64,000 nt of DNA, from the NCBI RefSeq assembly GCF_022201045.2, contig NC_068558.1:46775001-46839000 (forward strand), written 5' to 3'. This document shows, one piece after another, positions 1 to 64,000 of the stretch; positions within the stretch are counted from its first letter, which is position 1; each line of letters starts with the position of its first letter. The position numbers and the translations under genes were made by a program. The notes beneath the pieces were generated by a model. It made no database searches. It was not told the DNA's origin and saw only the letters and a program-made list of their open reading frames with translations. This DNA comes from Citrus sinensis (taxonomy: Eukaryota; Streptophyta; Magnoliopsida; Sapindales; Rutaceae).

Positions 1-2059
1 TCGGATTTGATATATATATATATATATATATACATATGGAGTCAATGAAATTGAATATGCATTTGTAATGATCTTTTATGTTATGCTCATACTTCATAGT
101 TCATATGAAAAATAATTTAATTTGAAAAGCCTGTGACAACTCTCAAATTACTTCACTTCAAAAAATGTATGTGTGAATTATTAACTTCTTATTAGTACGA
201 CCGTCGCTCCTTCCTTCCACAAGTATTCGGAACTTCAATTACCAATCCTTTTTGTGTATGAGAATGTAAGTAGTTAGCTGTTAAAGCAGCACGTATTATA
301 TGAAATCGCTTATTAATTTTATGAAGAAAAACTGGAGCCAAACAAAGACCTGATGTGATTTTGGACCGTGTTCATAAATTACCTAGTCCAAGAATCATTT
401 TTATGTCCATAATCCAAATTCATATCAAATTAGACAGAAAAGACAGATCCGCGATATAGAGGCTTGGCTTAGAAACAGTCATTTCTGAATCTAAAACAGT
501 AAGTACACGAAAATAAATAAATGTGGCTTTTATCAATAGAGGGACAGCTCTTTGTTACATGCGGCAATTCCAGTGTAATATTATTTTTGTATCTTATGTC
601 GGACAGAATATGACAATTATAAAAGTGTATGTTTCTTAAAAGACGAGGAAACAAACTTACATCAATTAAATCTTTGTTATTGAGGCTTGGTTTTTACTTT
701 CTATAGTTGTTTCTTCTATCTAGAAAGTAGGGAATAACACCACTCTGGAAATGCAACAATTCTTATTAACTTCCAACAATTCTTATTAAAAATAAATTTT
801 TATTTCATAATGCCAATGAACAATAGGCGAACCAAAAATTATATGAAATGATACAATTTAAACAATGACTGAACGACAACAATAATATTTTAAAAATAAT
901 CTTCTTCATCGTTATCATAAATCATCTACATCACTAATAGCGATAATAATCAACTACAATCAGCTTTATTATCATTAAAAAAATAATTCTTTCTCTTCAC
1001 CATGTTTCAAAATGACAGTCATTCATATCAAAACTTTTTGTTTTCAATTTTTTTTTTGAATTTATACTGCCACTCGTTTAGATATTATTAGCTTGTGGTT
1101 CCATGTCAAATTGTGATATGAAATCTTAGATATACTATAGAATTTTTCGAACATGTGATTTCTTTTTTATACTCTATTAATTATGATAATGCATGTAATA
1201 AAGAAATAAAACTAAAATAAATTCTTCTTGATTGTAAAAAAAATCCTCAAATTTAGCATTCTAGGATCTAGTTGATTCAACAATACCTGGGAAAAAAACA
1301 ATTATCAAATTCAAATCTATAATTAATTTTTAAAATTAGTTTATCAAGACTCGTGGTTAAATTAGAGTGATGAACTATACGATAATTAATCTACAAAAGA
1401 ACAAAATAAATTAAAATAAAATTGAAATTAAACAAGAAAAAAAAAATCCTAAAATTGATAACCTTTGTAGGACAGGAATTATAATGGGTTTTGGGCCATT
1501 AATCAAACAAGTCTTAAGTGGTAGGCTTGTTTGGTTAGGGCTAAACGGCTTGTTAAGAGAGTTTGGGCCGAAACTGTAATTGCAAAGAGTGAAGCATTTT
1601 AACACTTCTCTAAAATCCTTATAACTAATTGTTATTAAAAAAAAAAAAAACTTTTAGTTTAATTGATAAAATACAGATTTCTATATTAAAATTAACTGTT
1701 TTCTTATCAAATTTTATCTAAATCTTTTAATTGTATATTAATTTTTTATTATTATATAATTTTTATATTTATAATTCTAAATCTTATAATTTTAAAAAAT
1801 TTTAATTAAAATTTAAAATATAAATATAAATTGAAATGAGATGGATGCTAGTTAAAAAATTAATTCATCTAAGTGTTTAATTAAATTTTTATTTAAAATA
1901 AAAAAAAATCAATTTATGTGAAGTTATTTAAGTAATTTCACTTAAGGAATGGTTTAATTTTCAAGGACGTCAAAACTCCCACTCAATTAAAAACGGCGCG
2001 TTTATGGTGTTACGACATAGATTTTGTATTTTCAGATTTTAGAATTAATAGAGAAATTA
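1..2059. other. Intergenic, AT-rich, upstream of HCA59-like gene
   Basis: No coding region is supported. The stretch opens with a TA dinucleotide run (about 9-31) and is otherwise AT-rich with many short A and T tracts. The small open frames (469-654, 1411-1605) have no recognisable domains. The last 100-200 bases should hold the promoter and 5' UTR of the gene starting at 2060, but I see no clear TATA box or other element that I can name. Confidence 0.6.
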
Positions 2060-3844
2060 ATGGAAAATCCGATACCGCAGAAGAAGGAGAAGAAGAAGAA
2101 TTTCAGAAAGAGGAGTTACGAAGAAGAGGAGGAAACCACGAACAAGTTATCAGATGACGAAGAAGAAAGGAGGTTATTTCTAAATGTTACTTTCAAAATT
2201 GCTTAATTAGGGTTTCTTGTAGTTGAACATAGCAATAATGTTTCTTCTTAATAATAATAATAATAATAACTGTCAGGTTGGCATTGGAAGAAATTAAGTT
2301 TCTTCAAAAACAAAGAGAAAGAAAATCAGGAATACCGGCAATACCGAGTGCACTACAAAGTGCAGCAGCCGCTGGCGGCGGCGGTTTAACTAAAGTTAGT
2401 GAAAAGAACGAGGGAGATGGGGAGAAAGACGAATTGGTCCTTCAAGATACCTTCGCTCAAGAAACTGCTGTTATGGTTGAAGATCCCAACATGTAATTTA
2501 ATTTCTCTTGATAATGCATGATTTTTATGTTGTTGCCAGGATTTTATGTTCAAAACTTTTTTGTTTGACCTTCTTAATCCTTTGTTTGATAGGTTGAAGT
2601 ACGTTGAGCAAGAACTGGCCAAGAAAAGGGGAAAGAATATTGATGTGAACGATCGAGTTGAGAATGATTTAAAGCACGCTGAAGATGAATTATACAAGAT
2701 CCCAGAGCATCTTAAGGTGACTGGGATTTTTTTGTGCACACATCTATCTATTATTTCAAAGCGCTTTAGTGATGCCTACTAGTGTGTTTTATTTAGTCAT
2801 TTAAAATAAAAGAAAAAGGTGTCCTCGTAAAATTCTAATTTTCTTGTTCTTTACATTCTTTATGAGTGGTTGTGTTGGTAGTTCTACACTGTTCTGTTTC
2901 AGTTCTACACGCTAGAATATTATTCTTGTGCCTTAAATTTCATACTTCTTGTTTTTATCAGGTAAAGAAAAGAAACTCAGAAGAAAGCTCTACGCAGTGG
3001 ACTACAGGGATAGCTGAGGTTCAGCTCCCGATTGAGTATGTTGGGCTCTCTCTCTCTCTCTCTTGGAGAATTTGAATTTTGCTACTGTATTTGAAAGTTG
3101 TAAATTTCCTTCAACTGAGGAACATTTGGCCTCAAGGCTGTGTTTTGACTGGCTGGCTTTGGGTCACTCCCATGGTGATAGGACATTATGCTCTGAATCT
3201 CATTGCCTGATAAAATGACGCAGGGACCTGAGACTTCATTAAATAAATGTCTGGACTTACAGTTTAATGGTTCCCTGGTTGCAGATACAAGTTGAAGAAT
3301 ATCGAGGAAACTGAAGCTGCCAAAAAGCTTCTACAAGAAAAGAGACTCATGGGTAGAGCAAAATCAGATTTTAGCATCCCCTCAAGTTACAGTGCAGATT
3401 ATTTCCAACGTGGCAGGGACTATGCTGAGAAACTTAGAAGAGGTGGCTTACCGCTATTTCCAACTTTTCATGATATGGCTAGTGTAGATTGACTTATTCA
3501 TTTTACCTCTAGGGTCGAGGTTACTTGAATACTGCTTACGAAGATAAATTATAGTCATTTGATATGACTTCCTTGTCTTTAACATGAAATTCTTCCGTTG
3601 CTTAGTGATTTATGTGGTGTCCTTCAGGATATTGTTTTCTTCTGAACCTGTTTCTTCTTACTTATATGAAAAACCTGCAGAACATCCTGAGCTGTACAAG
3701 GACAGAGGTTCACAGGATGATGGTGCTGGATCCAGACCAACTGATAATAGCACTGACGCAGCAGGAAGTAGGCAAGCTGCAACTGATCAATTCATGTTAG
3801 AACGCTTCCGCAAACGAGAACGACATCGGGTGATGCGAAGATAA
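2060..3844 (+). CDS. C9orf78/HCA59 (Tls1-like) nuclear protein, 6 exons
   Basis: Exons 2060-2172, 2277-2492, 2593-2716, 2962-3035, 3285-3442 and 3681-3844 join in phase to 282 residues. Family features seen: a charged N-terminus rich in Lys and Glu, then RRLALEEIKFLQKQR at the exon 1/2 junction, YVEQELAKKRGK in exon 3, and YFQRGRDYAEKLRR running into EHPELYKDRG across the exon 5/6 junction. The C-terminus is the basic RFRKRERHRVMRR. This is the Hep_59 family (human C9orf78, fission yeast Tls1), linked to spliceosome and telomere or heterochromatin functions; the Arabidopsis relative is annotated as a hepatocellular carcinoma-associated antigen 59 homolog. The role in this plant is inferred only from homology. 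The start is the first ATG that places the acidic-basic N-terminus in frame with exon 2. It is convergent with the expansin gene downstream. Confidence 0.92.
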
Positions 3845-4588
3845 CATGGAACTTTGTACTAAGTCTCCATCCAGGTTAATATGAGTACAGGCAAAGCTTT
3901 TGATAGGAAGCTTGTGTCTGATGATATCATATTCTTCTGCCTGATTCCTTGCGTCTCCTGGTTGTTTTGAGTTAGCAATACAAAAGGATTGCTGCTGCAA
4001 ATCTGTTGAATGATTAATATTTTTTTATTGTAGTGACTGTAAATTCTTAAATTGATTTTGGATGCCCACACGGCTGAATAATCTCAAAGACAAATTTCTT
4101 GTTGTGGTTAAATTCTGTTGATCTGTTTTGGGGTCTGAATGGCTACAGGTGGTTGAACCTCTTGGTTTATTCTGTGTTTGAATCAACATTTCCAGTTTTA
4201 GTATGAAACCTAATATGATTATCTATAATTTAATCTTTTGGCATGGGTTGAAGATGGAGCAGAGTCACGAGGTTTATTTGTTATTTTGATCCAATTCACA
4301 ATTTTCTTGTAGAACTCTTTTCTCTTACGAAAAAATTAAAAAAAAAAATTGTATGGGGATACAATAATATGTTATTCCATGGTAAAGCTGCAATTAAATT
4401 ACATATTCATAAGGACCATCACACTTCTTGGTGGGCTTCAGTGCAAAACGCTAAGCCACAACCTAAGTAACTCTCGCATTTTCAAATACAGCGGGGTTGA
4501 GAAACTAGACGCAAAAGAAAACACCGGAATAACAGAAGTTCACAAGTCCTTAAAAGGGGACATTGAAAGAATTTTGACATGTTTGATT
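3845..4588. other. Convergent 3' intergenic region
   Basis: This lies between the stop codons of two convergent genes (HCA59-like on plus, expansin on minus) and must hold both 3' UTRs. I see AT-rich sequence with an A-run near 4325-4350 but no other gene. Confidence 0.6.
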
Positions 4589-5555
4589 TTAGAATTGAAC
4601 ATTGCTTTTGAAAGATTGGCCAAATCTCCAGTTGGAAGGTGCAACGTTATAGGCTGTGCGGGTCCTTCCATTGCTAGTTTGGACTCTAAAGGACAAGCTC
4701 TGAGCATTGAGATAAGTCAAACTCTGCCAATTAGCTCCCCAGTTCCTTGACATCACTTGCCATTTGCTCATTTTGGATCCCTTGATCCACACATTAGAAA
4801 CCTCTCCAGCTCCTCCAACATTTGAAACAAGCACAAGCTCAAAGTAGTCCCTTCCATTTATTGTGAATCTAAGGCCTCCACTTCTCATGCATCCAACCCT
4901 GGTGAACGACAAGAAACCTCAGTATATATACAGAAGACGCCCACCAAAGAAGAAACAAAAATGCAAATTTTTTTAATGAAGAATGAACATACTTTCTGTA
5001 GAGTACGGGTACAATTCCGGCTCTGTAAATGGCAATGGACTCAAATGCAGGCTGAGACATGTCAAAGTGCGCCCGTGGAGGGTTGCACCAACCGCCGTTG
5101 TCGTTAGGCAGATCATAGTTTGGCGGGCAGAAGTTTGTAGCCGTAATGATGATGGATGTCCCCCGGCGGCACCATTGCGGCACCTTCCTCCCGTCGCAAA
5201 CGATGTGATAGCACCCACCACAAGACTTTCCATTATTGAACAAAACTGTGCTCAATGCTGCAGTTTTTGTGCCATAACCATCTGTGTATAAGTTTCCATA
5301 TCCACAAGCACCACCTGAAAGCCGAAGTTCAAAATCATTAGCATAAAATTGAATGTAAATGAATAATGAATTAAGCGACATATTGTTTATTCTTGCCATT
5401 ATATAAATAGAAAACATACCCATTGTTTCTGAAGCATCACTTCCACCGTAGAAAGTTGCATGGGCTTGCATCCAAGCAGCAGAAGCTGCATTAATTTTAA
5501 TGGAAAGTAACGTTAAGATCAGCGCCACAAAACTGAAAGCAAAGAAACCTTCCAT
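4589..5555 (-). CDS. Alpha-expansin, 3 exons
   Basis: Exons in transcript order are 5555-5420, 5314-4993 and 4898-4589, giving 255 residues, the normal length for alpha-expansins. Residues 1 to about 24 form a signal peptide for secretion to the wall. Domain 1 (six-stranded barrel, GH45-like) shows [10 protein letters not shown] at 46-55, the paired cysteines, [10 protein letters not shown] at 103-112, GGWCNPP and the HFD motif at 128-130. Domain 2 (carbohydrate-binding, pollen-allergen-like fold) holds [16 protein letters not shown] and the terminal [15 protein letters not shown]. Expansins loosen cellulose-xyloglucan contacts in acidic walls without hydrolysis. The intron positions follow the conserved expansin pattern: one after the first glycine of the GGACGYG motif and one between the two domains. 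I cannot assign the numbered EXPA subgroup with confidence. The opposite-strand open frame at 4349-4750 is its shadow. Confidence 0.95.
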
Positions 5556-8500
5556 CTCTTATATCGTCCTTTTTTTTCCCTTCTTCTAAAACAAAGTATA
5601 TAAGCAGATATTTGATTTAGTTTTGACGATGAATATGGCGGACGAATGCAGCTATTTATAATCATTGCCACGGTACGGGCAGGTCTTATAATAATAGTAA
5701 CAGTAAGGGTTTTCCTAATAATAATATCATCATTAATTAGTGCATTTGCGTTGCAATGCGATGATGATAACCAAAATTGAATGTGAATGATAAGTTGACT
5801 GCTGAAAGCATTCCATAGTCCATACTCCTCAAATGACAACTAATGGCTATACCCATTATTTAATTAATGATTCGCTGCATTCATAAAATTACGTAAGACG
5901 ACTCGTCATTTTTCGAGTACGCTCAATTACCGAATATTAATTCTGTGGGTGCTACTTCCGTCCCGATAATCCATCTTTTCTCTTTCATACAATAAATGCA
6001 TGTGAATTTCCCTTCACATGCATGCAGGGAATAGATGAAACAATTGATGTGTTATAACTAATTGATATATGCAGGATAAGTGTAGTTAAATTTAAAATAT
6101 TTATCACTTACATGATAGTTTTTTAAAATAAATGCACACAAACCATGTCATCATTTGCATGTTGTATGATTGACATGTTATCTCTAATATATTCTAAAAT
6201 TTATGGTCATTTAGATCCTTAATTAACAATTAAGGTTAATTACTTGCATATCCACATAAGTAATACTTGTTTTGCAGCAAAATGAAATAAATAAAACAAC
6301 AGTAAATTACCGTAAAACAATTATATGTTACTACATTATCTCTAGATTTGAATTTTATACCGCGACAGTTTGCGCATTCAATAATTTATACACTAAACCT
6401 TTTACATAATATGGATATTATCATTTGTATACCCTATAGATGTTTTGTTATAAAAAATACTACAACACTTTAAAGGTGTATCAATCGTTCACCCTAAATT
6501 GACAAAAGCTATCTGCCGACCACCAAGCCGTTAGCTGCCGTTTGAAAGTTAACGGAATTTTAGCGAATTGACAATTTTACCCTTGAAAAGTATCACTTGT
6601 ATACCCTTAAATTATTTTATTATCACTTGTATACCCTTAAATTATCACTTGTATTATATGAAAATACTAAATTACCCCTCTGGTGTTATCCTATTTAAAC
6701 AGCAAGTAACAGTTTGGTAGACGACAGATACATTTTGTCAACTTAGGGTAGATGATTGATACACTCTCAAAGTGTTGTAATATTTTTTATAACAAAGTAT
6801 CTATAGGGTATACGAATGGTAATTTTCCTACATAATATATTGATATTTTTAATGGACAACAAGAGAGAGAACATGGAGAAAATAAATGATATGTATACAC
6901 AAGTTGCCATAGCCGCAACATGAGCCGGTGCCGTCAAATACTGAGTTATAAGAGAGGAGGGTAGAGAAGACATTTCACTCAAAAGCCCTTTCACACCTGT
7001 TTCGGTTCAAATTCTTGGAATTTAGACAGCCTGCCTCGCCACTGGGAGTCTTTTGTAAACTCTTGTCAACACTATAATCATGAGTTTACTTGACATTGCA
7101 CCGTTGTAGTACGCTATAGAATGATCCGTGGTACGTTATAGTACGCCGTCATGGCCAACTTTACAGTAAATTATAGATAGATAATCTAAACAAACGATCG
7201 TCGTCAATTGGATACAAGATTCAACAACTGAAATCCAAGTCAACGCTATAAAATAATAAATATTTTATTTAAAAGCTTTGTTTGGTGTAGTAGTTGAAAT
7301 AACATGGGATTGCACTTCATATGCAACTACCGTGTCTTGATTATCAAGAAATGAGAATGTGGATTATTACAAAAAGAATATTTAGTAATAAGTGAATTAT
7401 GATAATGTAATAGTCAGATTTGATTTGTGTATGATTGTACTTTTCGTCAAGAGAAGAGTGCCATATGTTATGCCATGTTTTATGGGAATTTCAATTTTCA
7501 TAGCACATGGCACATGGGTGATACCATCGCCCATAGACTTACTCACAGCCAACCAACGATTCACACATGGGATCACATTGTCGAATTCAATTCCGGACGG
7601 ACAGTTGTTGAATATATTAAAATTAAAAAAATTTCTTTCTGGCCAATGGAATTTTATTGTTATCAAAATGTGAGTGCTAACACTTAACACGTGGAACTCT
7701 AAGCTCCTTGTCAATATGTAACCTTCATCGCAATGAGAAAAAAAATAAAAACGGGATAGCAAAATCCCACCTATTCTCGATATTTGATCCACACTCAAAG
7801 AATGCAGGCAGATAAAGTAAGCTTTTCCAAAGTAACATAGCTATTCCCCTCCAGTTAAGTACCGAAAGTTATTGGGTGCTGCTAGCAAAAAAAAAAAAAA
7901 TTCTTAAAATAGTAGAAAAGTCAGAAGTAGAAACATCTAGTTAGGTTGCATCTTTCATTTACACGCTGCTTAAAACTTTAATCTAGGTCTCTATGTTACT
8001 TAATAGTCATAGCACTCTCAAGCCCCCACTGTATCTACAAAAATGCCAACCTTCTCCTTTAAGCTCGAAATTAGTAGGCAGGTCCCTTGTCCGCTTGAGA
8101 TAGTGAAAACATTGGTCCTTCGTGCACATACTAGGAAAACCTGCATTTGCCATTTTCTCCTCAATGTTAGATTGCAGCAATCTTAAAATTTATAAGTTGG
8201 AAACTAACTGACGTTATTCATATTCAATACTAATGCTAGATTGCAACAAACAAGGCTACCCAGGGAACAAGTAAAACAGTTTGACCCTCTTATTTTATCC
8301 CTGAGAAGCTTATTTTAAAAATTACTCATTCCGTGGAGCAAGCCCTTTACAAACCAATGAAACATCCACTATTCAAGACAAATTGAGCTCAAAGACGGTG
8401 GAGCCCAATATTTGGCTTGGTTTGGTTGTTTTTCTTGATCTGATTCTAGGGTATACTACTTAGAAAATTCCTAATGCAACAGAAATTTTTCGTATCATGT

Positions 8501-8566
8501 CATATAAGTCTTGTTGACAAAAATCATTTATGTTGTAGATAAAATTTACAGAATTTGAGGTTTACC
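5556..8566. other. Expansin upstream region and intergenic DNA
   Basis: This holds the expansin promoter (upstream of 5555 on minus) and, at 6413-6828, a small inverted-repeat element listed separately. Two long overlapping frames on opposite strands at 7392-7798 have no recognisable protein features. The region just below 8566 should contain the 3' UTR of the gene ending at 8567. Confidence 0.5.
6413..6828. mobile_element. MULE-like miniature element (MITE), 416 bp
   Basis: The ends are inverted repeats of roughly 90 bases: the left end from 6413 to about 6505 matches the reverse complement of about 6738-6828 with few differences (shared core TTGTTATAAAAAATA and GTATACCCTATAGAT). The element is flanked on both sides by the same 10 bases, TACATAATAT (6403-6412 and 6829-6838). 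A 9-10 bp duplication with long terminal repeats suits a Mutator-type insertion. The centre has short direct repeats of TATCACTTGTATACCCTTAA (about 6591-6655). No coding capacity. Confidence 0.75.
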
Positions 8567-9405
8567 TCAAGTGTCGATAGTAGGGTTCTGAAGTAGAAAA
8601 CGAGCATTATGCAGGATAGCACTGGCCTCCTCATTAGAGGCATCATGCAACCGCAATTCTTTAATCTCTTCCTGCCATTTATCTATTTGCTCCTTGTGTA
8701 TCCTGCAAACATAAATTTCAATATGTTGAAGTAAGTAACTTTAGCTATAAAGATGTAAAATGTCATCTACTGAATTCATCACTTACGTGATCAACCGCTC
8801 CTCAAATTCATTACTCAGTTCCTTAAACATTGTCTTCCCTGATTCCAGCAGCTCAGATATCTATCAAGAATTATGAAATGTGTAAGGACCTGATATGAGA
8901 CAAAAGCAGCATACCTATTAACTGTATACCAAGAAACCATTTAAATCTGCAGCAATTTTGCACTTATTTCAGCTTCACAGTTTATCATCTATTCACCCTC
9001 AGTCATGGACTCTTCAACTGATTGCCCACAGGTAATTTATACAGCAAACCAGAAAATGATTCTTCGCACATAGTCATATGTTCAATACAAACTGATAATA
9101 TGTTATGAAAATTAAGTTGAGATATATACCATCTGAGTGAAGTTTTCAATCTTTTCAAGAATGCCAGTGATGTTAAGTTCCATCTCTTCTGATGCAACAA
9201 TGCTTGCATCATTTTCTTGCTTTTGTACAATCTCCATACCCATTCCATATCCCGCATCCCCATCCCTCTCTTCCATCTACACTACCAAAGAAATTGGAAA
9301 ACAAAAACTTCAAAAATTGGTAGACAAGCTTTAGAAGAGCAAAGGATGAAACACAGACTGACGTACAGTTGGTTTCATTCGTTTTCTCATATCTTCGCTC
9401 TCCAT
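8567..9405 (-). CDS. Small helical protein of unknown function, 4 exons
   Basis: Exons in transcript order are 9405-9367, 9276-9130, 8860-8787 and 8702-8567, all with GT-AG borders and matching phases, giving 131 residues. I do not recognise the family with certainty. The N-terminus is charged (MESEDMRKRMKPTMEERDGD). From about residue 40 the protein looks helical and coiled-coil-forming, with LNITGILEKIENFTQM, ELLESGKTMFKELSNEF and KEQIDKWQEEIKELRLHDAS, ending FLLQNPTIDT. There are no membrane segments or catalytic motifs. The pattern would suit a small subunit of a larger complex (a kinetochore Nnf1-like protein is one idea), but that is a guess. The acidic coding pattern and four clean introns make a real gene likely; the first ATG could also lie at 9276 at the head of exon 2. 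Confidence 0.6.
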
Positions 9406-10261
9406 TTTATTCGCAGTTGGTAAAATCTGCCAGACTGTGACAAATGAGAGCTTCTAATTGATGGCTAACAATGGAGAAACCAAAACATCTTAAAATCAAA
9501 CACAGAAATGTTCTGATATCATCAATACCTAATGAAATATAATTCATTGTTATCCAATCAGAACAGATGATGCAATTAGCATTACCGAATCTGAACAAAG
9601 ATCAGCTGGCTATAGTAAACGTGCTTAAGAGACTCTTAATTATCATAATCACCATCGCGGTTGTAACAAACGGAATTAAATCGCCTTCGAAATAAAAGGA
9701 ACAGAAACTTATCAGTTCTCGATCTGAACTACTCTTCTTCTGTTTAGCATCTAACCCTAAGCTATGAACAATGTCGTTCAACTATTATGATCGTACTAGC
9801 AATTACCTTAAGAGCGAACAAAAAAGTGCAGTCAAGACCAAAGTGCACGCGAATCGAGATCGAATTAATGTAAACGGCGATGTAATGTATCAAATTAGTC
9901 GAATAAATACGCAAATAGTGAGAAATATCACATTTCAACAGCATATGTATTCAGATTTCAACTCCAATTCCGAGCAATTTGTCATTTGATAATTTCTAAC
10001 TGCAAGCATGATCTTCAGAGCACAAAACGAAGAAGTAAAGTTGAAGATATAATTGGAAGGGGAGTATCAGATTTGACCTAGAAATTATCGCTATTGAATG
10101 CTAACCTCCAGTTGAATTTGCTCGAATGTCGCCGCCGGAGAAACGAACTCATGCACTATGCACTATGTTCTTTTTGTTTTCAAAACGCTAAAACCGTTTT
10201 TAATTTGAAAAAGTTTCGAATTTCAAAATTTCCGCCAAATCTGACAGGTGGGTGGTTTTAA
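9406..10261. other. Upstream region of the small helical gene
   Basis: This probably includes 5' UTR and promoter of the minus-strand gene starting at 9405; a GC-richer patch at about 10125-10140 could be near its transcription start. No other gene is supported. Confidence 0.45.
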
Positions 10262-10909
10262 GGTGGTGTTTGGTTGGGAGGAGAGGAAAATAATTTAATT
10301 TTTTTTTTTTCATTGTTTGGTTTGATAAAATATATAAGAATTTAATTTTCATTAGAATTTAAGTAAAATTTAAATTTCATATCAAGTGGTGAAGAATTTA
10401 AATTCTTCTTATGTTAGAAACTAAAGTTTCTAAAATTATCCTTCAATATTTTAACTTGTTTAATGCCATTAAGAATTATTATTTATAATTTTATTTTATT
10501 GATTTAATATTATAAATGGTCCTCTGCCGAAAAGTCACCGGACCACCGCCGGACGGTGCCGGACTTTGCCGGATGACTGCGCGGACATTGCCGGAAAATC
10601 GCTGGACTTCACCGGAAAGCCGTCGAACCACCGCGTGGACATGCCGGAATCGCGACAGACCTTCGCCGCCAGCCACCGGACCGTCATTTTATTTATATAT
10701 ATATTTTATTACTAATATATATAGTTTAATATTTAAGGTAAAGGGTAAATTTATCTAAAGAAAAAAATTAAAATTCATTTCCTTATCAAATTTTATATCA
10801 AACCAAACAACAAAATCTAATTTCACTACTCTTCTCTATTCATTTCTTCTCCCTTCCTCTCCATTCCACTCTTTTCCTCTCCTCTCATTTCTTCAAACCA
10901 AACATGACC
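10262..10909. mobile_element. PIF/Harbinger (Tourist)-like element, 648 bp
   Basis: The terminal sequences are inverted: GGTGGTGTTTGGTT on the left and the complement of AACCAAACATGACC on the right, followed inwards by matching GAGGAGAGGAAAA and TTGTTTGGTTTGATA segments. Ends of the GG(N)TGTTTGG type are typical of Tourist/PIF-Harbinger MITEs. The flanking trinucleotides are TAA and TGA, so a TAA duplication with one change is plausible. The interior is AT-rich except for a sharply GC-rich core at about 10518-10684. Confidence 0.6.
10518..10684. repeat. GC-rich CCGGA-repeat core
   Basis: About 165 bases inside the element repeat the CCGGA motif in varied spacing (examples: CACCGGACCACCGCCGGACG, ATTGCCGGAAAATCGC). 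Base composition is far from the AT-rich surroundings. Open frames exist on both strands (10491-10676 minus, 10516-10758 plus), but their protein is low-complexity Pro/Arg/Thr and is probably not expressed. Confidence 0.7.
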
Positions 10910-11299
10910 TGAATGGAATGGATTGGGCCAAATTTTAAAATAGACGAAATAATGATATTCCAACAATCAATTTATCTCCTATGCTTAAAAAAAAAATCAA
11001 TTTATCTCAACAGTCCCACTTCTCCATTATCTCTACTTATTTCTAAAAATATCTTTAATTCATTTTTTTTTTAACTCAACAACTACCGTTTAATATTCAT
11101 TCTCATCTTCTTCCAAAAGCCTTTAATTAAATGCGTTTTGAGTTCATTGTTATCAAAGCTTGAATTGTTGGACCATTAACACTTGACCCACAAAGACATT
11201 TGTTGAATACATACACACCATTGGCTTTAGTGCATAACCATTTCAACTAATGAAAAAACATTTGATTTGACCACAAAATCTTGCAACCCACAATTGAAT

Positions 11300-11772
11300 C
11301 ACTGCGAGACTCGGTCCTCGAACTAAGTTAGCAGCTTTACCAAGTCATCCTAAGTGCACCATCTCCATCCACATGTTTCAAAGCCTTTGTGAGTCCCTCG
11401 ACATGCTCTCTGTCAATCTAGGTGTCAATTTCAATCTCGATGGAGCCAGCGACTCGAATGATAGAGTGAGTCGAGACTCGTCGAGTCAAGAAGCTTTTGA
11501 GGCTATTATGGTCATGCTATCTACGGAGGTTAGGACGAAGGTTTTGAGGTCGGTGAGGTGTTGAGCAAGAGTAGGGAAATGTGGATCCCCGGAGAGAGGG
11601 GCATCAGATTCAGTCTCGAGCTTGAGTGGATCTTTAACGGCAGATGAGTTGAACTCGGGCGAGTTGGAACTAAGGTGCGCTTAGAGGTCGACTTCTCAAT
11701 TGAGGCTTGCTTAAGAGCTTCTAGGACGTTGAGCACTCGTGGAGATTGTTCCTGCCATAATGGATCTTCCAT
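11300..11772 (-). pseudogene. Broken protein-coding remnant, minus strand
   Basis: Reading the minus strand from an ATG at 11772 gives MEDPLWQEQSPRVLNVLEAL and KQASIEKS. The sequence that looks protein-like then continues in another frame (SSNSPEFNSSAVKDP, LETESDAPLSGDPHFPTLAQ, HLTDLKTFVLTSVDSM), so a frameshift lies near 11660-11700. Further on there is a stop near 11492, then VSTHSIIRVAGSIEIEID, another stop near 11423, and IDREHVEGLTKALKHVDGD. The region is GC-richer than its surroundings, with non-random codons. I take it as the 5' part of a decayed gene. The parent family is not certain; an armadillo-repeat-type plant protein is only an impression. Confidence 0.4.
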
Positions 11773-12739
11773 AAACACAACTCCCTTCCTTTGATTTTGT
11801 GCTGTTTTGATTGTTCACGGAGTTTATATGAAATGGAGGCAATGACTACTCATTGAGTTACTGTATAAACCAACCAACTGACCAAACAATTTGTCTTGAG
11901 TCTTGAAATTCCTCTGTTGATTTTTAGCAGTGTTGTGCATACAAACTATCATTAGGGTAATTTAGTCTTTTCAAAATCAACTAACTATCAACGAAAAATT
12001 TAACTAACGAAAAGGGGGTGCTTACAAATAAATTAATTTTCACCATTTACTTACAACTGCCACAAAATTTAAGGGAGGTTTTTAAAAATTACTCAAAGTG
12101 GGGGAGGCTTAGAGAGAGAGAGCGAGAAGAACGATAAAATTTTAAAATTTTAAATTATTTTAATGAGTATTTTAAATATTTGAAGTAAAAAAAAAAGGTT
12201 AATGAGATAAGTTAAAGAATCAAAATATCACTGCCCAATATTTAAAAAAAACTACCCGATACCTGCTGAAATCGATTGCGCCCTTTTATTCGATTCGGCC
12301 CATCTCGGCTATTCGCTACTTCTGATTGGCCTCTTCGTTAGTCAATAATCAAAAGTTAAATACAATGAGATTGCCCGCACTGTAGTCTTCTCCTTGGATA
12401 TGAAATGAATATTTTTATTTTACGAGTGATGTGTTAAATTACTGAATGGATACGCGCGTTGTGGTTAATAAAAGAGTCTTCCTATAGTACAACGCTGTAT
12501 GCAATACAGCCGCTTCAACAGTAAAAAGGCAACTTGAACAACCGGTATTTTACCGGTTGTTCATTTAATAAATTTTTTAAAATTATAATTTAATACAGAA
12601 AAAATAAAATAAAATGAAAAAAATAAAATTTATAAATATTTAATACAAACAATATTTGAGTGAGAAAAATATTTTTAATTTTAATAAAAGTTAAAAAAAA
12701 GTAAAATACTTTTGTCTCAATTTTTTTGGTTATATGTCA

Positions 12740-14880
12740 ATATATTAGGTGGATGTTCCAAGTTAATTTTACATTTCCAAATTTCGATTAAACTTTCTCA
12801 CTAATTGGTTTGCTTATTTCCACTTTCCGATCCATTAGTTTTATGTTTAATATTCCTACTAAACTCGTTAAATACTAGTATTTTGGGTTAAATTCCAATT
12901 AAATCTATTTCTCGTTAGATAAGTTTCTAAATTCGGTTAAACTTTCTCCCCATTTGGTTTATGTGTTTCAACTATTATTCCACTAGTTTTGCGTTCAATA
13001 TTCCAATTAACTTGGTAAGATTTCAATTATATGGGTTAAATATCAATATTAATTTTTTTTGTTTGATTAGTCACAGATCTTGGTTATACTTTTTCATTTA
13101 TAGGTTCATATATTTCAACTTATTAGTCCATTAGTTTTGCGTTTGATATTCCTACTAAATTCGTTAAGTACCAATATTTCAGGTTACATTCCAAGTAACT
13201 TTCATTTTTCGTTGGATGAGTTCCTTATTTTCGTTGCACTTTCTCTCTTACTGGTTCACTTGTTTCAACTAATTATTCTTCTAGTTTTAAGTTGAATATT
13301 CCCATTAATTTCGTAAGATTTCAATTATTCAGGTTAAGTACCAAGTTTGTTTTCGATAATTTTATTTTTGATTATGCAAGTCTCTAATTTTTGTTATAGT
13401 TTCTCATATGTGGGTTTATACGTTTCAATTATTTTTCCACTGGTTTTGCATACAATATTTCAATTAACTTGGTAATATTATAATTATTTGGGTTAAATAC
13501 CAAAATTATTATTTTTGGTTAGATTAATTCCTACTTTTGGTTAATCTTTTTCATTTATAGGTTTGTATATTTCAACTTATTAGTCCACTAGTTTTGCGTT
13601 GGATATTCCTACTAAATTCGTTATGTACCAATATTTTGGGTTACATTTTAAATAACTTTCATTTTTCGTTGGATAAATTCCTTATTTTTGTTGAACTTTC
13701 TCTCTTAATGGTTTACGTGTTTCAACTAATTATTCCTCTAGTTTTGCATTGAATATCCCCATTAATTTCATAAGATTTCAATTATTCAGGTTAAGTACCA
13801 AGTTTGTTTTCGATAATTTTATTTTTGGTTATGTAAGTGTCTAATTTTGGTTATAGTTTCTCATATGTGGGTTTATACGTTTCAATTATTTTTCCACTGG
13901 TTTTGCGTTCAGTATTCCAATTGAGTTGGTAGGATTCCAATTATATGGGTTAAATATTAATATTAATTTTTTTTGTTTCATTAGTCACATATTTTGGTTA
14001 TGATTTTGCATTTATAGGTTCATATATTTCAACTTATTAGTCCACTAGTTTTGCGTTTGATATTCTTACTAAATTCGTCAAGTACCAATATTTCGGGTTA
14101 CATTCCAAGTAACTTCCATTTTTCGTTGGATGAGTTCATAATTTTCGTTGCATTTTCTCTTTTAATGGGTTACATGTTTCAATTAATTATTCCTGTAGTT
14201 TTGCGTTGAATATTCTCATTAACTTCGTAAGATTCCAATTATTCAGGTGAAGTACCAAGTTTGTTTTTGATAATTTTATTTTTGGTTATGCAAGTCTCTA
14301 ATTTTGGTTATAGTTTCTCATATGTGGGTTTATACGTTTCAATTATTTTTCCACTAGTTTTGCATATAATATTTCAATTAACTTGGTAATATTATAATTA
14401 TTTGGGTTAAATACCAAAATTACTTTTTTTTGTTAGATTAGTTCCTACTTTTGGTTAATCTTTTTCATTTATAGGTTTATATACTTCAACTTATTAGTCC
14501 ACTAGTTTTCTGTTTAATATTCCAACTAAATTCATTAAGTGCCAATATTTCGAGTTAGATTCCAATTAATTTTTATTTCCCGTTAGATGAGTTCCTAATT
14601 TTCATTGCAGTTTCTTTGTTATTAGTTCATGTGTTTTAGCTAATTATTCCTTTAATTTTGTGTTGAATATTCTCATTAATTTCATAAGATTCCAATTATT
14701 CGGGTTAAGTACTAAATTTATTTTTCTAATTTTGTTTTTGGTTAAGTAGGTTCCTAATTTTCTTTATATTTTCTCTCATATGAGTTTATATGTTTCAACT
14801 ATTATTCCACTGGTTTTACGTTCAATATTCCAATTAACTTAATAAAATTCCAGTTATTCCTATTAAGTACCAAATTTATG
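12740..14880. repeat. Tandem array: about 152-bp monomers in a 457-bp unit
   Basis: The marker TATTAGTCC recurs at 13121, 13578, 14035 and 14492, exactly 457 bases apart each time. Within each unit three related blocks of about 152 bases are seen, each with a TTTCAA core, a CCACTAGTTTTGCG-like core and then AATATTCC. So the array has a higher-order structure with a three-monomer unit and at least four unit copies; edge copies are more diverged. It lies fully inside the large MULE-like element and has no coding capacity. Confidence 0.85.
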
Positions 14881-16072
14881 TCATTTACACTTAAGGGTAG
14901 TGAAATAATAATTAGATTTTATTTAAAAATATTAGATTATAGGTAACAAAATTAAATATCTAAATTATTAGATACAATAACTCATATTTTATTTGGGTAA
15001 TTTTTTTATATCATAATAATAAAATAGTAAAATTAAACTTATATTAAATTTTAATATAATGATTTAATTGATTAACTATACAAAATTTTTACTAGTTTGT
15101 ATTTTTTAAAATTATTGTGAACTCATTATAATTATTTTCTAGAAGTGGGGTGGATTTATAAATATAGCGGAGTGCAAATACCCCACCCGTACCAAATACG
15201 ATAATATTAATAAGATGAATTATATTTGACCCCTTACTATTTAAGCAAATATCAACTTATCATATAATAATGAAAAATCTTTATTACAACCCTTAATTTT
15301 TTTTTTAATATTTTGAGTCCATAATCTAAGTCCCTTTTTTTTGTATTTTCATTACTTCATAAGATCTCTTGAATTTGATCATATTTATACTTGAGCTTTT
15401 AAACTTTATACATATTTATTCTCATTTTAACATTTTAATTGATTATTTTAGTCATCAAATAAATTAATATATTTATTTCAGCTTTCTCTTTACTTTTTAA
15501 ATATTTTCCTTAACTTTTGAAAACTTCGACAATAAATAAAAAATAGCACATAAAGAGTGCATGCAATTGCTATGTTTCTCATAAAATTACTTTTTTAAAA
15601 GTTATGACAACATAAGCTATAAAATGTTTAAACGTACAAAAATTGATACTTTCTTAATCTATTTGTGTTGAATTATTATTTTTTATTTTTCTTTTGGGAT
15701 CTAAGTCAAAATTTCTTGAACTTGAATGTATTTATACTTAACTTTTGATGTTTATAAATGTTATGCCCATTTTATTATTCAATTAATTATATTTATTTAT
15801 CTTTAAACTAAAATAAATCAAGAATTAATATTTTTTTGAATTCGAATTAAATTTTTACCGATCTATTTTCTTTTCAAATTAGTTTTATTAAATTCTAATT
15901 ACTTCAACAAAAAATTTATGTTATTAATTGTAAGTATTATTCGTATTATTATCACTATTATTATTTATTTTTTACTCTTACTACAATTGTTATTATTACT
16001 ATCTTGCCTCATGAAATTTGCTAAAAAAATTTTTTTTTCTTTTGGTTTAAATGAGTATCCTTCTTTTTATCT

Positions 16073-16133
16073 TCATTATTTCATGAGATCTTTTGAACTT
16101 GATTCATTATTTCATGCGATCTTTTGAACTTGA
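16073..16133 (+). repeat. About 31-bp tandem duplication
   Basis: Two adjacent copies share ATTATTTCATG, then A or C, then GATCTTTTGAACTTGATT. The same motif in diverged form also occurs near 15350 (CTTCATAAGATCTCTTGAAT), so longer diverged direct repeats (about 15330-15500 and 16060-16270) are present. Confidence 0.65.
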
Positions 16134-16639
16134 TTGTACCTATACCTAAACTTCTAATCTTTATACATATTTATTCTCATTTTATTATTTTAATTAATAG
16201 TATTTACTTATATTTAAAATAAATTGATGCACTTATTTCCATCTCTCTTTACTTTTCAAAACTTCATAAACTTATTAGACTTCACAAATTTGAATCAAAA
16301 TTTTACAATATAAACAATTAGCACTTTCAATTGTTATTATTTATGAATTACAATCATAGAGATTGACATGTTCTTGTTTTTCTCTGAAAAAAATTCTAAT
16401 TTGAAAAATAAAATTCTATTTCAAATAAAAAACTGGAAAATCAGGTTTTAGACCAAGAAAAATATCAGCTGTAACTAAAGAAAAATGAATCACATTGGTA
16501 AAAGTACTCAATTAAACTGAATCTTCATTAACAAATGCCTGACTACTAATAGAATCACCGGAGTATAATTGAAAATTTGGACAAAGGAAAATAATACAAA
16601 TAATAGGAGTAAAATAATCCACAATCCCTAAGATTAGAG

Positions 16640-18180
16640 TACCAAAAAAAAAATTGAAATTACAAGTAACAAGAGTTCAATCTCTATTTTTCAGTATTTA
16701 CATTCTTGCTACAAATTATTGCTTCATGTCATATTTTCATTTACTCCTGCAACAAACAAGGTAGCAAACAAATCAAAATCCTCCAAATGAAAAACTAAAG
16801 ATAGAAACTCAAGAAATAGAAGGAAAAAGAATGAAAAATTGGAGAGCCAAGAGCAAAGCGACTAAACAGATGCCTTGATCAACTCTAAACATTCATATCA
16901 TTTGTGGAACCAAACAAAATGTTTGCGCTTAACAAATCAAAAATATTAAGAAACCAAAAAACAAAGTCATCACACAACTAATGCAAATAAACAACACCAT
17001 ATCTCAATGCATATAAACCAACACACGTGCACAAGAGTACGATCCAAATGAATATTGAACAAATCCATCCGTCGTTTAATCAATTTTACAAATCCACAAA
17101 TACAATTTCAAGCTAAAATGAGAAAGCCTATCATTCCAGTATTGTTGAAATATACAAAAATAATAAATCATACCTTATAACATTGTAATCAGCACTCTCA
17201 GCTAGGAAAATCAACAAGAAAATTATCTAACCATTTCATGTCATTTTTATGCTTAACCCAAAAGAAAAACATAGTTGAACAAATGGAAACATTAATTGAG
17301 TTCATAATTGACAAAATTGAAAGCTCACTTAACCTTAGGTTCTCTCACAATTATAATGCACAAACAACATCCTAGTCTCCATTTAAACCTCGTTGGATCT
17401 ACACAGGCCTAAAAACTCAACTAGTGAAATTGTTTATCTATAATATTTTCATGGTGAAAATAGAAGAAGCTCATCAATAAACAGAATAACCAAACAAGAT
17501 CAATCCCAAAAGAATTATATTACATGTTACAACTATAATCCAAGGAATTAAGACAAGCAGAAAAATCCAATAAACAATAAAACAAACAAAATTAAATCTA
17601 ACAATCAAATAACTATAATTCAACTGAAATATTAAAGATTATGTGAGTTTTAGATCATTAAAATATCCCCCCTAATAAAAATAAAAATGCTATTCAATTA
17701 CATGGGAAAAAATATTCAATTAAACTAAATCTTCTTTACACAAGCCAAAACTCTAAAAGAAGTTTCCATTAACATTACCACTTAAACATAATTGAACCTT
17801 TAGACGAACATAATTGGTTAAAAATAATATGAAAATTAGAGTAGAAAACTTCACAATTCCTAAGATAGAGTAAAGCCACAAAGATAAACAAATTAAAATA
17901 ACAAAATTTCAATCTCTAATTTTCCACCATTTCCATTCCTGCTATAAATTATTGCTTTAAGTCGTATTTTTATTTTCTACCGTGATTAAAGAACGCTGTA
18001 ACAAGCAGGTCAAAATCCTTTCAAATGAAAAGTTAAAGACTACGGAAACTCAAGAAACAAAAGGAAAAATAATGAAAAACTGGAGAGGTAACACAAATGA
18101 TCGAACAAGGAAGTTGAACGCAGAACATTCATACCGTTTGAGGAAGCAAACAAAATGTTTATGCTTAACAATTTAAGAAA
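16640..18180 (+). repeat. Diverged direct repeats inside the large element
   Basis: About 300 bases at 16650-16960 resemble 17885-18180 in the same orientation, about 1.24 kb apart. Shared landmarks are TCAATCTCTA, CAAATTATTGCTT-like text, GAAACTCAAGAAA, AACATTCATA and CAAACAAAATGTTT. This suggests an old segmental duplication within the element. Confidence 0.6.
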
Positions 18181-20714
18181 TATCACGTAAAATCACTAGA
18201 CCTCAATCCATACAAACCAACAAGTACTCTGCAAAGCCTGGTAGTGTGGCAAACAAAGCAATTGACAAGAATAATAACCTACAAAGTAGAGATAATCTTA
18301 AAGTGTCTTATCTACAAAATTCAAAAAGAAGTTTTGCATTCATAAACAAGAAAAAAAAATTATAATTTCCTTCCATATGCTATATGTATATCACCAATGC
18401 TGACAAAGATCATAATTAATCAAATCCATGAAACACTTTCACTATTTTAACATGCAAGCCGCAGTATCTTAAGTCTTTGTAATGAGAAAATTTAGAAGCA
18501 CTTTTAAACAAGGTTCAGTTGAATCAAATAATTGGGTCTAATATATAATACATTCAAAGTATAAATGCTAACTCCCATACTAATTTCAACATAATGACCT
18601 TTGTTGCATACATTAAAATCATGACTATTACCATGTCCTCAATTTTGTGTCATACAAACAAATTTCATCATAAAACAAAGTACAGTGCTTTAAAAAAAAA
18701 AAAAAGGCATTACAGGCTGCTGGGAATGAGGACTAGGGGCTGATGGGGTTGTAACCAAGATCAAAATCAATGCACTGAAACCAATAATGACAGAACTCAT
18801 GCTATGAATTGTTTTAAATCATGTTTTACACCTAATAAAGGGTTAGTATATTAGAGGGATTGATACCTGGCATGTACTTCAGCAAACCAGGAACCCTGAA
18901 AATAAGAAAGAAAAGTTTTGCTCATTTCAAAAACATGCAAGAAAATAGAGCGTCTTCTCAGGTCTTTTTCAGAAAAACTATTCGTTGTAACCTACGCAAA
19001 ATTCTACTTAGCACAATCGTAAGGACCAATCCTAAGATTAAGATAAAGGCCTGCTTGCTGCACCAGCTTGATAAGCTTCAGCAGATCATAATATCCCTCC
19101 AAATAATACTAAAACCAATTAAAAAAAAATAGCAACACATATATTGCAGAACTTATTTAAAATATTACCCTAGATTTGAGACCACAAGCAAACTGGGCCT
19201 CCTGATAAAAACAAATTACATGCCATGAATAAAATTATTACAAGTCCACCAGAGAAATTGTCAGGATTATAGCAATTAGAAACCTCTCGTAACTTCATTT
19301 ATCTTCACCAATGAAGATAGGTCAACATTTAACATTCTTTCACAACCAAGTACACCAAGTCTTACACATAAAGGTTTAAGGTTACAAAGTATAGTTACTT
19401 AAGACTCTAGATTTATCGTAAGGCAACTTAGAAAATTCCATTACCACACAAAGACCTGCGTCTATTTCTTATAAACATGGCAAGAATCACATCCAAAGTC
19501 AAGCAAATTCAACAACAAGCACATACAGCATATACCCAGCACATACACAACTCAGTAGCCAATTTGCGGCACAAAACAATAGAATATTGTCATAAAACCA
19601 CCATAATATCATTGGACTCAAATATAAGAATAATAGAAATATAATTGTTCAATTAGATCATTACCCCAAATCACGAATACTAGCGAGACTACATTAATTC
19701 ATGCCACTGGCAGCAGCACATTATTTAATTAAACCATTCAAATATAAAAAATCAGCTCCATGCGAATCTAGAATTTAAAAGGAAATATACAATAATTTTC
19801 TGGAGAGAAGAAATCCCTTTCCACTTATATTGAAGATAATTCAATAAAATGACAAGCCCCAATTCACAGCTCATCAAAACAAACCCCATTACTTTCATTT
19901 GCTTGATGCTCGATAATGTAACCTTTTTTTTTAATTTTTGATTTTTTTCCTCTTTGTGAACAACAGAATCTCAAGATGAAATATTGCAGTATGACTTAAT
20001 TGCAAATCTATCTATTCAAAAGAAAAAAATGACAATCCCTAGCAATTATCATTCAATTATCAATCCCTAGAAATCATCCCAATATTTCAAGTAATAATTT
20101 CTCAATTGTAAAATCAAATTATTGAAACTGAAATTTCAAGTAATATCCATAAAATAATCTGAAACTTCAAGCATATTTAATGACATGATAAGATTTTAAT
20201 CATATATTAAATTAGAGAGAGAGAGCTCACCGAAATTATTGGAAGACATAAGAGAGAGATACAGCAAGAGAGATGATTCATCACAGTGAAAAATTCAAGC
20301 TGAGAGTGATAGATTGAAGCTGAGCGCGAGAAATTGAGCAACGAATTGAAGCGAGAGTGACAGATCGAATAAATGGCACTCCTTCAACTATATCTTTGCT
20401 CTTTGCTGTGATGGGTGGTGAATATTCTTGAATACCAATTTCATTCATCCAAAATTCCGGATGTAGGAGAAAACAATAACAGAAGAAAACACAAAGGCTG
20501 ATATTATGAGAGAGAGGGGCATCACAATCCAACGGCAGTGATTTTTTAGATGAGTTAATTGATGAAATAATAACTGCACATCCGGTAGCCAAAATGAGTA
20601 ATCACGCATATTAACCATTGGATGTATCTACTTCTATCTAACGGTTGTCTTTTTTTAAAATAAAATATTAAATTTAGCTGTATGAGATACAGACGCTGTA
20701 TTACAAGCGGACCC

Positions 20715-21061
20715 TTAATAAAATCCAGATTAGAAGTAGAAGATTAAGAGAATGTCTGAAAGAAAATCTTTAAAAATGACAAAATCATTTAGAAGACTCT
20801 TTAATTGGCAAGAGACAGAAAAAGCAGTTCCACTTTAAAACATCTCTACTTTACTTTGGAACAACACAAGTCTTCTGTATACTAGTTGTTTACAGTAACC
20901 ACTGCAGAGTCTTACACTCTTCTGAAATTCCACACTCCTTAACTTCTGCAAAACTTTCTCTGTTTCTTCCCCTCCATGTTACTACTTCATAGCTTCTTGC
21001 TTCTTTTCTAAGCTTAGCCTTCTTCTTTTTCTTCCCTTGGTACCCACTAAAATTCTCAAAA
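20715..21061 (+). promoter_or_regulatory. RPK2 proximal promoter and 5' UTR
   Basis: Only about 350 bases separate the end of the MULE-like element from the RPK2 ATG. The final 130 bases before the ATG are pyrimidine-rich (CTTCTTTTCTTCC-like), as is common for plant 5' UTRs. No definite TATA box is claimed. Confidence 0.45.
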
Positions 21062-24000
21062 ATGCCAAGAAGATCACAAATATATAGCCATCATTATCAA
21101 CTTCACTTACTCCTACTTAATAAATTACTATGTTTTCTTGTTGGTCTCCAAATTATCTGCAGTTTGCTGGCTGTGGCTTCTGCTGATGGTCTTGCTGAAG
21201 ATAAGAATGCACTGCTCCAGCTCAAATCTGCTATTACCGAAGACCCATTAGGATTAACTTCTAATTGGAACCCTAAAGACACGGACTCATGCTCGTGGCA
21301 CGGGGTCACTTGTGACCCACTTTCTGGTCGCGTCACATCTCTCAACCTTTCCTCCAATCTCAGCCTCACCTCATGTTCTCTGCTCTCTCTCCCACCAGCA
21401 GCTGGACCTGGAGGTAACTTTTCTTTCCACTTTCCTTGCTTGCAGTTGCATCAGCATGACCGCGGAAATATCAATAGTAATTCATCAGATAAATTAAGTG
21501 GAAATCTGTCACGTGCAATTGGTGACCTAACTCAACTTAGGGTTTTGTTGCTTGCCTTCAATGGGTTTTCCGGAGAGTTGCCGCTGGAGATTGGTCAACT
21601 TTCTCTTTTGGAGATTCTTGATTTGAGTTTTAATTCTTTTCACGGACCTATTCCACCCACTCTCCAAAATTGTTCTTCATTACGACTTATTAATTTATCT
21701 GGGAATCAATTTAACGGAACAATCCCGGCATTTTTTGGACAGTCTCCGGGTTTCCAAGTTGTTTCGCTTTCTTTTAATTTGTTAAGTGGTTCAGTTCCTG
21801 AGGAATTTGGTGACAATTGTGTGAGTCTTGAGCATATTCTTTTGGCTGCAAACTCACTTACTGGTTCGATTCCTCCAAGCTTGGGGAATTGCACTGAGCT
21901 TCGGTCTTTACTTTTGTCTTCGAATATGTTGCAAGGTGATATTCCTTCAAGTTTTGGTCAACTTGTGAATCTTGAAGTTCTTGACTTGTCCCGGAATTTT
22001 TTGAGTGGTATTGTACCATCAGAGTTGGGCATGTGTAAGCAGTTAAAAGTTCTGGTACTGAGGAATGACTATGGCCCTCTGTATTCAAGAGAACATGGTG
22101 ACTTGCCAATTCAGCCGGTGGTTGATGGAGGGGAGGATTATAACTTTTTTGATGGTGGATTGCCTGATAGTATTACTAGACTTCCAAATCTTCGTGTATT
22201 TTGGGCACCGAACTTGAATTTGGAGGGCATTTTTCCTCAAAACTGGGAGTTGTGTTCTAAATTGGAGATGCTGAATTTAGCTCACAATTTCTTCACAGGA
22301 CAAATACCCGCCTCCCTTGGAAACTGTAAGAGCTTATACTTTCTTGATTTGAGCTCAAATAACTTGACTGGGTTGCTTCCTGAAGAAGTTTCTGTGCCGT
22401 GCATGGCTGTCTTTAATGTTAGCCAAAATCTTTTATCTGGAGAAATTCCTAGAATTTCTCACAGTGAATGCTCTAAGATGTCTGTAAATTGGTCAATGTC
22501 ACATGTTGATTTGATTGGTTTTTACACAGCTTTCTTCTATGAAAATGCACTAACCAGTTGTGCTCCTTTTTCTTCTCCTTCCAATGGTTTGTTTATATTA
22601 CATGATTTTAGCAACAATCTCTTCACTGGTCCAGTTCCACCCTTTCTAATTGATTCAGATAGTTTGTCTAGTAGGCCTTACTATGGTTTTTGGTTGTCTG
22701 GGAACAGTCTCAAGGGCAATCTTTCGACATATCCATTTGATCTGTGCCTCAGTTTGGATGGGCTAATCTTTGATATTGGAAACAACAAACTTATTGGCGA
22801 AGTTCCTTCAGATATGGGTAGCCATTGTAAATGCATGAAATTTCTGAGCATGGCTGGCAATGAATTTGTTGGTTTAATTCCACAGAGTTTCACTAACTTT
22901 GATTCCCTACGTAACCTCAACCTCAGTAGAAACCATTTGCAAGGTCCCTTACCATCCTATATTAACAAGATGGAGGACTTGAAATTCCTTTCTCTGTCCC
23001 TCAATAACTTTACGGGTGCAATACCTTGGGAGTTAACTCAACTGGCTTCATTGGAGGTTTTGGAACTTTCTGCAAATTCTCTCTCAGGAGAGATACCCTC
23101 TGAATTTTCCAAACTTGAGCATCTGAATGTTTTGAGGTTAGATCATAACAATCTCACTGGAAGGATACCCCCTGGCTTTGGTACCAGATCTTCGCTCTCA
23201 ATATTTGATGTGTCTTTCAACAACTTGTCTGGATCTGCCCCTCGGAACTCTTTGATTAAGTGTGAAAATGTTCAAGGAAATCCTAATCTTCAACTGTGCC
23301 ATACTGATCCATCATCCTCCGAATGGGAGCGGCAGCATTCTGGTAATGTTTCCCAACAAGAAGCTTATTCCCCTTCTGAAAGCATACAAGGAAACAGCAG
23401 TGGGCTTAATCCAATAGAAATTGCCTCCATCACATCAGCCGCAGTCATTCTTTCTGTCCTGATAGCCTTGGTGCTTTTGCTTATATGTATGAAGAAATTT
23501 TCTTGCAATTCTATAGCTGATCCTGGTTTAGTTAGGAAAGAGGTTGTAATTTGCAACAACATTGGTGTGCAGCTGACGTATGAAAATGTTGTTAGAGCTA
23601 CAGCTGGTTTCAATGTTCAAAACTGCATTGGAAGTGGAGGTTTTGGAGCTACATACAAGGCTGAAATCATTCCTGGAGTTGTTGTGGCTGTAAAGCGGCT
23701 TTCTGTTGGGCGGTTTCAAGGTGTTCAACAATTTGCTGCTGAGATAAGAACTCTTGGGAGAGTGCAGCATCCTAACCTTGTAACACTGATAGGCTACCAT
23801 GTCAGTGAGGCAGAAATGTTCTTAATCTACAACTACTTGCCTGGTGGCAATCTGGAAAAATTCATCCAGGACAGACCAAGGAGGACTGTGGAATGGAGTA
23901 TGCTGCACAAGATTGCCCTAGATGTTGCACGTGCCCTAGCTTATTTGCATGACGAGTGTGTACCGAGGGTACTGCACCGTGATATCAAACCGAGCAACAT

Positions 24001-24451
24001 ATTATTGGATAATAACTTAAATGCATATCTATCTGATTTTGGCCTTGCAAGGCTTTTGGGTACTTCAGAGACACATGCTACTACTGATGTAGCAGGAACT
24101 TTTGGATACGTTGCACCTGAATATGCAATGACATGCCGCGTTTCTGATAAGGCAGATGTGTATAGTTTTGGTGTTGTCCTTCTTGAATTAATATCTGACA
24201 AGAAGGCTTTGGATCCCTCTTTCTGTTCCTTTGGAAATGGTTTCAACATTGTGGCTTGGGCAAGTATGTTACTTCTGCAGGGGCGACCCTGTGAGTTCTT
24301 TACAGCTGGGTTATGGGATTGTGGACCCCATGATGATTTGATTGAGATGCTCAATTTGGCAATTATGTGTACTGGTGAATCTCTTTCCTCCAGACCTTCT
24401 ATGAGGCAAGTAGCACAACAGTTAAAGCAGATTCAGCCGCCAGCATCTTAA
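21062..24451 (+). CDS. RPK2: LRR receptor-like kinase RPK2 (TOADSTOOL2), intronless
   Basis: One uninterrupted frame of 1129 residues, close to the length of Arabidopsis RPK2, which also lacks introns. Residues 1 to about 41 form a signal peptide. The N-terminal LRR cap contains DSCSWHGVTCDPLSGRV. Many 24-residue LRRs (L..L.L..N.L.G.IP) follow, with a larger insert around 340-365. One membrane span lies at about 786-807 (ITSAAVILSVLIALVLLLIC). The kinase domain shows GSGGFGATYKA (about 856), VAVKRL, VLHRDIKPSNILLD (catalytic Asp in HRD, about 972), DFGLARLLG (about 991) and GTFGYVAPEYAMT. The kinase is RD-type with all core residues. The C-terminal half matches RPK2 very closely, including FNAYLSDFGLARLLGTSETH-like text. 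In Arabidopsis RPK2 acts at the plasma membrane in CLE-peptide signalling of meristems and in anther and embryo development; the same role here is inferred. Confidence 0.97.
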   Translation: MPRRSQIYSHHYQLHLLLLNKLLCFLVGLQIICSLLAVASADGLAEDKNALLQLKSAITEDPLGLTSNWNPKDTDSCSWHGVTCDPLSGRVTSLNLSSNLSLTSCSLLSLPPAAGPGGNFSFHFPCLQLHQHDRGNINSNSSDKLSGNLSRAIGDLTQLRVLLLAFNGFSGELPLEIGQLSLLEILDLSFNSFHGPIPPTLQNCSSLRLINLSGNQFNGTIPAFFGQSPGFQVVSLSFNLLSGSVPEEFGDNCVSLEHILLAANSLTGSIPPSLGNCTELRSLLLSSNMLQGDIPSSFGQLVNLEVLDLSRNFLSGIVPSELGMCKQLKVLVLRNDYGPLYSREHGDLPIQPVVDGGEDYNFFDGGLPDSITRLPNLRVFWAPNLNLEGIFPQNWELCSKLEMLNLAHNFFTGQIPASLGNCKSLYFLDLSSNNLTGLLPEEVSVPCMAVFNVSQNLLSGEIPRISHSECSKMSVNWSMSHVDLIGFYTAFFYENALTSCAPFSSPSNGLFILHDFSNNLFTGPVPPFLIDSDSLSSRPYYGFWLSGNSLKGNLSTYPFDLCLSLDGLIFDIGNNKLIGEVPSDMGSHCKCMKFLSMAGNEFVGLIPQSFTNFDSLRNLNLSRNHLQGPLPSYINKMEDLKFLSLSLNNFTGAIPWELTQLASLEVLELSANSLSGEIPSEFSKLEHLNVLRLDHNNLTGRIPPGFGTRSSLSIFDVSFNNLSGSAPRNSLIKCENVQGNPNLQLCHTDPSSSEWERQHSGNVSQQEAYSPSESIQGNSSGLNPIEIASITSAAVILSVLIALVLLLICMKKFSCNSIADPGLVRKEVVICNNIGVQLTYENVVRATAGFNVQNCIGSGGFGATYKAEIIPGVVVAVKRLSVGRFQGVQQFAAEIRTLGRVQHPNLVTLIGYHVSEAEMFLIYNYLPGGNLEKFIQDRPRRTVEWSMLHKIALDVARALAYLHDECVPRVLHRDIKPSNILLDNNLNAYLSDFGLARLLGTSETHATTDVAGTFGYVAPEYAMTCRVSDKADVYSFGVVLLELISDKKALDPSFCSFGNGFNIVAWASMLLLQGRPCEFFTAGLWDCGPHDDLIEMLNLAIMCTGESLSSRPSMRQVAQQLKQIQPPAS

Positions 24452-27400
24452 GAGGAAATTTGTCCCATACCCACTTCTGTAAGTTAACATGTCAAGCTAA
24501 TGAGTTGTGTAATTCACCATTGTTTTACTACTAATTGTAGCTACATTTCTTGTAAAGAAACCGGTAGAATTCCCCTTCTAATATGCTGTAACCATTCTTT
24601 CTCGTCAAATATATGTCATATATTCCAGTGGAAACTGTTTATTTGATTTGACTTGTTTATTCGTTAAATAATTATTTATCCATTATGCTGCCCTGGCCTA
24701 CTGATGGTTAAGAAAGTGCATGGGAGATGGGGAGTACCCATTGTTGCAAACTTGCAATGAGTAAATATCATACAGAGCTATGGTTAGTGTAAAACCGATA
24801 TGGGGATGGTGTGTTTGTAAATTGTCACTAACAGTGTTGACCTAGATCAAATTTCTACTTGGTCAGAAGTGTATCTCGTTAAGCGACGCAGACAAAGTTG
24901 CATGGTTGTAAGGAGCTTAAATATGGGAAACACTGATCACCAAGGAAGGCAAGTGGAAGTTCCAAACGGGATCCTGCAAGGTTTTCATCTTCCTAATTGC
25001 CTGTTCTGTAGAAGGGGACTGTGTTTCATAAAGTCGAGCTCATCATAGTTGAATAGGTCAAATGGGGCTCCTAGGGTTGACGTATGAATACCTGGCCGTT
25101 CTGTCATTTCACTTTTTCTTTTTTTTACTCAACGTGAGGTAGGCTTGGTGGTCTGTTCTCTCATCTTTTAGATCAAGGTATCTGTATTAGTAGTGACAAG
25201 GCCTCGTGTTGATTTTTCAATATTAGGGTCCCATTTGGTTTCATAACTGAGAAGTCTGTCTAAGAATTAGAAAGAATGAGAATGACTTTTAACAACAAAA
25301 ATCATATTTTTGGGCACAGCATTTTGAGCAGCTGTATTCCAATTTCCAAACTTTTCTTGGTGGAAATAGGTGAAAGTCATTTTCTGTGTATTGGAAAATG
25401 AAAATCATGGGTCCTAGCCACTGAAAACAACCCAAAAAGGGATGAATTCACACAAATGTTCACAGAGCTGCAACAACTTTTAGGTAAATTTTCTTTTTTC
25501 TGTTGCTATAATAGTAAGTTTTTGTTTTAATACAGCCTTATAGGCCTAGATACTCTGTGATAATCCAACTCCATTAACTTAGATTTTGCAACTAAAAGAA
25601 GCAATGTGCTCGGAAAGTAGATTGGCTACTTCAATTTGACATATGGGACCTCTTTAATGTCTTCTGCGTAAGGTAATTAAGCAGCTATTAAGAGTAATTT
25701 ATCGTCTATTACTTGAATTTGGTTTGTTGATTTGATGAGTCACTAACTTGGAGTACATGTACATTGTAATAATCTTATTTAAATAATTATATTAGTTTCT
25801 TATTATAGATGTTTAAATCTTGATATCCTGCAATTTCTGTTTCAACTTCAAATAGGTTGCTCACAGGCACATGCCAATTCGTTGCAACATCCAGGTCCAG
25901 GTAATCTTATCATTTCCAGCATGCTAGTATTAGTAATCAGTTTTTATCAGTGGATGATGGTGGTTACCAAAATTGCGGATGCAGAGTCAAACCTAGATAT
26001 TAGTTCATGCCCACAGTTCCACGAATGTTATTTGCTGGCTTCCGTAAAAACAAATGTACACAACTCTTAATGGTGGAAAATTAATAGTACTGGGTACCTA
26101 ATATATAATTTCAATACTTCATACGGCAGCAGGTTAACTTACTACAGTTTAAAATATTAAAAATTGTTCATCTGGGTATTGATTTGTCCCATGGTTAGGT
26201 AAATTGACAGACGGTGGTTATGCATGAATTTAGACTCTTATCAGGCTTATCGATTCGGCTGTTTTGCTCTGTGCATTTGTTGTTAAATTCAACGGGATGC
26301 GTCTAGTTACAGTTTCCATCAATATAAATATATAATGGTATCATCTGGGACTGGTTAGATTGTGGGCTTAAACATTGACATTGCAAGATGTATGGTCCAA
26401 AGAGTTGGGGTTTTACAAGGAACTTCCATGGAGCAGAACCAGGAGTCTCATTGACATTCAGTCACTAAATTGCTAACTGGGTGAGGGCAGGGCCTCGAGA
26501 TTAACATGTGACCAGAAAGGATGGATAGAGCAAAGTCCCGCCAGTGGTGCTGATATGTAATTAGTCTTTGTGATTGAGTTAGCGTAACAGGCATGTCGGG
26601 CTGGCAACGAAAATTTGCAATGCTCTCTTTGATCCATATATGTGGTTCGAACTGGAAGCCTCATGGTCACGGGACTTAATCTGGGTTAACCTCAGAAATG
26701 GTTACTTAAATAGACCATTTGGCATCAATCACGCCACGGCAAAAAAAAATAAAATAAAACAACTCACATGATAATGATGGTCGTCAGAAATAAAATTCTG
26801 AAGATGTGATATTGTCATATTGATATTGAAGACCGGTGGCTGAATCTGGATTATCATGATTATGGATATGGCTTTGAGGTATATACAGGTCTAGCTAGCT
26901 GGCCATTATCTTTAATCAAAAGATGAAAGGTTGCGTGTGTGGTGATTGGTGAGTAAACACATGAGACAATGCCAATGCAATGACGGAGATTTAGAAGGCG
27001 ACTTCTGGCTGCTGCTTCTGCATCTGCACAAATAGGATGATTTTGGCTTTTGCGGGTACGCAAAGAAATTCCAAAACAGCGATGGAGAGGGTGGTGTAAT
27101 TAAAATGAAATCGTCAGCCCGTTTGTCACTTCAGCTTGTGCTGATAATCAGATAATTGGGAATCAGCCATGCCTAGTGGCCAGTGGTTTGGTCAAGCTGT
27201 CATTGGTGAATGGTGTTGCGTCTTAGCTTGATTCAGCTCCATTTATAGGCCAAATTAAAAAGAAAAGAAATTCAACCTGTCAATTAAAATCAAATGTGCT
27301 TTTTATTAACGACAATTAAAGCTTTCAGTAAATTCAAGGATTATTATCATAATCCTTGAGTGGAGGACTCGGTGATCGATGAGAGCTCCATTTGAATGCG

Positions 27401-27997
27401 CTGCAAACCGTGAGAAGATAATTGAAAGAAAAAAAATTGCCACTTGTAATTCATGCAATGCAGTGTTAACATGAATGTAACTTCTATTCATCCAATTTAT
27501 ACATACAATTTATATATAATTATTGGACTTGGAAACGATCCTATAAACTTAATAATTAAACATAAAAAGGCTAAGATATTAACGTAATTATGAATAAATA
27601 ATTTACTTTTTACCAAGATATTTTAGGATTCTTCATGTTCAAAATTTTATATATAAGTCAAATTTTGGTTAATTAAAGTTGTATTTTCCTTGAGTTTATA
27701 TGACAACCAAGTTCATTTATAGGCTGTCGAATTAGAGAGTTCAAGTCACTATCACACACAATAAATACAAAATAAAAAGAAGCTGAAACCACTAGGTTTC
27801 GCATAGTCCTAAGCCGAAGAATCTCCATATAAACCCTGCAGAGCACGCAATTCATCATCATCATCATTCATCCCCGTCTCTCTCTCTCTCTCTCTCTCTC
27901 ACATGAAGAACCACCATTCAACTTTATAACGTCATGTGTGTATAATTATTGCTGAAACTTTCTCGGCTATAATTAAGTTTATGCTAGCTAGCCAGCC
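24452..27997. other. Intergenic between RPK2 and mannanase
   Basis: The first few hundred bases hold the RPK2 3' UTR. Short frames (25882-26070 plus, 26473-26670 minus, 26860-27063 minus and others) show no domains. The last 130 bases contain a TC microsatellite and probably the mannanase 5' UTR. I see no further gene or element. Confidence 0.5.
27877..27900 (+). repeat. TC microsatellite before the mannanase start
   Basis: Twelve TC units lie about 100 bases before the mannanase ATG. Similar dinucleotide tracts are common in plant 5' UTRs. Confidence 0.85.
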
Positions 27998-29032
27998 ATG
28001 TTAGTCACAAGATTGTTCAACAGTTTCATCTTTTTGGCTCTACTAGTAATCATATATCTGAATACTTACATCTACATGGCTAAAGCCAACCCTAATCAAG
28101 AATTTGCACAAACAAATGGGAGCCATTTTGCTGTAAATGGGAAGCCTCTCTACTTAAATGGTTTCAATGCGTACTGGATGTTGTATTATGCAGGTGACCC
28201 ATCAACGAAGGCGAAGGTGACAGCCGCATTTCAACAAGCCACCAAATATGGCATGAATATCGCTAGAACTTGGGCTTTTAGCGACGGCGGTTACAGAGCC
28301 CTTCAGGTTTCTCCTGGTTCATACAACGAGGACACGTTCAAGGTGCGTGTGGTCTTTAATTTTTAATTAGCTAAGAAAGGTAGGATCTATCATATAATAA
28401 CATAACATATATGATGGATTTGGTTTAATTAATTAACTATATATATATATATATGTGTGTGTGTGCGTGTGTGTGGGTTATTAAATGGTACGTGCTTTGA
28501 TTATTGGTCGTTAATTAAAATTTCAGGCACTGGACTTTGTGGTGGCAGAAGCAAGGGAATACGGGGTTTATGTGATCCTAAGCTTAGTGAATAACTTCAA
28601 GGAGTATGGGGGAAGGCCACGTTATGTTGAATGGGCGAGAGAGCGTGGCCAGTCTTTGAAGAATGAGGATGACTTCTATACAAATGCTGTTGTCAAACAA
28701 TACTACAAGAATCATGTTAAGGTGCATTTTTTTACTTATTAATCCATTAATAAATGGATTAACTCCTTCGTTGGCTCCCCATTTCTAGGCTTCCTATAAT
28801 TTTAATTTTAATTTTTTTTTTTGGAATTTGGGATCATAAAATTATTTCGGGTATATATAATAGAATATCCTGCCTCTGCTTGTAGGCAGTGCTGACGAGA
28901 ATCAACTCGATAACCGGCGTGGCATACAAGGATGATCCCACCATTTTTGCATGGGAACTCATGAACGAAGCTCGCTGCCCAACCGATCCCTCTGGGACAC
29001 TACTTCAGGTAATTAATTCATTCTAATCAATT

Positions 29033-29063
<31 letters not shown>

Positions 29064-31442
29064 TATGCGCAACTAAATTATGAGCGCGTGATTGATCCTT
29101 TGTTGGTTAAATTCATATTTCATATACATCATGGCACGTAACAATGACTAGCTTTTAATTAGGTCACCAACTGGACAAGTTACCTAACAACCGCGTCCGC
29201 GTGCATGGTGGAGTAATTCTCATTAGTTGCCCGTTCAATATAGAGAGAGACGGAAAAAAAAAAAAGTAGTAATAATAAGACAGTTTTGTTTGCTTATTTC
29301 TCTTGAATCACCAATAGTTAGAAATACTAAAATGTTAATGAACTTCAACGACATATATACAAATACATAGTGGCGTCTAATTTTCTCAAGTAATCAAGAT
29401 TCTCAATCTGGAATTACATTAATCTTTTGAGTGGAACTATTGGCACCCCTATAGAATTCTAAAAAAATCCCCGCACTAAATACACTTATCAGGAATAAAT
29501 GAAAATTTTGATCACTTCTAAAATTGTCCCTTTTTAATTCTACTGTTAACTCTTATCATCTCCCAGTGAAATAAGATTCTCTACAAAATATTTTCACTCG
29601 GTCGCCCTACATGTAACTTACAGTTGCCCTGTAAATTTTTGTTCAGACCCCCCATACTCTATATTATTTACAATTTATTCGTAAATATTATAAAATTTTT
29701 TAGATTGCAAAATTTCATTTAACCCCTTACACTCTGTTTTATTTCATTAAAACTCCTAGAGTACCAATTCACCCCCTATAATTTTAAATTTCCAAAACAA
29801 CCTCCATTTAATTAAAAAATATAATAATTATTAAATGAATTATAATTATAATTTTTAAATAGATTGTTACTATTATTATTATTATTATTATTATTAACAA
29901 GAATAAAAAGTATTATAATTAATTAATCTATTAACAATAATTAATAATAATTTTTTCATTAGATTGTTAATAATAATAATTATTGATAATTAATTTTTGA
30001 ATAATAACAATAACAATAATTAAAATACAAAATAATAATTATGGTAAAAATTAATTAAAAATATTATAATAATTTGTTACAATTTAACTTTTTTGAAAAG
30101 TTTATGTGGATGTAATATTCAAAAGTTTCCTTTACAATTTCCTCGACTTTGTTTGTAGTGTCTCGCTTTCATTATTAGATTCTCTCTCTAATCTTTTGTT
30201 TGTTTATCTATTTTGTCATGTTTAATTTTGATATGAAAATTGGAAGTGAAACCTTATAATTTTTTGACTGATCAATATATTTTGACACCTACAAGTCAGT
30301 AGCCAACAACTGTATTTTCACTGTACCAAAGAAAATACAAATGTTTTTTCATAATACGAATGAAAATTTAAAACAATACAAAAGGAATCCAATTCAATTT
30401 TAGGGTTAAAATTGTAAATACGAGTAAAAGGTGCTTTATAAAGAGTTTGGAGGGGTGCCAATAGCTAGCTCCACTCAAATCTTTTTTTTGATAATAATTA
30501 CAAGAGCTTCCACGGGGGCTCCACTTGGAAAATAGCGACATGCAAACAAACACTCTTCATCGCTGGCGACGAGGGCCGCTTTGCTTTCCTTTGTGCTCTT
30601 TTAATTGGCATGTTTGCTAGTTCAAAATCTCTACGTACGTTAATTATTATTGAAACCAAATGTATAATCACAACTCGTGAAATATTCACTCAACTTTCCT
30701 CTTGAATGTTTTGTTTGTTTGACATGCAGGAGTGGATTAAAGAAATGGCAGCGCATGTTAAGTCCATCGATAACCATCATCTGCTTGAAGTAGGTTTGGA
30801 AGGTTTCTATGGGGAATCAGTACCAGAAAGGCAAAAATACAATCCCAACAACACTCCTGTTGGTACTGATTTCATTACCAATAATCAGATCCCAGATGTT
30901 GATTTCGCAACCATTCATATTTACCCCGAGCAATGGTAATATACGACGATAATAATATTATTATTAACAACATTCTCTCAGAAAATAGAACCTTTCTCTC
31001 TCGTATTTGTGTTTATTTCATCAGAATTGAGCTTAGTTAATTTTTATATGTATGCATTCGTATTCGTGGCAGGTTGCCACCAGGAAACACAAGTGACGAA
31101 ATTCAACTTGCATTTGTGAATAGATGGATCCAGGCTCATATCCAGGACTCAGATTCAATTCTGAAGAAACCAATCCTCATTGGGGAGTTTGGAAAGTCAT
31201 ATAAATATCCAGGGTATAGCGAGCAGAAACGGAACAGTTATTTTCAGAAGGTTTATGATGCCATATACGATTGTGCAAAAAGCAAGGGCCCATGTGGTGG
31301 TGGGTTATTTTGGCAACTAATGACACAAGGAATGACGAATTTTGGTGATGGATATGAAGTTGTTTTGGAGAGTAGCCCTTCAACTGCTAATATTATTAAT
31401 CAACAATCTCTCAGGCTGGCTGTATTATCCTCCATCACATAA
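27998..31442 (+). CDS. Mannan endo-1,4-beta-mannosidase (GH5), 5 exons
   Basis: Exons 27998-28342, 28527-28721, 28886-29008, 30730-30935 and 31073-31442 join to 412 residues, normal for plant mannanases. An N-terminal hydrophobic stretch (residues about 9-27) is a signal peptide or anchor, so the enzyme acts in the wall or secretory path. GH5 features: [40 protein letters not shown] with the acid/base Glu at about 208, the [10 protein letters not shown] strand, and ILIGEFGKS with the nucleophile Glu at about 328. It cleaves beta-1,4 links in mannan and galactomannan, as in wall remodelling and seed or fruit tissues. Intron 3 is long (1.7 kb) because it holds a MULE-like insertion. I cannot assign the numbered MAN paralogue. 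Confidence 0.95.
28438..28480 (+). repeat. Compound TA/GT microsatellite, mannanase intron 1
   Basis: A TA run passes directly into a GT-rich run inside intron 1. It is a simple, length-variable repeat with no coding content. Confidence 0.8.
29037..29062 (+). repeat. TC microsatellite, mannanase intron 3
   Basis: About 13 TC units lie 30 bases downstream of the exon 3 donor site. Confidence 0.85.
29429..30476. mobile_element. MULE-like element in mannanase intron 3, 1.05 kb
   Basis: The ends are inverted: GAGTGGAACTATTGGCACCC at left and, on the opposite strand at right, GAGTGGAGCTAGCTATTGGC followed by ACCCCT. The flanks are TAATCTTTT (29420-29428) and AAATCTTTT (30477-30485), a 9-bp duplication with one difference. 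The interior is very AT-rich, with a long ATT/AAT-rich stretch around 29820-30070. No coding frame. It accounts for about 60% of the intron and leaves the splice sites intact. Confidence 0.65.
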
Positions 31443-31839
31443 TTGCAACTGAATAAGATGTCCCGGCAGCTGCTTGTATTAATGATTTGAGTAGAAGCAG
31501 CACAGAAATATCATTTGACATAAACAAATTGACATAAATAACGAGAGAAATCTTTCAGTGTTAAGAATAATGAACAAACGTTTGTAATTGTCATTGCATG
31601 AGGACTAATTATTTCATGCCCTCAAACAAATAGAGATTGTGTAAATTCAACCGGAAAAATCCAGTGATAGCTTGAGAAACTTAATAATGAAAAATTTCAT
31701 TTCCAGTTTCTTTAGCGAAAAGTTTCATAAACATGTTTGCAGCTCATTTCATCACAGATTAATCATGAATCTGATATTTACACACGAACGCTTCATTTGG
31801 CCATCTCTTTACTTTTGTTGAATACTTGAATCATATCCT
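31443..31839. other. Convergent 3' region, mannanase and AGPase
   Basis: The stop codons of the two convergent genes are about 400 bases apart. The gap must contain both 3' UTRs; nothing else is seen. Confidence 0.6.
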
Positions 31840-34800
31840 TTAAATGATCGTCCCATCCTTTATTGTAGTATTTTTCAACACCACTGTAATTCCAGATCGA
31901 ATATAGAATCCGTCCGAAGGTCTCTCTGCCTCTTCCACGCCCTGCAATTAATCAAAAAGATTAATATAATTATCTACAGTTGTTTCTTCTTGTACTAGTA
32001 CTCTGCTACTAATTGTAACACTTACATCCTTGTTCGCAATGATCACATTCTTTCCAATTTTCGCGTTCTTGTCAATTATACAATTCCTACATGATGGGGA
32101 CATGTAATGATATGTGTAAACCCAACAAAATTAAAAAGAAAAAAAAAAAAAAGGATTTTGAAACTTACTTGATTTTGGTATCTCTTCCAATGCCAACCGG
32201 AACTTTGCCCTCCGCCAAAAGAGCTGCGATCTCTGCTTCAGTTTGGTAATAGTCAGCCCCCATCATCATGGTATCCTGCATGTGAGTGCCAACTGGAGAA
32301 TATAATTGCAGATATATGAAAGCAATAAAAATAACTAGTTATTTGATTCAATGGAATACGCAGACAGGGCATCTCAAGTCTCAACTTTAGAACGAGTTAA
32401 GGTGGGTAGTAAATAATAATAGTTAAAATTACAAGGCAAGGAAGAAAGTGTACCTTCAACTCCACACCATACTCAAGTCTTGAGCGGATTCCCACAATGG
32501 AATGTTCAACGCTGCACTCCCTCAAAAAGCACCCATGTGAAATAATAGAATCTTGAACCTAAAATAGAAAGAGTAGTTACTTGACCGGTCTCAACATAGC
32601 ATCAAAGAGCTATGTCATCTTGTTGGCATGGCCACTGAGTTTGAAATTATACCCGGCACTTCTCTATTTTAGAAGGTGGTAGAAATCGAGGAGATGTGAA
32701 AATTGGCTTCTGCGGATCATAGAAGTGAAACTTGGGAGGCTTCAAAAGTAGAGAATAAATTTAGTTTGGTAACTTGTTTTGACGAGGAAAGAATTTTGGC
32801 AGACAATGCAAAAAAAAGAAAAAAAAAAAAACTACCTTATCTGTCAGGGACAAATTCGCATCAAAGAATGATTTTATAGTCCCTATGTCTTCCCAATAGT
32901 CGTTGAATAAATAGGCCTGGCATGGACGTAAAAACAGCAAAGTCCTTAAGTGAATTGTATAGAGATTGAGAGCTCAATGCAACTTGTACGCGGATACACA
33001 TCAATTATCCTTTCTGTATCAGTAACAGAGTTAAGGTGTAATCTCGTATCAAACAGTGTTAAGATGTCATCTCAAACTAGTGGCAAGAGCCCACAAAGAT
33101 ATCATGAACTTCTTCTACAGTCATAAACTCTAAACTACTGCTTAATCCCCGATTATCTTATTACTTCATGATTCTACCTGAACATTAAAATCTTTAGTGG
33201 CCATCGGAATGACTTCTGATCCAAAATCGTTGGCCTCTGGGTAATGCCACCTATGGAAGTTAAAAGATGTCAAGTAAGAAAGAAACATTACTCATTTTTC
33301 TCCATATAAGCATAAAACTTTGGTCAATAGAAATATAAAATTACCTAAGAACCTTCAATAGAACCTCTGTCTTAAACAAATATATACCCATTGATGCAAT
33401 GTATGGGAAATTCCTTGCTTCTTGTGCTGATAGTCCTAGAGCAGTTGTATCTATTTGCTGTGACAACAAAATAGTTTCAAACAGCTATGAGCTAGTTTCC
33501 ATCTTCAATTATAGATTTCTTTAACTGGTAATCAAGGGAAAATGGAAAGAGTAACAACCATCGATCGCAAGTTTTCACCCTTAGGTTTTTCAAGAAATTG
33601 TCCAATCCTTCCTGTTTCATCAATCTTCATCAGCCCAAAATCTGAGGCACGACTGCAGGGAAGAAGGCAGTAAAATGAACATCAAAATCTGAGGCACCAA
33701 GCAATTTATATTTCTTAGTGAGATTATATTGATTTTATGACTATTGCTACATGCTAAATAAACCATTTGGATTAAATATGTTGTAGAAATAATTACCTTT
33801 CATCCACAGGGAGACAACAAACTGAGATATCACCGCCCGAATTGATATGATGCTGCAGACAGAGATCATGTTACAAAAAAAACCATGTAAGTAGGAAAAA
33901 TGGAACAGAGAATCACCAAGTTAACAACTGTGGTTTGACCTGCACGAAGTCCATATAATCCATTCGATAAAGATGATCACCGGACAATATGAGAATGTTC
34001 TCAATGTTTCTATGCTTAGCATCCTGGGGAAAAAAAAAAAAAAGTCATCAACATTGATAACATCAGATTCTTACATATATTGCAGGCTGGATAAGCTAAG
34101 AGGTGATGTCAGATCAAACAGCTAATTTCACATATGCTCTTGCGCATTTCCATTTAACATGAGCGAATAAAGATTAATTCTATCACAGTAGAATATTCTG
34201 AAAACAGGGCATGGATTAGCTTCCACATACCTCAAACATCCAGATGAACTGTCTTACAGCATCTGCTGTACCCTGAAACCACTTCTTTCCGGATTCGCCT
34301 TGCCTTTGAGTGGCTGCTAATACCTGTCATGAAGAATGAAGCAGAATCAGAGGCATAGGCACTATCTAATCCTTTAAAAAGGAAAATTTTCAGTGGTGTC
34401 TTTACTATTGTCCACCATCTCCACCTCCATTATTTAGTTGTTACATACCTCAACAAATCCGTCACCAAAGTTCATACCATCTCCCAAATTATAGGTTCGA
34501 GAAATGTGGCGGTTGAGAGATTGAGAATTAAACTGGGTGAGGATGTAAATTTTTTTAATTCCACTGTTGATGCAATTACTCATTGGAACATCAATTAGTC
34601 TATAACATCCCCCAATTGGTACCTAAAAGATCATGTAGAGAGTAACAAACAACAGGAAATTGTCAAATGAAGTTAAGATTAAAATTCAATTCATATATAT
34701 ATAAAACGTTTCGCAGCAAGCTTACAGCTGGCTTGGCCCTTCTTCCAGTAAGTGGAAAAAGTCGTGTCCCAGCACCACCACCTAATATGATGGAGGCAAC

Positions 34801-35218
34801 AGCCTTGGGGTCAGCTTCTGGTTTTTCAAATACTGGTGCCTGAAAAGTCTGCATAGAATGTTCACAACCAAACAAGAAACCATAGCCATAACACAACTAA
34901 GGCAGCAATCAATTATGAAACATGAAAAAGAAATGAATAATGATTCATGATATAAGTGTCGAAAACCCAAATGCACGGCTGAAGTATTACCATATAATCT
35001 TTAGCAACATCTGCAAGAATAGAACGAACTGAGAACCGCTTGCTTGTGGCACGTGTTTTACGTGGGATGTTAAATTTCCCTAACTGAACGCCCGATACTG
35101 AACTGTTAGGCTGCCCTGTGGCTGTGCTCACTCTAATCCCCGAGAATGATGAAGTGGGCAACAACCTTTCCTGCTGAGGCATTCCTGAACTTATTGAGCT
35201 GAATCCATTTAACTCCAT
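31840..35218 (-). CDS. Glucose-1-phosphate adenylyltransferase large subunit, plastid
   Basis: Fifteen exons in transcript order: 35218-34991, 34848-34726, 34622-34449, 34323-34231, 34023-33940, 33852-33797, 33652-33559, 33457-33345, 33250-33178, 32916-32836, 32739-32653, 32558-32454, 32275-32169, 32086-32026 and 31941-31840. They join to 526 residues. About the first 70 residues are Ser/Arg-rich, a plastid transit peptide. Then come [12 protein letters not shown] (about 99-110), [89 protein letters not shown] and the C-terminal beta-helix part ending [19 protein letters not shown]. The enzyme makes ADP-glucose for starch as a heterotetramer with the small subunit and is allosterically tuned by 3-PGA and phosphate. 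The [19 protein letters not shown] segment resembles the APL2/3/4 type more than APL1. Confidence 0.95.
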
Positions 35219-37030
35219 TGCCACAACTGTTTCAGTAAGCGATTTGTCCTGTTTGGCTGAATGAATGAATCACACAATGCAATGGATCATTTCAAGTCAG
35301 ACTATCTATGCATAAAAAAATTTCATACCCAAGGCCATTGGGATTTGAAACCACGCTTCCCATGCAAAAATTATAATATAATGCAATACAGAAAAGCCAC
35401 CATACATCAGTGACTGTAAAAACACGTTTACTTGAAAAGAAAAATTGAGGAAAACCAAACAAAGGAAGAGAATTGAAATAGATTAATCAATCTTTATAAA
35501 AAGCTAAAACATGATCCCAGATATTTAAAAAAAAAATGCAATATTTTCAATCTGACAGTGCAGAAGAATATTAATGTTTTTTAAAGAAAGAAATTAATAC
35601 CGATTGTTTAAAGGTATAAACAACATTAGATTATGCTTTTGTAATATAACATTTTCAATAAACTAAAAGCGCAAGTTGCCTGAGGAAAGAGGAAAGAATG
35701 GCTCCAACATCAGAATTTTCTTTTTTATAAACTCACTCATTTCTTGAAAATGGGTTTACGTTATCGAGATTCTCAACAGCTTAGAATAAAAGCTTCCCAC
35801 GCAGGAGAGTGTGAGACACCACATTCTACATTCAGCGTGTTACAATATTTATATATTTATAATACAGTACCCAATATCATACGGCGCTTCCCTCTCATCT
35901 GGGTTGGCGTTTCTCATTTCTGTTTTCAACTACTAACCTCATGTGCATGCATTCATTTTGATTCTTTTTAATTTCTGTTATCTATTTATATTGTGTGAAC
36001 ACTAGAGCGAACAGAAGGTTGAAATTTTCTCGAAGTAGTCATAGAATGACACAAATATATATACATACGAAAGAGGAAAATGACTCACTCGCTGTCACTG
36101 ACTTCTTTTTCGATTGAACGAGATGGAAACGCCGACTGAATTAATAATATCCATTGATTAGTATATTTATTATAAGCTGAAACTGAAGAACCACCGTCAC
36201 CCAAGAATGGGAAGAGAAAACGGGCATGACAATATTCCCACGAGACTGAGAGCCACCACCATGCATGCACCGACAGAAAGCAAAGCAGCTTTTACTGCTA
36301 GCACTTTAAATTTTTGGAGGTCAATAGAGACACCAAAGCCAAAGAGTTGTGTTGCAAATCTGTTACTTGATCTATCCCTTCAAGTGGCAAGTGGGTGAGT
36401 ATTGTGTTATCTCTCCATACCGAAACTATAGCAACCATTTGAATTCATCAGACTTCCCAACTGCTCACCGCGTTTTCAGTAACCATCCTCAACTCAATAG
36501 TTCATATTTTAATAAATACACAATAAGTCAATAACAATTAGTTACCTCGTATACATATCATATATTATATTATTATTTCTTAAATGGTTATATACATACA
36601 TCACATATTATTGATTTTTTCTTTTTAATTATATTGATTGAGAGGAGGAAAATTTATCTGCATCAACTCAAAATGGCTTTTTATTTATCAGTAGGAACAT
36701 CATGAATTCGCTATTTATTTATGAAAAAAAAAAATTACAGCCTCGAAATGATATTCAATACGGAACCACCGCGATTTTAAGTCGAGTTTGAGATATATCA
36801 AACTTTTCATTTGCGCAAGCCTAAAAGAATTGAATTCTCAGCTTGGGGGGTATTATTATTGACGACACTCAAGTGAGAGACCTACTTTTTGCCTATTATG
36901 TGAAATGAAGAAACCGTTCTCCGGGGTCCAGGAGAGAGGGGAAGAAGCTATAACATTGAAGAAACAAACAGGCTTCGCCAACTGTACAATAAATACATTT
37001 GAAGAACATCATCATTATACTCTTATGAAA
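35219..37030. other. AGPase upstream region and paladin 3' region
   Basis: This holds the AGPase promoter and 5' UTR (a 5' UTR intron is possible) and, near 37030, the paladin 3' UTR. Small open frames (35744-35971, 36207-36398, 36905-37093) have no recognisable features. Nothing else is supported. Confidence 0.5.
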
Positions 37031-40000
37031 TCATTTATCAATTCTAATGTTATTACACAGATGTCCAAGCTCAGGCCTTCCATCCATCCATGATTTGAAA
37101 TTTATTTCAGCTGGCGAAGTGCAGTAAAGGAATGACCTGAATGTAATTAGGAAAAAGTATCGCCTGCAAATGCAGAAAAGGAGCTGGTTACTTGTGACTT
37201 AACAATTACCTGCCAATCTGCCAGTAAAACACATGCATGAATGGACAGATAAACTTCAAACAAAGGTTGATGAGAACCAGTGGCCGATGCATTAAAATAT
37301 CATTGAGCTTTTCCATCGGACACGAATGCATTTGAAAGAATTCCTCTTTTTTTTTTTTGTGATAGAAAGGATAAATCATTTCTAGCAACAAGTTTGGAAT
37401 TGTTTAACTAATTCAATTAAGATCCAAGTCAGAACTCAACGGGAGTAAAACAAATCAATCAGGAAAATTTGTAATCTGTTTTCTTGAGGTGTGTAAACCA
37501 ACCTTAAAGCCTTGATACCAATATCCATGAGGTATGCTCGTTGCTCATCATATTCATTCGAAAACTTCTTAAGTTCCTCGCTGTAATGCAGAATATCATC
37601 TCGCAAATGCCCTGCACCTGCACACCTGTAAAATGAAGGAACAAACTCAGCACCATCAAGAATTAAAAGGTCCCTCAATTGCAGGCCAAAACACGCCATA
37701 GAGTATCACTTTCCCAAATTAAATACCTCTCGATGATAGTGTCGACATCTGCTTTGCTCTGGGGACCATAGACAAGAACTCTCGTTAAGTTTAATATGTC
37801 ACGATAGTCACCCATCTTATGCGCTTCTTCATCAGAAGCCCAAGAAGGCAAGTTCTCTTCATACGTCAATGGTAGATGTGGGCCAACCAAAGATTGTGGA
37901 ACCTTTGATGCAAAATTTGCCTCTGCATCAAGTCTAAGACAAATAATTGCCATTGCATATGCAACTCCTCCGAACCCCGTGTGTGAAACAAAAAGGTAGC
38001 AACCTGCAGAGCTGTTAAAAAAATTACTTTTAGTTTTATCATCATTAAAACATTAGGAAAATCTTCCAGACAAGAGTCACATCCAGTAATCTTGAAGAAT
38101 AATTTTCTTTGTATATAGTCATTAAGTTTGCATGAACCAAAACAAGGTCAGAAAAATACACACAAAGCCCCAAAGAAACTCATCCTACTTCCATCAAGGC
38201 TCGGCAACTCTTTTTAAGAAAGGAAAAATCCATTTTAGCTTAATTACATCTTCAAAAGTAATTCCATTTAATAAGACCTTTTAATAATTGAATTTCTTGG
38301 TTGTTGACAGAATAGATGAAATTGTAATCATAGAAAAAATTAAATAAATGAACAAGAAGAAGAAGAATAAAAGAAGAAGAAACTATGAAACAGGAGCAAA
38401 ACAGTATCTTTAAACATGTTAATCGGTTTTCTAAAAAAGATACAGTTACAGGGACATTTTTCTTAACAGTAGCAAAATTTCAAAAGCAATGATGTTAATT
38501 CAATGACTGTTAATTTGTTTACTGATTTACATAATTCATAAATCAATACTTTATGCTGATCTAAGCAAGTATATGTCTCATTTACTAGCACCGGTTGTGA
38601 CATGAACTCAGTTAATATTCTAAAATTACAAATAAAAAGCCACTTGCTGACAGTAGGCAACATAGGAGGTATGGATACTTACTCATCTTTACAGTACTGG
38701 ATTGCATCTATATCAGAAGCCAAAGCATCCCTCTCTCGCGTTAATGGTATCCTCCTATAAGTTATATTATATCCTTCATCTTGCAGAGCAGTATATACTT
38801 CAGCAGGAGTCTTCACGTCATCTGCAAAGATGTTTTCCCAGTATCCGACAACACTGGACTGATTTGATGCTGGGTTATATTCTTCACGATGTAAAAGCAT
38901 TCGACCACCAGACTGTCTGACCTCAGTTAATATGTCTTCTTTTAGTCGTGCCTCCATGTGTTCCACCTTCGAAATAGTTGAAAAAAGAAAGCTGAGAAAA
39001 TTATTTGGCTAACTAATTTTATTCACAAAATAAAAAACATGTTAGCGATGACACACCACAGGACCGGTAATTCCCACATGCTTGAGTGTATCAACAGGTT
39101 TATTGAGCTCCCTGAGTACAAATGGCGTGCCGTTAATGTAAACAACAGCTTCCTCTCTCAGATCAGTTAATATAACTTTCTGAGAAAAGGATCCTTCTGT
39201 TTTGGTCTTGGCACCTAAATAAGCCAGCATCTCTTTAGCACCAGAAATTGTTGGAGTTGCCATACTATACACAGGGTATCCATCCACCTGAAGCAAATAA
39301 AAATTTTGGCCTTAAAGTAGTATATTATACCATAAACTTGCTTTGTTAATAACCAAATGATAAAGCTTGTCATGCAATCTTTATTATGTGATTCTCCACA
39401 CTAAAAAGAACTAGATCACAACCAAACAGCATGACCTGATCCAAACAATGAGCGGACCTTCCCATCATTGTGCAAAGTGGTAGGAACTAGCAAAGTATCA
39501 TGTATCAACAGATACTGTGAAATACAGAAGTAATCCTAAGTCAAACTAAAATTTGATAAGAGGCGTTGAAAGAATTCCATTTCATTCAGGAACAAGCGCA
39601 AAATGTACACAATTATATTACAATCCACATGCAGACTTTTGTGATGGAATACAGAACATGTTTGCAGTCTCTGGACTGTCTTGTTTATGTGCTTAAGAAC
39701 GTATATCCTGGACTACATCCACCCCTTGTGATGCAGTTCAAACGATCAAGTCCTTCAGTGTGTGGATGTCTGTTGTCAAGGCATTTTCATCAGCCACAGG
39801 TTCCATGAAAGAAGAATATCATTCTACATTTAGATATCACTATTTAAAAAATCAAGACAATTAATAACTGTGATCAAAATTATAAATTTGTCACCATTTG
39901 GCAAGCGAGAATCAGAATGCTATCAGTACTTCACATCCAATACCAGCTTTTACAACCCCACTCACACATTAAAAGTTCTGTAGCACATGACAAATTTTCA

Positions 40001-43000
40001 AGATCATATCATGGTTATACTAAGGCCAATATTTTGGTCGCCAACTCTAAGAAAAATAATGGAAATACTAACCACAGACTCAGTTCTGAAACAGCCAAAC
40101 ATACCTTGTAAACATGTGGTGCACCGTGAATTTGTATGTGGCTGGAAGTTCGCTGACCAGGAAAGAAGTACATTTTCAGTATAGAGCCTTTCCCCAAAAC
40201 AGAACCATTACGTGCCCTGACAATGGCCTCCATTACTGCATCTCCATGCTGGGATTCTTGTGGTGCTCTCAGTTCTTCCTGCAAACCCAAAAGCAAAGTT
40301 AGTATGCAAGCATGTTTTCAAGTCATTAAAAAAGATTTTAAAAAAATAAAACAGAAACAAAAAGAGCATGTTTTCATTTATCACTTGAGTTACTATAAAA
40401 ATCAAGAGAAGAAGATTTACAGGAACAGTAAGAAATCGCCCAGGCCTTATTCTTATGCTCCATTTCATTGCTTGGACTTCTGGTCTTTGACGCAACCAAC
40501 TTTTGAATGTCATCCTAGATTCTCCTTGTCCACAAAACCCATCAAATGCTTCACTTCCAAGATAAGCCGCAAAGGCAATTAAACGGAAGTACCGTTCCAA
40601 GTACTCTGCACCACGGCTAAGTGCTACCATCCTAACCCTTGGCTCAACATGTTGTTGATTGAACACCTTTCTGTAATGTAGAACAGCTTCACGTATGTTC
40701 TGCAGAGCAGAACATCTATCAATAATAGCATCTAAGGCCTCACGGCATTTGACTCCATTATCAAATAATCTTGTTATCTTCCACAACAACAGGATATCAT
40801 CTATGCCAAATGCACGGCCTTTTCCTTCACTTCTTACTTTTGAAATACTGGAGGTTGATGCAGCACCATTGCCTCCATTTTCTTCACCACTTGAGCTCCC
40901 ACTGTCTAACTCTTCATGTGTCACATCTTCATGCAGAACTCTAATGGGTCTCCCATAATCAATTCGAAGCTTCAGAAGACAAGCAATGACGGTACCAGTA
41001 GTTGTCCTTCCTCTACCCATCTGTAATATAAATAAATAGAAAACAAATGTAAGCAAAAATGAAAGCATAAAGCAGACAAATACATAGAACATAGTGAACA
41101 CCTCCATATCCAAACAACAGAAGCAACTAAGGTGCAAAAGCTTTAACCTGACAATTGAAAACAAAAGCAGTATCCTTAGAAGCAGAAGCGATATTCACAG
41201 CCAGCATGTCAAAGTCAGAAGTCTTGGGAGCTTTTCCATCAGTGATTGGCACACGTGCATACTTAATGGGAAAACCATCATCTTCTAAGCATTTGAATAC
41301 CTCAAGTGGTGTCTGAACAGACTCAGAACTCACGTGTTCCCAAGCATCGAATATTTGCCCATCATTTGTTTCATGAATGACCATTATAGCACCACCATAG
41401 CGTTCAGCTTCTCGCAAAATATCTTCTTTCAATCGAGCTTCCATTCTCTCAACTCTCTCACGATCAATTCCCTGAATGCACATATCATTTTTCGAACTTC
41501 ACCAGTTATGACTGAACAAAATGAGGGAAATTCAGAACAGTTAAAAACAAATAACACTTAAAAAGGAGATAAGGGCTCCACATTATTTTAAGACATTGCC
41601 AAAACTACTTCAACATGTCCTTAATAAGAATATAATTTACCACAGTGAAACACTCAAACAGCAGCGACACAACAGTTGATGAGAAATAGTACACTTTATG
41701 ATAGCTTTTACTCTGCTTTTAACAAAATACAGACACATACACACAAGAAGAAAAACAAAGTATGCCATCCTTGTTGTGCCTATTTCTTAATATCACAAAA
41801 TTGATAGAAATTCTGTGCTTTGTAAAATAGTTAGCAATGTCCTGTGTCTTGATCAAACAGACAATACTGCTGGCCACCATTTAGTGATGAGACCATGCAT
41901 ATTCACCAAAGCATTGTCTGCACATGGACTTGGTTTTTTAATTACCGCACTCCTTTTAGATATTGAGCAACACTTGTAGTATTGTAATTATATAAACTTC
42001 TAGTGTCATCTTACTCTGATATGGATCCAAGTGAAGCGCATAAAGTAAACCAACTCTGCGCCTAAATGCGATATCATGTACATCATCCGCTTCAATGAAG
42101 TTTATATATGTATGGAGAAAATAATAAATATACCGTATACTCCAGCATATTTTTGTAAGGTCTTTCAACTTCACGGAGGACAAATGGCTTCCCATTGATG
42201 TAGATAACAGGTTCTTCTCTCATATTATGCCAAAACACTGGGCAACAACCTTTGAAGTGGCCAATCCTCCTAATGACAGATCGAATACCATCAATAGTTG
42301 GATTTGCAACTCCATAAACTGGAAACCCAGAAACTTCCCTGAAATTGGGTGCACCCTCCACTCTCTCTGGTAAACTTTGGTTTTGACAACCAGGACAATG
42401 ATCACTTTTAAGAACAGTTTGACTTCCTAGTACTTGCCCATTCCTCAGAGCAGCAACGACCCCCATCTCATGAGGGCGGCCATCCGCAGATTCAGCCATC
42501 TTCATCAGAGATGGCTTCACATTTGCATACCCAAGAGCACCCATTGGATCTCTCCTGAGCAACCTAAAAGAGGGCACAAGCTCAGCAAAAGAAGTAATAC
42601 AGCAAACATTAAACAATGCCTAAGATAGTAAGATATCATCTATTTTTTTAGTTGATGGAACAGAAAATATGGCATCACATTTATAAACAATCAGGCACTT
42701 GAGACATTATCTGTGTCATATAGTGTGATAAGGAAAAATACATATTTAAAACTGATCAGGGGCAGCATGGACCTATAGAAGCTTCGCTTCTAAAGAGTGA
42801 CTTGATTCAAGTGATAGGGACGTTAAGCAGAAATGGAAGACATGAAATGATGTAGGCCATAGTGAAAAGAGATCTCGTTCATCAATAACTGATATAGAAT
42901 TATGGCAAGCGATGTGGCAGAAAGGAGAGAAAAGACTTGCGTGATTCCGGCTATTTTGGGAATAAAATTTGGTTGAGTAAGTTTGTGCATGTCTAAAGAG

Positions 43001-46000
43001 ACATATCGATTGATCAGAAAGGAAACTTTTGCATAATAGCTACTTGTATATATGTACCTGCGGATAATGCTATATAACTCAGGTCTGGCTTTCATCCAGT
43101 CAGCAAAACTACTATGACCAAAAGAACTAGAGCAAAGGGCTGCTCTTTCTGTATGAATATATACAGCAAAGCATATGAGAAAGTAATATCTCTCTAAGTA
43201 CTCCACGAAAAAAGAAAGTGATGCCTGCCTCTTCATCTCATCTGGTTGACGCAGAATACTATTTCGATAAGTGGCAATTGCTTCACGTAAATTCTGTAAT
43301 TCAGTAAAGAAACCTTTCAATGAGGTGAAAACCCCATAAACTGAAAATTAAAATATACCTTATACATAAACAGTTTAAAATGATGTAGTACAAAACAACG
43401 AAGGCAAACTAACTCGGAGAAACTTTCATGAAACTAGAACACTTAGAAGCTATAACCAAATGGTTTGATATATCTACAGAACCATACCTGCATGGAGGCA
43501 CACTTGTCAATTACTTTATCAACTTGTCTTTTGCCTTCAACACCACCCTAAAGACATTTCCCCCTTGATAAAAAGATCAAAGAAAATGATAAATTTAAAC
43601 AAGTGGATAAACAAACTAGTGATCAATACCTCTAAGACCCGTGTCAAGCTTCTTATGACTGCATATTCTCCTCTACGAATTGCCTCCTCTGAGTTTGGCA
43701 AATTATCGGCAACACTAGAACCGGAGTCAAAAACTCTGCCAATTGAATTTGTTCTTGGGATGCCTATATTATGTGAACATACTACATAAGTATACATTAT
43801 TATTTAACGATCAAACTATTACACCCATTTAGCAAATCAGACACAATGGTACGTTGAAAGAAAACCAAGTCACCTTTCCAATTGCCTATTATATTTCTTT
43901 TTTTCTGTTTTCTTTTACCACCTACAGATCAATGTTTTTTGCATTCCACCTATGTTTGATGCCGGACTTTGTAGTGGTTCAGTATTTGAATGGTCAAGCA
44001 ATCAAGAAGCTGAGTGAGCACCTACTTTGGTTTAAAATTTTGAGAGAGTCTTTTGGCCAGAATACTTAACTTTATGCTATTTTTGATATATTTAATCATA
44101 TAACCGGATCTAACAAAATCAAAAATAATTTTCACAAACCTGAATATATTTCTTATTTTTCCCATTAAAAGAGTCAACAAGGTATTTTCTCCCTAAGATA
44201 GCACTGTATATCGAGGATAGAACCAAGAGGAGACAAATCCATGCACTGGTTTCGCTAAACATAGGAGGTTCCAATTAACTATTTCATATATTTGCATGTT
44301 TCATGTCTATGCAGGATAGAACTCCTCTCCTGTTCATGTACTGACACCTACTAATAAGCTCGTCAACCTCTAAATCCTTAAAAGTGCTCAACACCTCAAA
44401 CTAAGATGGGCCTTGGTGACACGGCGAAGTTTTGATTAGGAAAACATGGATCAAACCTAATCCAAGTCATGGACAATAAATAGTTTTATATATCAGTTTG
44501 ATTGATCAATTTATTATTTAAAATATATATATATGTATGTATATAATTGCACTGCATCTAGACACATGAAATCCTCCAGCTCCCTGACATACCAATCAAG
44601 TTTCAGTCCCAAGTATACAGCAGATGGGCTGCAGCAACAACCATGGTCCTAGGACACAATTGCCTTCTCATAATATCAATATTGACAAAAAGATAATGAA
44701 AAGATAAATTGATACTGATAATAGTGATGGAATATACTGTAAGAGAGAGAGAAATAGTATAATAATTGAGTGATACTGATAATAGTTATGGAATATATTT
44801 AGAGATAGCAAAAATGGTGTAGTATGTTTGAGTAAAGGAAATACAAGGGTACCAGAAGCTCCAATTCGGTTGAGGTAAACCAACGTTGCAATCACCATTC
44901 CTGTTGTAGTTCGTCCACGTCCCATTTGACAGTTAAAAATTACCTCTGTGTTTAAGTCAGTTTGAGAAATTTTATCAACCTGAAAACAAAAAGAAAGCGC
45001 AGAATATTATTTCTGGAAATTTCTGAAGAATGGATGTATACTGTCAGCGCGACTTCAAATCCAGAGTTGTTAAATTTTTACATATAATATAGGCCACGCC
45101 ATGAGCAGAACCACCATCATTAAGACTTAAGAGAAATGTTATTATCAGACTAGATAAACACACTAAATATTTTGGTGGCAATTGTCCAGGTGCAAAAATG
45201 AGTTTCTCAGTGATCTGATGGATGCATACATGTCAGCCCATGAGAGAGAGAACAATCAAAGAAGAAAGAATCCTCATACTTTCTCCAAATAACAAGAAAG
45301 AAATTAGTCAACAAGCTGAAACGGGGTAACTCCCGGTTCTCATGAAAACATATACTGTTACAAATCCTAAAATAAGACGTAAATTAAGAAAACCCACCAA
45401 GATATCAAAATCCTGCTCCTTTGGTGATTTTTCATCAGTTACAGGAACACGTTCATAATCAACAAGGTAACCTTCTACCTGCAATTCCTCATACACCTAC
45501 AACAAAGAACACATTTGCAACCATAACAAGTTTGCAACAAGATAGCTTTCTAATTGCACAAATTGAAAGCAAAGGCCTAGCATCATACATCTAGCGGTGC
45601 CTTCACAGAATCACATGATACTGGTTCCCATTGGTCCACCATCTGACCATCTGGCAGTTCATCAGTGACAAGGATTTTATTTCCAAATCTGCTATGTCAA
45701 ATGTCCAAAACAAATATTCTATTACGAGAAGCATTAGTAACCGGTGCTAAAGACAAATAGAACCATTATAGGTACATAAAGACTAACAGGGCATAGGACC
45801 AAAGGATGTACCTTGCAGCTTCCATTATAATGTCTTCTTTCAATCGAGCTTCCATCTGTTCAACCCTAGCCCTGTTGATTCCCTACTCCAAAAAAGAAAG
45901 TCATGACTGATTGGCAAGAAATGAAAACTATGATAATTACTTGCGGGGACCCTTAGTAGGTGGTAAGCATGTAAAACCTATACATAGCAAGAATGTGTAT

Positions 46001-49000
46001 ATCACAATTTAAATTCCAAAATCCTTCTAAAAAACCAGATCATTAAACAAAGTATATTCTATCTCATTAGCATATCAAAATAAATTATCAGTACCATGCC
46101 AAAAACGTGATTTCCAATATATATTGTAGTTCATGGACATGTATTGAAAGTATTTATGCCAGTCATCTCATTTCAATATTACTTAAAAATCCAATTCATG
46201 CTTTTCATTATATTCAAATCATTAAGTCACTCACAAATGGAAAACATCAAAATTGCAATGCTTAATGCATGCAGACGTACATGCTTTAAAAAATGAAAAT
46301 AAAATAAAGAGAGAGACAAGACAGGAATTATGTCAATACATTAAGGGTTATTTTCTGCCTGTCCCCATATGTTTCAACAAATTTTAGTGCATACCCTAAT
46401 GTTTCAACAACTATCACCACACACCCTAATCAACAAAATTCGCAGTTAATTTTGACGGAACAAGGGTAAAAGGGAAAATGATGGTTTGCTCACAAGATCC
46501 CCAACTGACACCAGAAGCCTGCAGACTGAATTTGAATTTTATAACCAAACGCTATCGATATAATCTATGCTCATCCAAATCAAAATGCGCACAAGCATAC
46601 TCACCTCACCAATCTACCAAAACTCATATTCCACACTTCACCAAATTTATTTTAAATAGCTTCGGTTTCATCCACCATCACCATTGTCGGTTCGTGACCG
46701 CCGAGCACTACCACCAAACATCTACGCCCCCATGCCACAAAGCACCACTACACTGCTGGCCGCTCGTACAGCCACCACAACACAAAGCTTATCAATTGAT
46801 TTGGGTATAATTTTACTTGGTCAATATTGAAATTGGAATTGATGGTGAAATATAAATTAATTTTAAAATCGATTCCCTGATTTGTTAGTTTTTTGGTGTT
46901 CCAGCATGATGGATAAAATGATTTGGTGAATTCGATTAGCTATTTCGTTTGGAAAATTGGAAAGTTAGCTTGCTGGATAAGCCTTGGAAGATGACGATTG
47001 GTTTGCTATTTCATTTACACTTATGTTGGTTTAAAATGGCGAGGTTTGGGAAAGATTAAAACAATGCTGTAGGCTTTGTGGGTTTGACTGTGGCAGTGTA
47101 TCGGTGCTCAGGTGAAAAATGACGTGTGACACAAACGAGTGAGGAAAATTGTTTCGAAAATTACCCAAAAAACTGAAAATTTCATCCCCTACAAGTGCTG
47201 CACAGTTCCGTGAGGAAGTACAGTGACTTCAACAAACACTTGGCCAAGTTCAATAAAATAATCTAATGAAATTTTCCTTTCATTTGCTTCAAGTAAAGAA
47301 GAAAAACTTGTACTTATCAAAAAAAAAAAGAAGAAAAACTTGTAGAAGACACATGCTTCCCAGCCTCATCTTCATTTTTCAGTAACAGCATTTGAAATGA
47401 AGGGCAAACAAGTCTTTTACTCAAATCACTGACAATTCCATCGAAGTTAATGGCAAAATTTACTAATTAGGGTGTGGAGTGATAGTTGTTGAAACATTAG
47501 GGTTAGCGCCAAAATTTGTTGAAACATATGGGGGCAGGCGAAAAATAACCCATAAATTAAAGTGAAATTTCCATGGAATTACATACTGTATATTCGAGGT
47601 TGGAGAAGGGCCTTCCGACATCACGCAAAACAAAGGGACGTCCATTAATGTACACTACCTGCATCAAAAATATGATGCTATAAAAATTAAAACAAATAAA
47701 CTTAAACGAATTCACTTTTATATTGTTGATCAAATTATCACACGTCAAACAACATTTAAAGTCTACCACAGTCCAGCAAGTCGATAGTCTAAAGTTGAAA
47801 TTATTGGTATTACTTCTTTATAGAAATTGCTTAGTACAGTGTTGAAAAGCATACCGTATTTCTATTGAAAATTTCTAAGTCCAGTAAGTGTTTGTTTAAT
47901 TAATTTTAATTCCATGCATGTCCATTGAAGTTGGGATTCAATAATCACTCAGCAAAATGAAAGATAATCTCTCTATTCTCTGCACAATGATGATTTCATG
48001 TCAGAACCACTAGGTAAAATTTCATTCCAGTGTTGGAAAGGTGATAAATAACATCAGAACAAAGGCACAATAAATGTTGAGGATTGAGTTGGGGCAAAAT
48101 GGCATTATCAAATGGCATCATCGCCGCTATTGGCGTAAGCAACAGAAACCACACTGTTGTATTCATTTTACAGTCTGAAGGGGAGAGAGCAAACTTCTGA
48201 TTGTATGCATTCACCAAGAATGAAAAAGAAGGTCGGTGAATAAAGGCAGAGTCTTGCCTCTTTTGAGATCTCTTAGCGTTATAGGTAATGATTATGAATT
48301 TTCACTTCCAAATGAGGGCTCTATTAACTATAATAAGATCGACATATCATAATAAATCCATGATAACAACTTTTTCTGAATCTATTGATGACAGAAAGAA
48401 TAACAACCCACCATCCATGGACTCTACTGGTTAGCAGACTAATAAACGGTGGTCCCCATGAATGCTATAGGTTTGCATAAGAAATGAGTATGGTGTTCTT
48501 CCCCACATGAATTAGGCACATTCCATCAGAAGCAGCTAAACTACTGTTACTAGCTAAAAGTTACATGACTGTCAATGGGTCAAAAATAATATACTACTAT
48601 AGGTTCAATGAGGTTTAAATTCAAAACATTGCAGGATTGTGTTCATTCATTCGTATTTTGAAACCTAGAATGTTCTGAAACAAATTATTAGGGTTTTCTT
48701 TTTCATACTCTCTCTACTTCCAAAAATAACTACTTAGTCTCTCCTGAAATGTTGGGCAGTTTTTTCTCTTAGCTTCTGGAAAAATAATGAGACAAATTTC
48801 CTACAACATTACATGGATTGAATTTCCTACAACATTACATGGATTGAAGTTTCTATAATACAGAAGTACTAAAGATAAAAAACTGATACCACAATGATCA
48901 TGATGTTTCATCAGTCATGCAAATCCCAAACATAAACTAAATCACAGCATTATGATCACATACTGAACAACAAGTAAAATTTGTATGCTGACAAATTTTA

Positions 49001-49886
49001 CCGGTTCCTCACGAAGGCTAATCCAAAGAACCTGCACTCTCTTTCCATCTTTCTGGGCACCAATATGCTTAAGAACATTTCGAATTCCCTCAATCGTTGG
49101 TATCGCAACACCGTGAACACGTAAAGAGTCCGCCTAATAGTAATCATAGAAAAGACCCCCAAAAAAAAAAAAGGAAAAAGAAGGTAATTAAACAATTGTA
49201 AGAGGATTCATTTTTTCATCAGACAAATTAATGATCTAAAGGGGTACTCACGTAAGACCAAAGGAGCATGAACAGCATCTGCATCAGAAAACATGCTTAA
49301 AGACATATTTAAACAAAAAGCTATATATCCAAGAACTTCAAAACAAATCCTTAGATACCATATGAAAAAAGCACGTTAAAGCCTCTATAAAATTGAAATT
49401 ACATATGACCTTCTTCTTCAAAAGAAAGGAAAGAAAAAAAATCATGAACCGGCAACTTCAGTTTCAAAGACCTAATCCTATTCTAACGTGCTTTAACCAT
49501 ACTTTTGGCAAGCAATTAATTTAATAACAAATACGAGCATTTACAAGAAATCTAGGCAATAGGCTCGAAAAGAATATCGAATAGACGTATACTCTAAATC
49601 CGCCATAGAAAAGAAAGAAAGCACTAGAAAGCAAAAGCAATAAGATTAAGGAAATGCAAAAGAATTCTAGAAATTTTGAAGAAGAAATTTCTAGAAACAA
49701 GGATTGAAGAGAATCAGAAGAATAAAAGGAACAAACCTGGCGGTAATTTGGAGCGCCATCGATCTGAGGAGTCAAGCGTTTGTTTTGACAGCCGGGAAAA
49801 TGGTCGCTCTTGAGAATGGTTCTTTTCCCTAACACTGATCCCCCTCTCATCTTCAACACCTGTTCTGGCTCTTTTGCTATTGACAT
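37031..49886 (-). CDS. Paladin-like protein with three phytase/PTP-like repeats
   Basis: Nineteen exons in transcript order: 49886-49737, 49133-49002, 47658-47587, 45882-45812, 45688-45589, 45496-45398, 44979-44853, 43763-43630, 43547-43488, 43293-43058, 42563-42134, 41471-41148, 41020-40421, 40278-40105, 39287-39057, 38966-38683, 38011-37727, 37625-37503 and 37163-37031. All phases agree, giving 1254 residues, the size I recall for the Arabidopsis homolog. The protein has three copies of a unit: a GSVLGKRTILKSDHFPGCQN-type start, GAPNYRQ, a VYINGRPFVLRDV strand, MEARLKEDI and a P-loop. Repeats 1 and 2 carry FNCQMGRGRTTTG (Cys at about 225 and 644), fitting the CX5R signature of PTP-like inositol phosphatases; repeat 3 is altered. 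Vertebrate paladin (PALD1) is the named relative. The substrate in plants is unknown. Confidence 0.93.
46345..47551. mobile_element. MULE-like element in paladin intron 3, 1.2 kb
   Basis: Terminal inverted repeats of about 115 bases (46345 to about 46458, and about 47438-47551) are roughly 85-90% alike, sharing CCCCATATGTTTCAACAAAT and CCCTAATGTTTCAACAACTA. The flanking 9-mers are ATACATTAA (46336-46344) and ATAAATTAA (47552-47560), a 9-bp target duplication with one change. Long TIRs plus a 9-bp duplication indicate the Mutator superfamily. The 110-codon plus-strand frame inside (46478-46810) has no transposase features. The element lies in the intron between paladin exons 3 and 4; its right end is 35 bases from the exon 3 donor site. 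Confidence 0.8.
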
Positions 49887-51834
49887 TTACCCTCTTTTAA
49901 ATCTATTTTAAATTAAATTTTAATCCGCCAACACCCCTGCTTTACTATTCACACCCCGCGCCCACAACCATGATCATACTCAACGATAATGTAACAACAA
50001 ATATTATTATTGTTATTATTATTATTACGCTAATTATTTAACACATATATTATATACTTTATCCTTTACACTATGGCTGAAATATTCTTTCCCTCTTCGA
50101 ATATACTACGAACTTCATGGAAATGGAATGGCCGCACCACACCTCCCACCAAGCCAGCAACTCCGAATTCTTTGTTGGAAGGAGAAGAGCAAGTGTGAGA
50201 AAGAAAGAGATAGGGAATAATGAGCTAAACTTTTGCTTCAGTGCTTCACCACCCCAGCCTAATCATCAAGAAGAATCAGGTGAGTAATTTTATTGGTACA
50301 AGCGTCACAAAACCTGAATTGGTGGTGGGGTTGGGAACCCGGGGCTTCTGTTTTAAAGATTAGTTTCTTCGTCCGGACAGAGCAACGTGAAAGGCGTGTG
50401 TTGGCGATGGTTAATTACGTTTAATTTATTTATTTTTTCAAAAAAAATAAAAATAAAAATATATCTGATAATAACCCGCCAGAGCTCTTCTTTAGTGGAT
50501 ATTCTATTCGACTGCCTGTGGATGCGCGTGCGCCCATCGCAAGTCGCCACCTACTCTCTCGTCCCTTGATACCTTCCGCCCCTTGTTTTTTGTTTATTAT
50601 TAAAAAAAAAAAAGAAACATTTTTGCTCTCTGTGAAAACGTAAAAAGATGAAACTTTACGGTAACAATTTTTTACCGTCACTTGGAGGAAAAATCTTGAC
50701 AGTCTTGAATCTTCGTAAAATCGTAATGGCCAATGGCGTTACAAAATAACAAAAATGGAAAAATAAATAAATAGAATAAATTTGATCAAATGAGTTGAAG
50801 ATAAGAAAAGAGAAGATTGAATAAAAGAAAAGAAGCATCTGTCGGGCGATTGTCCCGCCTTGCTCATTGTCGGCTTGGAGATGGCGACCAAGAGAGCAAA
50901 AGTTTGAGTTGAGTTCAATAGCACATAACACATGGCGACTCCAGTCGACAATGTGACTATGAGAAAATTTTCTCATTTTGTTTGGTTGGACTGGAATGGA
51001 GGTCAAAATATAATAAATGCTTAAATTATAAGAATGCTTAAGACGAACTATAAAAACAAAAAAGAAAGAAAAAAAGCGAAATTCGTTTCCTTGCGTTGCA
51101 AGAAAATGAAAAAGATTAACGTCCTAATGGTCGGTCCCGAGATTTCATATAATCTCTATTTCAAATTTAATGCATTTTAAAAGAGACGTAATAATTAATA
51201 CAAGAAAATGACGTTTGACTATTGATATCTTATGAGTCTTTACTTACCCTTTCAAATATTGTCAGCGAAAATATATGATGAATGTACTGCGCGTGACGCG
51301 AGAGATGCAATTATCTTTTTCTTCGGCGGCTTGGAGTTTGGTGACCAAAATCAAAAGCTTGAGTTGAGGCACGATTGATGGTCATGAAATACCACGTGGC
51401 AGGACCGCTAGATTTAAAAAACGTAGTACCACGAAGGAATCAAGGATTAATAGCTATTATAGTTTAAAAATTATAATATTAAAATATTTAATAAATAATA
51501 ATTATTATATTTTAAAAGTTATATTGATTTAATTTTTTATTTATATGATAGAAAATATATTATATCTTTAATAATTTATCAAAATTATTATTTAAAATTT
51601 ATATTTATTAATTATCATTAACTTTAGTTTTATAATTATAATTTTTTTTGTTTACAGTAATTGTAACTTAAAAAATATAGCACCTTAATCATAAATAATA
51701 CCGAAATGAAAATCAGAAAAGAACAAGCATATTCTAGCATGTAATTTTGTAAACCACATCTCCAAAAAGTTGAACATTGCTTGCCGCTTAGAATCCAGCT
51801 CGCGTGATAGCTGGTGTTGGAAACTCTTATAGTG

Positions 51835-52540
51835 CGTTTGCATTATGGGCTAAAATTAAAATGAATTTGAATTAAAATGGGCTAGATTGGAATGAGAATT
51901 AAGAATCAGAATAAATTATTTATTTAATTGTATGAATCATAATTAAAATAAACTGTATTATTATTGATATATTTACTTCGTCTTAAAATCAAGATAGATT
52001 ATTGTGAGTTGCTAAAACAACCTTCCATTTAGATCAATACTAAAAATAAGGGCTACTTGAAAGAGATTCAAAAGGATTTCAAGCGACTACCCACCACGTT
52101 AATTATTGACATCACTTATTATAATAATCATGATTATTATTATTCAAAATAATGATTGTTAATAATAATAATAATTGTTGTTGTTGTTGTTGTTGACTTG
52201 TTAATATTATTATTGTTAAAATTATTATTATTGGTGTTGTCTTATTAATATTATTATTAATGACGAAAATAAGAATAATAACTATAAACATAATATTATA
52301 ATATTTTAATTGAGGATGAAAATGAAATTATGAAATTTGAATGGGATAATATGGGGAGATTAAGAAACGATAACTTAATTATCAAATTTTATAAGAATGA
52401 GCTCTCATTCTTTAATCTAAAAAACATGTGTTTTAAATATTTCATTCTCCTTCTTATTTCGATTTTAATAAGTAAACACCGTCAATCATTCTTATTCTAA
52501 ATTCCAATTCCTCAATCTAGAAGTACACACACCATTATTA
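51835..52540. repeat. Degenerate MITE-like repeat, copy A
   Basis: It begins near AGTGCGTTTGCATTA and holds GAATCAGAATAAATTATTTA, then an ATT/GTT-rich centre (about 52120-52270). The same landmarks occur on the opposite strand at about 57030-57240 (copy B), so this is a dispersed repeat family. The ends are too diverged to fix a target duplication. Confidence 0.45.
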
Positions 52541-52689
52541 TTCGAACAAACCTCTGGTTTCATTCCCCGCAGCTAATTGGAATTTTTTTTCTACTATATT
52601 AACCACTGTTTAGGTGAAAAAAATGTGAACATCCTCGGAAGAAAAGCAATGGGATTTAATTGAATCTTGAAAAATGTTACCTTCTGGGG

Positions 52690-52713
52690 TTTTTTTTTTT
52701 TTTTTTTTTTTTT
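52690..52713 (+). repeat. 24-base T homopolymer
   Basis: This is an uninterrupted T run, about 530 bases beyond the cathepsin B stop codon on its 3' side. Its length may be unreliable in any assembly. Confidence 0.85.
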
Positions 52714-53242
52714 GTATTTGTTTTTGTCCTCCATTCACATTGAATGGATCCATCTCTCTATGCTGACACAAACTGAAGGCAATCTGGCCATAAAGAAAAC
52801 TGAGGGTAATCTGTACATAAGGAGATGAAATGAACTTCATATTTTCGGCAAATTTTATTTTAGCCGTCTACACTGTTCCGCTTAAAAATCCTTTATTATG
52901 AAGCCGTGGAATTTTTTTTTTTGGGGTAATCTAATAACTCTCACTTCTTTTTATCAATGTCACCTTTGTTGTTCTCCCTTTACACAAAAGAAGCTAAGAG
53001 GTATGCAAGACAGGAGCAATGATGTGACATTTTTCATCTAAACGAATAATTCGGCGAGGAGAAACGAAGTTATTACAACTGGTTCTATTTTTACACACAA
53101 CATTAAACTCCATTAATACATTCAATTATGCAAGACGGGAGCTTCCCATTTCATGCCTTGATAGCTTAGGTTCAACGATACACCCCTATAGCTACACATT
53201 TGATATATAAATAACAACATGAAGGTATAGCAAAGTCTGCTC

Positions 53243-55779
53243 TCAAGCTGAAGCATCCTCAAACATATCTGCACTTGTAATCTCTTTGACAAGATTTTTG
53301 GATGAAGGCAAACCAGCAACCACATCCTCTTCAATACCACACTCATTTGATCCTCTTTTAATCTTGAAGTAACCATCCTGTTGTGCAAATAAACAGTAAT
53401 TAATATTTGATGACAGAAATTCCTAGCTTCAATCAAAATTAGTCATCTAATGTGGAGATATTTTTGATGAAAACATACCGCACCCCAGCTTCTATTCCAC
53501 TGATTAGCGAGAATCTGTAACAGAGAGAAGGTATATTATCTCGTACATGATCTCAATAAGTTATATAGTCATTACTATAAAAGTTGTTCGAGTAGAGAAA
53601 TTGTCAACATACCCAGTAATCCTCGCCATCATCACTAGTTCCCCAACCAATAAGCTTAACAGCATGACCCCCCATTACATCGCCTGTGATGTGTTTGTAG
53701 ACCCCAGATTTGTAGTGAGCAAAATCCTGTAAGATGGTTAAGAAACCATAGAAATCAAAAAGAATGTCTTTCCTAATATATATATATATATATATAACAA
53801 TTTGTAATAATTGAGCATCTTGCATGGTACAGAATAAGTGACAAATGAAAGGAAAGACCAACAGAAGCAGGCCAATAGTTAAGATTCATGCCCAGAAAGA
53901 TGCAGAAAAGTCAGTAGAAGAGTACAAAGTAAGTGTTTGTTTTACCTCATAAACTGTGAAGGAAACTTCAACTGGTCCATTCTTGTAAATTTCTGCCATT
54001 ATGTCCTCTGGATCAGAATTGATTCTATATGCACTAATACTGTAGTGCTTTGAATTCCTCCAAAGCTGGTTTTTCTTGACGCACTTCCTCACACACTTTG
54101 GAGTAGGATATGCCGGCTCACAACCAGGGTGGGAACAGCCAGTACTATCAAAGTAGGGATCACACTGCCAGATTAAAAAAATATATATATTATTTATAAT
54201 TTGAGCACATAATCCATGAGTAAAATCAGTAAGACATAAGATAAGTCAGAAAATATGTAATATAATCTGAAAGAACCTCTAATTTCACATTAAACAACCT
54301 GAACTGAAAAATAAAACGAAAGATTAATTGAAGGCAAAAACCAGTAGAGTAATACCTCTTCGGTAACAACACCATGGTGGACAAAGTATCGCCATGCAGA
54401 AATTGGATAACCCCCGTCACAACCATCTCCACACAAAAAGCCACAGCAGGCTAAAAGATCATTAACTGATAGAGATAGGTTCTGCAATGAAACATATGGT
54501 GATGATGATAATGCATCTCTGTTTGTTCTGGTAACAGACATATTAACATTTCCCAAGACCCAAAGTTATCGTCAAGTTCAGAAGTTTCAATTACCATGCC
54601 AAAATGGATGCAGAAACGATCAGATAGCGCTTCAACAGCACCAAAAGCCCAACAAGAACCACAATGGCCCTGAATCACCAAAATCTCAACATGCTCAGAA
54701 TTTGTAAACGGCATTCATATGTAGACACGTGAAAACAGTATTGCGACAAAAGCCAACAATAACCAGAATGAAATTTTCCTATGAGTAGTTTTACAATTGC
54801 AAAAGGGGGTCAATATTACCTGATCTTTGAATATGGAAATCAATCCAGCATTTGACACATGAAACATAAAAGCATCAGCACCATTCAAAAAAGCCTCGAA
54901 TTACAAAAAGCCAAGAAAAGTAACTTACCTAGGATCCTACTAATGGTGCTGCATTGTGGCCAAGCGGACCTTGCATCAAAGCTTTTAGGCAACTTCAAGG
55001 ATTTGTCATGAGTTTTAACAGGGACACCCAAGAGCAGCCCTTTAGGTGTTGGCTTGACTCCAAGAAGGTGCTTAAATTGCCCAACCTATGCATCAGGGAA
55101 AATAAGAAAAATAAATATAATTCAGCAACTACCTCCTTAAAAAAGAAATTATCTGAAACAAAGTTCTGTAAGTCTTAAACTCACAGTGTAATTGGAAAAT
55201 TGAGGATTTCTGGCAGCTTTCCATCCAGCCTTAGGGTTCTCATTCACTTCTTTGATGATTGAATCCTGCGCGAGGGCCATAATAACCAAAATTTAGTGAT
55301 TTGTGCAACTCAATCAATCAAAAAATATAAGTATTTTCCCGCCTTAAAATCACCTGGAGAATATGAGAATCAAGCTTGAGCTTGGAAACCACTCCCTCTG
55401 CAAAAGTCTGCAAACAACACCACATCCAATTACTTCGGATGATATATATAACCATTTAAATTCAAAACATAGTAATAACCAGAACCGCAAAGCAAGTCAA
55501 ACACAAAATTGGATCCATAATCAGTTTGGTTGGTTCCATAACTTATGATAAACTCCACCAGCATGCTACACAGTTCCCATTAGTAAAAAAAAAAAAAAAA
55601 AACTGTGTTAGTTGTTGAAATTTCATCTGTAATCTAATTGACTATACTATAACATACAACTAAATCATCCGATCTGCTTTAAGTGTACTCATCAGCAACC
55701 TCATCTTTTTATTCAAACCTTTCCCTGTATTATGTCTGAACTTGGCATACACTCTCCGTGTGTTTATAGCAATTAAAGA

Positions 55780-55813
<34 letters not shown>

Positions 55814-56100
55814 CAACCACAACAATAATAATAATAATAACTTTCGGATTCCCACAACATAGAGGATACAATCAAATCAGATGAACAAGTTTCGCATAAA
55901 ATCGAAATCTGATCCAGATTCTCTCCATACTTAAACAGGTCAAAAGGCGAAGAAAAAGAGAAAGATAGATGCATAAACAACTAAGTAAAGGATTCAATTC
56001 AACGTGAAAAAAAAGAAAAGAAAGCTAGCACACGTACCTGGGAGGAGATAACGCCAAGAATTAACAAACATGTAGTAAGAAAGAGGTGAGATGAAGCCAT
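53243..56100 (-). CDS. Cathepsin B-like cysteine protease, 11 exons
   Basis: Exons in transcript order: 56100-56038, 55407-55354, 55265-55185, 55085-54929, 54824-54820 (5 nt), 54669-54595, 54481-54356, 54164-53946, 53726-53613, 53514-53479 and 53377-53243. They give 354 residues. A signal peptide (1 to about 24) and propeptide precede the mature C1A papain-fold enzyme, which starts near [10 protein letters not shown]. Catalytic residues: Cys about 126 in [11 protein letters not shown], His about 281 in [11 protein letters not shown] and Asn about 302 in [23 protein letters not shown] and the occluding-loop region [17 protein letters not shown] mark it as cathepsin B rather than a papain or cathepsin L type, so both endo- and dipeptidyl-carboxypeptidase activity are expected in the vacuole or apoplast. 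In plants these proteases act in cell death, defence and senescence. The 5-nt exon is needed to keep the frame. Confidence 0.95.
53776..53796 (+). repeat. TA microsatellite, cathepsin B intron
   Basis: About ten TA units lie in the intron between the fourth-last and third-last coding exons (exons 8 and 9). Confidence 0.8.
54820..54824 (-). other. 5-nt micro-exon of cathepsin B (ATCAG)
   Basis: On the minus strand the sequence reads TATTCAAAG, then ATCAG, then GTAATATTG: an AG acceptor, five bases and a GT donor. The upstream exon (ends at 54929) closes in phase 1 with a single G. The downstream exon (starts at 54669) opens in phase 0 with GGC CAT TGT. The five bases turn G+AT into Asp and CAG into Gln, giving [12 protein letters not shown] exactly as in plant cathepsin B proteins. 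No other acceptor near 54669 keeps the frame. Confidence 0.9.
55781..55811 (+). repeat. AAT microsatellite, cathepsin B intron 1
   Basis: About ten AAT units, followed by more AAT units near 55824-55841. Confidence 0.85.
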
Positions 56101-58012
56101 GGATGACTGGCTCGGGAAGGACGAAGAGAGGAGAAATGGGAGAGAGCACTTTTCTTGTGTTGTGAGCCAACCCCCCGGGCCCCTTCTTATTGGGAAGCAA
56201 GAGGATTAGGTTAATTAAAATAATGACAAAGTCCAATAATAGAGGGAGAACTCTCGGAATTCAGGATCAGAACCTTCCCTTGATTCTACTCTTCTTATCC
56301 AAATACATATATGCGTGTGTGTATGAATAAAAATACTTTGAATTTGGATACTCTTATTTTTATGAATTTTTTTTTATTTTTTTAAAATTTATTCCTATAA
56401 TTATTGGATTTTTTTTAAATATTACATAGGATCCGCCTATATTGCAACAGTTACAACATACAATAACTTTTATCATTTTGTGTTTGATTACATTACACTA
56501 CTTTATATTTTCTGCAAAATTTAATAGGCAGTAAAAAGTTAACAACTTTTACATATAAGTCCATTTTCGGAATAAATTGGCATTTGAAAAGAATTTTAAT
56601 TTATTATTATTATTAATATCATTATTATAATAATATACGATTATTGCTATTAAATTTTTTTATTTGTTTTAATTATTATTATTTATGATTATTATTGTCA
56701 TTATTATTATTAAAATTTATTACTTTTACTATTTTAATTGTTATTATACCGTAATTAATTCATTATTATTAATATTTATCTTGTTATGATTAAAATTATT
56801 GTTATTATTAAAATATATTAACTTTATTATTTTAATTATTGTTATTAATAAGTTATTTAATAATTTTAATTATTAATATTATTATTTCAGTTAATTTTGT
56901 TGTTGTTGTTATTATTATTATTGTTAAATTTTATTAATTTTTGTTTTAATTAACATTATTGTCATAATGATTATTTGTAGTTTTATTATTATTGTTTTAA
57001 TTATAATATATACAAATAATATTAGGGACACAATTAACAAAAGACATTTTAATAACTTATAATAGTCTATTCCAATTATAAAATAAAGTAAACACATCAA
57101 TGAGAATGTTGTTCATTCCGATTCCGATTTCTACAGTTCAAGTAAATAATTTATTCTGATTCAAATTCCTTATTATGATTCTAGCTCATTTCGATTCTTA
57201 TTTAATAAATGCACCATTAAAATATGTTTAGAACATAGTATTGTATATTGTTATAATAATGTTCATATTAATTTATTACTTACCTATGTTTGGAAGTTTT
57301 GAAAGTTAGATTGTGGTCAATTATATAATTCACTACAATGTGCTAACTTTTATCGTAATTAAAACATTAAATATATTTAAATTATATTTTTATTTTTACT
57401 ATAATAATTATAATATTAAAATTTATTTTACTATATCATTTATATTTATATATTAATAATTAATATAATAAATAATAAATTTAAATAATGATAGTAGATC
57501 TAGAAATGATAATAATAATTAAAAAATTATGAAATATTTATGAATTTGTTGAATAAATAAACGTATTTATCTTTCTGAAGTTAAGACGTAAATATAGGCT
57601 TTATTTTATATTTAATGAGTTGTGGTTCTTATAAAAGTTCTCTTAAAATTTTCAAATTCTTCCTTATTCATATTATTTGACAACTAAGCTAATAAATAAA
57701 ATAATAATAATTATATTTTTTCCTGATATTTCAGATAAAAAGAGGGATTGCAATGAAAATATCCTAACTAAATACATCCTTGTCGGTAGATTTATTCTTA
57801 CCATTCTTACCTTGGATTCAATGGTTAAATTATAAAATGACAAAAGTTGTTGTACGTTGCAATTATTGCAACATAGGCGGCCCGCAATATGGTCCACTAT
57901 AATTGAAGTCTAAAAAATTCTACTAAAAAAAGGTATGACAAGTAAATATTTATTTTATAAATGTAATAAATTAATATTTTGAGTATAAAGAGTATTCAAA
58001 ATATTTTTTTAA
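56101..58012. other. Cathepsin B upstream region and AT-rich intergenic DNA
   Basis: The first 200 bases are likely promoter and leader for the protease on minus. About 56450-57240 contains an ATT-rich block and, at its right end, the second copy of the MITE-like repeat. No gene is seen. Confidence 0.5.
56450..57240. repeat. Degenerate MITE-like repeat, copy B (inverted)
   Basis: The opposite strand from 57240 reads a GGTGCATTTATTAAATAAGA-type end, then GAGCTAGAATC and GAATCAGAATAAATTATTTA, matching copy A at about 51835. The interior is dominated by ATT repeats. The left border is uncertain. Confidence 0.45.
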
Positions 58013-61000
58013 GGGTCCAACTACTTTGCGTCAGGGGTTTGGTACCCCAGTCTTTTGTCCTATAGCGAATAAGCCTTTAGATTGGTAGCAAATACACTTG
58101 ACGGTTGAGATTTAACAGTTTGAAAATGGGTAACCGGGTAGAAGAACAGTACCAGTAAAACAAAAAAGAAATGGTAATGAACGTCTTTCTCCTCACGGCT
58201 GAAGTGTGCAGTGATATTCATACTGTTTTTAAACGCTTGAATTAGTGGGTCAGCTAGTTTTCTTAGGTTGGGGTTTGGAAAAAAAAACTATTGAATTAGA
58301 GGGTGAGTGGGTAGAAAGCAGATTACGGGTACTGTGGCGCAAACTGGGGATTTAATTGATGAATAAGTTACGCCGTTAGGTTAGAAGTTGTCGTCATTTG
58401 CTGTCATGTAGGTTAAAATACAACCATTTGAGTGGTGCTGGAGTAAAGTGAGTAGAGATAAACTGTAGCGAATTCTGTGGAGAGTTATATTTGGAGGTCA
58501 TATTTGCTCGCAATTTCGTAGCAATCAGTTGTCTGCGGGAGCCTTAATACAACATCGAGGTATGTATTGACTGTGAATATTTATATGTGGCTCTTAATTT
58601 GAGTCCATGTGTATAAATAGTAGACGGTAATTGATTGGGTACGCATGAACAAGTAAAAATAGGCATAGAATGTTAGGTTTGGTTGTAAAATAGAAATTGG
58701 GAGGAAGAAGTAGAAATTGGGAATATGTTATGTTATGAAAATTGATATGTTAGTAATTATGCAACTGATAGAAGGAAACCTTCATCAGGTGATTTAGATT
58801 TTGATAGAGAAATATATATGAATTAATAGACATCAGATTAATAATTAGTGTATAGGCATGAAAAGGCAGGATTTTTTGAACATAGTAGGTGAAATGTTGT
58901 AGTGCTGTCAAGTTTCATATTTCCTCCATCTCCTATCCTTGTGACTGGTTTGTTTGAATATGTGTCATTATTGAATAAGGTAATTTCTGGTACCTTTGGT
59001 GGCAAAAATCATGACAGTGATGTCTAGGTCAACCATTTTGTATAAAAGAACCTACTGTTACTTTGAGGTTTTGTTGATGGTTTATGAGCATAGTGAGTGA
59101 AATGTTGTAGTGCTGTGCACAGTTGGGCCTATATGGATGTGGGAGTAGTGAGATATTGGCAAATATTTAATTGATCTAATTCTGTATAGCAGCTACCCTT
59201 TGGAGTATGAAGATCTAATTGAAAGCATTAAACTGAAGTTTCACAGAGGGGAAGGGAATATCATTTCGCATGATTTGAGTCAGAGGAAAGTTTTAGTTGA
59301 AAACCTTCAGGAGCAACCTAGTTTGAGTTCAATTCTTTATTCATATCTTTAAGTAAGAGTGGAACTACAATTTTTTATTAGAACTATTTTAGAGTTTCAT
59401 TTTAGTAAAGAGTAAGCAATTTGTGATTACTCTGCGTTATATTTGAAATAGGATGGGGAAACCATTGATTTTGTACATCATTTCTCGTCCTCTTCTCAAT
59501 CCAATTGTGTTGAAGGTCTATGCTTCATTTTCTTCTTCATTTTCTTTCTGTTTTGGATATTTGTTGGGTCATACAAACGTGGATGGACTTGTATTCAAAT
59601 CGGATGAGAATTGAAGGAAGAGGTTTGATTTTCTTATGTGTATGATAGTTCAAATGTGCCTCTGGGTGCATGGCTTGATAAGAATTGTGGATTTTTGAGG
59701 GTTTAGATAAGCATCTAGTATCAAGTGTGGATTTTATAGGTCTGTTTTAGTGGTATGTAGTTTATCTTGCTCTACATTTTCAGGGATCTTTAGTGTTTAT
59801 TGGTAAGTTATAGTTTAGATATTAACTCTTATTGTCATTTTTTAATGCTCCCATGTATATGTTCCTAGACTGGAGATTCGGCTCCCCATTTTTTTTGGTT
59901 CTTTGCAATGAGTTTACTATTTATCCTAAAACTTCTCGCCTCCAATCATTATTAACCTGAAGTGGAATACCTTTTTGTAGCTATATACTTGCTAGCTATG
60001 TTTGCAATTTTCTTGGTTCTAAAATACTTTTAGAATAATCCTCTGTTTGTAATCATTTGATTTTTAATGATTTAAGCTCCAAACATTCTATCATATTGAT
60101 GTAAGGAACAATGATTTGCATTTTTCAATTTCGAATGGGTGTGTGCTGGGCCTGCTGGCTTCACTTTTCTGCCATTTGTTAACAAATGGTGAATCATAGG
60201 GATATTCAACCTCTTCAATCCTGAACATAGGTTTGACACTCTTCTTGCTAAAATAATAAAATCCAGCCTTTATATGAAACTTCACTTTTCTGCCATTTGT
60301 TAACAAATGGTGAATCATAGGGATATTCAATCTCTTCAATCATGAACACATGTTTGACACTCTTCTTGCTAAAATAAAAAAATCCAGCCTTTATATGAAA
60401 CTTCTAGTCATTCAATGCCCCATATACTGTTTAGATGGAAAATTGTATTTTGTGCTGAAAATAGTTTGTTATGTGTACTTCAATAATTGAGAAAAACATG
60501 TCCTCCTGCTTATCATTTTTGCATTGGTAAATAGTATGATTCTGAAATGTGAAAACTGTTAGAGCTAACATTAACCAGCATTTGAACTGCAGTATTCTTG
60601 TGCTTGATTTATTAGATCAAGGCATACAGAAACTAACACAAGATTTGGATCGTGTTCTTCTTATTTATTTTGTCAGAGTGCACATCAATTTAGTAAGAGC
60701 TTGAAGCTAGCTGAGAGAGGCAGGGCATTGTTAACCTCATCTGGGACTGGTTGATGAAAAGAATTTTGACGATCTGAAGCTAGAAATCTTCATTCTGCTA
60801 CTATGCTGCTCAAAACTACAAAGCAGCTGTGATTTGGACAAAACCATACACAAGACTAAGTTTTTCATGTTTCTTTAAACAGAGACCATCTTATGTATTT
60901 AAATCCACTGATTACTGAAACTGAATCGAAATCCAATTCATATTTTTACAGATCGGATGCAAATAAGACTCGATCCATATGTAATCCATCGTTTGCCGGA

Positions 61001-62521
61001 TTGATTTGTAGATGCAATTTTTTTTTTCATCCAATCTACACAGTAATTATATAAACAAATATCTCATTCATATTTTGTTTTTTAAATTAAATTTTCTAAT
61101 GTAAAATTAACTTTACTACCAGTTAAAATCAAAATTGAACAAGATATCAATTAATATTAAGCTACGATAATACATTCAAAATTTCCAATTATAACACACC
61201 GATATACAAATTTTTATTTGTTTTGATCAATACATCAAATGTAACTAAAATTATCAATTTCAAAGTTCAAACTTCAGAGTTTCGGTGTAACAGCAAAAAA
61301 TTATGAAACTCGAGAAGCTTCAAAAGAAAGTAAGCAATTAAATTTAATTACTTTAAGTGGTGAAGTGAAATAGTTATGCCTTGTGCGTGCCGTCGGGGAT
61401 AGCTTCGGTGTTATATGCCAAAATGTTTTGTTTAGCTTATGTTTTTTGTTTTGCTTTTTATTTCTTAATGTTTACGAACCTATATTTACTTATTTATTTA
61501 TTTGTTTTTAAATTGTTATCGAATAAGATATAATATTGTGTTAATTTAGCTATATCTAAATTTTACATTTTTTTTACAACTCACTACCATTGCTATATTC
61601 ATGAGTTTTATTTTTTTAATTCAATATATACTATTTCTCCCGATTTCACGAATTTTTCTGGATTTACAGACTTAAATCCTTTTCCAATTCATCTAATACG
61701 CAATTTTACATTTTCACTCCAATCCGATCATCACGGACCATTTTTTCACTGATAGGAATTTTGCGGATGGGCTACTTTGACCACCTCTAATTGGATTCTG
61801 AACACCCCTAGCTGCTGGTTTACAAGTGGTAATCTAAGGTTATTTCAAGCTACAAGACCCAATTTCAACGGACTTACTTAAACGATTGCTTTTATACAAC
61901 ACATTTTTTCCCCTATTCTGAAACTATTGTTTTTTAGTTTGCACTTGTTAATGAATATTGAATAACATGCCATATAATTTTTATTATTACACAATTTATC
62001 AGGCACCATCATCATTATTGTCATATTTATAATTTTATGCATAATAATAATAATAATAATAATAATATAATACTAGCAGTAATTATTATTATTATTTCTT
62101 GAATGACGTGGCCTACTATTTCAACTACATGCATAAAAATTAAATTAACTCTTACTTCAAATCTCAGGATTAGGGAATTTTCCCCTTTTTTCCCCCACCA
62201 ATTACTTTTCCCCAATTTTCCATTTCCGCCAAACACCTCAACCCAGACTTGCACGCTTCCACCAAATTGTTTTGAACCATTACTTGCATCCACTTGGCGT
62301 TTGTTTCAATACATGTCTTCGTAACTCACGTGGCAACCATTAAATGGCTACTTTTGTCAACTTCTTTTTCACCTCTATGTTACCGGGCCCTTACCTTCTT
62401 CTCCGGTTAAATGCAATCCACTCAGTGTCACTTCTTCAGCCGTGGGATTATATCCAATGGCTGATTCACTATAGGACAAGCGACTGGGGTACCAAACCCC
62501 TGACACAAATTAGGTATGCTC
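58013..62521. mobile_element. MULE-like element, 4.5 kb, non-autonomous
   Basis: The ends carry inverted repeats of about 60-80 bases; the best-conserved part is GTCAGGGGTTTGGTACCCCA (58032-58051, and its complement at about 62487-62506) followed by TTGTCCTATAG. The flanks are a perfect 9-bp duplication TTTTTTTAA (58004-58012 and 62522-62530). I find no transposase frame. The interior holds a 121-bp tandem duplication, AAT repeats at about 62041-62066 and mostly non-coding text; some splice-donor-like sites (for example near 58560) raise the chance of a captured transcribed fragment, but no protein is recognisable. Confidence 0.7.
60159..60404 (+). repeat. Tandem duplication, two copies of 121 bp
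   Basis: The copies start at 60159 and 60280 (CTTCACTTTTCTGCCATTTG) and differ at only a few positions. Each contains the palindrome CATTTGTTAACAAATG. An 82-codon minus-strand frame (60091-60339) spans both copies in different reading frames, so it is a product of the repeat rather than a gene. Confidence 0.9.
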
Positions 62522-62530
62522 TTTTTTTAA

Positions 62531-64000
62531 GCGTAAATTACCTCACCAAATCTCAATAGGGCCACAACAGTCCACTGTTAGAGTAAAAGCCTGATGGCTG
62601 TATTTAAAGAATTTGAAAACCAATTCTTTGATTGACGTTTTGCTTACGTTATCACTTGTAGATTTTTCATATATTTATACAATTTGCAATTATGTGACCG
62701 TGATTGGGCCCATTTTCTGTCTCAATGATCTCACAACCGTGTTTGTGATAATAAATGAGTTTGTTTGGACCTTTTTTTTTTTTTTAAGGAAAAACGATAC
62801 GTATGAAATATTTTTTTTTTATTATTTATATCACATCAGGTATTACTATTTACACTTAAATACATCAAATATTATTATTTATAGTCAAATTCTACAATCA
62901 AATTATACAATTGGAACCTCTAGATTACATATATATTGTCTCATTAAAGCACTGTAAAAATTCATAAACTCTCTCTAATATTCGAGAAGAGGAGTGTCTA
63001 CTCTAATCACATTTTATTAGAGAGAGATTGACTCAATTCTTAAACTCTTTGTAATATTCGAGGAGAGTTGTATGTACTCCACTTATATTTCATTATAAAG
63101 GAGATTCATTGTGAGTGAAAGGGTTCTCTCACTAGACCAAAAACCCATTGGTTAGAATGAAAAGAAATTAAAGTATCGTTTGATGTTATTTGGTTGTATT
63201 TAAACCTCAGTTGGGTGAAATAATATTTTGATCTCTCAAATTTAAAATGAAGACAATTTTTTTTTTAAATGAAGATTCAATGGCCCTTTAAAAATTATTA
63301 GTTCAAATTTGATGCAATTTCCACGTAATAAACTAAGAATGTCGTATATGATACGATCAGATCAACCACCCTTATCCTCCTATTTCCTTATTTCTATAGT
63401 TGCTAAGACCATGTCAAAAAGATTCATCTAGTTTTATTTTTTTAAATGCTTAATTTATATACTTTTGTGGTAAATTAGAAGAGTGAAAAAGTAAGGCCAA
63501 AAAACTTTTCAAATAAAAATATATTTATATTATTTTAATTAAATTCTTCAATCACTAAATTTAACTATCCTCCATTTTTTCAATAATGGAATGATAATAT
63601 TTTTCTCTCTTTAATAAAAATAATAGTATAATATTATTTAAAAAGAGAGAAAAATCACTCTTTAATAATAAAGTGAGAGAAAGATAATATCATTTAAAGA
63701 TTTTTTTATTTTTTATTTTTTACTGATGTGGCACTTTAAATGAAAAGTGAAATATCATTTAAAGAGCCTTTTTGGTGATACTAACATTTTTATGTGTTCA
63801 TAAAATGGTTTCAATATACTTTTATTCCCATTCATGATTTTTAAGTCAGATTGTGTCCATGCACCAACAAATAGTAAATTTAGAGAAGAGCAGGCCTTTT
63901 GACACCCTTCAAAATTCCTCATCAAATCGAATGTTATGATTTATATTTATATAAAATTTTAAGCTAAAAAATATATATTTTTGAGAAACTTTTAAGAGAT
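62531..64000. other. AT-rich intergenic tail
   Basis: AT-rich DNA with long T runs. Two similar 30-40 base blocks near 62960-63000 and 63035-63075 (AAACTCTCTCTAATATTCGA and AAACTCTTTGTAATATTCGA, then GAGAGG-like text) form a weak direct repeat about 75 bases apart. The frame at 62613-62957 is hydrophobic and low-complexity and I do not support it as a gene. Confidence 0.45.

Follow-up and report, generated by a model that had tools for sequence, protein, structure and literature searches.

Organization of the locus and identity of the predicted protein

The window, i.e., the whole stretch of 64,000 nucleotides of Citrus sinensis DNA analysed here, harbored a cathepsin B-like protease gene at 53243..56100 on the minus strand (start to stop codon). 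The joined model, open throughout, comprised 11 coding exons of 63, 54, 81, 157, 5, 75, 126, 219, 114, 36, and 135 nt (a length that counts the stop codon) and encoded 354 amino acids. GT-AG borders were found at all 10 introns, whose lengths ranged from 88 to 630 nt, a range that also includes the two introns flanking the 5-nt exon. Nine of the introns were in phase 0, and only intron 4, which enters the micro-exon, was in phase 1. The coordinates given in the initial annotation proved right when read on the minus strand, and the features around the micro-exon are listed in Table 1.

Table 1. Features of the micro-exon locus within the cathepsin B-like gene (positions in the window; slashes mark exon borders)
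Feature	Position	Strand	Description
Exon 4	54929..55085	-	157 nt; phase-1 end inside the Asp119 codon (...ATC CTA G); donor TAG/GTAAGT
Intron 4	54825..54928	-	104 nt, phase 1; acceptor AAAG, the sole AAG among ten
Micro-exon (exon 5), ATCAG	54820..54824	-	Last two bases of Asp119 plus Gln120; aaag before, gtaata after
Intron 5	54670..54819	-	150 nt, phase 0; donor CAG/GTAATA, acceptor TTCAG (attcag/GGC CAT TGT)
Exon 6	54595..54669	-	75 nt; starts at Gly121; carries catalytic Cys126 (GHCGSCWAF...)
TGA, premature stop on micro-exon skipping	54632..54634	-	The last exon junction lies 532 nt downstream

Domain profile searches with the 354-aa product returned Peptidase_C1 at 231.2 bits (cut-off 20.7, E 2e-68) and Propeptide_C1 at 56.3 bits (cut-off 32.7, E 3e-15), and the procathepsin B structure 1pbh was matched at 2.3e-89. 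In the list of 60 solved relatives, the best 26 were cathepsin B, cathepsin B-like, or cysteine peptidase C entries, from 303.2 bits downward; the 27th was named just 'Cysteine Protease' (190.4 bits), and dipeptidyl peptidase 1 (131.0 bits) and cathepsin H (103.8 bits) came further down. Among the matches listed, the closest solved relatives of the predicted product are cathepsin B, not cathepsins C, H, L, or S, and we assume that the gene belongs to the CTB subfamily (MEROPS C1A). Motif positions gave the set Gln120, Cys126, His281, and Asn305, which we take to be the C1A active site; the Gln was present only with the micro-exon. The occluding loop with its His-His pair is the basis of the carboxydipeptidase activity of cathepsin B. 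In the alignment with 1pbh, the present product had a reduced occluding-loop region with many gaps, and non-His residues stood opposite the His-His pair of the human enzyme; hence the label 'cathepsin B-like' is used.

Other genes were also detected in the window, whose gene content looks typical of a plant. An intronless ORF at 21062-24451 (plus strand) encoded a 1129-aa LRR receptor-like kinase, presumably RPK2-like, with matches to Pkinase (1.1e-42), several LRR families, and LRRNT_2. Three exon-sized ORFs were located at 40208-43320 (minus strand), two of which were scanned: 42092-42616 matched PTPlike_phytase (2.5e-9), and 40208-41164 was below the cut-off (7e-4). These ORFs probably belong to one gene for a paladin-like phosphatase. 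In addition, a 228-aa ORF at 4869-5555 (minus strand) matched DPBB_1 (1.4e-23) and EXPB1_D1 (1.4e-6), and is probably an expansin-like gene read across an intron.

The predicted five-nucleotide exon and the residues it encodes

The initial annotation had stated that naive joining of the neighboring exons shifts the frame and would suggest a pseudogene, and this was confirmed, as the direct join of 54929 to 54669 caused a frameshift with a stop at 54634 and a product of 130 residues. Its proposal that a 5-nt exon bordered by AG and GT restores the frame also held. The final G of exon 4 and ATCAG together form GAT CAG, giving DQGHCGSCW, and the frame then remains open to the stop ending at 53243, as in the 354-aa model. 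Retention of intron 4 resulted in a stop after 132 codons, and retention of intron 5 in a stop after 154 codons. With 5 nt and a GT-AG intron on both sides, the exon lies within the size criterion of plant micro-exons (<=15 nt).

For the splice signals, the donors of introns 4 and 5 matched MAGGTAAGT at 8/9 and 7/9 positions, respectively. The acceptors of the gene were CAG in 8/10 introns, TAG in one, and AAG in one, the AAG being that of the micro-exon (AAAG/A). Acceptors of the AAG type are less favoured in plants. Moreover, the end of the micro-exon carried a back-to-back acceptor and donor, CAG/GTAATA (54814-54822, minus strand), a possible zero-length recursive splice site. Choice of this inner AG would produce a zero-length exon and regenerate the donor, and a second splice to exon 6 would then yield the skipped product.

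The two residues completed by the micro-exon, D-Q, were found at the aligned place in 8/8 cathepsin B alignments inspected, which represent seven distinct chains and two different sequences in this stretch, presumably human and rat. Gln120 is located six residues before Cys126. As this spacing equals that of Gln19 and Cys25 in papain, we take Gln120 to be the oxyanion-hole Gln of C1 proteases, the counterpart of papain Gln19. The initial annotation had described the encoded residues as lying directly before the active site; given the presumed oxyanion-hole role of this Gln, they are more than merely adjacent to it. In that role, Gln120 makes the micro-exon part of the catalytic machinery, and an enzyme lacking this residue should be inactive even if the reading frame were kept.

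To evaluate the insert, the 259 nt separating exon 4 from exon 6 were screened for all single AG/n/GT inserts of 1-30 nt. The frame was restored by two of them, and ATCAG was the sole stop-free one, the other being 29 nt long and containing a stop. The null model consisted of 20,000 dinucleotide shuffles of the same interval. The D-Q-coding insert AGAYCARGT appeared in 27/20,000 shuffles, and a D-Q 5-mer leaving both introns at >=60 nt in 14/20,000. Under the same intron limit, 4,917/20,000 shuffles contained some stop-free 5-nt insert, and 13,943/20,000 contained some stop-free insert of 2-14 nt that restored the frame. Because so many shuffles achieve it, frame restoration alone is weak evidence, and the D-Q residue match is the strong part of the case for the micro-exon. 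The sequence, the frame, the splice dinucleotides, the uniqueness of the insert, and the residue agreement with cathepsin B were all established.

Papain-like relatives and published plant micro-exons

Relatives were searched exon by exon in the genome (299.7 Mb, 11 contigs), and the resulting counts are lower bounds. A second cathepsin B-type gene was not found in this genome, the hits outside the window being other papain-like genes with 29-49% identity, often over short stretches; the cathepsin B-like gene is apparently single-copy here. Three of the nine papain-like loci scanned (L002, L006, and L014) were interrupted by an intron immediately ahead of GSCW/GCCW, i.e., some codons further downstream than in the cathepsin B-like gene; a first, stricter motif scan of the same nine loci had given no match. 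In a scan of 20 loci for the upstream motif, DQG/NQG-x-CG lay whole in the upstream exon at six (L002, L003, L006, L007, L008, and L020, i.e., five places, as L020 overlaps L006), and the matches at L009-L014 were other sequences. The remaining loci gave no match to the upstream motif, which is uninformative in view of the narrow motifs and search range. In the genes seen, in which one upstream exon carries the complete DQG/NQG motif, the 5-nt exon is therefore not a shared papain-like feature. Furthermore, one viral-contig scan yielded seven stretches that matched a pattern, and none of the seven was a relative. A tandem papain-like array was also observed at G000:C2:5592938-5662535 (L006-L008 and further hits), with five equal scores (9.9e-68), partial hits between them, and three of four gaps of about 12 kb. 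This array may represent a recent, or assembly-made, duplication.

The closest published counterparts are plant genes of the same family, including AtCathB3/AtCTB1-3, RcCTB1, and JcCTB1. According to the passages available, plant CTB genes usually have ten introns, as here, whereas AtCTB1 has nine (PMC5762910), and the active-site Cys of AtCathB3 is encoded in exon 6 (PMC3991739), also as here. Barring 5'-UTR introns, the present model arrives at ten introns and a Cys in exon 6 only with the micro-exon among its exons, which suggests that the 5-nt exon may already be contained in the curated Arabidopsis and Euphorbiaceae models. The same passages make no mention of a 5-nt exon, none is stated among the published exon counts they give, and these counts could include UTR introns. 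Most plant species are described as having one cathepsin B member (PMC3991739, PMC5762910), and an Arabidopsis relative was reported to affect germination (PMC3991739).

Micro-exons as such are well documented in plants. In the sections available, 2,398 micro-exons of <=15 nt were reported from 10 plants, most of the coding ones being in the major isoform and most being unannotated, and a rice 5-nt micro-exon (Os08t0562700) was confirmed by RT-PCR sequencing (PMC8831610). A total of 45 conserved clusters, MEP01-MEP45, have been described (PMC8831610, PMC12409088); like the exon studied here, their members are <=15 nt, coding, placed between two introns in a conserved domain, and easily missed. 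The view of the initial annotation that an exon of this kind is easily overlooked by annotation is supported. Cluster 7 shares the size and phase of the present exon (5 nt, phase 1) but lies in Peptidase M1, an unrelated enzyme. The word 'cathepsin' was absent from the main texts of PMC8831610 and PMC12409088, the cluster table being in the supplement, and cathepsin was not named in the available parts of PMC11096116, where the same clusters were applied to algae, or of PMC10808074. Also, a literature search judged by title and the start of the abstract found no publication with an explicit cathepsin B micro-exon. The 9-nt mini-exon of potato invertase and the 1-nt exon of Arabidopsis APC11, as cited in a part of PMC4674806, are likewise very short, constitutive plant exons; they belong to other genes and differ in size, and they were characterised experimentally, whereas the present exon is known from sequence. 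Animal neuronal micro-exons are also very short, and approximately 80% of the human ones are multiples of 3 according to the relevant passage of PMC8831610; unlike most of these, the 5-nt exon here would always shift the frame when toggled.

Probable inclusion of the micro-exon and competing readings

The micro-exon is very probably real and normally included in a functional plant cathepsin B-like gene, an estimate that covers both the reality of the exon and its normal inclusion, and with which regulated inclusion overlaps rather than forming its complement. Introns 4 and 5 would be removed by intron definition, probably in two steps, and the spliced join ...CTAG/ATCAG/GGC... would encode DQGHCGSCW, with the putative oxyanion-hole Gln supplied by the micro-exon. 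Skipping or retention would lead to a premature stop and a dead transcript that is probably NMD-sensitive, and inclusion would be kept high by selection, since non-inclusion yields such a transcript. We infer the actual splicing, the high inclusion, the order of intron removal, NMD, and that other plants have conserved this micro-exon.

Several readings in which the micro-exon plays no part were weighed against this one. A pseudogene or recently broken gene, with a real frameshift and ATCAG as a chance match, would be compatible with the 13,943/20,000 shuffles that provided a stop-free frame-restoring insert; yet the insert matches cathepsin B precisely in coding for D-Q, as only 27/20,000 shuffles did, and a second cathepsin B-type gene was not found in the genome. 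Given also that the remaining frame and all other splice sites are intact, this reading is rejected as having almost no probability. A frameshift mimicked by misassembly within exon 4 or exon 6, making the micro-exon unneeded, is extremely unlikely too; nothing was found in favor of it, both exon borders are canonical splice sites, and exactly the D-Q codons are missing between them. Restoration of the frame by another splice solution, whether through a different donor, a different acceptor, or a non-canonical site, is highly improbable. The enumeration covered GT-AG sites changed one at a time, and within the interval an open frame resulted neither from another GT donor spliced to 54669 nor from another AG acceptor spliced to 54929. 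Frame-keeping sites did occur in the exons themselves, namely four GTs in exon 4, one of them being the first two bases of the exon (equal to dropping it), and one AG in exon 6, but all of these drop conserved residues, and with the exon 6 AG, at which the exon would resume at 54629, the catalytic Cys is removed.

A regulated micro-exon, whose inclusion varies with tissue or condition and whose skipping turns the enzyme off via frameshift, premature stop, and NMD, is unlikely, although several observations accord with it. The stop at 54634 is 532 nt before the last junction, and the AAAG acceptor and the CAG/GTAATA context could permit recursive splicing through a zero-length exon, with skipping as the outcome. 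In addition, the passages available report alternative splice isoforms, of a kind they do not specify, for castor bean RcCTB1 (PMC5762910) and more frequent detention of the introns flanking plant micro-exons (PMC8831610). On the other hand, a weakly defined exon can be skipped non-productively without any regulation, and a PSI >0.5 is reported for the majority of coding micro-exons in plants, the authors leaving it open in the part available whether the minor forms are functional or noise (PMC8831610). The suggestion in the initial annotation of a possible on/off control through inclusion is unsupported. A stricter form of the idea, an all-or-none gate in which choice of AAAG gives active protease and choice of the inner CAG gives a zero-length exon and a frameshifted, NMD-sensitive mRNA, is very improbable.

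In summary, the cathepsin B-like gene looks like a carrier of an ordinary plant micro-exon, the twist being that a catalytic residue resides in the five bases, and the finding amounts to a neat pitfall for annotators, not to a novel switch in biology. If the micro-exon is missed, an intact, apparently single-copy protease looks like a pseudogene or loses its presumed oxyanion-hole Gln in annotation. The locus is well suited to testing micro-exon-aware annotation and to studying how a 5-nt exon with an AAG acceptor is spliced in plants. Were inclusion regulated, the micro-exon would switch cathepsin B directly at the post-transcriptional level, and were the all-or-none gate true, moving the acceptor by 5 nt would tune a protease that is apparently single-copy.
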